Part shown: positions 1 through 64,000 of the stretch, piece after piece
Layout of the letters: every line of letters begins with the position of its first letter
How positions within the stretch are numbered: position 1 is the first letter of the stretch
Source: Owenia fusiformis
Lineage: Eukaryota; Annelida; Polychaeta; Sabellida; Oweniidae
Direction of reading: 5' to 3'
DNA: 64,000 bases
NCBI GenBank assembly: GCA_903813345.2
Contig: CAIIXF020000007.1
Span: 22,929,564-22,993,563, forward strand
Notes under the pieces: generated by a model
The model's input: only the letters and a program-made list of their open reading frames with translations
Databases searched by the model: none
What the model was told of the DNA's origin: nothing
Made by a program: the position numbers and the translations under genes

Positions 1-984
1 ATTATTGGCGCATCAAAACAGATTATGAAATCCCAGAATTGCCTATAGACTAGTATAGTATTCATTCCCCTACTCTTTGATTTCTACATTTCTAAACTTT
101 GTTCAGTTGATACATTCATAAAAAGTTAAAGAGCTTTCCTATATTTTTGGACTTGCATATGAACATCTGACCTTTATATTCCACATAAGTTTTTTTGTTT
201 TAATTTTTGGCCGAATAAACACTTGGCATGTTCATTGTCTCCGTAAGGGAAGATACGTTAACATGGCTTCTGGTTTAGATTGCTTCATTTGATGATTTCA
301 TCTCGAATAATTACTCCATAAAAGCTCTTAATAGCTAGAGAAGTCTGCCGATCGCCCACAGATAGACTTATATTTTAAACCCATTGAATGTGTCTTACCT
401 GGAGATCTGGCTCGTACCACAGAAGAGACAGGGCGGGTGAGCGGCAAATTCAGGACAGCAGGTAAATTTCATATTTAACTATACTTACTTCGTTTGAATC
501 CTGCAAATGTAGCTAAAATGTACTCTTTATGAGGTTAGATTCAACAAATATTTTTTATGATTGAATTTGTATTTTACATTGATTTTTCCAAAACGTCATT
601 CGATAATGATAACGATTGTTAAAAAGGGGTTTCACAGTTCCTTGATTTGGCAGTCTCCATGTTTGGTTTGAATGATGTTCGGTTATTAGCATTGGGATTG
701 GACATGTTGGAGCGTGTTCATATCATGAATATCTGAGGTTTTCAGTATGTTTTCTCGTAATATTTAACAATTTTTATAACCAAACACTCGTAAAATCATT
801 AGGTCGGTCTAACATTTCCGATTTTACCACTTGGTCCCCCAAGCCATTCTGAGAAAGCGGTTAACACGATCTCAGAATTCCAGGATTTTATATTTTTAGT
901 ATTTCCAGGGATTTAATAAATAACATTCATAATATCATATACTAGTATGGTATGACTAGATTGCACTAAACACGATCAGATTGC
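1..984. other. Upstream non-coding sequence
   Basis: AT-rich sequence with no long open frame and no repeat recognised. The only coding-like signal is a possible short first exon on the minus strand at 399-472, listed separately. Confidence 0.5.
399..472 (-). other. Possible first coding exon of a gene leaving the window on the left
   Basis: On the minus strand an ATG at 472-470 opens a frame of 24 codons, rich in Cys (MKFTCCPEFAAHPPCLFCGT...), that runs into a strong 5' splice site (CCAG|GTAAGA) at 399/398. An in-frame TAG lies two codons upstream of the ATG. The GC content is higher than the surroundings. I do not recognise the peptide and no second exon is visible in the window, so this is a weak call. 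The plus strand also has splice-like signals here (CAG|GTAAAT at about 460), so orientation is not certain. Confidence 0.22.
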
Positions 985-2475
985 ACTAAACCACGCCTAA
1001 CCATCGACAACGTACAGTGACAAAATATACCGTCGTACACTCTAGATGTACGGTGTCACTATTCTAACTGATATGAAGCAAAAACGATCGATGATGTGGG
1101 TGTGGTGTAGGTTTTAAAAATTAATCTGAGGGATGGGATACTAAAGGGATTTCATGTTTAATTTTGTGTGTATTCGATTTGGAAGAAAACCTTTCTAATT
1201 CCGTGAAAAGATTTTCGGGCAGTGCTCGAGTTTTTTCGTAGTAAATCTACCCACCAACAATGATCGGTTGGAAAATGTTGGTTTTTTCACATTTTCTTTG
1301 GTCGCTTTTTCCCCTGTCGCCGTGTCGATTATTTCTTTGAGAATATGTTTCCCAAAGTTACATAATTAAGGTTGGTTGAAGATTTAATAAATATTCACGT
1401 TTTTGCTAAAATAATAAAAATAAAAAATCATTTAGTATACGTTGTCATCTCGATGTACGTTATCCCATTGACTTTACTTATATGAATTCACAGTTAACTC
1501 TTATGTAGACAACGTATTTTTCATAACACTAAGTGTCAGGGTATCAGATTAATTTAAAACTGAAACTAATTCAACTTGATTGAACTATATTGAACCTTTG
1601 CACTTCCCAGATTTAGCATAAACGGGATTTCGAAAGTCATCTTCGATTAGCTAGTATAGATCTCTCCATGAGCTCCTTAAGATTATTAAAATTCATAAAA
1701 GTGCAACATAACGTAACGTACCGACGTCGAATGGTCAAAGAGGTTGGAAGATAACACTCCATGGTCAAGTATTAATCACCATATCAACACTTTCACAAAA
1801 TAGCATTCAACAAGAGGTAAAAATCACTTTTACCTGTTTATCTGTACCAGGGATACATGAACATGTTCGTTGAACATCACTTGTTACTCATAAAACCCTT
1901 AATGAGTTTTGTAATGTTTACATTTCAATTACAGGGACAACGTACATTGGAGATGACAACGTATATTTTCGATCTTTCAAATTATACCAAATATATGAAT
2001 ATTTATGAAACCTTCAACCGTCTTAAATTGTGTAGTTTAGAGAAAAATATTCTCATAAAAATATTCGGCACTCTTAGACGACAGGGGAGAAAATGATCAA
2101 AGGAAGTGTGTAAAAAACACATTTTCCAACCGACCAATTGTACATGGGTAGATTAACAACGAAAAAATTGAGCACTGCTCGAAAAATCTTTTAACGTAAT
2201 TAGAAAGGTAAATGTTTTCCAAATCGAATACACACGAAATCAAACATGAAATCCTTGATGTACTCCTCAAATTAATTTTTGAAAACCACAATCAAACCTT
2301 GATGTACTCCTCAAATAAATTTTTGAATACAACAATCAAACCTATATCATATTTTTCGCTTCAAATCAGTTAATAGTGACACCGTACACCCAAAGTGTAC
2401 GACGGTACACGGTATATCTTGTCACTACAGTACATACGTACATACGTTTTCGATGGTTAGGCGTGTAAACACGAT
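985..2475. mobile_element. Foldback (long inverted repeat) element
   Basis: The segment 985-1475 reappears in reverse complement at about 1920-2475. The outer ends contain GGTTAGGCGTG and its complement, and matching blocks run inward in order (CGTCGTACAC, CAGTGCTCGAG-like, CAACCGA, ATACGTTGTCATCTC). Arms are about 0.5 kb, diverged by substitutions and small indels, around a unique loop of about 450 bp. No transposase frame is seen, so this is a non-autonomous foldback or MITE-type element. Its right end lies about 120 bp upstream of the TATA box of the bursicon-beta gene. Open frames inside it (for example 1857-2096) have no supporting features. Confidence 0.75.
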
Positions 2476-2597
2476 CTGGAAAATAAGCTGTCACCGTTCA
2501 TCTTGCATATCGTTTCACTTGCAAATATGACACTGGGAAAACAAATGACGTCATATCATACTTCCTTTTTTATTTCAACTTCAGGGATCGTCAGTTG

Positions 2598-2605
2598 TAT
2601 ATATA
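2598..2605 (+). promoter_or_regulatory. TATA box of the bursicon-beta gene
   Basis: TATATATA, 43 bp upstream of the start codon at 2648. This spacing implies a very short 5' UTR of roughly 15-25 nt if it directs initiation. It is the only TATA-like element close to a start codon in the window, which fits a tightly regulated neurohormone gene. Confidence 0.5.
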
Positions 2606-2647
2606 CAGTGACAGAATCGCAAGGATCTACATTAATAGCTCGTTAAG

Positions 2648-5600
2648 ATGAAGAGCAGCTGTCAAACAACTTGCACGGTCATCATGCTTGGATGGTGCGT
2701 CCTATGGACTCAAAACGTGATATCTGCTGACCGGTGCGAGACCCTACAAACTGAGTTACATGTAACTAAACAAAAGACGGTGGAATATAATGGAAGGACA
2801 GTTAGATTGATATGTACAGGTGTCGTTCTGGTGAATAAGTGCGAAGGAACGTGCTCATCGGAGGTATCTCCAAGCGTCGTACACTTTCCAGGGTTTAAAA
2901 AGGTAAATTTTTGTTCCTACACTCCCCTCCATAAGTTTGGCAACCTTTGCTCCCCCACTGAACCACGTGGTCTTTACCTTTGAACTTTTATTTAGTTAAC
3001 CTGCGATGAAAATACTTATTATACTATTAATGGAAACGTAATTTGACTTTATTTCCAATACCTCCAAATGTTCTCAGTTTTTTTCCTCAGTTACAATGGG
3101 TCGAAAATTGATGATTTTGATGAATTTTTGAAAATCGACATTCCCATGTGAACCAATGGGGAATGGTAGGTTTGCCGCAAGTCATATGACAGAAGATCCA
3201 CCCATCCTAGTCCTTGCAAAAATACAAGTTGGGTAGGCTAACTTTATTTAACAAAAAATTGATACGTTGCTTCAGGTTCAACAAAGAAATATTTCTTTAA
3301 AGTCAAAATTGTTTTTCAAAAAACCTCTCCCATTGAAATAACACAAGAGGCGAAAAATGGTTTTCAAAAATGACTTTGAAGATCTGTAACTTTATTATTC
3401 ATCTAGTAAACTAAACACTTAGTGTACAAAAAGTTAGACAATTCAATTTTCTATATAAAAATGTTTTTTTGCTTAATCTTTTACTGAATAGATATCCTGA
3501 TTTCTGATTTGCCCCGAACCCACCGTTTCTCATTGGTTTACATGGGAATGTCGATTTTCAAAAAATTCATCAAACTTATCATCAATTTTCGACCTATTGT
3601 CAATTGAAAATTTTTTTTAGAAAATTTGGAGGTATTGGAAATAAAGTCAAATTACGTTTCAATCTATAGTATAAGTACTTTTATCGCAGGTTAAGTAAAT
3701 AAAAATTCAAAGGTAAAGAGGCTTTAACACGTAGTTCAATGGGGCAGCAAAGGTTGCCAATCTTATGGAGGGGAGTGTATATGATAACCACTTGCTATTG
3801 GTATATATTGAAACATACGGCGTGGTAAAAATTTTCAGGAATGTTTACGCAAATCAAGATCTGTTTAATTTTATATAGAAAAGTTCAATATTTTTTATCA
3901 TGTGGCTCGTTTTTATTTGTTTGAAGTAAGAAATTTTAATACAACATTGGCGTCGGAAGGGAGAGGCCCCCCTTTTCCCGGATTTTTAGATTTGAAACCA
4001 AGTCTAGAAGTTGAAAGCTCTAGAGCTAATTGAGGTCAAAGTGTGATAATGACGACAGAAATGATACTATGTCAGTATATAGTCTACGTCAAGCATAGAA
4101 GATCTCATTTCTCATATTATATTTAATTCTATACCATATATAGTTTCTCAGTATACAGTGTAAATACTTTGAAGAATAAGTACAAAATGTCTATTTTAGT
4201 AAAAGTCAAAAAAAAGTTTTTTAGTCAAAGCAAGTTAAGTTTTCTAAAAACACATTTTTCTTGTTTTTATTATTGGGAATGTTGTGCTGAGACTGAGATA
4301 TGTTCGGAATGAACCAGAGAGGGTCTAAGTTTGAAGATTCTTAGGGGGGCGCTTTGCGTGCGGCGCGCTTCACGCATGACCCATCCATACCCAAACGTCG
4401 CCCCTCTCTTGGCAAATCCTTCTGACGCCCCTGTTCAATATTTAACTAACAATATATTCATTTGCGAATTGAAATTCATGTAACTATTTAGGATGGCCAA
4501 TATCTAAATTCAGACAGATTTTAAACGTATTAGTACTTTTAAAGATCGTGTATGGAAAACGTTCACATCATTACAGGTCGCTCGCAGTGTACCAATTATT
4601 AATTTGGATCTGCAAATTTATTTGAACTAGTAAAATTCAAGACGACTTATTTAAAAAAATTCATTTATTCAACAGCACTAGTGCCTTTGCGCGAATCAAA
4701 AATGAAATTAATTTCACGAAATGTAAACTCAAACATTTATGGAGAAAATAAAGATAAGTATCTCAAGAAATATACAACATAGAAAATTAGAAAAGTTAAA
4801 GCATTTTTTTAAAAGTGGCGTTTATTGGCCCATCCTGTAACTATTTGTCTTCGTAATTACATTTACACAATAGTACTGAGTGAATTAAATTGAAAAACAT
4901 TTGGTATTAGCAACTTTGCTAATATTACAATTACAAAGCTAATCTGAATAGATATAGTATAACTAACAATTGTGATTACCAATCGCATCTGTATCTATTC
5001 AGGTTCTACGTAACGGTATATTTTTAGTTTACCGAATATTTATCAAAATGGAAATTTTTACTTTTAATTTCCTGAAGTTCGTCCACCCTTATCTAATCTA
5101 CCCATATCGCGAACATAACTCCTCACGGATAAAACCAATCTAACACTTTCATCGAATGATCAAATTTATCTACTACATGTACACGGCAAATTAATTTTTA
5201 TTTTGTTCATAACGTTTTGATAGAAGTTATTGCGCGTAAGGCATTCTGATACTCATGTCATCTCTGTTTACAAATAATGGAAGGTAATGAATACTTTGGT
5301 GTCTAACGATGGGCGTCAGGTAGATCAGATGAAACATCACAATCTACACTATGTATACTCCTGACTCTCTGGTGATCAAAAAACGCAATTAAATAATACA
5401 TACTACAGGTTGGGCCGAAACGTCCATATTTTTTATTTCGTGATACTTTTTTTATAATGCATACAGGCCTACATTTGAAGATGTTTTATGTCACCACCAG
5501 AAGTGGTGACCTTCAATAACCTTCAAACGGTCAAAAAGTTTATTTTCAAATTTAATTTTTGGATCCAAAAATCAGCTTTATCACAAAATACCTACTGAGG

Positions 5601-7486
5601 TCTGAAAAATAAAGTTTTCAAGGTCAAAGGTCAAGGTTATCGGAATAGATCACAAACAGTGTTGGCAACATACTGAAGGTCAAAAAGGTATTTTTCTAAC
5701 TTGCTTCAAAATGACCATTTTTTCAAGAATCATCTCAGAAGTTCAAATCTGATCTGTTTTAGTTGTGGGCATGTCAGGGATAACATTTTTAAGATTTTTG
5801 TAACCATATGCAGTTGGTGACAGCATGAATTAGCTTTCGATAGTTCCTCAAATAGGATGAGTATTCTTTAGGGTTTTCTTAATACTAAATTAAAGGTAAC
5901 AGGCACGTGGGGTTTAAAATGAAAATATACAGTTGATTACTTATTCGAAGAAACGATTTCAAAGACAAAATTGATTCTATCGGAAGTATCATGAGAGAAA
6001 TAAATAAGATAAAGAAAACTTGGGAAGATCTACATGTATAGGGAAAACCCAACCAAACTGCTAGATTTAGCCTACGAGTTATAGCAAAATTAAAATATGG
6101 ACGTTTTTGGCCTACTCTGTATACTCAAGTCTCATCAGCATCCCCGTGTCAGCAACCATCATAGCATAACTTTTTAGAAGGGTCTTCTTGCTAAGAAGGG
6201 AGGAAGTATACAAGCAATTTAACGATTTTAAATAAACCAATTTTCTGGAGGGGGTATGGGTCGCACAAACCGCTAGAGCCCACGTAGGTAGGGGCAGACT
6301 ATTTATTGATCCGGGTGCATTGGAAACCTCAATGCATTTACTCCTAATAATGTTTTGATTTTCTGAAATTGAAACGAAACCATATACAGTCGAAAGGCTG
6401 CTCTTACACGCGGGGGTGTATGATGAGATAGCAAATAGATTGTCCCTAGAGTGAACCCTAGTACGGGTTAATACTTTTCTACGTGGTCTATTAGCGTTAG
6501 GGTATACACGCGGGTAAATATTTAATTACCATAATTCATTACGCAGGTGCCGTACCACCTACGCAAGGCAATAGCTATCAGTAGGGAGGTTAAATAACAC
6601 GTTTTTTAAACGTGTACGTGAACGTGTAGAATTATGGTCCTCTGTGGATTAGTTCTCCCATTTGTACTGTTCACTTGGCCGATTGAGTGTAAAGGTATAC
6701 GGAAAATAATTGTCATTAGGTCCCTCACAGTAATCCACGGGGTTGAAGAAATATTACCCGCTCATGTGGAGGTTCTCCCAAAAACGCGTTACTTCGACTC
6801 CCCAGTGTCATTCTAGAAACGTGAACGTGAAACAATGACAGCTACCCATTTGTGGTGCTCATTGTAAGGGTATTTTAGTAATGTGTACATGGAGAGGGTT
6901 CTGCTGTTTCTTGACACCTCGTACGTATATGTGAAATATCTAATACGTTTGACATTTAGTCGCAGACGTACTGAAAAAGAATATAGTCAGCCTTCATCTT
7001 ATAGCCTGGAGAACAGAATCAAGATTCTGATGTTAATTGGAAATATATTTGTAATAGTGAGCATAATAAAAGAACGAGCAATTTATGAAAATGAAACCAG
7101 GTTAATTGAAAATGGCTGATTCAACAGATATCATACTTCGACAATGGTATATATCTAATGAGAAAATGGAAGCTCACGATATATCATAATTTTGTGAGAT
7201 TCCAAATAATTTATCTTTGATTTTAGTATTTTGTTTTTTCCTTTTCTGGAAATGTGAGACGGGGTTGTTGTAATAGCCATTTTGAAATATCTAAAATATC
7301 TGAGATTATCATTGCAATGTAATCATGCACTTTCAGGTATGTAATTGCTGTAGAGAAACAGAACTAGAACGTGTATCAGTGCTCCTACAAGAATGCTACA
7401 ATGACAACAGTCGAGTCGAAGACCAGACCTACACATTCCACGTGAATCAGCCTAGGGGTTGTGCCTGCCACGAGTGTACCATATAG
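2648..7486 (+). CDS. Pburs: Partner of bursicon (bursicon subunit beta), cystine-knot neurohormone
   Basis: Two coding exons, 2648-2902 and 7337-7486, join in phase 0 to give 134 aa. Residues 1 to about 27 are a signal peptide (hydrophobic MLGWCVLW core, cleavage near VISA|DRCE). The mature part carries the bursicon-beta pattern: CETL...LHVTK, ICTG.V.VNKCEGTC, P.VVHFPGFKK, then across the intron VCNCCRE, LQECY, TFHV..P.GCACHEC. The cysteines are those of a CTCK-like cystine knot. In arthropods the subunit pairs with bursicon-alpha as a ligand of the rickets/LGR-type receptor, and beta homodimers also occur; the role outside arthropods is less known. The donor is AAG|GTAAAT and the acceptor TTTCAG|GTATG. 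The 4.4-kb intron holds a palindromic element beginning only 16 bp after the donor (2919-3780) and a TIR element (5404-6121). No bursicon-alpha gene is visible in this window, although the two are neighbours in many genomes. Confidence 0.93.
2919..3780. mobile_element. Palindromic inverted-repeat element in the bursicon-beta intron
   Basis: Arms 2919-3170 and about 3525-3780 are reverse complements. They begin with TACACTCCCCTCCATAAG and end with its complement, and share the block TTACCTTTGAA..TTTATTTA. The arms are about 250 bp around a 350-bp centre. There is no coding capacity. The element starts 16 bp inside intron 1 of bursicon-beta. Confidence 0.75.
3781..5403. other. Bursicon-beta intron, left part
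   Basis: AT-rich intron sequence. No convincing exon, RNA gene or intact repeat was recognised. A short block of mixed T-rich and C-rich sequence at 3950-4440 resembles fragments of older interspersed repeats. Confidence 0.4.
5404..6121. mobile_element. TIR element (about 0.7 kb) in the bursicon-beta intron
   Basis: The left end TACAGGTTGGGCCGAAACGT and the right end are imperfect inverted repeats; both contain CGTCCATATTTT or its complement followed by a GGCC-containing block. The interior has no open frame. The ends begin and finish at TA, which suggests a Tc1/mariner-type MITE. The family assignment is inference. Confidence 0.55.
6122..7336. other. Bursicon-beta intron, right part
   Basis: Contains two short open frames (6634-6816, with a signal-peptide-like start, and 6883-7119). 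Neither has splice context or homology that I recognise. I treat this as intron only. Confidence 0.4.
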
Positions 7487-7949
7487 GGAGCATGGACACG
7501 CAGTCTCCATCACGTAACGACGCCCGTCGTTCATACCTAAACCCCCGGACCTAAACGAAGGGATCGTATATCAAGCCATCTATCCTGCATTACTGTAAAA
7601 TGTCAACTGATACGATATCCAGGAAAGAAAGGACGTTGGACAGTTGGAAGACATCTCCAACACACAACTGTACGGTTCATCCATTGATATGACTATTTCT
7701 CAGCCATTTAACTTTAAATGAACATATAATATCAAACCTTTGCAGAATTTAAATTGATTTTTGTCTTTGCCTTAGGCTACTGCACACATGTACAATAGTT
7801 TTATTGTCTTCTTTGAACAAGGAAAAACTTTTATTTTTGAAAACACGCTGATTAGGAATGATGATATGGGACAAAAAGATTCACACAGAAGAACATTATT
7901 TGAAAAAGTTACCCTTTATTTCTGAATTTATATGAGTGCAACTTGCAAG
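7487..7949. other. Bursicon-beta 3' flank
   Basis: Presumed 3' UTR of bursicon-beta. No canonical AATAAA was found on the plus strand before about 7900. On the minus strand AATAAA occurs at 7921-7916 and would serve a leftward transcript (see 7950-8170). Confidence 0.4.
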
Positions 7950-8170
7950 TTACTGTGTCACTGAGTTTGAATTCTCCATACATCTTGAAGAAGATGCTCT
8001 GTGAAGAACTGGGATGATAAATCTGTAATTACATTTTTTTGCCTGTACTTGATACTTTGTAATTTCCCTTTCATATTCATTATCAATTTTGAGATTTGAT
8101 CCATTTACTGTGCCACAATATATTAAAGAAATCTTTTGTAATAGGACAATTTGTTGTTTTTGTTGAAGAC
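7950..8170 (-). other. Candidate terminal exon on the minus strand
   Basis: Preceded by a good 3' splice site (TACTATTTTTTAG|GTCTTC), open for about 73 codons (GLQQKQQIVLLQKISLIYCG...), then a stop, with AATAAA about 30 nt further on (7921-7916). The three signals in this order look like a real last exon. It is not the end of MIOS coding sequence, which stops at 11008 after the conserved CQCKC motif, so it could be a MIOS 3' UTR or alternative terminal exon, or chance. No homology is recognised. Confidence 0.28.
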
Positions 8171-8339
8171 CTAAAAAATAGTACATATAGCATGATATGC
8201 CTAATGAAATAGAATAGAATCGTTAGCTTAACTAATGCTTTCTTGTACAAAAATACAAAAAGTGTGCAGTTTTTATTTTAAAATAATTTATTCATAGTGA
8301 CAATTGCATAGTAAAAAAGGAACACAATTACAGGCATAA

Positions 8340-8770
8340 ATAGGTTAAATTAGATAACAGCAACTCTCATTGAACAACCATAAAAATGGCTGCCATTTTT
8401 GGAAAAGGCCAGCTATTACCAAATTGTCATTAGACAGTGTAATATGCTTCTAAGAATTTACAAATGAAATATTAACAAAATCGCTTCACTACTTTTCCAG
8501 TTATAGCAAAAATGTAGAACAAGGCATTTATGACAAACTACTTCCTAAATTATTGCAAATGTTTACAAAATGTTACACATTCACGTATTTGTTGCCATGG
8601 TAACAAATATTGGCAGATATGTGTTGGAACTCATAAAATGTTTATATATGTTCACAAAATAAAAAAAAGTGTAAACAAATGGAAGTTATAAGAATTTGTT
8701 ACACACATCGAACTCCGACCGCCGAATACCGTCCACAAAAAGTTGGAGACTATAACAATATGTCAACACT
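8340..8770. repeat. Interspersed repeat with ATGGC(T/G)GCCATTTTT core
   Basis: The block at 8380-8520 (AATGGCTGCCATTTTT, then CATTAGACAGTGTAATATGC, then an AATCGCTTCACTACTTTT stretch) matches the family that forms a cluster at 24950-26040. The segment 8698-8765 (CGTCCACAAAAAGTTGGAGA and flanks) recurs at 34508-34590 and, more weakly, at 24772-24860. Confidence 0.6.
8591..8604. promoter_or_regulatory. Palindromic X-box (RFX-type) motif
   Basis: GTTGCCATGGTAAC is a perfect match to the bipartite RFX consensus GTNRCC-N2-RGYAAC. It lies between two gene 3' ends, not near a promoter, so a regulatory role is unproven. Confidence 0.35.
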
Positions 8771-9334
8771 TCTGGTGGTGATAAAGAACACATAAAGTTC
8801 GCCATAATTTTTTAAATAGCCTGGATGTTTGCCATTGTTTGCAATTTAAGTAAATGTTTTATATTAAAAATGTACGGGTGGTCAGTTCTTAAAAAATCAA
8901 CATATGGTACATTAACACAATTATGTACATGTAAACATTAAATTAAAAAGTTCTTTCCAACGATACATAGCATATAAGTTTGCTATGGTATCTTAGGTGG
9001 TTAGGGACACACGGATGCTATTATATAGCATGTACAGATACCTTTGGTACTTAAGGCTTTGGAGAGGGCAACTGTCAACAATCTCCAATAATAAAGAGTA
9101 TGAGCTTATCAACGGTAGCTTAGGCTGTGGAAGGAGGGGGGGGGGGAGCAGCCCCAATTTAAATGATATATAGCATGTACAGATATCTACTATTATCGCT
9201 ACTGGTATTATAGTTTAGGGAGGGGTGGGAGTAGCCACCAATAGGCACTCTGTATTTTTAACAATTTATGAATGGGATTTCTTATATCAACCCAAGGGCT
9301 TCAATAGCTCACTTGTTATGTCTGTTACAGTTAC

Positions 9335-10603
9335 ATTAAATGTAACCTGACAGACATGACATAGGAACACGTGGGTGATATGGGAATGAGGTTACTGTCA
9401 TCAGTTGTTTACAATAGACTATTACAATTATTATACATGTACATGTATAGTGAACCTATTGATTAAATGTAACCTGACAGATATGACATTGGAACACGTG
9501 GGTGATATGGGAATGAGGTTATTGTCATCAGTTGTTTACAATAGACAATTACAATTATTATACATGTACATGTATAGCTAACCTATTGATTAAATGTAAC
9601 CTGACAGATATGACATTGGAACACGTGGGTGATATGGGAATGAGGTTATTGTCATCAGTTGTTTACAATAGACAATTACAATTATTATACATGTACATGT
9701 ATAGCTAACCTATTGATTAAATGTAACCTGACAGATATGACATTGGAACACGTGGGTGATATGGGAATGAGGTTATTGTCATCAGTTGTTTACAATAGAC
9801 AATTACAATTATTATACATGTACATGTATAGTGAACCTATTGATTAAATGTAACCTGACAGATATGACATTGGAACACGTGGGTGATATGGGAATGAGGT
9901 TACTGTCATCAGTTGTTTACAATAGACAATTACAATTATTATACATGTACATGTATAGTGAACCTATTGATTAAATGTAACCTGACAGATATGACATTGG
10001 AACACGTGGGTGATATGGGAATGAGGTTACTGTCATCAGTTGTTTACAATAGACAATTACAATTATTATACATGTACATGTATAGTGAATCTATTGATTA
10101 AATGTAACCTGACAGATATGACATTGGAACACGTGGGTGATATGGGAATGAGGTTATTGTCATCAGTTGTTTACAATAGACAATTACAATTATTATACAT
10201 GTACATGTATAGTGAACCTATTGATTAAATGTAACCTGACAGATATGACATTGGAACACGTGGGTGATATGGGAATGAGGTTACTGTCATCAGTTGTTTA
10301 CAATAGACAATTACAATTATTATACATGTACATGTATAGTGAACCTATTGATTAAATGTAACCTGACAGATATGACATTGGAACACGTGGGTGATATGGG
10401 AATGAGGTTATTGTCATCAGTTGTTTACAATAGACAATTACAATTATTATACATGTACATGTATAGTGAACCTATTGATTAAATGTAACCTGACAGATAT
10501 GACAGAGGAACACGTGGGTGATATGGGAATGAGGTTACTGTCATCAGTTGTTTACAATAGACAATTACAATTATTATACATGTACATGTATAGTGAATCT
10601 ATA
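9335..10603. repeat. Minisatellite, ten copies of a 127-bp unit
   Basis: Ten head-to-tail units with the landmark ATGTAACCTGACAG at a 127-bp period from about 9340 to 10490. Units differ at only a few sites (for example GAGGTTATTG or GAGGTTACTG, GTGAACC or GCTAACC). Each unit has a CACGTG E-box and the palindrome TACATGTACATGTA. The first unit is preceded by an inverted copy of its own start (9318-9358, TGTCTGT..GTTACATT/AATGTAAC..ACAGACA). Each repeat also gives a spurious 62-codon open frame. The array sits just beyond the MIOS 3' end. Confidence 0.93.
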
Positions 10604-11007
10604 GACAAATCAATACAGCACTATTCCATCCTTGGTCCAACGGTATTTCACTTCTTTACATAATTGAGTAATAAATGAAGTCCTTTGTGAATGAAGGGTG
10701 CACTATTCCAAATCTCCAAGCTATAAAATTGGCAAGATGGACTTTGTCTTTAGTCAATTATTGTGATGGGTGCAGCTTTTTAATCAAAAGCTTTTGTGGA
10801 TTTTTTAAAATAGTGTTCATCAATAACTAAATCATTAAAACAGACTTTTCAATTTGGCACACTGTTCCATTCTAACTGCATGCACCACTAAGGCAAAGTG
10901 TTCCTTTGGAGTTGCACAACTAGCTCTTAATCCAATGTCCATCTCTTCAATGGTGACTTTAGGATTAGAAGCTACATATTTCCTAATATGTTCCTCTGTA
11001 TGTGTTG
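10604..11007 (-). other. MIOS 3' UTR and flank
   Basis: Immediately downstream of the MIOS stop codon. An ATTAAA polyadenylation-like signal on the minus strand lies near 10785-10779, which would give a 3' UTR of about 250 nt. No other feature was seen. Confidence 0.4.
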
Positions 11008-14000
11008 TCATGAGTTCACCATGACTGTGCTACTAGAAGTATTTGATGTTAAGGAAGTGTCCAGAGTGAAGCACTTACATTGGCAGCCAGATACAGGGCA
11101 TTCTGAGTGTAACCTGGAACACAGAGATAACAGAAACAAGAGTTAATTTTTGTGTTTCATGTGACAAAGTGTGTCCACTTCAGTTTGAATTGAATCAGCA
11201 GGTTACATCCTGAGCTATGAGACCAACTGGCTTTTTCAATGAAGAGTCAAAGTCACAATGCCTAAAAATTGTGGTACGTTGGGATTATTGTTTCCATAGC
11301 AACCATTATAAAATTCTGACAAAAAGGGATGTAATTTCTGAAATGTAATTCTGGATGTAATTTTCAAGGAATGTGTCATAAACAATGTTTTATAAAATCC
11401 AGCAAAAATACATCATAACACAAATATTTGTAATTTTAAAATAAAATGTTTGGCATATCATTCAAAAGCTGAGTTTCTGAATATCTTATGGAATTTTTAC
11501 CTTTATATGTTTTGGATTTTTCATGGATGAACAAATTTGAATATTTCAGTTATTCAATTGGGATAACCCAAGAGAATTATATAGGGAAATTAGTTTTCCT
11601 ATTTAATCTTTACTAGAATACCAATTATTTTTGAAACTTAATTTGTTGTTTGGTGATTGTGGAAACAGAAGGCTGAACAATAGATCAATATTAATGTAAA
11701 CAATCTTGATTTTTCATAATTAAATATTCAAAATTCAGTCAAAGGGGTTTCCTATTTGAAATCTACAAAACATAATCATTACTAGTAACTATACACAAAG
11801 GTATTAAATAAAAATATGTATCTGTATATCATAATCCTTTAATATTATTTAGATATCTTTAAGAATAAAGAAAGTTAAGCACAATAATAAGTACTTTACT
11901 TTTGTCTTCCTGGAAATGCTTTATCTTCCTATCACCTCCAAGGTGATAATTAGAAATTGAAGCCAGAGAAAATCATGTAAAACAAATCAATCACACGAAA
12001 CAATATAACATCACAGGATCAACACGTCATTCAACATGAAATGAACTGTGAATAAGTCTCAGAAGTAATTAAACCTGCACATCGCTCCAAAACGCAATAT
12101 GTTGACATACACTGTTTTTACATTTTCAAGCTCTAATATAAAGTTTATGTAAAAAAAAATTGTTTTTTCTGCGAAATATCAAAGAACAATCATGTAGTTA
12201 AAAAAATAAAAAAGTGAATGCAGGATTCGAACCCGGGCCTCCTGCGTGCTGAGCGAGCATTCTACCGCAAGGCCACCGAGTTATTATGCAAGATAGAAGT
12301 TATTAAACGCTACTTATCTTGAATGCTGTAATTCGGAAGTGATGTCACGTTCTTAATTTAGAAACCTTTCCAAAATCATATCGTCGTCACCAATCGAAGC
12401 AATTCAATGAACAATCTTTGAAATGACACATTTATCATAAGTATTTATACACAAGATTTGCCCCATTTGTTCATCATTCTATAATCTTTCATTAAGCTCA
12501 AAATGATAAAGTTCACCCCCGAAACAACCCAAGATTGCGTTTTGGAGCGATGTGCACGTTTTTAAGTGATGCACTCTAAGAAGTAATTAAGTGATGTACA
12601 TAAACATTGACAACTTCCTGAATGAGGTTTAGGGACCATGTCAACATAGTGATAACCAAAAATATAATTCAATAATGTTTGGGTAAGAAGAGAATAAGAT
12701 AAAAGTTGAATCCAAAGGTGATTAAGTCCACCTAAGGTATATAAAGATTGAACCAAATCTGTCAACTGATATTTGAGTTCTCGCCCTGGCAGATGGACAG
12801 CTGAATAGACTGACTTACGACCAGACAGTCGAACAGAGAGCTTCTCAACAGTTTTACACTGTAAAGAATACCCAGAAATGTTTTTGTTTTCACTTCTCAC
12901 CCTCTTCAGATTAACCCCTAACTAAAACATGCAACATATACAGGTAATTAACTTTGAATGGCCTAAGACTAACTCGCTACATGGAAAGGTATAATTGTAT
13001 TGAACCATCTATACATATAGGTATATTCTTTATTGCTCAGTTTCAGTATAATGTTTACACTGTTCTTACAAATAGACAATACTAGATGGAATGTCATTCA
13101 ATCAACCCTAATGAAAAGATTTCTAATTTGTGGAAATAACTAAATGTTAGATATTGGATTTCATTTATATCCTGCCATAGCTCTAAATGTATTTTGCTGG
13201 AACATTATTTTTTCAACACTCAAACAAAATTCCCTGACATTTCCCTGACATATCTACTGTTTCAAAATTCCCTGACATTTTTGGCCCTTTTTGACCCAAT
13301 TTAAAAATTCCCTGACATTTCCAGCACTTGGAAAAATAAATCAATTTCCCTGACATTTCCAGGTGTGTACGAACCCTGTACTGAGTGAAACCATTTGAAC
13401 TACTAGGTAGTTTTTTATTATAAGCTTTTGAAGAAAAACCTGCACAGCACTCAGAAGAAGTGAGTAGCTCTCACAATTCTTTCATATTCTATCGTATTCG
13501 CTATTCGGGGATATCCCATTACATCATCTCCCGCATCATCTCCAATCAAATTGCAGGATGCAATCACGTGAACAATCATGAGCACGTGCTTTCTCAGGGC
13601 TGCGCATGCGCAAAGTAAAATTTGAAATCGTGGAAATGGCAGTTCAATATCATCATTTCAAACCTACGGTAATACTATTGAAGTTACTCAATCCAAACTT
13701 GTAGAGAATACTCATAAAACTACAGTGAACATTGGGAGATTCAGTTCAATGGCAAATGAGGCCTGTTTATAAAATTTTTTTTCGAACGTGCCAATATGAA
13801 ATGTCATCTTTGGGAAATCTCCCCCTCCTGCACTGCACTGTCGTGATTATATCAATTTACTATGTGATCACTAAATAAGCTCGGGTGAAATAACATCAGG
13901 CATCCCCTGTTAACACAACAGTAGAGTAGGTAGGCACTTCACAGAATTTTGAATATCTAATCCCCACAGTACCTGTATAACTGTATAAGGGCAAATTTAC

Positions 14001-17000
14001 AATAATTGATATTTTTTAAATTCCATGAATTCTGCTATTCTACCACAGTCCTACGCCATGTGTATTGATATCAAGGACATTATATGTGAGCCGTGATGTC
14101 AACACAACTGTTTACCATGACCATGCGATATGCATTGAAAATATTGCTTATTGTTTCTTAAAAACAGCTTTAATGGTGATTTTTTTGAACTTCTACTCCC
14201 ATAACGTATATGTTTTTGTGAACAAAATCGGGCCAACGGTATTTGAGTTATTGCCCGGACAGACGGATGGACGGATGTACGTACGGACAGACGGACGGAC
14301 AGACGGACGGAGGCGTTCCCTTTATCCTTTCGAACTTCGTTGGGTGGGATAATTATGCATCAAGTTCGTCGATAATTTCTAACTGGTTAATAAAATATGT
14401 TTCTGACCAGCTCTTAAAAGGGGTTGTATGATATGTCATACTCATTAAAAAATAACGCGATTTATAATGTCCATATGTTTTGTATCCTCCAACACATGCT
14501 CAACATATTCAATTTCCTAACAAATTAGATATAATTGAGAATTTAGCTAACACTCATTTAAATACTACATTGGATGAGTCTCATATCTGAAAATTATTCT
14601 TTGAAATCCTTTATGTGCATTGATTGATGAAATCTTAATGTTTGGAGGATAGAAAAAATTGATGTTTTCATTGTCTGTCATTTAAGAAGTAAATCGAAAT
14701 CTTAAACGAATGATGCATCAGCAGCAATGTTAATTTAATCAGTGTGTTGGAGGAAACAAAATATTTAACAAATGGTATTTGCATACAAAAAGTATTTCAT
14801 TGTATCACCACAAACAAAACAAAACTTTGTTTTTTGACAAAGAATCATCATTTTAGCTGTTTTTGTGAAATAGCAATATTTTCAGTGTACATTGCATGAT
14901 TTAGATAACCAGTTGTGATGACTTTAAAATAGCACACATCAAATGTCGCTGGTATCAACACACACAACGCAGGCTTAAGTAGAACAACTGATACAACTGA
15001 AAATTTCAATTATTGTAAATTTGCCCATATAAGGTTTCTCACTTGACTCAGAGCGTAGGGCCTTGAAACATCATGCAAGATCAATGTGTAGAAACAATTT
15101 ATTCTGCCATATTTTGCATACTATACATGAGTGCCTATTAAAAAGTTATTTGCATTTTTGTGTTGCAGCAAATCTGATGAGAAAGAACTTCACCAATCGT
15201 GGAAAGTGAATTTTTGTTTTTCCTTTCAAGATCCAATGTATTGGGCCAGTACTTAAATTTTACAGGGTGACACAAAAATGTCCAAAATCAGAGGGTTGAA
15301 TTCTTTTGTGTCACCCTGTGCTTGACAGGTATCTTTTATCTTTTCTATTCCCTACTTACTTGAACCATTCTGTTATATGTTCAGCATGGCCACCATGTCG
15401 ACATGTTTGACACCAGGTGAACCATTCTCGTAATTTTGTTAACTTTCCATTCTCTCCTAAAATGTATATTTTATATACTTTAAACAAAATTAATTTTGAG
15501 CCGTCACAACAAATTTTGCCAAAATTTTATATTCAAATGCAAAATATCTTTAAAGCCAACTTTTCATTGCTGCATTTTTCTGTCAATCAAATTAAAAATC
15601 TGTCCAATTTCACTGTTACAATTGACAGCTGCAACGAAGATTTCGATTATTATAAATTTCAGGATACAAATTCAGACAATCTGATCTGAGAATTTGTTTT
15701 ATCTTATTATAATTTTCAATTTCTATTTGTATGAAATTATCTGTTCTTATTATAACATTTAGTACTAACCAGTGGAATCCCTAGGTACGGCAAGAGCTGA
15801 TCCTGCAGCAGTTCCCATATTAATGAGACATAGTGCACAGCGAGGTAGAGGTTTCCTACAGCCTGGACAACTCTCAATCTAGAACATATTAATGAGACAT
15901 AGAGCACAGCTAGGACAACTCTCAATCTAGAACATATTAATGAGACATAGTGCACAGCGAGGTAGAGGTTTCCTACAGCCTGGACAACTCTCAATCTAGA
16001 ACATATTAATGAGACATAGAGCACAGCTAGGACAACTCTCAATCTAGAACATATTAATGAGACATAGTGCACAGCGAGGTAGAGGTTTCCTACAGCCTGG
16101 ACAACTCTCAATCTAGAACATATTAATGAGACATAGATCACAGCGAGGTAGAGGTTTCCTACAGCCTGGACAACTCTCAATCTAGAACATATTAATAAGA
16201 CATAGAGCACAGCTTGGACAATTCTCAATCTAGAACATATCAATGAGACATAGAGCACAGCCTCAGACAATGCTCAATATAGAACATATTAATGAGACAT
16301 AGAGCACAGCTAGGACAACTCTCAATCTAAAACATATTAATGAGACATAGTGCACAGCGAGGTAGAGGTTTCCTACAGCCTGGACAACTCTCAATCTAGA
16401 ACATATTAATGAGACATAGAGCACAGCTAGGACAACTCTTAATCTAAAACATATTAATGAGACATAGTGCACAGCGAGGTAGAGGTTTCCTACAGCCTGG
16501 ACAACTCTCAATCTAGAACATATTAATGAGACATAGAGCACAGCGAGGTAGAGGTTTCCTACAGCCTGGACAACTCTCAATCTAGAACATATTAATGAGA
16601 CATAAAGCACAGCTAGGACAACTCTTAATCTAAAACATATTAATGAGACATAGAGCACAGCTAGGACAACTCTCAATCTAGAACATATCAATGAGACATA
16701 GAGCACAGCTAGGACAACTCTTAATCTAAAACATATTAATGAGACATAGAGCACAGCTAGGACAACTCTTAATCTAAAACATATTAATGAGACATAGAGC
16801 ACAGCTTGGACAATTCTCAATCTAAAACATATTAATGAGACATAGTGCACAGCGAGGTAGAGGTTTCCTACAGCCTGGACAACTCTTAATCTAAAACATA
16901 TTAATGAGACATAGTGCACAGCGAGGTAGAGGTTTCCTACAGCCTGGACAACTCTCAATCTAGAACATATTAATGAGACATAAAGCACAGCTAGGACAAC

Positions 17001-20000
17001 TCTTAATCTAAAACATATTAATGAGACATAGTGCACAGCTTGGGCAATTTTCAATCTAGAACATATCAATGAGACATAGAGCACAGTCTGGACAACTCTC
17101 AATCTAGAACATATTAATGAGACATAGAGCACAGCTAGGACAACTCTTAATCTAAAACATATTAATGAGACATAGAGCACAGCTAGGACAACTCTTAATC
17201 TAAAACATATTAATGAGACATAGTGCACAGCGAGGTAGAGGTTTCCTACAGCCTGGACAACTCTCAATCTAGAACATATTAATGAGACATAGAGCACAGC
17301 TAGGACAACTCTCAATCTAAAACATATTAATGAGACATAGTGCACAGCGAGGTAGAGGTTTCCTACAGCCTGGACAACTCTCAATCTAGAACATATTAAT
17401 GAGACATAGAGCACAGCTAGGACAACTCTTAATCTAAAACATATTAATGAGACACAAATCACATATAAAATAAATTGTTAAAATCCAAAAGTACATGACT
17501 GGAACATTCTCATATCATTTTTTGTTGTAATCTCGGAAATGATGATGTCATCGTAAGAAAAAAACAATACAATCTTAATCATACTTTAGTTTTGTTGGTC
17601 GGAGATCCTCCAAATGATGGATAGTTATGCCTTCGCCTGCCAGCTGCTAACATGTTGTATGCTATGGACTTGCCACAGAAGTTACAGCTTACAAAGATCT
17701 GACTAGCTGGTCGTGCCCCTGTGTCACATTTTTGCCGGTGAACATCAAATTCTGCCCTGGAATTGTAGTTTTTAAAAATTAATATTTCTTTGTGACCAAA
17801 TACTAATCATTGTTTTGGCATTATTCAAAGGATTGGTATCGATATTGCGAACTGAATTGAACACGTGTTTCTCTTAAACCAGTCATCAAAAAATTCTGAA
17901 AATTTTACACATCGTCAATCTAATGATCATCTTTTGAATGGTAACAGTTAAATTTGAAAACAATATAATATATACTTTTCTCTATATTGTTTTAGAAAAC
18001 ACATCAGACACTTTTTTGTTCTTGTGGTATCATATGTTTGGAATGAAACAAAACATCTATCCAAACCTCATTGGAACAAAACAAAATCTACACAACTTAG
18101 TGTTTCGGTCTCTCAATATTGTAATTGTACAAACAGAAGTTTGGTTGATTAATTGATTAGTTGATCTTATTAATGAAATCAAAGGTTTACTTTAAATTTT
18201 ATCTATTTTGTTTTTTTTTGTTTTAATTTTATGAATACTTTTTGTTAAATCAAACAAATTTTCCTTTGTGTAATTATAATATTAAGAGGTCTAAGAAAAT
18301 GTTGTACATGCTATTTTGTTCCAACAAGGTTCAGAAAGATGTTTTATTTCATTCTTAAGAATTGGTAGAAATGGAACAAAAAACAATTGCACTAAAAATC
18401 AAAAAATGCACACATCGAAAAATATATAATATATTAAAAAAAAAAATGTAAATAATTTTCGCATTAAATTGTTGTCAATGGGTGACCATTACATAAATGA
18501 CCATGTTTTTTACAGAATGTTTTCAATTATTGGTTTAAAAGAAACACAATGTTGAATTCAGTTCGCCATATCGATACCAATCCTTTATACCAAGATAGAA
18601 CATACATAATTCTTTTACTTATACATCATTTAGGTTTTTGGGAGTAGTATGTTGATAAAAATTAGATCACATTTCATTTGTTTTTGAACATTTTAAAACG
18701 AATAATCATTTTAATAGAAGATATTATTACTGAGCATACTGTCTACTGTCAGCCTTTTTATAGATAAACATTCATACATGTCATGATTTTACCTTGAGCT
18801 ACATATTGATAATTGGGTCACATTTCATTTTTTCTTGGTATGCAGAGTAATACTAATTTCATCATGCTTTGGGAGGAGTTGGGTTGACATTCATTCACAA
18901 TTCACATGCCTCGTACATGTTTTTTGTATTATAACAGTCCAATGATTCATTTCAAGTACCTGGTGATGATCTGCCAGTATATTCACATAGGAAAACATCA
19001 TAAACTGGTTTCAAAGAATAGACTAAGTGTAAAATCTTGGAATGGAAATGTTCATGTATCAACAATTCACTTGACCAGACTAAAGAGTAATGGTATCAAA
19101 TATGGAAAAGTGATTTAAATAGAGAAACCAGTAAACCTGAAGGTTTTGGGCACATTCCCAAAGTTCTGTAAGAACTAATCGTAATATAAGTGTCCTCACC
19201 TCTGATGCCAAAGCTTCCACTGGTCCAGCAGGTCCCGATAGCTGAAAATCAGTATAAAATTGTGTAATACATCATTAAATGTGGTAAATATAATACATGA
19301 GTAATTAGTCATCTTACCATACACAGATTGATTGCTTTTTAATCAAATAACATTTAAAAACTTCGAGAAATGTTCACACAATTACATAATGTATCAGTTT
19401 TGATCCAGGCAATACAACTTTTTTCATATTAAATAAATAATAGCAATTTAAAGTACTTTCAATGCAACTCAAAACCCTTGGATCCTTTGCTTTATTTTAT
19501 ATTTACCTTTCAATCCATGTTAAAACCCTTTGATCCTTTGCTATATCTTATATTTACCTTTCAATCCAGGTTAAAACCCTTTGATCCTTTGCTATATCTT
19601 ATATTTACCTTTCAATCCGGGTTAAAACCCTTTGATCCTTTGCTATATCTTATATTTACCTTTCAATCCAGGTTAAAACCCTTTGATCCTTTGATATGTC
19701 CCCTGGGAATGCCTGAATGACAACAAGGGCAGCCGTTTGCACATCTCCTGTATTATCAACATAGTTCTGTAACAGCTCAAGTCCCAATTTTGTCAGACCT
19801 ATAGGGATGAATATATTAAATGAAGTTCACTCCTCACATTTGCAGAAAGTGTCAATTTCATCATGTTTGAAACCCCTGTTCTACAAAAGACTCTTGAGTG
19901 ATTTTCATCAAATTCACTTAATAAAGTTGTACTCAAACCATTTTACTAGATTTAGATCTATTCATGCTATCTTACCGTATGAAGGCCGAACTTTACGATG

Positions 20001-23000
20001 GTGAACCATCAGGGCCGTCAGATGGGGGTGTGCGATGGGTGCGACCGCACCCCCCTTTGTCACCCCACAAAAAAAATTTGAAAAAAATGTTTTTTTTTGA
20101 AAAATATTTTTTTTGTAATTTTTTTTTCATTGACTCATACACTTTGAAAGTACCCAGAAAGCACCAAATAGCATCTTAAAATTGAAAAATTTTCTAGGGG
20201 TATTGGCCACCCCTCACACCCCCCACAAAACAATGGCCAGACATCATCAAATAGCTCCTTGATATAGTTAGTGTTTCTGGGGGACTTGCTCCCCCTCTTG
20301 CATCTTGCACTTGCCCCCCCCCCCACTCTGGCGCCCCCCCCTCTGGCGCCCCCCCCCACCTTGACCCCCCCCCCAAATTCTTTAATTGACTCATACACTT
20401 TGAAAGTGCCCAGAAAGCACCAAAAAGCGTCGTAAAATTGTAAAATTTTCTAGGGGGAGTGGGCCACCCCTCACACCCCAAACAAAACAATGGAAAGTTC
20501 TAAATTTATTTTAGTGTTTTGTCTCAGACACTTTTAAATTGCCCAGACATCATCAAATAGCTCGATCCTTGATAAAGTTAATGATTCTGGAAGACTAACA
20601 CTTACTCGTCCTCTGGCATCCCCACTCCACCTCCCCCTCTGGCAGCCCCCCCCCCCCCTTAACACCCCAAAAAGTGCCCAGAAAGCACCAAATAGCATCT
20701 TAAAATTGTAAAATTTTCTTGGGAAATAGGCACTTTTAGGCACAGACACTTTTAAAGTGCCCAAACTTCATCGATTAGCACCTTGATATTGTAAATTTTG
20801 ATATGGGGGACAAACACTTGCTCCCCCTCTGGCACCCCAGCCCCACCTCCCCCTCTGGCACCCCTCCCCCCTTTGACACCCCCAAAATTTGAAAAAAATT
20901 GTGATTGTTTTTCAATGTTTTTATTGACTAATACACTTTAAAAGTGCCCAGAAGCACCAAATACCATCTTTAAATTGTAAAATTTTCTAGGAGAGTTAGC
21001 CACCCCTCACATCCCCCACAAAACAAAAGAAAATATTCTGAATTTCATGTATTGTCTCAGACATTTTTTAAGTGCCCAGACATCATCAAATAGCACCTTG
21101 ATATGGTCAATGTTTCTGGGGGACAACCCCTTGCGCCCCTACTGGCACCCCACCCCACTTCACCCTCTCATCCTCTTTGACACCCCTAAAAGAATTTGAA
21201 AAAAAAATTCACATTTTTCTTATTGACTCATATCGCACAGGCGTACCAGATGGTTGCAAATTCGCTCCAAATACAACCAAATTTCAAAATTTTCCTGGGG
21301 GGAGAACCCCCAGACCCCCTAGGCCCTGAATGCTCAGTTTTTTATTCACTCAACTCTTATTCCCGTGGTGGTGGCGTACTACTTAGAAACTTACACGTTG
21401 AAAGTGCCCAGAAAGCACCAAATAGCATCTCAAAACTGTAAAATTTTCTAGGGGGAGTGGACCACTCCTCATACCCCCCACAAAACAATTGGAACGTTTG
21501 GAAGTTGCATTTGTTAATTCCAAACCAATATAGGGAGTAACTGACCCCCCCCCCCCCTGTCTTACGCGATTTGATTACGCGGCAAAAAAATGACAATTTT
21601 ATATTCTCTTTAGTAAGCTAAAAACCGCACCCCCCTTGGAGAAAAGTGTCTTACGGGCCTGACCATTGACAATTCCAAAAGTTCATTTTATCATGATATG
21701 GGGGATTAAAAGTCAGCACGTGTCTGTTTTCGCAGCAAAACCGATTTCATTTTCAGAGCAAAAATTTTGTGTGTGTGGTTGAAACAATTTGCGGCGAAAT
21801 ACAATTTTGTAGATAAAAATGAAACCCTGGCTTTCAAAAACGAGTTATTTGCTCTTATGTTGAGCCAATTATTGCATGATTGAGGCTATTCTCATCAATT
21901 TTGTGAAGGGTATAATATCACTTGCAATTGAATGCGGAATAAATTGAGCTGAAACGCTATTGAAAGCATGTAAGTTATATAACAGCAAACATTGCCAGTG
22001 TTTGGGGATTAAAACTTTTTAACCCAAATGTAATGCTTTTAGGCCAAAATATTGGGTTAACATTTTCAGTTATTGGTATACGGTTTCACAAATGCATTAG
22101 AATCAATTCTTTGTATATGTAATGAATAATATTGCAGTCCTCTTTCCTCAAGAATTTCTTTTTGTGAAATTAAATCAATTAAAATATTATGTGGCTATTG
22201 GAATGCATGCAAATGTGGAACTAATGTATATTTCTACTTTGGTTCAGCCTTCGTAGTAATTTGCAACAACAACTTTTCGATTAAGCGCCAGAATAACTTG
22301 ACACACGGTACGTCATGGTCAGGTGACCTCAAAAAGTGCGCAAAAATAACAACATTTCAGATGTTGACAGTCTTATCTTAATAAATCGTGTTGTGTGGGG
22401 AAATATCACAAGCTTTGTAGTCAAAATAACAAAAGGGATGTTATTTGTGCTAAATACTAGATAATAAGAGAGTCTTTAATTGGTTATAGTACAACTTTAA
22501 AATATGTTCTTGATCTATGACGAAGACAAAGATGGTTCTTTGCCGCATTTTTGACAAAATAATCATTTTATTAAAAGATAAGTGATTAATGAGAATTTGT
22601 CATTAACAGAAACTTCGTAAAGAAATACGAATTGATAAATCAATTGTTGTTACCATGGATATAATGATGTCACAGTTAGAGAACAATGGATTTTACGTAT
22701 TCTTAACTTTATGCAAATGCAGCAGATCTGGTTATCAAGTTACACCGAAAAGTTTAGTATTCTATATGTCCTAATCGTAGAGTTATGGCAAAAACTAAAT
22801 GTGCGCAAGACAATTAACAGTTTCTGCCACTTTCAGGTTTCTATTCAATGATTAAGACATATAGAGCCCTGAATTTTTCTGACAACTAATGACCATTACA
22901 CATCCAATGATATACCCACCTGTTAAGAGAATGCCATCCAGATTACCAGCATCAGTAAGAGACTTTGTCAGGTCAGAAATATATTCTGCAAGTTTGACGT

Positions 23001-26000
23001 CATTGAGAAATGTACAGGCGAATGCCACTCTGTCTTGAACCTCAAGTCCCTCCTCTTGCTAATATAAAACAATAGATATCATATGTGACATTTAGTACAG
23101 AATTTCTAAATATGCAGGTGAATGAGCTTCCTGGTCATCTCAACCCCAAGTCAACTCAACCCAGTAAAACTCAACCCCAAGTCAACTCAACCCCAAGTCA
23201 AGTCAACCCCACTAAAACTCAACCCCAAGTCAACTCAACCCTGTAAAACTCAACCCCAGTAAAACTCAACCCCTATATATTTCTATATATTGATAAACTT
23301 ATAAGAAAGTTTATTTCATAAAAATAATTCTGATTATTCAGTTTGTGATTTTCATTCTTTAGACCATGTCATTTTATTAATCTTGCTAATACATTTGTTT
23401 TGTTGTGATCCCTATGAGGTTGACACTCGTGATTATTTGGAAAACTGGATCATGACCATTGCTTTCCAGGGGCATAGCCAGCTTTCAGTCAAAAAATCAG
23501 GTTTTCAGTCAGGGGGTGCCGATCGTGGCATAAGTGAGCCAAAAAAAAGATATGTTTTGACAAAAAATGATGCAACTTCCTTCAAAATTGGGGGAGGGTG
23601 TGTGCGCACCCCTCCTGGCTACGCCTATATGCTTTCAGTCTATTAATTAGTAAATGTTAATGATTTTGTAAATGCATGTTCATAAAAATAAAAAGTTATA
23701 TTACATTGTTAATTATTTCTAAATTATCTAAAATTTGATTTCAAAAGATCAGTCTTAAATTAAATAATAGTGACAACTTGATGAATTATCCTTGAGCTTA
23801 ACCGTTTTTTTGGCACACTCTTACAACTTTCTATTCAAAGTATCATGCAAAATGCTAGATTTTCAGAAATGAATGACTTAAATTATTCATCATAAAAAAC
23901 ATTGCACAAATGAATAGGGTTGAGTTCTACTGGGGTTGAGTTTTACAGGGTTGAGTTGACTTCGGGTTGAGTTTTACTGGGGTTGACTTGACTTGGGGTT
24001 GAATTGACTTGGGGTTGAGTTGGACTGGGTTGAGATGACTTGGGGTTGAGATGACCTGTCACCGTGAATGACACTGTTAGAGGGAGAGGGAAGGTCTAAA
24101 GAGGCAATGTGAAGGTTGACATGAAAACAATTTTTCCTTCGGGGTCATTCTTTGTCTGTCATTACTGATGAGAATATGTCACATTCTGAAATCGGAGACA
24201 TGCCCAACAGATCAATTTAGTTATCATTCATTATCAATCCCTAGGAGTCATGCTTAATGTGAAGGATGGAATTTTCCATTGATATTAGTGAGAGGCGGAG
24301 ACTCATGCTAAACCACCCCTGTTGAAATTAATATTCCAAGGTTGCAGAATGTAAGGCAAATATTCAGGGCATCACATGACATTCTTAGAATTGAAAGGTC
24401 AAAAGAATTGAATTCATTATACCTACCAGAACATCTTCATAATTATCATGAGTTCCTGTGAGGAAGGCAAACATAGCTCTAAGGTAAGGGTTCATAAGTT
24501 GAGATCTTGATGTGCTGCACATTTCTCGCCAAAGTGTGTTTTTGTCATCAGTGAAACCACTGAGTGCCATAGCAACAACATTCAAATTAACGCCTGAAAA
24601 TATGAAGAAAAAAAATTAATTTTTTTCATTTATTAACATATTATGTACATCCTGGCGATCCAGAAGTGAGATCAAAGATGTTGCCATTTGAATTCTACTG
24701 ACTTAGGTTTCCTGAGTTTGATACGGATGTCCCTCAAACAAAACTTATGCAAAATGTCACCACCTACCATTTGTTACAGATGCCAAATGCTAAACACCAA
24801 CAAACCAACCAACGAATGCCAACCACCACTCACAAAATTGTTGGAGACAATATAAAACCAGAATAACGGCAACGCCAAAGCGTAGCGAATCCCATCGAAC
24901 AGAAATGGCTGGCATTTTTACAAACGAAGCGCAAATATCATAAAACAACATACCAGAAAGGCCACCATTTTCAAAATGGTGGCTCACTAGCCAAGTTGTC
25001 ATCAGAAAAAATAATATGCTTTTAAGTAGCCACCTCTAAAATTTTTGAAAAATCGCACACGTACTTGTAAAATAACACACATGAAAATGGTGGCCATTTT
25101 TCAAAATGGCCGACTACTCCCCAAAGTTTTATTAGACAATGTGCCATGCTTAAAGTATTCACATATCAATAATGAACAAAATCGCTCCACTACTTTTCGA
25201 GTTATAGTAAAATACGTTAAAATGGTGGCCATTTTTCAAAATGGCCACCTTCTACCAAAAGCGTCATTAGAAATAGACGGTGTGCCATGCTTATAGTATT
25301 CACAAACCAAATATGAACAAAATCGCTCTACTACTTTTCGAGTTATAGTAAAATACGTTAAAATGGCCACCTCTAAAATTTTTGAAAAATCGCACACGTA
25401 CTTGTAAAATAACACACATGAAAATGGTGGCCATTTTTCAAACCTTCTACCAAAAGCGTCATTAGAAATAGACGGTGTGCCATGCTTATAGTATTCACAA
25501 ACCAAATATGAACAAAATCGCTCTACTACTTTTCGAGTTATAGTAAAATACGTTAAATTGGCGGCCATTTTCAAAATTGTTTTCAAAATGGCCGCCTTCT
25601 ACCAAAAGTGTCATAGGACAGTGTGCCATGCTTATAGTATTCACATACCAAATATGAACAAAATCGCTCCACTACTTTTCGAGTTATGTAAAATACGTTA
25701 AAATGGCGGCCATTTTTCAAAATGGCCGCCTTCTACCAAAAGTGTCTTTAGACAGTGTGCAATGCTTATAGTATTCACACACCAAATATGAACAAAATCG
25801 CTCCACTATTTTTTGAGTTACAGCAAAAATCGTAAAATGACGAGTAAAGGCCGCCATTTTTCAAGATGGCTGCCATGTGCTTCTTTAATATCTACATTTG
25901 TAGCATTATTAATGTCCTTTATAATTTTTTTACATTTAAAACATATTGCTATTACAGTTTTACATATTGCACCTAAATTACTGTAAAATCGTCACTAAAA

Positions 26001-29000
26001 TGGCCGCCATTTTGAAATGAGAGGCCATTTTGAAAATCGGCTTTCAAGCAGAACTTTTACCCCCATAGGGCATATGTGTACAAAATATGAACAAAATCGG
26101 GCCAACGGTATTTGAGTTATTGCCCGGACGGACGGACGGAGGCATTCCCTATATCCCTCCGAACTTCGTTCGATGGGATAACTAATAAACGGCAACTCCA
26201 CGGAGTAGCAAATCCCTACGAACACTATATAAATCATGAATCTGTACAGTCACAATGTAATATTTACCATCTACTCTTCCCTTCAATAAATATTTGAGAT
26301 CATTGTGGTGTCATTTTAACATACTTTCAAGATAACTCTAAGTAATGGCGAATTCCTGCTCTAGGCAGCCATTTTGAATTTTCTGAGGCACAAATCAGAA
26401 AAACAATACCATATTCGTGATCTACTCTGAAATTCCTTCAATTTAAGTATAATATAGCCATACTTTAAGAGATCAAAAAATAATTGTGAGATCCCACATT
26501 GGGCGGCCATATACGCTGAAACACATCATTTAACTGAACAAATAATAATGATATATGATACCTGGTGTACATATTACCTTGTGAGCCACTTTTCATTGCG
26601 CCATCATTGAGTATCTGGATCGCCCGTCTTATCTTTAAATTGAATAAGGCTATAGCAGCTGCTCTTTCAAACTGGTTCAAACTTTCATATCTAAAAGAAA
26701 CATGTTACTATAATATATATATATTATAATTTATATACATGTATATTACAAGTTGCCATAGGTACACAAAATTCAGTGCATGTACACTTATTTTCTCTGA
26801 GAGCATATTTATAGGATATCTTATGATTTTGAGGAATATCATTTTTATCTACGAGGTGATATTGATAGCTGCACGAGTGCATATATCAATATCACCGAGT
26901 AGATTTAAATGATATTCTGAAAAAAAATCATAGGATGTTCCTATTATCCTACACTTAAAAGGAGTGTACTAAATGTATAATATCATTGCAAAATGAATTT
27001 CATGCCAAATAGAGTCAATTTGGCGGGAAATCAACAAGCGGAGTATATCGTCACAATATCCTCCGCATATTGGGTTTTCCGGAGTATATTGTCACGATAT
27101 CCTCCACCCGGAGTATATCATCACGATATCCTCCGGTTATTCATTTTGCCAATAGATATCAAATTTATTTTTTAATGTTATTATACATTTAGTACACTAA
27201 GTGTAGGATAATATATTATATCTAACATGATGTAATGATGTCTAAAACTTTCACCAGCATTGAAGGTATTGCACCCACTTTCGCAAATATGCTTTGCACA
27301 GTGTTGACCATTTTATAAACTTTTTAGACTTGTTAAATGGGAATTTTGCACCTGAGTGCACTGTAAAGATCACTCGGGTTTATTTCTCATATTTTTATCT
27401 GCCTAAAGGCTGATTTAGACTTGCCCCTGATCTGCACATCATGCATCCTCCTAAGCAGATGACCAGAATCTGTACCTCCTTCTTCCCCCCTGCTATAAGC
27501 AATTTGGAAGCGCTCGATTAAACTGAATCACATGATCTAATTATGCGCCGATGACGTATACATTATTGGATTGCTGTCGAATCAAATTGGGAGTTCTTAA
27601 TCAGAGAAATGCTAACTGCTTATCGCAGGGAGTAAAAAGAAAGAGGATATTCTGGATTTTGAAGCCCTGTAATCGGAGGATGCACATCATGCTGAGTAAT
27701 AATATTGATCTGGCCACGAAAAGTTTATACAAGGGCCGATCAAAAAGTTTCTTACCGTTGGCTCTCAATTTTATAATAAAAGGAGTTAGAAGCTCAAACT
27801 TTCACATGAGACAGGATAGTTAGTTTGCTTGAAACTGTACGAGTTTCATATAAATTGGTTCATTGGTAGTGACACAGAGTCAATTCATATTTTCGATGAC
27901 AAAGTTAGGTGGAGCAGCGTTATATGTAAAATATCTGCTGAGTTGTGGTTCTGGAAATTTACCGACATCGTTTCAAACCTTTCATACGAAGGCCTTAAAC
28001 ATGTGTTTTTGGATTGAGTGAACAGATATACGAAGTGCATTGCAACTGGGGTTGAATATTTTGAATGAGAATGAATATTAGCAGAAAAACTAATTAAACA
28101 TGATTAAACTACAGTCTGTTGACAGATGACACTACTTAGTGTTAGAAATTTCCAAAACAGCAGCTTAGCACAATTTTTTTCTAAAAAAACGCTGCTCCAC
28201 CTAATTCAATCATTGAAAATATGTATTGACCCTGTGTCACTACCAATGAACCAATTTAAATGAAACTCAGGCACTCTCAAGCAAACTTACTACCCTGTCT
28301 TATGTAAAAGTTTGAGCGTCCAACTCCTCTTATTATAAAATCTAGAGCCAACGGTAAGAAACTATTTGATCGGCCCTTGTACATAGAAAACTTAAGCAAC
28401 ACAATATGTCAAAGTATAATTTGGAATGTACTAAAATGGTCTCATGGGCGTAGCCATATTTCAGTCTGGGGGTGCAATTGCCAATCTTTTTGGTTTTCAG
28501 TCAGAAGGGGGGGGGGGGGGTGAGGGGTATGATTGTGGCATAAGAGAGCCAAAAAAATATGTTTTGAATTGGACAAAAATTGACGTAACTTCCTTCAAAA
28601 TTGAGCTAGAAGCTTCAAATAAAAAGCATTTTAAAGCGTCTTTCTTTTTCATTGGTAATGGGAGGGGGGGGGAGGAAGGAGTGCGCCCATGGGTCTAATA
28701 ATGTGAAATTGATCTTACCTATCTATAATTGCATTGAGTTTCATCTCATCCTTTTCAAAGCCCCAACTGCAAAGGGTTAATGCCTTTGACCTTTAAACAT
28801 AAAAATGGTACTCCTTAAAAACATATTGGATTCAAAATGAATGCTACATTACTAAGTATTAGGCTGATTTGGTATTAGAAAAATAATATACAAAGCATAT
28901 GAATTGTGTAATATGATATTTAACTCGAATAATGCTATGTTCACATTTCTTTGAAATTAACCTAAGCTCCACCAGTCTATGTATGTATCACATTAATGAA

Positions 29001-32000
29001 GGGCAATAAAGATATACATGCTAACACATACAACAAGGAAAAGAATGAAATGTATTGGTATTACTAGGATATTTCATTTTACAATTTCTATAACTCTATA
29101 TCTGGAGATAAATTAAACAAAATAGATAATAAAATGTTTGGTACCGTTCCTCACTGCTGTAAGTCCTCGGTGCCGAACCTCCATATTTGCCAGACCCCAG
29201 TCCCTGCCACACCATGTAGTTGAGGGTACTTTTTGACATTAACCCATTTGACGTCCCTTCACCCAGAAGTATGGATTTCACACCCATATATTTGGAAGAT
29301 CCTTTGGTTACTTTTAAATCCCCATTATTATGAAGCCCATTCACATGTGAAAAAGGTTAAGGCACATATATGGTTCAAATTCATAATTAAACAAAATATT
29401 CCAGTATACAAATACATACTATGAGAATGTTGTCAATCAGCGTTTAATAAAAACATTTCTAGCAGAGAGCATTCGCCTCTTTACAATCCTCAATACAATT
29501 TTCGAGTCAAATTTTTAACTTACTACAGTTGATTGCATTCATTACCACTGTTCCCCAGCTGGATGATTCAACTTAGAGAAAACAAAAGAATTTCAAAAGA
29601 AGCTAACTGCAGTTAGAGTCATCCAAACGTGGAACAGTGATTACTAAACTATGCTTTGCTATTACAAAAAAATTCATCTGACTATGGAAAAGGATATAAT
29701 CTAACCATCCCCAGAGGTTGATTAACAATGCATTGTCACCAACAAGGTAACCATTTTGTCCCAGCTGTTCAATCTGCAAAAGAGAAAGTTCTTTATGATA
29801 TGAGGATGTGTGTGGTGAATAGAATAGTTGTAACTTTATTCTTTCATGATTCGAGATAATTAACCTAGGCATTTTGTACCAGCTGCAAAACCTGCAGTTC
29901 TGAAGAAGGTTTTGATATACGAGGAAGGTATATTAATATATATACGAGGAAGGAAGGTATATTAATATATATATACAAGGAAGATATATTAAAATATTTT
30001 AATGACGTATAGTACAACAAATATGTGTCATTACAGTAAATCATGAAACATTTCTGAAAAATTCCATATTATGGTATTGCAAAAGTCTATATATTTTTTT
30101 ATTATGAAGGACCCATGGTCCTGTGCTCACACAGTTTGGAACCTTCAGAGGAATGTATATCTGACTTTCAAACAAAAATATTGATTTGGATTTGTAGTCT
30201 CGAACTTTGAGAAACTTAGATAGCACAGTTGTGTGACCTAGTTTGATGACCTTTTACCTTGAAAATTTTACTAATTCAGAGCTCAGTAAGGTCTTTTGTG
30301 ATTAAGCTGACCAAAATTTACATCCAAAAATCAATTCGAAGGTCACTGAAGGTCAAATAAAGGTCAAATCCTAAAACTTATGTCAGATTTGAACTCCTGG
30401 CAACTTGTAGATGATTTTCAAAAAAAATTTGGTCAAATTGAAGCAAGTTGAAAAATAACTTATTTTTACTGTTTTTTGACGTCAAATATCTCAAAAACGG
30501 TAAAAATTTGATGCTGACATATATTGAGCAATATGTAGGGATTCTAATGCTTAAATCTAGTAATGATGTAATTCATTGCAAGAAATGATCAAGTATAAGG
30601 TCAAATCCTAAAACTAATGTCAGATTTGAACTCCTGGCAACTTGTAGATGATTTTCAAAAAAAAATTTGGTCAAATTGAAGCAAGTTGAAAAATAACTTA
30701 TTTTTACTGTTTTTTGACGTCAAATATCTCAAAAACAGTAAAAATTTGATGCTGACATATGTTGAGCAATATGTAGAGAATGCTTAAATCTAGAAATGAT
30801 GTAATTCATTGCAAGAAATGATCAAGTATAAGGCAAACTTTGAGAAACTTGTCAATCACAAAACCTGCCATTGACTTTATACATGAGAAAGTTTCTTGAA
30901 AATGACAAAGTCCTACTTTTGTCAAATTTTATAAAGTAAAAACCAAAAACTGTAATTCCAAGAGCTTTGAAATCTTCAGAGGATATAAGTTGCATATACA
31001 GCAACTACTAAAAGTTATTTGAAAGTTCTACTTCAACAAAGTGTCTAGTATTTACAGAAAATTTGACTTATTGATGTCAAAATCCGCAATTTCTCAGAAA
31101 CCGGGCGAACTTGGGAAATGGCGATGATAGGTCAAATAGGCATTATGGATATGCATAAAATGAATGTGGATATGACTCAATCCGAATAGCAGTTTTGATT
31201 TGTGCGGCCAATGTTGACGGACGGACGGACGGACCAACGGACGGATGGACGGACATCTTGTAATATATAGATACACTGTCCCACATGTTTTGTTAAAGAG
31301 CAACTGAAGCATACAATCTTTCCACAAAGATAAATTCAGACCAACATTTGGATATCTACATCATATAGGTAGATTATAATTGATTTTATTTACTTGTCAT
31401 ATCCAGTATTTAATACATTATAGGTTTAAACCCATATTAATATTGAAGTCATATTTGGTAAGTTAAAATCCAGTATATATTAATTATAGGAAATAGACGG
31501 ACGTACGGACCAACGGACAGGCAGACGCCTGGTCGATCCCATAGGCTCACTGTGTGAGCCAAAAACTACCAATACTAGGCGAACTTGATTGACATAGAAC
31601 AGAACATTTAGAATGCACTTGCTCTGAACTTAGCATATTACCTCACTTTGACTTTAGTATAGCCTTGAACTGGCCTTGATTTTGAACCTTTGATCTTTGA
31701 AATTCTGACATTATTTGTCATTCTTTTGGACACTTTTAATCATTTTAACCTATTTTAACCTCCAAAAACATAATTCTGGAAATTGGAACTTTTTGACCTA
31801 TTATAGTCCGATTTTAATTTTGATACAGATTCATAAGCATATTGTGAGAAAATTTCCTATCTATTTTGTATCAACATTGGCTATCTGTATGCTAAAATTC
31901 AAAGAAAACTATTGAAGTTTCGTGTCAGGTTCTCAAAAACATAGATTTGACCTAGATTTTGACCTCTTCTGTTGTAGGCGATGACTAATTCTATTTGTAT

Positions 32001-35000
32001 CCAGTCTGTATCTGGTATTTTTCAATTCATATTTCTCCTGTGACACCATTCAAAAGGTTACAGAATCTAAACCGGAAGTCAGATTTCAATTCTGATTGCA
32101 GATTTATCACAATCGTAGTTTTCGGCCACAAATATCTTGAAAACAGTAAGATTAATCAAAAAACAATTTGCTTTCGGCTTTATTTTCAAGGAACACAATG
32201 AAAGAAGATTGAGAACAAATAACGAAGGACGTCTGGAACCTGGAGTCTGGAGTTTAATAATTATATTTTCTAGTAAAGGTTGCCTGTCTTAAGTTCGCTG
32301 TTACATCCTTGAGGTCCTGGGGATCTAATTAACGGCTTTAGCTCAAGAAAAACCAGGGTAACAATGTTACAAAACATGTGCCAGTGCCTGGATTTTCACC
32401 AGGCACTTGCTTAGATTTAAATATATTTTCTTAGTTCCCAGATAGAGCAAAGGGGCATTTATGCACTTTGTCAATGTATAACAGTTCTGTCAATTAGACA
32501 GCGATGAACATGTCAAAAGGTTACTTTTATTATGAGAGTACCTCTGTACTTCTGTATACTGTACTCCTTTCTTGAGTTATCATCATTTTTTTCGTAACAT
32601 TTTTTGTGGCCATTTTTGTAAAAAATCAAATGGGCAAAAGTAGGTCAAATTAATAAAACAACATGAATAGGTACATGCCATATACGATACGTGTACAGTA
32701 AGATAATGAAAAATGATCAACAGAACCAGCTCACCATGAAATCAAAGTTAGAGTACATTGTACTTTTGCCTTATATGGAGTAACTTTTGCAAAATTTACA
32801 GAACTTCTACCCCCATTGGGTATATGTGTACAAAATATGAACAAAATTGGGCCAACAGTATTTGAGTTATTGCCCGGATGGACGGACTTATGTACGGACG
32901 TACATACGTACGGACGGACGGAGGCGTTCTCTATATCCCTCCAACTTCGTTCGATGGGATAATAACAAAGGACGTCTGGAACCTGGAGTCTGGAGTTTAA
33001 TAATTATATTTTCTAGCAAAGGTTGCCTGTCTTAAGTTCGGTGCTACATCCTTGAGGTCCTGGGGATCTAATTAACGCTTTAGCTCAAGAAAAACCAGGG
33101 TAACAATGTTACAAAACATGTGCCAATACGTGTACAGTAAGATAACGAAAAATGATCAACAGAACCAGCTCACCATGAAATCAAAGTTAGAGTACATTGT
33201 ACTTTTGCCTAATATGGGGTAACTTTTGCAAAATTTACAGAACAATTGCAATAAACTGTTCATGTATATTTTCAAATTTGAAAGCAATGTAATGGTGTAA
33301 ATTACTGGTATGGACCCAATAAAATGGATAGATGATTGATAGTTTTCATTCTCTATATATTTGTTGATGAATGGCTGGATGAAAGGAGAGGTGGCAATTC
33401 CATATGCTCAGTGATAGGACACATTAATTTTGAATCTAGTCGCTAATTCAACAATCTGATTGAGCTGACATCTTTATGTTCTAATCAATGTCATTCCTCT
33501 TACCTGAAGACCATATTCTTTCATAGCTCTACGTTTCATTGTAATTGAGATATCAGTTGCAGCTTCTCTAATATACTGAGTGGTCTTTAGCTGTTGAATC
33601 TTCCTCCCACAAGACCACATCAAGTACTGGTTGGGGCACCATTTCTGCAATATAACAGTTCCATGTTTGTTAATTAACGGTTACATTTACATAATATCAA
33701 GTATCAGAGAACAACTGATGATGTTTATACAGGCATTGTAACTGGGGTCCATCATTAAGGTTAATTAGAATTGAATTATGGCCCAGTTGTTGTTATTTCA
33801 TTCATTTCTTTGCTGAAATAAAACTGGGGCAGAGTGAAAATAACTTAGAAGACATTTAGTGACACACTGACTTCGTTGAAGTTGTGCAAAATTTTCTTGG
33901 ATTTATGAGAGTATAAATAAACAATATTCAATTTTTTACATTTCAAACGAAATTTTATTCCCTGGATATTAATGTATATACATGTACATACATATACCAA
34001 ATGTTAAATTAGTAACATTTGCAGTAAAAAATTACAAATCAGTGGCAAAATACTATTTGAATAATCCACCATACCAATGCTATTCTTTCAAAGACTGTGA
34101 CATCCCTCAGGGCACTAGAGGTAGAGACAGTAATAAGTCTATTCTCACATGTATTATGCCATGAGAATGATGACAGACTGTGAGGAGTCCCAGCTAGAAA
34201 TATAAATACGCACCAAAAAAATTATTGCGCACACAAGAGAAATGTGCAGCGATTGAACAAATCTAATAGAAATGGACAATATAGTACACACTGTAAAGTG
34301 CAAAGTTGGAATCCTTCAAATGAAAAAACATTTGGAAAATATGAGGACATCAGAACGATATTTTTCTGTTTTATTAGAACTTTCAATTCAAAATTCATAT
34401 ATCATAAGATTTAAGCATGTGAAGAGTGTATATGGGTAATGTAAATATGTGTGTTGAATAAAGTTTGATTTAATAAAAAATAAATAAAAGAAGGCATTAA
34501 CATGCAAATTTGTTACAGACACCGAACACCAACCACCAAACACTTACTACTGAACACCATCCACAAAAAGATGGAGACCATAACAATATGTACATATATA
34601 AAAACTAATAAAGCAATAATTTTGAAACTGTACTTACGCTGAACATATCTTTCTATGACAGTGGGTTCTACATCATCTGTGCCAATATTAGTGTGCTGTA
34701 TATCATACAGCTTAACAGCAGAGCTATCACGCACCAACGAGGCAAGGAGACCAGTTCTAGTTGGGCACCAAGAGATCTTCATGACTGGTTTTTGATCACT
34801 AAATGTTAACATCTCAATACAGTTAAGGTCACAAGGAAGAAAATAAATCATGATCACTTTCAAATTATTCTTTATATGATGTTAATCAGCTCTCATCTTT
34901 TTGACAAATGATGGAACATTTTGAATTTTTGTACATTTAGTATTTCATGCATAAACTTCAATGAGCATGGGTTCAGAAAATCAGCATATTTATACCTTTT

Positions 35001-38000
35001 CCATTTCATATTTACTTCATAACATTTTGATTTTGCTTTTTTTTAAAATAATTAAACAAATAAAAGGCTGGTAATTACATTTACAGGGTGGCTGTTTCTA
35101 AAGGCAATTTTTTATATATATAAAGTCAACACTTTTTTAACCATACATGGAAGTATTGTACATGTATAGTGCTTGAGTTTTGTGAATGCTTCAAAGGATA
35201 CAGGTTTGTCAAAGTTTCTTATATCCCACACATGTATTTGTGACTGGAAAAATAAAAACACATTTATTTATTTCAATATCGAATAAATAAGTTACACGGA
35301 TGATATGACAATTAAATTCACAGAAATCAGTTTTCATAAGTTTACTCTTGATCTTAATATGTGTCAGGCCCGTAGCCAGCGTTTTCCAAGAGGGGGGTGT
35401 TCAGGGGGATTCGTTTGACAACTTTGACAGAGAGGTGAAAAAGTGCAAGATTTTGAAAGAAACTTTGGCCAGGAGGGGGGATGTTCACTCGAACGCTTGA
35501 CTAAGAGCCTTTGTAAAACAACTGGGTGCTTCAGCATAGAATTCATAAATTATGTTGAATATCGCTACCCTGTCAGAGGGATGGACATACTTTGACTAAA
35601 ACTGGCAAAACACGAAAACAGCATTATCTTGGTGAGAAAAATATAATTGGAGATCACTTGTTAATGTGTGTACGTGTACCTCATGGAATGATGCTAGCCT
35701 GTGTTCACAGTGAGGATCAACCTTAATACCATGTACAGCTTTAGTGTAGGCATCTGCCACACGTTGAGACTTACTGGAATCTACAATGAATAATGTAGCA
35801 CATAGTAAATGTGTAAATATAGGCATTGTGTAATGGTTGTTACTGTACTAGGATATTTTGATTACGTATACATATAGGGCATTACCATGACAATGGTTAC
35901 CATATTTTGTTAATTGTCAGGAATATGTTAACATAGTCACATACATGTTGTGTTATTTATGAAAGTTTCATGAAGGATAAAGAAGTACACTGTAAGTATA
36001 AAAGTATAGCAAAATTAGCCTTAATCAACATAAGTCCATCAGTGTGTGATAGAGAGGTCATCAGTAAAACTTTATTTGATTCAAATTTTTTGAAACTTGC
36101 AGTTTTATTTTCTTTATTAGATTCTAGTGTACACTAGTTACCTCTGAGATCATATATTCTAAGACTTTTGTTGTTCATCCCAGCGAGGAGTGTCTTTGGT
36201 TCATTACGTATCCAGTCCAGTGAATAACACGTTTCACCACTTCCTGTTAAATATACGTACAGTACATCGATACAGGTCATTTACAGTAAACATTGAGCTT
36301 TATTCAACAAGGGTTCTCCACAATTGTTAAATAATGAGTTGTGGAAAAATTTGAAAAATGGTAAAATTATAATGGTAAAATTAAATTTGAGTGAATCTGA
36401 ATGAGGATGGAAACACATTGCCAAATAGACAACAGACAAAGTTGGTTCGCTATAAGGGGAGAGTATTGATAGCTTGGAAATATTTGATTCAGGTCAACAA
36501 AATGGCATTTGAGTATCAATTTTTGGGTTGGACAGGCAGAAATGAGTTATTAAAGAATTTTTATTTATTTGTTTGAATAGGGCCACATGGGGCCAAGACA
36601 ACAAATACAAATTCATAATTGTACAATTAATTCATCTGATAAAACTGAGATTCATTTACAATTACGATACACCATTCGGACACTGAGTGTTCTCCTCAGA
36701 CCTTTTTCTCAAGTTGGTGTAAAATCGTCATTTTCACAATTTAGACCAAATTAGATTAAAACATGTTATTTTCAAGATTCCTCTCATTTTCAATATCCCA
36801 GATGCGAGTAGAAATAATCTTGATTTACGTCATTAACAATTCACAATTCAGTCAAACTGATGTCATATTTGGAATCTACATGTAAAATTACATTTAGAAA
36901 TGTGGTTTTGAAAAGAGGTTATCAACTTTGAAAATTTAACTTTGTTTGAAAATGTGACTTCTAGGTCGGGGAGATTCCCCATAGACCCCATGTTGTAAAA
37001 CCACAAAAAGTGAAATATCTTTTCTTGTGTTGGGTAGATAATATTTTCTTTTACTGGACATATTTTAATTTGTATAACTATCAGATATATAAAGGTAGTA
37101 TGAAAAGTGAACCACTAAAACTGATGCATATTCAAGTTTAAGGGAATTTTGTAATACCCTGCCATGTTAATTCCCCCGAATCAGCCACCTGGTGGCGAAA
37201 CTGGTAACTACCTACTCGCATCTGAGTAATTGGGGATATCACTGTACAGTAAGAAAATCTTTCTGTTGTTGTATATCATAGACTTCTACCTACCTAGTTC
37301 ATATAAAGGCCTAGTTACGACTGTAGCCGGGTCATGATGCATGACAACTGGTTTGCGTTCAGGAGTTACACTTAGGTCTCCACTTGGCTTTGCAAGGACG
37401 TCCCAGATGAGAATTGCTGGGTCCATACGATATTTATCTAAACCTTCTGCCAACTGGAGACAGAAAACAATCCATCTTTAGTGTTCAATTTGAAATTTGC
37501 ATCACAAAAGTCAATAACAAGTTGACTATGTTAAAGAGGATTTTTATAAAAAATCTGCGAAATCAAAAAGTTTAAGTTACAAATATCCGAAAATGCTGTA
37601 TTGTCAAATTAAATGCCGTATTTCTAAATTAAAACAATACAAGGTATTTAAGAGTCTATGTACCAATGTTTTCTCGACATGGTTCCAAGCAAGGCAGTGA
37701 CATTGTCTTGTGTGTCTGTTTGAAACTGGAATAAAATTGTAAAATTTATACAACTGCAAAGTATACACGTAGCACATACAAGTGAGATATAAATTCACCC
37801 CAAACATAAACATAAAATATATACATTCACACTTTTCTTTTCTTTTATTATTCCTTTACATTCACACTTTTCTTTTCTTTTATTATTCCTTTATTTTTCA
37901 TTGTTTTTTTTGTATAGTAAATGACAAATTAAAACTACTTTACAACATATGATGTAAAAACAGAACTCTATAAGAAGAGAAAAAATGTGACACAAAGCTA

Positions 38001-39160
38001 GATAGAAATGACCAAAACATTTTTATTTTTAGAACATTTAGAATTTTCAGAACTTAATACAAATGAAACCAATGTAGCTGTTCAATCTTCACACATCTAG
38101 AGATGAGAAAAATTAACCAGTATATCTACTAACCAAATTCCTTTCCCACTAAATTCAATGGATCATCTATTCCTTTTCCAAACCTGTAAAATAAAACAAA
38201 TAACATACTCATGTTTTTGCATAGCCAGATGTGAAAGTACCAGGGTAGCAAAATAGACTTTGGAGTAAGAATATCACATCGAAAAGAGCAATAAAATTTC
38301 AGGGGAGAGCAGGGGTGATTCTAGCATGTATTTAAGAATTGGTATAATTATTCTTGGAGGTATCAAAATAATGACCAAGGTCTACTTGTACCATCACAAT
38401 TTTACTAATTTTCAAAAATTCAAGTTCACTATTTTCTGCTTTGTATAGTCTGTGAACTGTTTGTAAGTTTTAATGGAATAGATACTTAGGATAGACGAGT
38501 AACTTTAATTTGTATAACAAATGTTGACAGACACACGGATGACCAATGGATGGATGGACCATGTGAACTAATGTGTGAGCCAAATAACAGCTTACCCTGA
38601 TAAGATGACTTTGCCACTGGCCAGGCCTACTGCTATTAGGGGGTCTGGGGGAGCTTGACGGTACCAGGATATACACTGAAATAATAAGTATTCTTTTTTC
38701 CATGATGTGCTCATTCTCTAATCAGTCATTCAAATACATGTACCAGCTTTATTCCATTCCTATGCTAAAAAGATGTTTTTATCATTGAATATCAGTCGGT
38801 TTACATTGCTGTACAACTATTGTGACATTACAAATCAAATCCCTTGGAAAATATGGACTTTGGCATTAATTTATTTTCGTCCAGTACTAACTTTGAACAA
38901 ATATAAATATTCTTTTTTTAAATAAAAAGAAAATCCTGTAGTGTACAGAACATACTGATACTTACTCTAATGAACTGCTTTTCATTATTCATGGCTAAAA
39001 GATTAGCACATTTATCTGGTCCAATCTGTACCCCTTGTGGCCCGATCTCAGATCCATCTTTTATTGTCTCTACACCATACAACCTCAGGTCCGTACCAAA
39101 TGTAAGGAACTGATCAGGATTAGTAGGGGACCAATGTACATCAATTTTCATACTATCCAT
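11008..39160 (-). CDS. MIOS: MIOS, GATOR2 complex subunit (WD-repeat protein mio)
   Basis: Twenty-three coding exons, 5' to 3': 39160-38966, 38675-38596, 38183-38134, 37725-37664, 37453-37294, 36243-36142, 35780-35680, 35243-35202, 34812-34638, 34193-34075, 33644-33504, 29773-29683, 29310-29145, 28790-28719, 26690-26578, 24593-24427, 23058-22920, 19798-19660, 19241-19200, 17756-17585, 15878-15770, 15456-15360, 11113-11008. Phases agree throughout and sum to 2640 nt, 879 aa (vertebrate MIOS is about 875). Residues 1-409 form the WD40 propeller ([47 protein letters not shown]). Residues 410-720 form the helical solenoid ([35 protein letters not shown]). The C-terminal zinc/RING-like region has CNFCGK, CPGC...[14 protein letters not shown] and [10 protein letters not shown]. 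In known animals GATOR2 relieves GATOR1 inhibition of Rag GTPases, activating mTORC1 at lysosomes. Exons 12/13 have weak splice sites (A|GTCAGA; AAAAG|TAACC), the least certain junction. An acceptor just before the ATG implies a 5' UTR exon near 39200-39650. Two introns carry minisatellites copied from its own exon edges. Confidence 0.95.
12073..12555. mobile_element. TIR element carrying a tRNA-like sequence
   Basis: The ends TGCACATCGCTCCAAAACGC (near 12078) and its complement (near 12536-12555) are perfect inverted repeats. A 12-bp direct repeat AGAAGTAATTAA lies directly left of the element (12061-12072) and again on the right at 12579-12590. The right copy is about 24 bp beyond the TIR, so it is only a possible target-site duplication. 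The interior includes the tRNA-like block at 12216-12290. There is no transposase frame. Confidence 0.65.
12216..12290 (-). repeat. tRNA-derived (SINE-like) sequence
   Basis: On the minus strand the block has an A-box-like TGGCCTTGCGGTAGAATGC, an anticodon-arm-like region and a perfect B-box GGTTCGAATCC, spaced as in a tRNA. The acceptor stem ends do not pair and the anticodon stem is poor. I therefore call it a tRNA pseudogene or SINE head, not a functional tRNA. Confidence 0.6.
13195..13376. repeat. Short repeat with TTCCCTGACATTTCC motif
   Basis: The motif CCCTGACATTT occurs five times in 180 bp, ending at GTGTGTACGAACCCTG. It looks like an internally repeated fragment of an interspersed repeat. 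Confidence 0.5.
14190..14352 (+). repeat. (GGAC)n-tailed interspersed repeat, copy 1
   Basis: Conserved order: ACTTCTACTCCCATAA, GAACAAAATCGGGCCAACGG, TATTTGAGTTATTGCCCGGA, a GGAC/GACA microsatellite, then GGCGTTCCCT..CGAACTTCGTT..GGGATAA. The same order recurs at 26045-26181 and 32805-32962. Overlapping 95- and 62-codon open frames here are repeat artefacts. Confidence 0.75.
15262..15319. repeat. Miniature hairpin (58 bp)
   Basis: ACAGGGTGACACAAAA ... TTTTGTGTCACCCTGT, a near-perfect inverted repeat with a 26-bp loop. It lies close to the donor of the penultimate MIOS exon and may be the collapsed remnant of a TIR element. Confidence 0.65.
15879..17455 (-). repeat. Minisatellite made of tandem copies of a MIOS exon start and its splice acceptor
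   Basis: About 28 extra units plus a partial one follow the true exon (15878-15770) on its upstream side. There are two main unit types. The 69-bp unit is identical in plan to the exon start: TTCTAG|ATTGAGAGTTG..., encoding [21 protein letters not shown]. The 48-bp unit lacks 21 bp and would read [14 protein letters not shown]. Counting the real exon I read 11 long units, 17 short units and one diverged unit near 16255. Each unit carries its own TTCTAG or TTTTAG acceptor, and read-through in the MIOS frame meets that TAG at once. The 177- and 399-codon open frames across the array (16270-15737 and 17462-16263) are the same DNA in another frame, open because both unit lengths are multiples of three. 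Confidence 0.93.
17460..19199 (-). other. MIOS intron sequence around exon 20
   Basis: Apart from the exon at 17756-17585, this is AT-rich intron with no recognised repeat family. Open frames at 17938-18156 and 18906-19118 have no support. Confidence 0.45.
19473..19659 (-). repeat. Minisatellite made of tandem copies of a MIOS exon end and its splice donor
   Basis: The last 29 nt of the exon 19798-19660 (encoding DQRVLTWIE) plus the donor AG|GTAAATATAAGATATAG recur at a 51-bp period downstream of the true donor. This gives about four donor sites in all, at roughly 19659, 19609, 19558 and 19507. In the MIOS frame each copy ends in TAA immediately after the donor. The plus-strand 80-codon open frame 19478-19720 ([13 protein letters not shown] repeats) is an artefact of the 51-bp period. 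Confidence 0.9.
19990..21680. repeat. C-rich degenerate repeat cluster
   Basis: Four to five diverged copies of a module: CACTTTGAAAGTGCCCAGAA, AGCACCAAATAGCATCTTAA, AATTTTCTAGGGGGAGT, CCACCCCTCACACCCCCCAC, then a long C-tract with CTCTGGC(A/G)CCCC. Modules lie near 20130, 20390, 20660, 20930 and 21390. Several short open frames on both strands are by-products. The family is unknown to me. It occupies the 3.1-kb MIOS intron between exons 17 and 18. Confidence 0.75.
21681..22919 (-). other. MIOS intron sequence
   Basis: AT-rich intron. No exon, RNA gene or clear repeat was recognised. Confidence 0.45.
23127..24063. mobile_element. Foldback element with internally repeated arms
   Basis: The left arm (23132-23275) is built of CAACCCCAAGT and AACTCAACCCC(A/G)GTAAA units. 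The right arm (about 23915-24056) is its reverse complement (GGGTTGAGTTTTACTGGGG...). Outer ends are GGTCATCTCAACCCCAAG and its complement. The 8-bp direct repeat GTGAATGA flanks both sides (23119-23126 and 24064-24071), consistent with a target-site duplication. The centre holds a fragment (23466-23630) of the TAGCCA...TTTCAGTC repeat also found at 28440-28700. Confidence 0.75.
24950..26181. repeat. Tandem cluster of GGCGGCCATTTTTCAAAATGGCCGCC-type palindromes with (GGAC)n tail
   Basis: At least six modules of about 110-130 bp: a palindrome of two CCATTTT blocks, CTTCTACCAAAAGTGTCAT, GTGCCATGCTTATAGTATT, ATGAACAAAATCGCTC, CACTACTTTTCGAGTTATAG. Modules lie near 24965, 25090, 25215, 25440, 25560 and 25690. 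The cluster runs into a copy of the (GGAC)n repeat at 26045-26181 (CGGGCCAACGG ... TTCGTTCGATGGGATAA). Confidence 0.8.
26816..27213. mobile_element. Two adjacent palindromic MITE-like elements
   Basis: 26816-26935 is a hairpin (AATATCATTTTTATCTAC...GTAGATTTAAATGATATT). 26944-27213 has TIRs ATTATCCTACACTTAAAAGG / AAGTGTAGGATAAT around a core with three copies of ATATCCTCC(G/A)C and CGGAGTATAT. No coding sequence is present. They lie in the MIOS intron between exons 14 and 15. Confidence 0.6.
27728..28381. mobile_element. Long-TIR element, mariner-like ends
   Basis: TIRs of about 200 bp (27728-27925 and 28175-28381) start TACAAGGGCCGATCAAAAAG and end with the complement, TTTGATCGGCCCTTGTA. TA dinucleotides lie at or next to both ends. 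The interior is about 250 bp without transposase. The arms contain GGTTCATTGGTAGTGACACA and its complement. The open frame 27551-27823 spans into it and is not a gene. Confidence 0.7.
28440..28700 (+). repeat. GGGCGTAGCCA repeat (SINE-like or LINE-tail-like)
   Basis: Starts GGGCGTAGCCATATTTCAGT, then TTTTCAGTCAGAAGGGGG, GATTGTGGCATAAGAGAGCC, ACTTCCTTCAAAATTG and a G-rich tail ending GTGCGCCCATGGGTC. It matches 23466-23630 in order and sequence. Confidence 0.65.
30240..31260. repeat. Repeat with an internal 238-bp tandem duplication and (GGAC)n end
   Basis: 30362-30600 is duplicated at 30600-30834 with few differences (one short deletion near 30776). The block ends with a GACGGACGGAC microsatellite at 31213-31254 after GTGCGGCCAATGTTGAC. 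A further GGAC tail is at 31495-31525. It lies in the 3.7-kb MIOS intron between exons 11 and 12. Confidence 0.7.
32218..33242. repeat. Direct duplication flanking a (GGAC)n element
   Basis: The segment 32218-32803 (AAGGACGTCTGGAACCTGGA ... GTAACTTTTGCAAAATTTAC) is repeated at 32962-33242. The second copy lacks about 280 bp corresponding to 32384-32664. The 158 bp between the copies is a (GGAC)n-tailed repeat copy with the ACTTCTACCCCCATTGGG head. The arrangement suggests duplication with later deletion, or a composite element. Confidence 0.7.
34500..34600. repeat. Interspersed repeat fragment
   Basis: TTTGTTACAGACACCGAACA ... CATCCACAAAAAGATGGAGA matches 8698-8765 and part of 24772-24860. 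It lies 38 bp from the MIOS exon at 34638. Confidence 0.5.
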
Positions 39161-39720
39161 TGTTCTGTTAATATCATCAGTTGACTAGTTTTTGTCAGCA
39201 GTTGTCACATGAGAGCCTTGATTTTCTGTCCAAAGTTCTGTACTCTGCAAAAAAGTTTTAAATCATTGTTTGCCTAATGAAAATATGCCTGATCAGAATG
39301 TCAATGTAACTGATAGGAATGACTCGAGCATTATCTAAATTTACCCTGCATGCAGAGTCTAGTTAAACTACACTCTGCCTAGTAGAGACCATATTACAGT
39401 TAAGTAGCTCCGCCCCCACGATGGGTACCGGTGACAGTTTCGGTAATAAACCACTTTTGACCTACGCGCTGACCCTTCTTCCACTAATCAGCGAGCTTGA
39501 AGAAACATACGCTAAATGCGTTCTAATTAAATATGTGCATGTCATTGGTCAATTTCGGGCTCAACGATGACGTCAGAAGGAATGACCATATATAGAACGT
39601 CGGTCAAATTTGGCCGACGAACACTGATTGGCGCGGTGAGTTCACAGGTTTATTTTAGTTTGAAAGAGTGAAGACGAAGCTGTTCTTTTAAGAAATGAAG
39701 TCAAACGAATGCAAAGGGTA
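39161..39720. promoter_or_regulatory. MIOS 5' UTR and promoter region
   Basis: The MIOS start codon is preceded by a 3' splice site (ATATTAACAG|AACAATGG), so transcription starts further upstream in minus orientation. The zone 39360-39690 is the most GC- and CpG-rich stretch nearby: a CCGCCC box at about 39411, GGTACCGGTGAC at 39425, TGACGTCA (CRE-like) near 39570, and a GCGCG block at about 39632. It could also serve a rightward transcript. The assignment is inference. Confidence 0.4.
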
Positions 39721-40429
39721 ATCTAAATTGAGCATTGATGACAAAAAGTGTCCATTTTATATCCTAAAACAATGCATGGATATTATTACAGATTGTCTTT
39801 ATGATGATTGTAGTCTCTCAGTTAGATTTTATGCTAAACTAGAATGGGTTGTGGTATTCTACTGTCATCTGAAAGGTCTGTCATGCACATTTTCACTGAA
39901 ATCACAATTAAACACCCATCAATTGACTTCGAGGATGAATTGATTTCTATGTTTATTTATTAGGCTAAACTATTAAGGAAGGGGGGAGAGGGGCCCACCT
40001 CATTGGTCAGACTAGATCTAAAGTGTTTTTAGGGTCCTTTCAGTTTGTACATAATTTTCAGTACATAACATTTACTTTTATCAGGATAGAAGAATAAAGT
40101 AAAACTTTGCTGGCCATCAAAAATGAGGTGACAAGTACCAGATGAGATGTCAGTGCTTAAACCCCTAGGGGGGGGGGGGGGTACTCTAATACATTGGCTA
40201 TATGGGGATAAGCTGCCAAAGTGGCTTTTAACCGAAAAATCCCTATATATGGGTCCCATTGTGATGAAAAAACCTAGATATGGGTCCCATTTTGACATAA
40301 AATCCCTAGGGTCTCCTTTGCATAATGATGTTACAATATACTAAACTGAGATGATAAATATCATAGTTACAAAGTGCATCTTCCCAGGGCATCTTAACAG
40401 ATGAATTTTAAAATGCAGCTTCTCTGGGG

Positions 40430-40701
40430 GAGATGCATTGAACTTCGACATATGGGGTTACTTCGTCATTGGGCTATTTCGACCATGGGGCTATTCCGAC
40501 ATTGACTTTCCAATTCACTAAAACCGCCATGTTTGTTTTTGAAAATTTTTAAAAATATTCATTGAAATCTCCAACAGGCGAGAACTTAATCAAAGATGAC
40601 TGACCCCAAAAATATGAATTATCAGCAACTGTTGAAATAACCCCATGGTGTAAGTAGCCCTAATGACGAAGTAGCCCCATACGTCGAAGTTTGGTGCATC
40701 C
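40430..40701. mobile_element. TIR MITE (about 270 bp)
   Basis: Left GATGCATTGAACTTCGACAT followed by ATGGGGTTACTTCGTCATTG; the right end is the complement (ATGACGAAGTAGCCCCAT, CGTCGAAGTTTGGTGCATC). The arms are about 50 bp. Internal GGGGCTATT(T/C)CGAC motifs repeat. No coding sequence is present. Confidence 0.7.
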
Positions 40702-41493
40702 CCTAGTTTCCTAATTGGCTGCCCCAGCTCTGATGAGTTTGACTAGTTTATCATAGTTTTGACTGTCCGCACCTTCTATATCAGATATGCTAAAGATTAC
40801 CTTCTTCTAAGGCCACTATATCGTGGCCTCGTCCGAAGATAAATCCCTGCATGTTTTTTACTGTTGTATATACGGGTCATGTAGTAATCATAAAATTTTA
40901 ATGAAGTGATCAATGTATTAGTTCACATCTTCTGGATTCCTAACTTAGAATTAACAGCCAGCTACTAATGTCAGACAATGATGACATTTTGTCCAGTTTT
41001 CGAATATCGCCATTTTTCTTAGAGCCGTTTATTTTGATTTTAGACGAAATCATGAAAATAATACAGTTGGGGACAAAAATAAATGACAGGTCGATTTTCT
41101 ATCACCATTTCCTAATCATGGTCGTCTGAAAGCCCATAATTTCCAATATTGTCTAGATACATATCCCTTAAAATTTGTATATTTCACATTTTGTATAATC
41201 TCATCCACTGATGTATGGCCTCTTGAAGATTCTCTTATTTTTAACATGGGAAATTCTCACTTCAGCAAATCCACCTGTCATTTATTTATGTCCCGAACTG
41301 TATCTCATAAGGAGCACCCAGCCAGTTCGGTTTTAATTCATGATTTACTTATCCGGAGATTTTTAAAATATTTAATAAATTTATTACACGAAGGCCAGCT
41401 TCAAATGGTTCACGGTGTTCCAGATGAAATTACATGTACTTCTAGCCAAGAATTTGGCTAGAGACTCGAGTAAGCTAAAGACACTACAGATGC

Positions 41494-41806
41494 AGGCCTG
41501 TCAACTGTCCCGCAATTTGCGTATTTGTCACGCATTTGCTGAAGAATTTGAAGCAAAAATATTTCTGTAGAAAAATTTCTAAAAAAGATCGTCTACACAG
41601 CAAAAATACGAACGCCGGAAAAAAATGTACGCATTTTGTTCGGACTTTTCACGCGAATTACGTATATGTCACGCACGCATTCCGTTCGAAATTTTTCGTA
41701 CCTCGTCAGATTTGGACCAAGGTGTCCACATTTTGAGGGGAGGTGTTCAACATTTCCAAGTCACTCATGTTAGGTGTTCCCAAGTTGACAGCCCTGCAGA
41801 TGCATC
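41494..41806. mobile_element. hAT-like MITE (about 310 bp)
   Basis: Ends CAGGCCTGTCAACTGTCCC and GTTGACAGCCCTG are imperfect inverted repeats of the CAG...CTG hAT type. CAGATG lies at both flanks, compatible with a degenerate target duplication. Inside are two copies of a TTGCGTATTTGTCACGCA-like motif. Confidence 0.5.
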
Positions 41807-42657
41807 TATGCAGCTAGAGGTGTGCATACTCAGTCTCAATCACCATGATCATTAGTCCAACAATGTTAGATAAGACCTAGTCTGGGGTTACTCGAGTCTC
41901 TAGCTTACAGCTAGACGAAACTTCATTGATTTCGTATGTACTGTGCTACACGCACCTACACGCACCTAGAACTCATTTTTTATAAATATTTTTAAGAATA
42001 TTAATCATATTTAGGATGGAGCGTTGCTTGTCTGGATTTAGATATTTCAAAATTTCATTTCGGAGTTTGGACACATGGTGAAATTTTCTCGCTGTAGCTA
42101 AAAATGGCTTCCGGTTCTGGACGTGAATAACATTTGAAATTATTCTCGCTTAAAGAAATCAAATATAACAATAGATTCAGACGGGGATGTGAGCTGATGT
42201 TCTTCAAATCTATACATAAAGGTATATTTCATATTATTATGCCATATTTACTGTGCGTGTGACCATGGGCTTTCAACTAGTATAATACTAAGGCAGCTCA
42301 ATCTTCCTCCTCAAAGCCGGAATATAGAGAAGGCTTTGGACCGAAGTAAGTCTGGGGACTTGTAGAACTAGTTTTATACATGATCATGATCAGCCAACAA
42401 AAAAATTTAGAAAAAAATAGACAAAATTTAAATAAAATCGAATTTCAGATTGATCTACGATCGAAACTAAATATTGTGAATACAATATATGCACCCGCAA
42501 TATACAGTGTATTTACCTACTCATCTGGAATCATATTCAGCAATAAATCGCATACTTATGGAAATTAAAGAAGTTTTTACTTTTTTTTACTTTTTCAAAA
42601 TTGTCAAATTGAGGCTGCATGACGTCATTTCCGTCACTATGTGAAAAAAAATTTGAA

Positions 42658-45600
42658 ATGTCTTCTGGAAGAAATCCTAAAGATCTCCGTAGTATGGTGG
42701 AACACAGTCATGATGTATGTACCACTTTGTCTTTCATTCTCTTTTGATAATTGAGGGTAAATTTTATGAATGAATTTGGGGTATGTTTACAGTTATTGAT
42801 CAAAATGTAAATCACCAATGTAAACCACCATTCTTTTCACCCAGATTGAGATTCCAGACAGAAAGCTAAATTCAAAATGTTTGAAAAATGCCAGTGAGTC
42901 TATACAACATGTGACTGCCCATGTTTTTGTTAAAGCATTATTAGTTAGTCACCACTTAAACCACCATAGTAGACTATGTGCATGTACCTGTACATATGTA
43001 TATCAATCTTCATTTATTATTAGGCTAGATCAGATTCTATTATATTAGATATTAGATAGATGGTGCTGGCTGTGGTCTGCTTGTTACAGACTCACTTCAG
43101 AGATGGTAAAAATACATGTACTGAAGGTGCTGCCAAAGTGATCAGCAATCATCCCTTATCAGCTTATTCATTATGATACGCATAGCATCTTTCTAGCTCT
43201 TTCTGTTTCATTCTGATATTATGATGCATATTCTGTGATCTGAGCACATTAGATGGGAAGAGTTACAACTGTCAATAAGTGTGATAGTTATCATGTAATC
43301 ATTTACCTTAATGTCAAACAGCAGATATTAGAACAGGCACGTGTACACAAGTTTTATGACCCCAATTAGATGTAATATAAGCTGGGATGAAGGTTTTTTC
43401 TACAAACCCTTATATACACGCACTATTTTGAGGATGAAGATGATATACAAATAGTATTAGTATATGAGTGAACTTCCTACTTCTATCCATTGTGGCATTT
43501 GATCTGTACAGAGACATAAAACATATGTCTCTGATCTGTATCATGGGTTGAAGAATGAAATATGATCAAGAATGAAATATGTTTAAAGGGTGACGCATAT
43601 CGTTTAGCAAATCGAACGCTCGTTTCTGGTGTTGCTCACCGTTTAGTATAAAAGGCCCGATCCCGGAATAATACTCAAGGGTTCACAGGTTCGAGGTCGT
43701 TGTGTCAACACCTCTAACTGTTATATAGCATAAGTATATTATAGATCGTCACACATTTATAAAAGGGTGATTTTTATTTTGACAAATCAATTCCACATTT
43801 ATGGGTGAAGTTTCAGGATCTTCTATTTGTGTATAATAAGGAAAAATTGGCATCTAAATTTCCCCATAACGTAATAGCACACAGCTTGGCATATGAAATA
43901 TCCTACAAATGAAACAAAGCAAGACAAACCGGTTTCTAATACAAGGATTTATATTGGCTGTTGTACATGTATTCTTTGAACGCAATCACTCTTTGGATAA
44001 CGTTTTCAAAATCATTATAAACGGATTACTTTATCTCAAAGACAATTTCAATAAACTGGATTTTACAGAACTCCCCTTATTTCTTAAAAATGGACTGATC
44101 CAGTTGATTCGCCTGGAGCCGCCATATTGTTTTTATACGGGATGCTAATCGGAACCCTTTAAGCCCATGATGATGACAATGTAAAAGATGTAAGAATTGA
44201 GAAAAGTTGAACCATGGGCTTTCATTAGCCCATGATTATATGTTCACCTGACTAAAGTAAATAATAAGCCTATTCATCTATTTACTGGATTTTAAAAACA
44301 TACTGTACATGTGTTTCAGGGTGTCTCAACCATGGAAGGAAATCTTTCCAAGCTTCGCTCATTGTCGAAGGAAGATAAGTCTGAGATGGGATTACTACGC
44401 TCTCGCATTGATGAACAATCTCAGCTTATTATGATTCTCAAACAAAGAGCAGATGAACATTTATTGAAAGCTAAAACATTAGAAAAATGTAATATTGAAC
44501 TTGAAGCATTTAGAGAAAATGCTCAACATCAACTAGATCAAGAATTTAGAAAGTTTAATATGTTAAATGATAGATTTGATGATTTAGCATCTAATCATCA
44601 AGAACTTATAAAATTTAAAGATGAATACAAAAAACAAAATGAATTCCTTAGACAGGAAAATGCAAGACTGATTGATGAAAATTCAAGATTATTTTCCGAT
44701 GCAATAAATGATAGGGACAATAAAATCAAAGAGCTTGAGAAGAAAATAAGCCATTCTACTGAACAATTTACTCACATGGAAGCTAAAAATAAGTAAGTTA
44801 ATTAATGAATGATGAAGCTAACATATGTACGTTGATCTTGATTCTGCCTATACTACATAGAAAAAAGCTGATTATATGCTCCCATGTAAATTGCTTTCAC
44901 TTCTTCAGGAGAAATTTAAGGTCTTATTGATATCTATTGATTTCAACCTTCACTTTTAGTATAGAGATTTACATGCATGACGATAAAACATATATTGATT
45001 AATTAATTACTTTTACAAGCATTCATTTGAAATAATTGATATACACTTATTTATTTATTTATGGGCTAGTGGGGTTACACTATATTTATGATTGAATTAT
45101 ATGTAGCTAGTTTATAGGTGTCATTAATTTAATATACAGTAGAGAAAATTGAGATATAGTAAAAACCTATATGTAATTTAATATTTACAGACAACTATTT
45201 TTGACAACTGCACTCTATTTAATCATGTCCAGACATTCACCAGAGACACTCAGAGATTTTTATAACCATATAAAACTGTCTAACTTATTGCATGACATCT
45301 CAAAATTTTATATGTAGACCCCTAGGGGATATAATAGTGTAAACTGTAAACCCTAGGCTAAATAAAATGATTTAAAAAAAAATAAATATTTACAGATATC
45401 TTGAACAACAGCTGAAACAAGGAGAAGACCAATTTAAGGTATCAGAACAGAAGCTGAAAAATGAGATTAAAACGCTGCTAAGTAAACTTCAGGAATCTGA
45501 AGAGAGATTGAAAGGTTTGTATTGATTGGTTGTGTTTTCTTTTTTATGCACAAATGAGTAAGTTACAGACCAGACAAAGTATACATAATCGGATGATGTG

Positions 45601-48000
45601 GTGACATTTACCATAACTTTCATATTGTAATCATAAATGACCCAAAGTCATCACACTATGCACATACCTTGTTACCCATTTACTTTATAACTAAAATAAG
45701 CCTCTAAAAGCGAACACTATTTCAAAGTACCATTGGTGTTTCACTTCCAAATATTTCACTGTATTTTTAAACCATGGGTCTAACTTTAATGTTCCAGGTG
45801 CAAATGCAAAATTAAAGAGCAATGCTGAACTTCAACAAAATGCAGATGTGGAATCACAATCTCAACATGCCAAACTAAAGAAAGAGAAAGATGAATTATT
45901 GGAACTGGCTATGCAGAGAGGAAAACTTATTCAGGTTTGCAGAGCTGTTAAATTAATTGATTTAAATGTGTAGTTTATAAGTACTTTTGTCCTGTAAACA
46001 AGTGAAAGAGTATGTGATTACATAGTACTACTTTTTAAGTAATTTTTTATAGATATCACGATGAATGAAGTAAACAATGCTTCGGTAGAAAAATCATCTA
46101 TCCGATAGGTTATTAAATTGAATTTTTTCAATTGAAAAATTAAAATCCTCATTTTAAGTTTATTCCTCATATTTTACAATTCTCTCAAGTGAACACTTTT
46201 TAAGGAAATTAAACTTTACACATGTACAATGAATAAGTAGTTGTTGAATAAAATTTCTTTAACCAGAGGAAATAAAATAAATCATATTTTCTTATTTCAG
46301 ACATTTGTGGCAAGAGAAGAGGGTACCTTTGCACGTTTTATTGTTATTTTTGACATAATCACATTGAGCACTCAATATTTTGCAGGCATATTGTTCTTTG
46401 CACAAACACTGCATCCAGTGAAAAAGAATATTTAAGATCAAGTTGAAAATCTGAATCTTTTTGACATGTTTATATAGCTAGTCTTGCTTCAAGGCCCCCT
46501 CCCATTTCAACAACAGGGTCTTGTAACCTATTGTTGAAGTAGATAAGGGGTCAGGGTGGTCCTTGGTATTAGCAGGACTAATATTAATACACGAAGCATC
46601 AATTGCGTTTGTCACGACAGCATGTTTTCTGGTTATTGTTAACTTTGTTATTATATAAATATTAGAGGTGTCATGGATACCCGATTTTGTTCCGACCCGC
46701 GGAATTACGCTCTCAGAATGGAACACGGAACAAAAATTAAGAATTTCAGTTCGGTTCCGGAACAATAAAATCTTACCCTTTCACAACTTATGGCCCTAAA
46801 TCGCCATTAAACAGCATTTTCTTTCAATATTTTGCACCAAAAGAATATCATTCTTTGCACTCCTCATTGAAGAGCTTTGAAGAGCTTTTCGCTACCAAAT
46901 AGAACTATATAATCATCATATTTTAACAGTCACTCTGTTCCGAACTGAACTGTTCCGATTATTTTTTTGTTCTGTGACACCTCTAATGAATATTATTAAT
47001 GCACATTTAGTGCATGTGCATGTATGTTTACTCTGTTTTCTATATAATGTAAGTGCAGTCCCTTTATAAATGAATAAAATATGTGTGAAACACTGATCAG
47101 TTACAACTGTGGTATCGTATTGATGAAAGATAAAATGCCTCAAGTCCAGAATTTGATTCTGTTTCCAGGAGAAACAAACAGAAAACAAGATTTTACAAAA
47201 GCAAATAGAAAGCATGGAGAAACAAGTGCAAGATATGGAAGCTAAGTTTGAGTGAGTACCAATTTATGATTATCTTCACACTGTACAACTTAAAGGTGAA
47301 CTGACAATGATCTAGACACACCCTACCATATATGGCATGAAAAATATTTTGAACTTTGACAAAAGTTTTCTATATGTGTGAGATTTGACAAAATAAATAC
47401 AAAACATTTTTTTAAGAAATAAAGAATAACCCTGTCTTTGTTTTTACTTTAACAAATATCCTTCATAAAACATATTTGTGTCTCAAAGAGAAGTTGGATT
47501 TTAAGGTTTACCCTTTCACAGGCCAGCCAGGTAAAGACTGTGGAGGCACATTATTGTTTTCAATTATTTGAGTTAGTTTTAGTGCAATTTTTTAATTATA
47601 TTTTCAGAAAAGAGGCAGCAATGGTGAATGCTAACATGCAGGTGCGGAAACTGAGACAAGATTATGAGATTGCGAATCATAAATACAGTGAACAGTCAAA
47701 GGTATTCTAATCTACTGCCCCCCCCCCCCATTAAGCTTGGCAACAAGAAGTCCTCATTGAATAGTGTGTTAATGTGTGTTAATTTTATTTCTCAATTACA
47801 ACATAGGTTGGCTCATGACAAAGACAAATTTGATGAATTCAAATATGCAATAGACATACAGTTAGGAATTGAAAACATGATTCTCAATATGAATATTTTT
47901 TTTTCTTTTTCAGGAGTTTGAAGCATACAAGAAGCATACACAAAACCTACTACAGAAGGAGAAAGACTTAAATGCGAAATTGAGACATTTAGTTGGGTGA
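42658..48000 (+). CDS. CCDC89: Coiled-coil protein, CCDC89-like
   Basis: Seven coding exons in consistent phase: 42658-42714, 44320-44792, 45396-45514, 45798-45934, 47169-47251, 47608-47701, 47914-48000; 1050 nt, 349 aa. The first exon (MSSGRNPKDLRSMVEHSHD, then GAT|GTATGT) was found by splice and phase logic; otherwise the ATG at 44332 in exon 2 would be the start. Almost the whole protein is charged heptad coiled coil (Glu/Lys/Gln rich). The conserved core SLSKEDKSEMGLLRSR, DEQSQLIMILKQRADE, FKDEYKKQNEFLRQENARL matches the CCDC89/BOIP family, about 370 aa in vertebrates. Vertebrate CCDC89 is known mainly from testis and as a partner of the Hey1 (BOIT) factor; a sperm or cilium-linked structural role is plausible but not shown here. 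The gene is divergent from MIOS, with about 3.5 kb between start codons. A CRE-like TGACGTCA is 30 bp upstream. Confidence 0.85.
42715..44319 (+). other. CCDC89 intron 1
   Basis: A 1.6-kb intron. It contains an isolated 79-codon open frame (43909-44148) without recognisable similarity, and a short GC-richer block at 43600-43720. No gene is called. Confidence 0.4.
46663..46984. mobile_element. hAT-type MITE with 8-bp target duplication
   Basis: TIRs TAGAGGTGTCA / TGACACCTCTA at the ends. Flanking 8-mers ATAAATAT (left) and ATGAATAT (right) differ at one base. Subterminal GGTTCCGGAACA and CTGTTCCGAACTGAACTG are further inverted matches. It lies in CCDC89 intron 4 and has no transposase. The two open frames on the minus strand that overlap it (46765-46478 and 47215-46916) are not genes. 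Confidence 0.75.
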
Positions 48001-49148
48001 CGATTGCTGCTGACATGAATTGAAATATAAGTTTTTGTGATAGTCACTTCACTATTTTTAATGAGCAAAGGTCATACAAAGGTCAAAGCGCTTACATAAA
48101 TATATTAACATTAATTTTGAGCCTAATAAATGCTACTTTAGCACATCAATTCACTTAGAGCTCACAGATTTCTACAGGCTAGATAGCATTTGAATTAGAA
48201 TTGTTTTAATGGCTCTCTCTTTTTGGTTTATCATACATTTTGAAATGATATTAGTACTACTCGTATTTGCAAATGAGATCGGATTCATATATTGTTTTGA
48301 ATCATTATGTGCCATGTCATTATACATGTATAATACTTATATTGTTAATATTATAATGTATTTATTAAAATAAGATATAAAAATATGAAAAATATTTTGA
48401 TTGTCTATGGAATTAAAGGTTTAACTTTTTTAAATCACCATTTCATTTTCATATATTGACAAAGACAAAATGTTTTTGGCTAGTCTGTATAATTTTCTTC
48501 ACATGCAAAATCTTTGCTTTGTTAATTGTGTACCCTGTTCAATAATTTTGGTATACCATATTCTCTCTAATGAGAGTGCAAAGCAAATGAATGCACGTGC
48601 AACTTCTTTATGATGAATATGGTCTCAAGTGAATTCATTATTGACTTACCAAAGGTTTTACTCCTTTTTCTACAGGACTTCTGGACTTAGAGCTTTTGAT
48701 ATCTTCTTGCGAGCCTTCAAAAATATATTGCACTGGAATCTCCGGGCCAACTCGTTTCTCAAAACATTTCCTGTCACTTCACCTGTAATAAATCCACTTT
48801 TGAAATGACGATTTTTCCTAATTTTTTGTATGTGTGCTTATTGAAATCTCTCAATATCTTACCCTTTTCTGGGGAGCGCACTGTGCATTTATTAGAGAGA
48901 ATTCCGTACAGTATTTAAATAAGAGATGACCCAGCTGAAATAATGATTACTCAATTAGCATTTGAATAGATTTTATTGCCCACTGCTGAGAAGTCCGACA
49001 GCCACCATCTACCGAGTGAGGGTCAACTTTTGACTCAGCTACAGCTATCCAACTTCTCTGTTTACCATATCTTTCAAATGAGGGTTATCATTCATAATAT
49101 CAATAGGCTATCCTGGACCCTGTTGCTTTTTTAATAGCTTTATTGCAT
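48001..49148. other. CCDC89 3' flank and intergenic sequence
   Basis: The only exon-like signal is at 48654-48763 (separate entry). TATTAAAA-type sequence near 48361 could serve CCDC89 polyadenylation, but no canonical AATAAA close to the stop was confirmed. Confidence 0.4.
48654..48763 (-). other. Orphan exon-like segment
   Basis: On the minus strand GTGACAG|GAAATG to CCTTTG|GTAAGTC is an open segment of about 36 codons (KCFEKRVGPEIPVQYIFEGS...) bounded by acceptor- and donor-like sites, in AT-rich intergenic DNA. The plus strand of the same segment is also open and has a strong acceptor (CCTTTTTCTACAG|GAC at 48676), so strand is ambiguous. No partner exon or family was recognised. It may be an exon of an unannotated gene or a decayed relic. 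Confidence 0.25.
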
Positions 49149-51298
49149 CAGTGGCGTAGCGTGGGTATTTTGTGAGTGTACGCCACGAGTGGGCGACATA
49201 GACGTGCTCTGGGGGGGGGGGGGGTGTTCGGGAGAGGTCCCCCCAAGAAAATTTGAAAATGAGATTGCATTTGAAGCGTTCTGGGGCGTTTGAAATACGA
49301 AATTCCGACTATTATGGACGAATTGAATGTAATATGATTATTAGCCATTTTTATCCATTTTTGAAGTGTGGAGCAAATCAATATAAAAATCAACTGTTTT
49401 CTAAAATTTGAGAATACGCTATGGCGTTTTATGCGTTATAAGAAAATTTGAAAATGAGATTGCATTTGAAGCGTTCTGGGGCGTTTGAAATACGAAATTC
49501 CGACTATTATGGACGAATTGAATGTAAATTATTAGCCATTTTTATCCATTTTTGAAGTGTGGAGCAAATCAATACAAGAACACAAATGTGTACAAAATGT
49601 CCCCACCTATGGGTGATCCTGTCAAATGGTTATCCTAAAAATGAGTAGACAAGACTTTACCGACACAATTTGATGACGGAAAATCCAAAATGGCCACCTT
49701 AAAATTTACCTAGAATGCCAAAAAACTAATCAGATCTAGATTTTCATACTAAGAATCATCCCTGAAAATTTGAAATTGATCTACAAAACGGTTCACCTAA
49801 AAACGCGTAGACAAGACTTTACGGGCAGGATTTTAAGACGGAAAATCCAAAATGGCTGCCTTGGCATTTATCCAGAATGCCAAAAAACTAATCAGATCTA
49901 GATTTTCATACTAAGAATCATCCCTGAAAATTTGAAATTGATCTACAAAACGGTTCACCTAAAAACGCATAGACAAGACTTTACAGGCAGGATTTTAAGA
50001 CGGAAAATCCAAAATGGCTGCCTTGACATTTATCCAGAATGCCAAAAAACTAATCAGATCTAGATTTTCATATTAAGAATCATCCCTGAAAATTTGAAAT
50101 TGATCTACCAAACGGTTCACCGGGAAGTGCATAGACAAAACTCTACAGACAAGATTTTTGGACGGAAAATCCAAAATGGCTGCCTTGGCATTTACCCAGA
50201 ATGCCCAAATACTAATCAGATCTAGATTTTCATACTAAGAATCATCCCTGAAAATTTGAAATTGATCTACAGAACTGTTCACCTGGAAATGCGTAGACAA
50301 GACTTTACAGACAATATTTTAGGACGGAAAATCCAAAATGGCTGCCTTGACAATTACCCAGAATGCCAAAAAACTAATCAGTTGTACATTTTCATATTAA
50401 GGATCATCCCTGAAAAATTGAAATTGATCTACCAAACAGTTCACCTGAAAACGCGTAGACAAGACTTTACAGACAAGATTTTAGGACGGAAAATCCAAAA
50501 TGGCTGCCTTGACATTTACCCAGAATGCCAAAAAACTAATCAGATCTAGATTTTTATACTAAGAATCATCCCTGAAAATCAAGAATTGATCCACCAAACG
50601 GTTCACCTGAAAACACGTAGACAAGACTCCACAGACAAGATTTTAGGACGGAAAAATCCAAAATGGCTGACAATAAAAAAGTGATCATGAGTTTTTGCTG
50701 ATTTCTTTTTACAAAATTATCACATATAAATACTGTTAACAACAACATAGGCTTTAACAACAAAGTACATCTGAAATTATTTATAAAGCTACTAAATAGT
50801 TAGAATATGAAAACTCAAAAACACCATTCAATATGATACAAAGTATTATCGTGCGCTAACTTTTCTTAAGACATTCAAAATGGCTGACATGACTGAGCTA
50901 ACAGGTCCAAAACCTAATCAGATCTAGAATGAAGTGAGCTGAACAAGATGTTAAAGTTTTAAAAGCAACTGTGAAGCCGTTTTTTCTTAAAGTTTGCAGA
51001 CAAGGATTTTAGCATTTGACTTCAAAATGGCCGACAGGAAGTAGGTATCGAGTTAATTTTTTTTCATCCACATCTGTATGCACTCATAAGTTATCCCTGA
51101 AAATTTGAAGGTGATATCTGTAGCGGTTTTGGAGAAAACTCCCGGACGTACGGACGGACAGACGGACGGACAGACGGACGCGCCTAGGCCGACAATATGG
51201 CCCCACACTATGTGGTGGGGACATAATAAAAATCAACTGTTTTCTAAAATTTGAGAATACGCTATGGCGTTTTATGCGTATATGACGCTACGCCATTG
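49149..51298. mobile_element. GTGGCGTAGCG TIR element interrupted by a nested element
   Basis: Ends CAGTGGCGTAGCG (49149) and CGCTACGCCATTG (51298) are inverted repeats, with TGCAT at both flanks. Inside, about 190 bp (AAGAAAATTTGAAAATGAGA ... AGCAAATCAATA) is tandemly duplicated at 49225-49435 and 49438-49575. The second copy stops at about 49575 and resumes at about 51227 (AAAAATCAACTGTTTTCTAA), exactly where the nested element (49581-51224) ends. Confidence 0.75.
49581..51224. mobile_element. Nested ATGTCCCCACC element with 166-bp internal tandem units, copy 1
   Basis: TIR-like ends ATGTCCCCACC (49598) and GGTGGGGACAT (51224). The left part is about six tandem units of about 166 bp: GGTTCACCT(G/A)AAAACGCGTA, GACAAGACTTTACAGACAAG, AAAATCCAAAATGGCTGCC, CCAGAATGCCAAAAAACTAA, TAAGAATCATCCCTGAAAA. 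The right part is unique, ending in a GGACGGACAGACGG tail and CGCCTAGGCCGACAATATGG. No transposase is present. The 97-codon open frame 50256-50549 is two repeat units read through. Confidence 0.8.
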
Positions 51299-51573
51299 TG
51301 CATGATAACTATCTCAAACGCATTGATTTCATATTCAAACTCATATAGACCACGATAAGAAGGCTACTGTTGGGGTAATGTTCTACTGAGAGCATAGTAG
51401 AATTGGCACTAGCCATCTATGGTATTGAATATTATAAAGGGCCTGTTTCTCAAAGATAATGCGAAGTATGATTCCTCGAACTCAAAATATTGCCAAATGT
51501 CAGAGTTGCAGCATCCACTCTCAACTGTTCACACTTTTTTTGATAGATTACATCAAATTGAATATGGTTGAGG

Positions 51574-51908
51574 TACAAAAGGAGATATGCCGAGTATGAA
51601 AATAGTACTCCTGGCATTTTAGCGCTAAATGAATACTAATTTTGTCAAATATTAGTACTAAATGAGCACTAATGACATGAGTGCTATTTATTGCATTTTT
51701 AGTACTAATTTCATTGATTTTTTGATTACTCAATAAGCACTCATACATGAGCACCGATAAAGTGCATGTTTTAGTACTAAATCAGTACTCATATCATGAA
51801 TTAGTACTAAATTAGCACTCTTGGCACGAGTGCTCATGAGGGCACTTTTGCCAGTGTTAATTTAGTACTAACTTTGTACTATTTTAGTACTCAGCATATC
51901 TCCCTGTG
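51574..51908. mobile_element. TIR element packed with TTAGTACTAA palindromes
   Basis: Ends GGAGATATGCCGAGTATGA and TACTCAGCATATCTCC are inverted repeats. The 300-bp core contains about ten TAGTAC or GTACTA motifs, AGCACTCAT/ATGAGTGCT pairs and ATGAGCAC palindromes. No coding sequence is present. It lies just beyond the ATP5F1B 3' end. Confidence 0.65.
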
Positions 51909-52149
51909 TAATAAATGTGAAGGAAACTAAAATCCAAATACCCTCAATAGTGTATAATACATCAAATATTAAGATCAAAGATGTTAATTTCCACTCTACT
52001 TTTGGTGGATTGCATCGACTATGGTCATATGGAAATGAATGGAGAATTAACTGATAATTTTCCACTCTTACACTGTTTACCCTTTTGGTGAATTGCATTG
52101 ATTATACAGGTAAATTCAATGAGATAAAGGTGGAGTAAACACAAATCAA

Positions 52150-52431
52150 TTTTATAATATTTTTAACATGTTTATTACTACATTGGTTCTGTAAATAACC
52201 ATGCAGTGACAATCAAGTCAACATAAATACAAGCCATTCGACTAGGCTTCCAGAATCATTACTATTATTGGGTTTTGGCTCAATTCAATCTATGTTGGCA
52301 ATGAAGGATGCATTAAACCTAGTTCACACACAGTGTCCATTGAAAATCAAATATCTGTCTTATTGTCCATTATAATACATTCTACCAAAACTATTATTCT
52401 GTATATTAAAAATTGGCTAAAGTCTTTAGAG
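52150..52431 (-). other. ATP5F1B 3' UTR
   Basis: Follows the stop codon at 52434-52432. AATAAA on the minus strand at 52176-52171 predicts cleavage near 52150. Confidence 0.6.
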
Positions 52432-60001
<7,570 letters not shown>

Positions 60002-60200
60002 GGCGGCTAGAACGGAGACAGGTCACGTGACGAGTTTCAAAATGCCCGTATGTGATCACCGCACGAAACATTTTCCATAAACACCGGGTACATTCACTTT
60101 GATCACTGAGTCGTTTTTGAACCACCCACCTTAAACGTCGAAGTAATAGCATAGACGTGGCCAGGGGGATGGGTGCAAGGCACATCCCCATAACCACTGA
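60002..60200 (-). promoter_or_regulatory. ATP5F1B promoter-proximal region with CLEAR-type E-box
   Basis: The start codon at 60001 is preceded by CCGCC sequence. GTCACGTGAC (60022-60031), a full 10-bp palindromic CLEAR/USF-type E-box, lies 21 bp upstream of the ATG. No TATA box was seen. Because of this proximity the motif may lie in the 5' UTR or the core promoter. Confidence 0.45.
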
Positions 60201-61402
60201 TTTTGGGAAGTCCTACTATTAACTGATTATTAACCTTGATCCTTGCCCATAACCCATAAGAACCATGACAGATAAATCATGATTAGGCTGTTCCTTGGAT
60301 GGGCCATGGGCTTTCAAAAGAAGGGTATGAAACTTCAAATAAAAACATGATTATCTGCATACACCTTGATACTTTAATATAAAATGGAATTTATCATAAT
60401 TATGGCAATAATGAAAGTGAACATTCTTCCACAAATTATATTTTTATTGGAATGTGTTCTTGAATAATTACTCACAATACAACATTTGAAAATAATATTT
60501 TGATACTCTTTTTCTTATTAGTATTTTTTGTTTACTTTTAAATGAAATTAAACATGTTTTATGCTTTAATCATATCCAAATTGATTTTTCTTCAAGATAA
60601 TAGTATATATATTTATCTGAAACTCTTTAAATATTATCAAAAATAGGAAGCATGGCACTGCTCGTTTTGAAGTTCTCATGCCGGTTTATAACACAGAGTT
60701 GCATACCCTTCTCTTGAAAGCCCATGGATGGGCCCAAAAACTTTTTTTGGAAACCAAACATTCTTTTGGGAACGGTCCAAACATTTTTTGTCGGGTCTCA
60801 ATTGGTGGGCCTCTTTGGGCATTAGTTGACATTTGGGCTTTTTTAATTTTTAGCCAAATTATCAAAATGGGCCTTAGAGTTTGGGCTTTTTTTCAATGCA
60901 AGCGCGGAAATTTTTTTCTGACTTGAAATGTGGACCCCTGGATGTGGACTCACCTTGTTAGCCTCCAGATTCGCCACTGCTAACAATTCATGGCATAAAG
61001 TCCATTGACTCGGGGAAATTAGTACTTAAAACAGAAAAGTCATGGTTTAAAAATTGCTGAGTATTAAGTACAGCACAGTTTTAACCCAGGGGTCGCTTCA
61101 CGGGATGGGTGTAGTATTAATCTGAATTTTCTTGTAGGCGCTAGTCTGGCAACAAGAGATGTCAGATAAAAAATAAGTCCCAGCGAGGATTAACGTGTGG
61201 TCACTTCCTGTAATTGTTTTTATTTCAATTTTTTTAATTCACAGTTTTTGTTTCCTGACAGATCAAGACTTTTGGATGATATTTAGCTAATTATTCGCTG
61301 ATTTAAAGACCTACAATTGAAATTCGAGATGAAAACAATTTAACAGTACATATTACCGGAGACATATAAAACATACATATGGTTCTGATATTACGCTATA
61401 TA
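60201..61402. other. Intergenic region
   Basis: AT-rich. The stretch at 60655-60960 (GGGCCCAAAAACTTTTTTTGG and similar) resembles a repeat fragment, but I could not place it. No gene is supported. Confidence 0.4.
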
Positions 61403-61928
61403 CAGGGTGGTCAAAAAATGGAAACCCTGCATTTTCCTTATATCTTTGTCATCTTAAAAAATGACTCCCTGATATTTCACTCAATCATTCAATTTGATTC
61501 CACCCTACCATATTTCATGACCATCAGACTGATTGTCACAATTTTACAGCACTTTAAATAACATGCTTCAGGTTTGGGCATCATCGCGCCGTAGGCAAAA
61601 CAGCACAGCTGCCAATGATCCGAACGCATTCCTCAGAAGGTGTGGCCTGAGTAGAATGACACAGATGATCTCACTTTTGAGGTCTGCAATTGTCCTGAGG
61701 TCATTCTGATATACACTATCTCTGCCATATGCCCACAGGTAGGGACATTCTAGACGATGAGTACAGGTTTCCCGACAGCGCAACAGTGGCCATTCAATCT
61801 ATCAATCTGATGGTCAAGAAATTGAATGATGTACATTGTACAAATGTGAAAAATATCAGGGAGTTATTTTTAAAAATGACAAAGATATGAGGTAAATGGT
61901 GTAAAGGTTTCCATTTTTTGACCACCCT
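61403..61928 (-). mobile_element. Decayed mariner-type transposon
   Basis: TIRs CAGGGTGGTCAAAAAATGGA (61404) and TCCATTTTTTGACCACCCTT (61928) are near-perfect. The minus-strand interior (61783-61568) encodes PYLWAYGRDSVYQNDLRTIADLKSEI...LLRNAFGSLAAVLFCLRRD. This resembles the C-terminal end of mariner-type (IS630/Tc1/mariner) transposases (FLWGYLKxxVYxxxxxTIxELKxxI). The rest of the transposase is deleted, so the copy is non-functional. Confidence 0.75.
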
Positions 61929-62136
61929 TGTTTGATCAATGGGATCGAAGTCACTTGACTGACCTCAAACACTGACCATTACCCACTTGATGAAATATGA
62001 CTGTAAATAAATAATGGACCGACGTAGGTCCACCTTTGGCCCAGATGGACTGTTCCCAGGTAAATTAAACCAATTATATATACCATTTTTTATAAACCAA
62101 TTTCTTTCTTATTTTAAAATTTGCAATTTGGAAAAC

Positions 62137-64000
62137 ATGTTTTTATTCATTGTAGCCGCGACAGTAGCTGGTAAGTAAGCTTACGTATATTATAGTTAGT
62201 TTCCTTGGAAAAAATACCACGGCAAAAAATTGGCAGAAAGTTAAACATTTCTAGATATGGAGTGATATACTAAACTATAGTACTGCGAAGTTATATGAGC
62301 AATAGTATGAATATCGTTTCCAATATTGGCGCCTGAAGGTATTTTCTTTTAAAAAAAATCAACGAAAAAACGTCTTTTCTTGTCTAACATTGCATTGCGG
62401 TGTCTCAAATGGTATCAGCCATACACACATGAGTACATTAGTGACGTTACCTATTTCTGTTTTTCCCGAATGACTTGTACGTACAATTAAATATGATTAT
62501 TCCATCAAGTTCAAATTATATATCAATATACATAATTTTTTGATTACTGCAGTATCAACCTCAAAACCTACATTCCAGATATCAATTTTGTCATAGGAAC
62601 AAACCAACATCAGTCTAATATAAAAGCACAATCAGAGTTTAGCAGCTTAACTAAAAACATAAACTTGAAACTTACACCCCAGTCACATTTGTCGTACGGT
62701 GGCCGTACGTCGACCGCAGATCAATTAAATCAGTGAATTTCTGCGGCGAGCGTAAGAAAACTATACGCTCGCCTTGCGGTCTCCGTACAGCGTATCTAGT
62801 TTTATACAGGCCGCAGGGTCAGCCGTAGATATTATAACTCGGAGTTAAAATATTTGATCATTTCTTCGGTCTCCATATAGAAATCAACAGACCGTTCTAA
62901 GACTGCAGAACGGTTCCACGGTAACCGAACGTCGGGCTTACGTTGATTTGCGTCTGCTGAAGTGTTTTGAAGGATTTTTGGGACGTTTTTCAGGTCAAGT
63001 TTGCTATCATATCTTTGCTGTGAACATAACGCAATAGGTATACTTTTTATTTGATATTATAGTAATATATATAAATTGTACTCATGTAAATAAAATAGAA
63101 ATAAACATTAGCGTTTATCAACAGTAATTTACAATTCGCCGTACGGCTGCCGTAGGAAATGTGACTGCAACAGTATCCGACCGCGGAAATTCTACGTCGA
63201 GCGTAGAAATGTTGCTGACCTCAGAAATGATAGACCGTACGGTCGCCGTAGGACATGTGACTGGGGTGTTAAATACATATGTACCCCATGTCTAAAAACA
63301 CAAAGGTAAAGGTTGTCCCGGTATCCGACGGCGTCGAGAATAGCGTTTTTTCATAGGTATAGGGGCCCCACGCGATAATCATTGGCTTTCACAAGAGAAA
63401 GCCCAAGGTACGATATGTCTGATTTTCATGAAACGATGACGCAAATAGAAGAGCTTTAATAAATTACCGTACAGTTTCTGTTCCAGGGTATGCTAATGCA
63501 ATAACATACGGTTCACCATCAAACCAAGATGGAACCCCTTATACCGTATCTCTAGAGATAAAAGATGGCACTGATCCTACCGGAAACACATGGGTCCACA
63601 GATGCAATGGAGGCTGGATGAAATTTGACCTTACAACTGCTATCGATTCTACAACACACAACGGTTTGTGGGTCGTCACTGCTGCCAGGTGTTTCGATGT
63701 ATAGTAAGTGGATTAATTATTTACAAATGTAAGATTATTTTTGCTATATCTTTAAATTAGTCTAGTGAGAATAGGCCAACAAAATTTTAATGTTTTTAAT
63801 GCAAGATGTATTCCGCTGAATCACTCTATGGCGAGAATACGACTGCCATGGTTCCCCCGGTGGTTCCCCGAAATTAAAATAATGGCTGCTCAGTCTGGGC
63901 TGATGCGCTTACCCACTCGCATTTATTTTTAGCCAGCAACCGTCTGATTGGAGGGCAAAGATTGGGGCGAGATCGAATGGAGATACAACCGGAGTCTCGA
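62137..64000 (+). CDS. Trypsin/chymotrypsin-fold protein with catalytic His replaced by Arg (5' part)
   Basis: Three exons are visible and the gene runs off the window: 62137-62170, 63487-63703 and 63933-64000 onward, phases consistent. Exon 1 is a signal peptide start (MFLFIVAATVAG). The mature N-terminus reads YANAITYGSPSNQDGTPYTVSL, aligning with the IVGG....G..PYQVSL start of S1 peptidases, but with no basic activation site and ITYG instead of IVGG. Then HRCNGGW (usual HxCGGSL), and WVVTAARC where the family has WV(V/L)TAAHC: the catalytic His57 equivalent is Arg (AGG), while both flanking Cys of the 42-58 disulphide remain. Exon 3 continues SDWRAKIGARSNGDTTG. Asp102 and Ser195 regions lie outside the window. 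The likely product is a secreted serine protease homologue without peptidase activity. A Harbinger-like MITE sits in intron 1. Confidence 0.78.
62674..63268. mobile_element. PIF/Harbinger-like MITE with TTA target duplication
   Basis: TIRs CACCCCAGTCACATTTGTCG and the complement of GTAGGACATGTGACTGGGGTG. TTA lies directly outside each end, the 3-bp duplication typical of PIF/Harbinger. Subterminal CGTACGG(T/C)(G/C)GCCGTA(C/G)G motifs are repeated in both orientations. There is no transposase. It lies in intron 1 of the protease-like gene. Confidence 0.75.

Follow-up and report, generated by a model that had tools for sequence, protein, structure and literature searches.

The start of one exon of the MIOS gene of Owenia fusiformis, together with its 3' splice site, is repeated 28 times in the intron that precedes it. 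We consider it likely that this array is a mirage, that is, a close-to-neutral minisatellite that straddles a splice border and is tolerated there. Judged from the DNA, it shows every testable structural feature of the mirages known from lancelets and is a case of a known class in a host outside that group. A second array of the opposite kind lies in the same gene, and comparable arrays were found in each of the three other gene families that we sampled.

The MIOS gene and its two arrays

The window, by which we mean the whole stretch of 64,000 nucleotides analysed, carries a gene that the first-pass annotation named MIOS. This identity was borne out by the translation of the exon at 15878-15770 and the preceding exon, which matches GATOR2 MIOS (PDB 9lvj chain A, E = 1.7e-21). 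With an approximate human MIOS sequence as query, 20 co-linear matches extend over 39160-11053, of which three have E > 0.01; residues 405-447 and 478-519 of this query found no match in the window search. All 28 DNA matches of the array exon across the genome lie at the MIOS locus. In transcript direction, the features are as follows, with a slash at each splice site.

11011-39160, minus strand: span of the MIOS gene, from the 20 co-linear matches to human MIOS
19660-19798, minus strand: MIOS exon, ending in AG, with its real donor GTAAATATAA at 19659
19456-19697, minus strand: donor-type array, 51 bp x 4.7, with exon end and donor in each unit
17585-17756, minus strand: upstream MIOS exon, ending in TNKTK; donor AAA/GTATGA at 17584, phase 0
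17434-17454, minus strand: partial, truncated copy at the upstream edge of the acceptor-type array, about 15 nt of exon plus TTTTAG, ahead of unit 1
15879-17433, minus strand: acceptor-type array of 28 units, each joining 6 nt of intron (TTCTAG or TTTTAG) to 63 or 42 nt from the exon start
16230-16278, minus strand: decayed 49-bp unit, acceptor TTCTAT, frame shifted
15770-15878, minus strand: real MIOS exon; acceptor TTCTAG/ATTGAG, donor ACTG/GTTAGT

The modelled splice junction joins 17585 to 15878 in phase 0. It replaces the proposed junction 17756/15878, since the upstream exon begins at 17756. The intron thus defined (17584-15879) measures 1,706 nt, of which the array fills 1,555 nt (91%) before running into the intact exon, whose reading frame is open and matches MIOS.

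As had been predicted, the acceptor and exon start recur in 69-bp and 48-bp units before the real exon. Read on the minus strand, the units follow each other head-to-tail, with starts from 17433 to 15926, and comprise ten of 69 bp, 17 of 48 bp and one of 49 bp (1,555 bp in total), in the transcript order BABABBBBBAABBBBBAABABbBAABAB (A = 69, B = 48, b = 49 bp). The shorter unit is the longer one minus 21 bp, with C-P-S-C retained, in agreement with the clean deletion and the preserved C-x2-C spacing described earlier; GCTGT can be read at both edges of the deleted stretch. Over the 63 copied bases, seven of the ten long units are identical to the exon and the other three differ from it at 1, 1 and 2 positions. 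Together with Tandem Repeats Finder (TRF) scores of up to 1,792 for rows inside the array, this identity excludes a chance origin. TRF further reports a higher-order period of 378 bp at 95% match, so that blocks of units have themselves been duplicated in turn. A coding role for the 404-aa stop-to-stop frame of the array (16263-17477, minus strand) was rejected, as it is not the MIOS frame and results from units whose length is a multiple of 3.

The units show that a segment of 69 bp (6 nt of intron and 63 nt of exon) was copied in tandem, that the loss of 21 bp between two GCTGT words produced the 48-bp form, and that the mixed array grew to 28 units. Growth would have proceeded by slippage or unequal exchange. 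Since a tandem duplication across a border should always leave one exon intact along with its splice site, namely the last copy for acceptors and the first for donors, and the remaining copies would be removed as intron, this growth may well be near neutral.

The donor-type array is the mirror image of the acceptor-type one, with the intact exon standing first. Its 51-bp unit consists of the last 41 nt of the exon and 10 nt of the donor. Four donors, the real one at 19659 and the decoys at 19608, 19557 and 19506, score 8.0 each, and reading past the real donor leads to an in-frame TAA.

Further repeats lie in the window. Just beyond the MIOS stop, at 9335-10602, is a 127-bp array of 10 copies (98% match) with the palindromic word TACATGTACATGTA. 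Two 16-bp arrays (23134-23273 and 23917-24055) stand about 640 bp apart, and their words GTCAACTCAACCCCAA and GGGTTGAGTTGACTTG look like mutual reverse complements. A 162-bp array family found at 49634-50669 and 53468-54675 is dispersed, occurring also in L029 (2462-3217), a myosin locus on C10. Separately, the zinc ribbon family PF17034, which also matches MIOS, has a second and better match at G000:C3:31640806-31640925 (plus strand).

Splice signals and early stops

The first-pass annotation counted about 28 decoy 3' splice sites and had an in-frame TAG closing every unit. The 28 upstream units are there, and 27 of them keep the acceptor AG, the exception being TTCTAT before 16278. The TAG closes 26 of the 28. 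Unit 21 lacks it, and its frame continues to a TGA in the 49-bp unit 22, so entry at any upstream AG still leads to truncation, with a stop within one or two units.

Acceptors were scored with a matrix built from 12 other acceptors of MIOS. The real one reaches 3.1, and of the 27 decoys three score higher, 12 equal and 12 lower; none of the 92 other AGs in the array intron reaches its value. The 12 other acceptors score 6.7-14.6 on a matrix that was trained on them and is biased their way. Splicing at the real site may therefore be poor, to the extent that a scoring biased toward its training sites can suggest this. With just 6 nt of intron in each unit, the real site has a polypyrimidine and branch region that derives from exon sequence. 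For at least 117 nt on the upstream side and 63 nt on the downstream side, the decoy at 15995 has the same sequence as the real acceptor at 15878. With no local feature that marks the real acceptor among the decoys, the choice would have to rest on position or on the discarding of wrong transcripts. The spliceosome might take the last acceptor because no other is close enough to the downstream donor to give an exon of normal length, as exon definition would have it; alternatively, upstream acceptors may be chosen and the products lost through their early stops.

Border-spanning arrays in other genes

Coding-derived arrays at their own exon had been considered rare. The second MIOS array, the arrays in other genes described here and the published lancelet mirages contradict this: such arrays are frequent in this genome, and the class is on record for lancelets (PMC3087553, PMC3902484).

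Our sample comprised 58 loci, 30 with a myosin head and 28 with a kinesin domain, amounting to 168,031 distinct bases in 48 stretches. Arrays with a period of at least 20 make up 7.5% of these bases, and at least 11 distinct arrays span an exon border, one of them with a decayed donor. Five belong to the myosin-head loci, on the acceptor side in L016 and L019 and on the donor side in L010, L023 and L030. The exon of L019 is assigned by a presumed resemblance to myosin, and the array in L010 copies only 4 nt of exon. Six belong to the kinesin loci, on the acceptor side in L035 (also in L041), L047 and L055 and on the donor side in L039, L056 and L044. The L044 array, which spans a donor whose second copy lacks the GT, is one of the 11 but does not enter the tally of 14 arrays used below. 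Exons outside the HMM matches were assigned by eye and arrays judged likewise, and the loci opened in detail were L007, L010, L015, L016, L019, L021, L023, L030, L034, L035, L039, L044, L046, L047, L055, L056, L059 and L061, which makes the array counts lower bounds. The arrays inspected in L007, L015, L021, L034 and L046 were judged not to span a border. Wherever the real exon lies within the examined stretch it stands at the expected end of its array; that of L019 lies beyond its stretch.

Two further loci, outside that count, show the same anatomy. In L059 (G000:C2:23265900-23269900), which was picked because of its visible array and stands outside the 58-locus rate, a kinesin exon with its acceptor follows 17 copies of itself at 159 bp. 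Every copy closes in frame with KNKPVAL*, a design shared with MIOS. In L061 (G000:C1), one of 14 homeobox loci, the start of a homeobox exon with its acceptor has 13 upstream copies at about 76 bp; we take this Hox gene to be Scr-like.

Some observations from these families stand apart from the arrays. On G000:C9:37986009-37994334 (minus strand), upstream of a muscle-type myosin gene, there are twelve tandem matches to approximately the same myosin-head stretch (positions about 18-84), which look like a cluster of alternative exons. The nearest PDB match of the muscle myosin is to a protein presumably from scallop (501 bits), ahead of vertebrate cardiac (487) and squid (485) entries, the species being read from the entry codes; this is a weak taxonomic cue. 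The Hox gene L065 has KLTGP after its homeodomain, which we take to be a spiralian Lox5 mark. A search of the genome for GFP gave no match, which does not prove absence. The missing GFP match, the KLTGP motif and, more weakly, the myosin comparison led us to reject the lancelet host that the literature had first suggested. A COX1 search gave no match either.

In 14 arrays, AG or GT is kept by 121 of 123 decoys. Counted as distinct variants, two fall on 28 decoy dinucleotide sites versus 21 on 224 neighbouring sites (Fisher p = 1.0). This is the cleaned version of the count, an intermediate one having held spurious matches; an apparent conservation of the decoys (2/272 mismatches versus 129/2,992) was discarded because real copies, array edges and length shifts had entered the count. 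Five of the 14 arrays have a unit length divisible by 3, close to the one third that would be expected if coding imposed no constraint. Within the MIOS units, six of 13 distinct changes are synonymous versus 23% expected at random, an excess that is partly an artefact of deletion placement. Arrays occupy 11.7% of the MIOS span, which has at least 38 borders; a crude random placement predicts about four border overlaps and two are seen. Given these overlaps and the Fisher test, there is no sign of arrays seeking splice borders or of decoys being maintained.

Alternative readings and relation to known systems

The array could be thought to act as a regulator, with upstream acceptors often used and the early-stop transcripts keeping MIOS, and with it mTORC1 control, at a level that is low or can be adjusted. 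The early stop behind every one of the 27 decoy AGs would suit such a role, as would a weak real acceptor that 15 of them equal or exceed and 12 fall below. However, arrays built in the same way occur in myosin, kinesin and Hox genes, the decoy dinucleotides bear no sign of selection, and we regard this reading as unlikely. Lancelet mirages also speak against it: their regular splicing is reported to be undisturbed (PMC3087553, PMC3902484), and the published RT-PCR (PMC3087553) counts against an array that modulates splicing. Still less probable is a stable MIOS isoform that starts from unit 1, ends in a partial zinc knuckle and has a role of its own. Unit 1 is the acceptor nearest the upstream donor and opens in the right frame, but it is among the lowest-scoring decoys (1.9), and its stop lies upstream of further exons. 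A stop so placed usually triggers decay.

Assembly errors are common in tandem arrays, and one lancelet mirage is called aberrantly assembled in the draft genome (PMC3087553). An inflated or collapsed copy number is nonetheless highly improbable here, given heterogeneous units in mixed order with unique variants and independent arrays of clean periods in several other genes. We give least credence of all to a damaged allele, a sole MIOS copy broken by the array and now decaying. The weak acceptor and the confinement of all DNA matches of the exon to this locus could be so interpreted, but past the array the exon still has an open, conserved zinc-knuckle sequence, and the downstream MIOS exons are readable.

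A tolerated minisatellite of the mirage class fits the comparison with lancelets, where border-spanning minisatellites are described in Adh3 and the globins BflGb6 and BflGb9 (PMC3087553) and in PGBD5 and TnC (troponin C) (PMC3902484). In both hosts the unit spans the exon-intron border on either side, decoys often keep AG or GT, an intact exon stands at one end and variants are homogenised within a cluster. The MIOS array accordingly has a border-spanning unit of minisatellite length (48/69 bp), an intact end exon, concerted copies and a largely retained AG. It differs in its spiralian host, in its 28 units compared with six and three in two BflGb6 haplotypes, in a unit with only 6 nt of intron, which leaves the sequence just upstream of the real acceptor exon-derived, and in the presence of two arrays of opposite kind in one gene. 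Internal tandem repeats at exon-intron borders are also known from human genes in segmental duplications (PMC2812944). They share the minisatellite expansion at the border and the splice consequences, whereas the human cases involve recent paralogs, alternative transcripts and new introns, and the MIOS exon has no second DNA copy. Our limited literature search found no such arrays outside lancelets and human segmental duplications, spiralians included, which is no proof of absence. Rogers reportedly proposed a model in which introns are gained through tandem duplication of proto-splice sites. The starting event, a tandem duplication carrying splice signals, is the same, but MIOS has no new intron; an old one has grown.

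With a host that is a spiralian and not a lancelet, the mirage class is widened, and introns that grow from their own exon are seen outside the group in which they were first described. Since the acceptor at 15878 and the decoy at 15995 are locally identical, the array offers an unengineered test of whether a 3' splice site is selected by position alone. It is conceivable, though we put it forward only tentatively and somewhat short of probable, that border-spanning minisatellites are a genome-wide habit of this spiralian, lengthening introns with copies of their own exons, reaching GATOR2, motor proteins and Hox genes, and leaving dozens of near-identical sites among which the choice falls solely by position relative to the opposite splice site. 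If so, they would constitute a natural experiment on exon definition and would supply a second animal lineage with material from which new introns and exons can arise.
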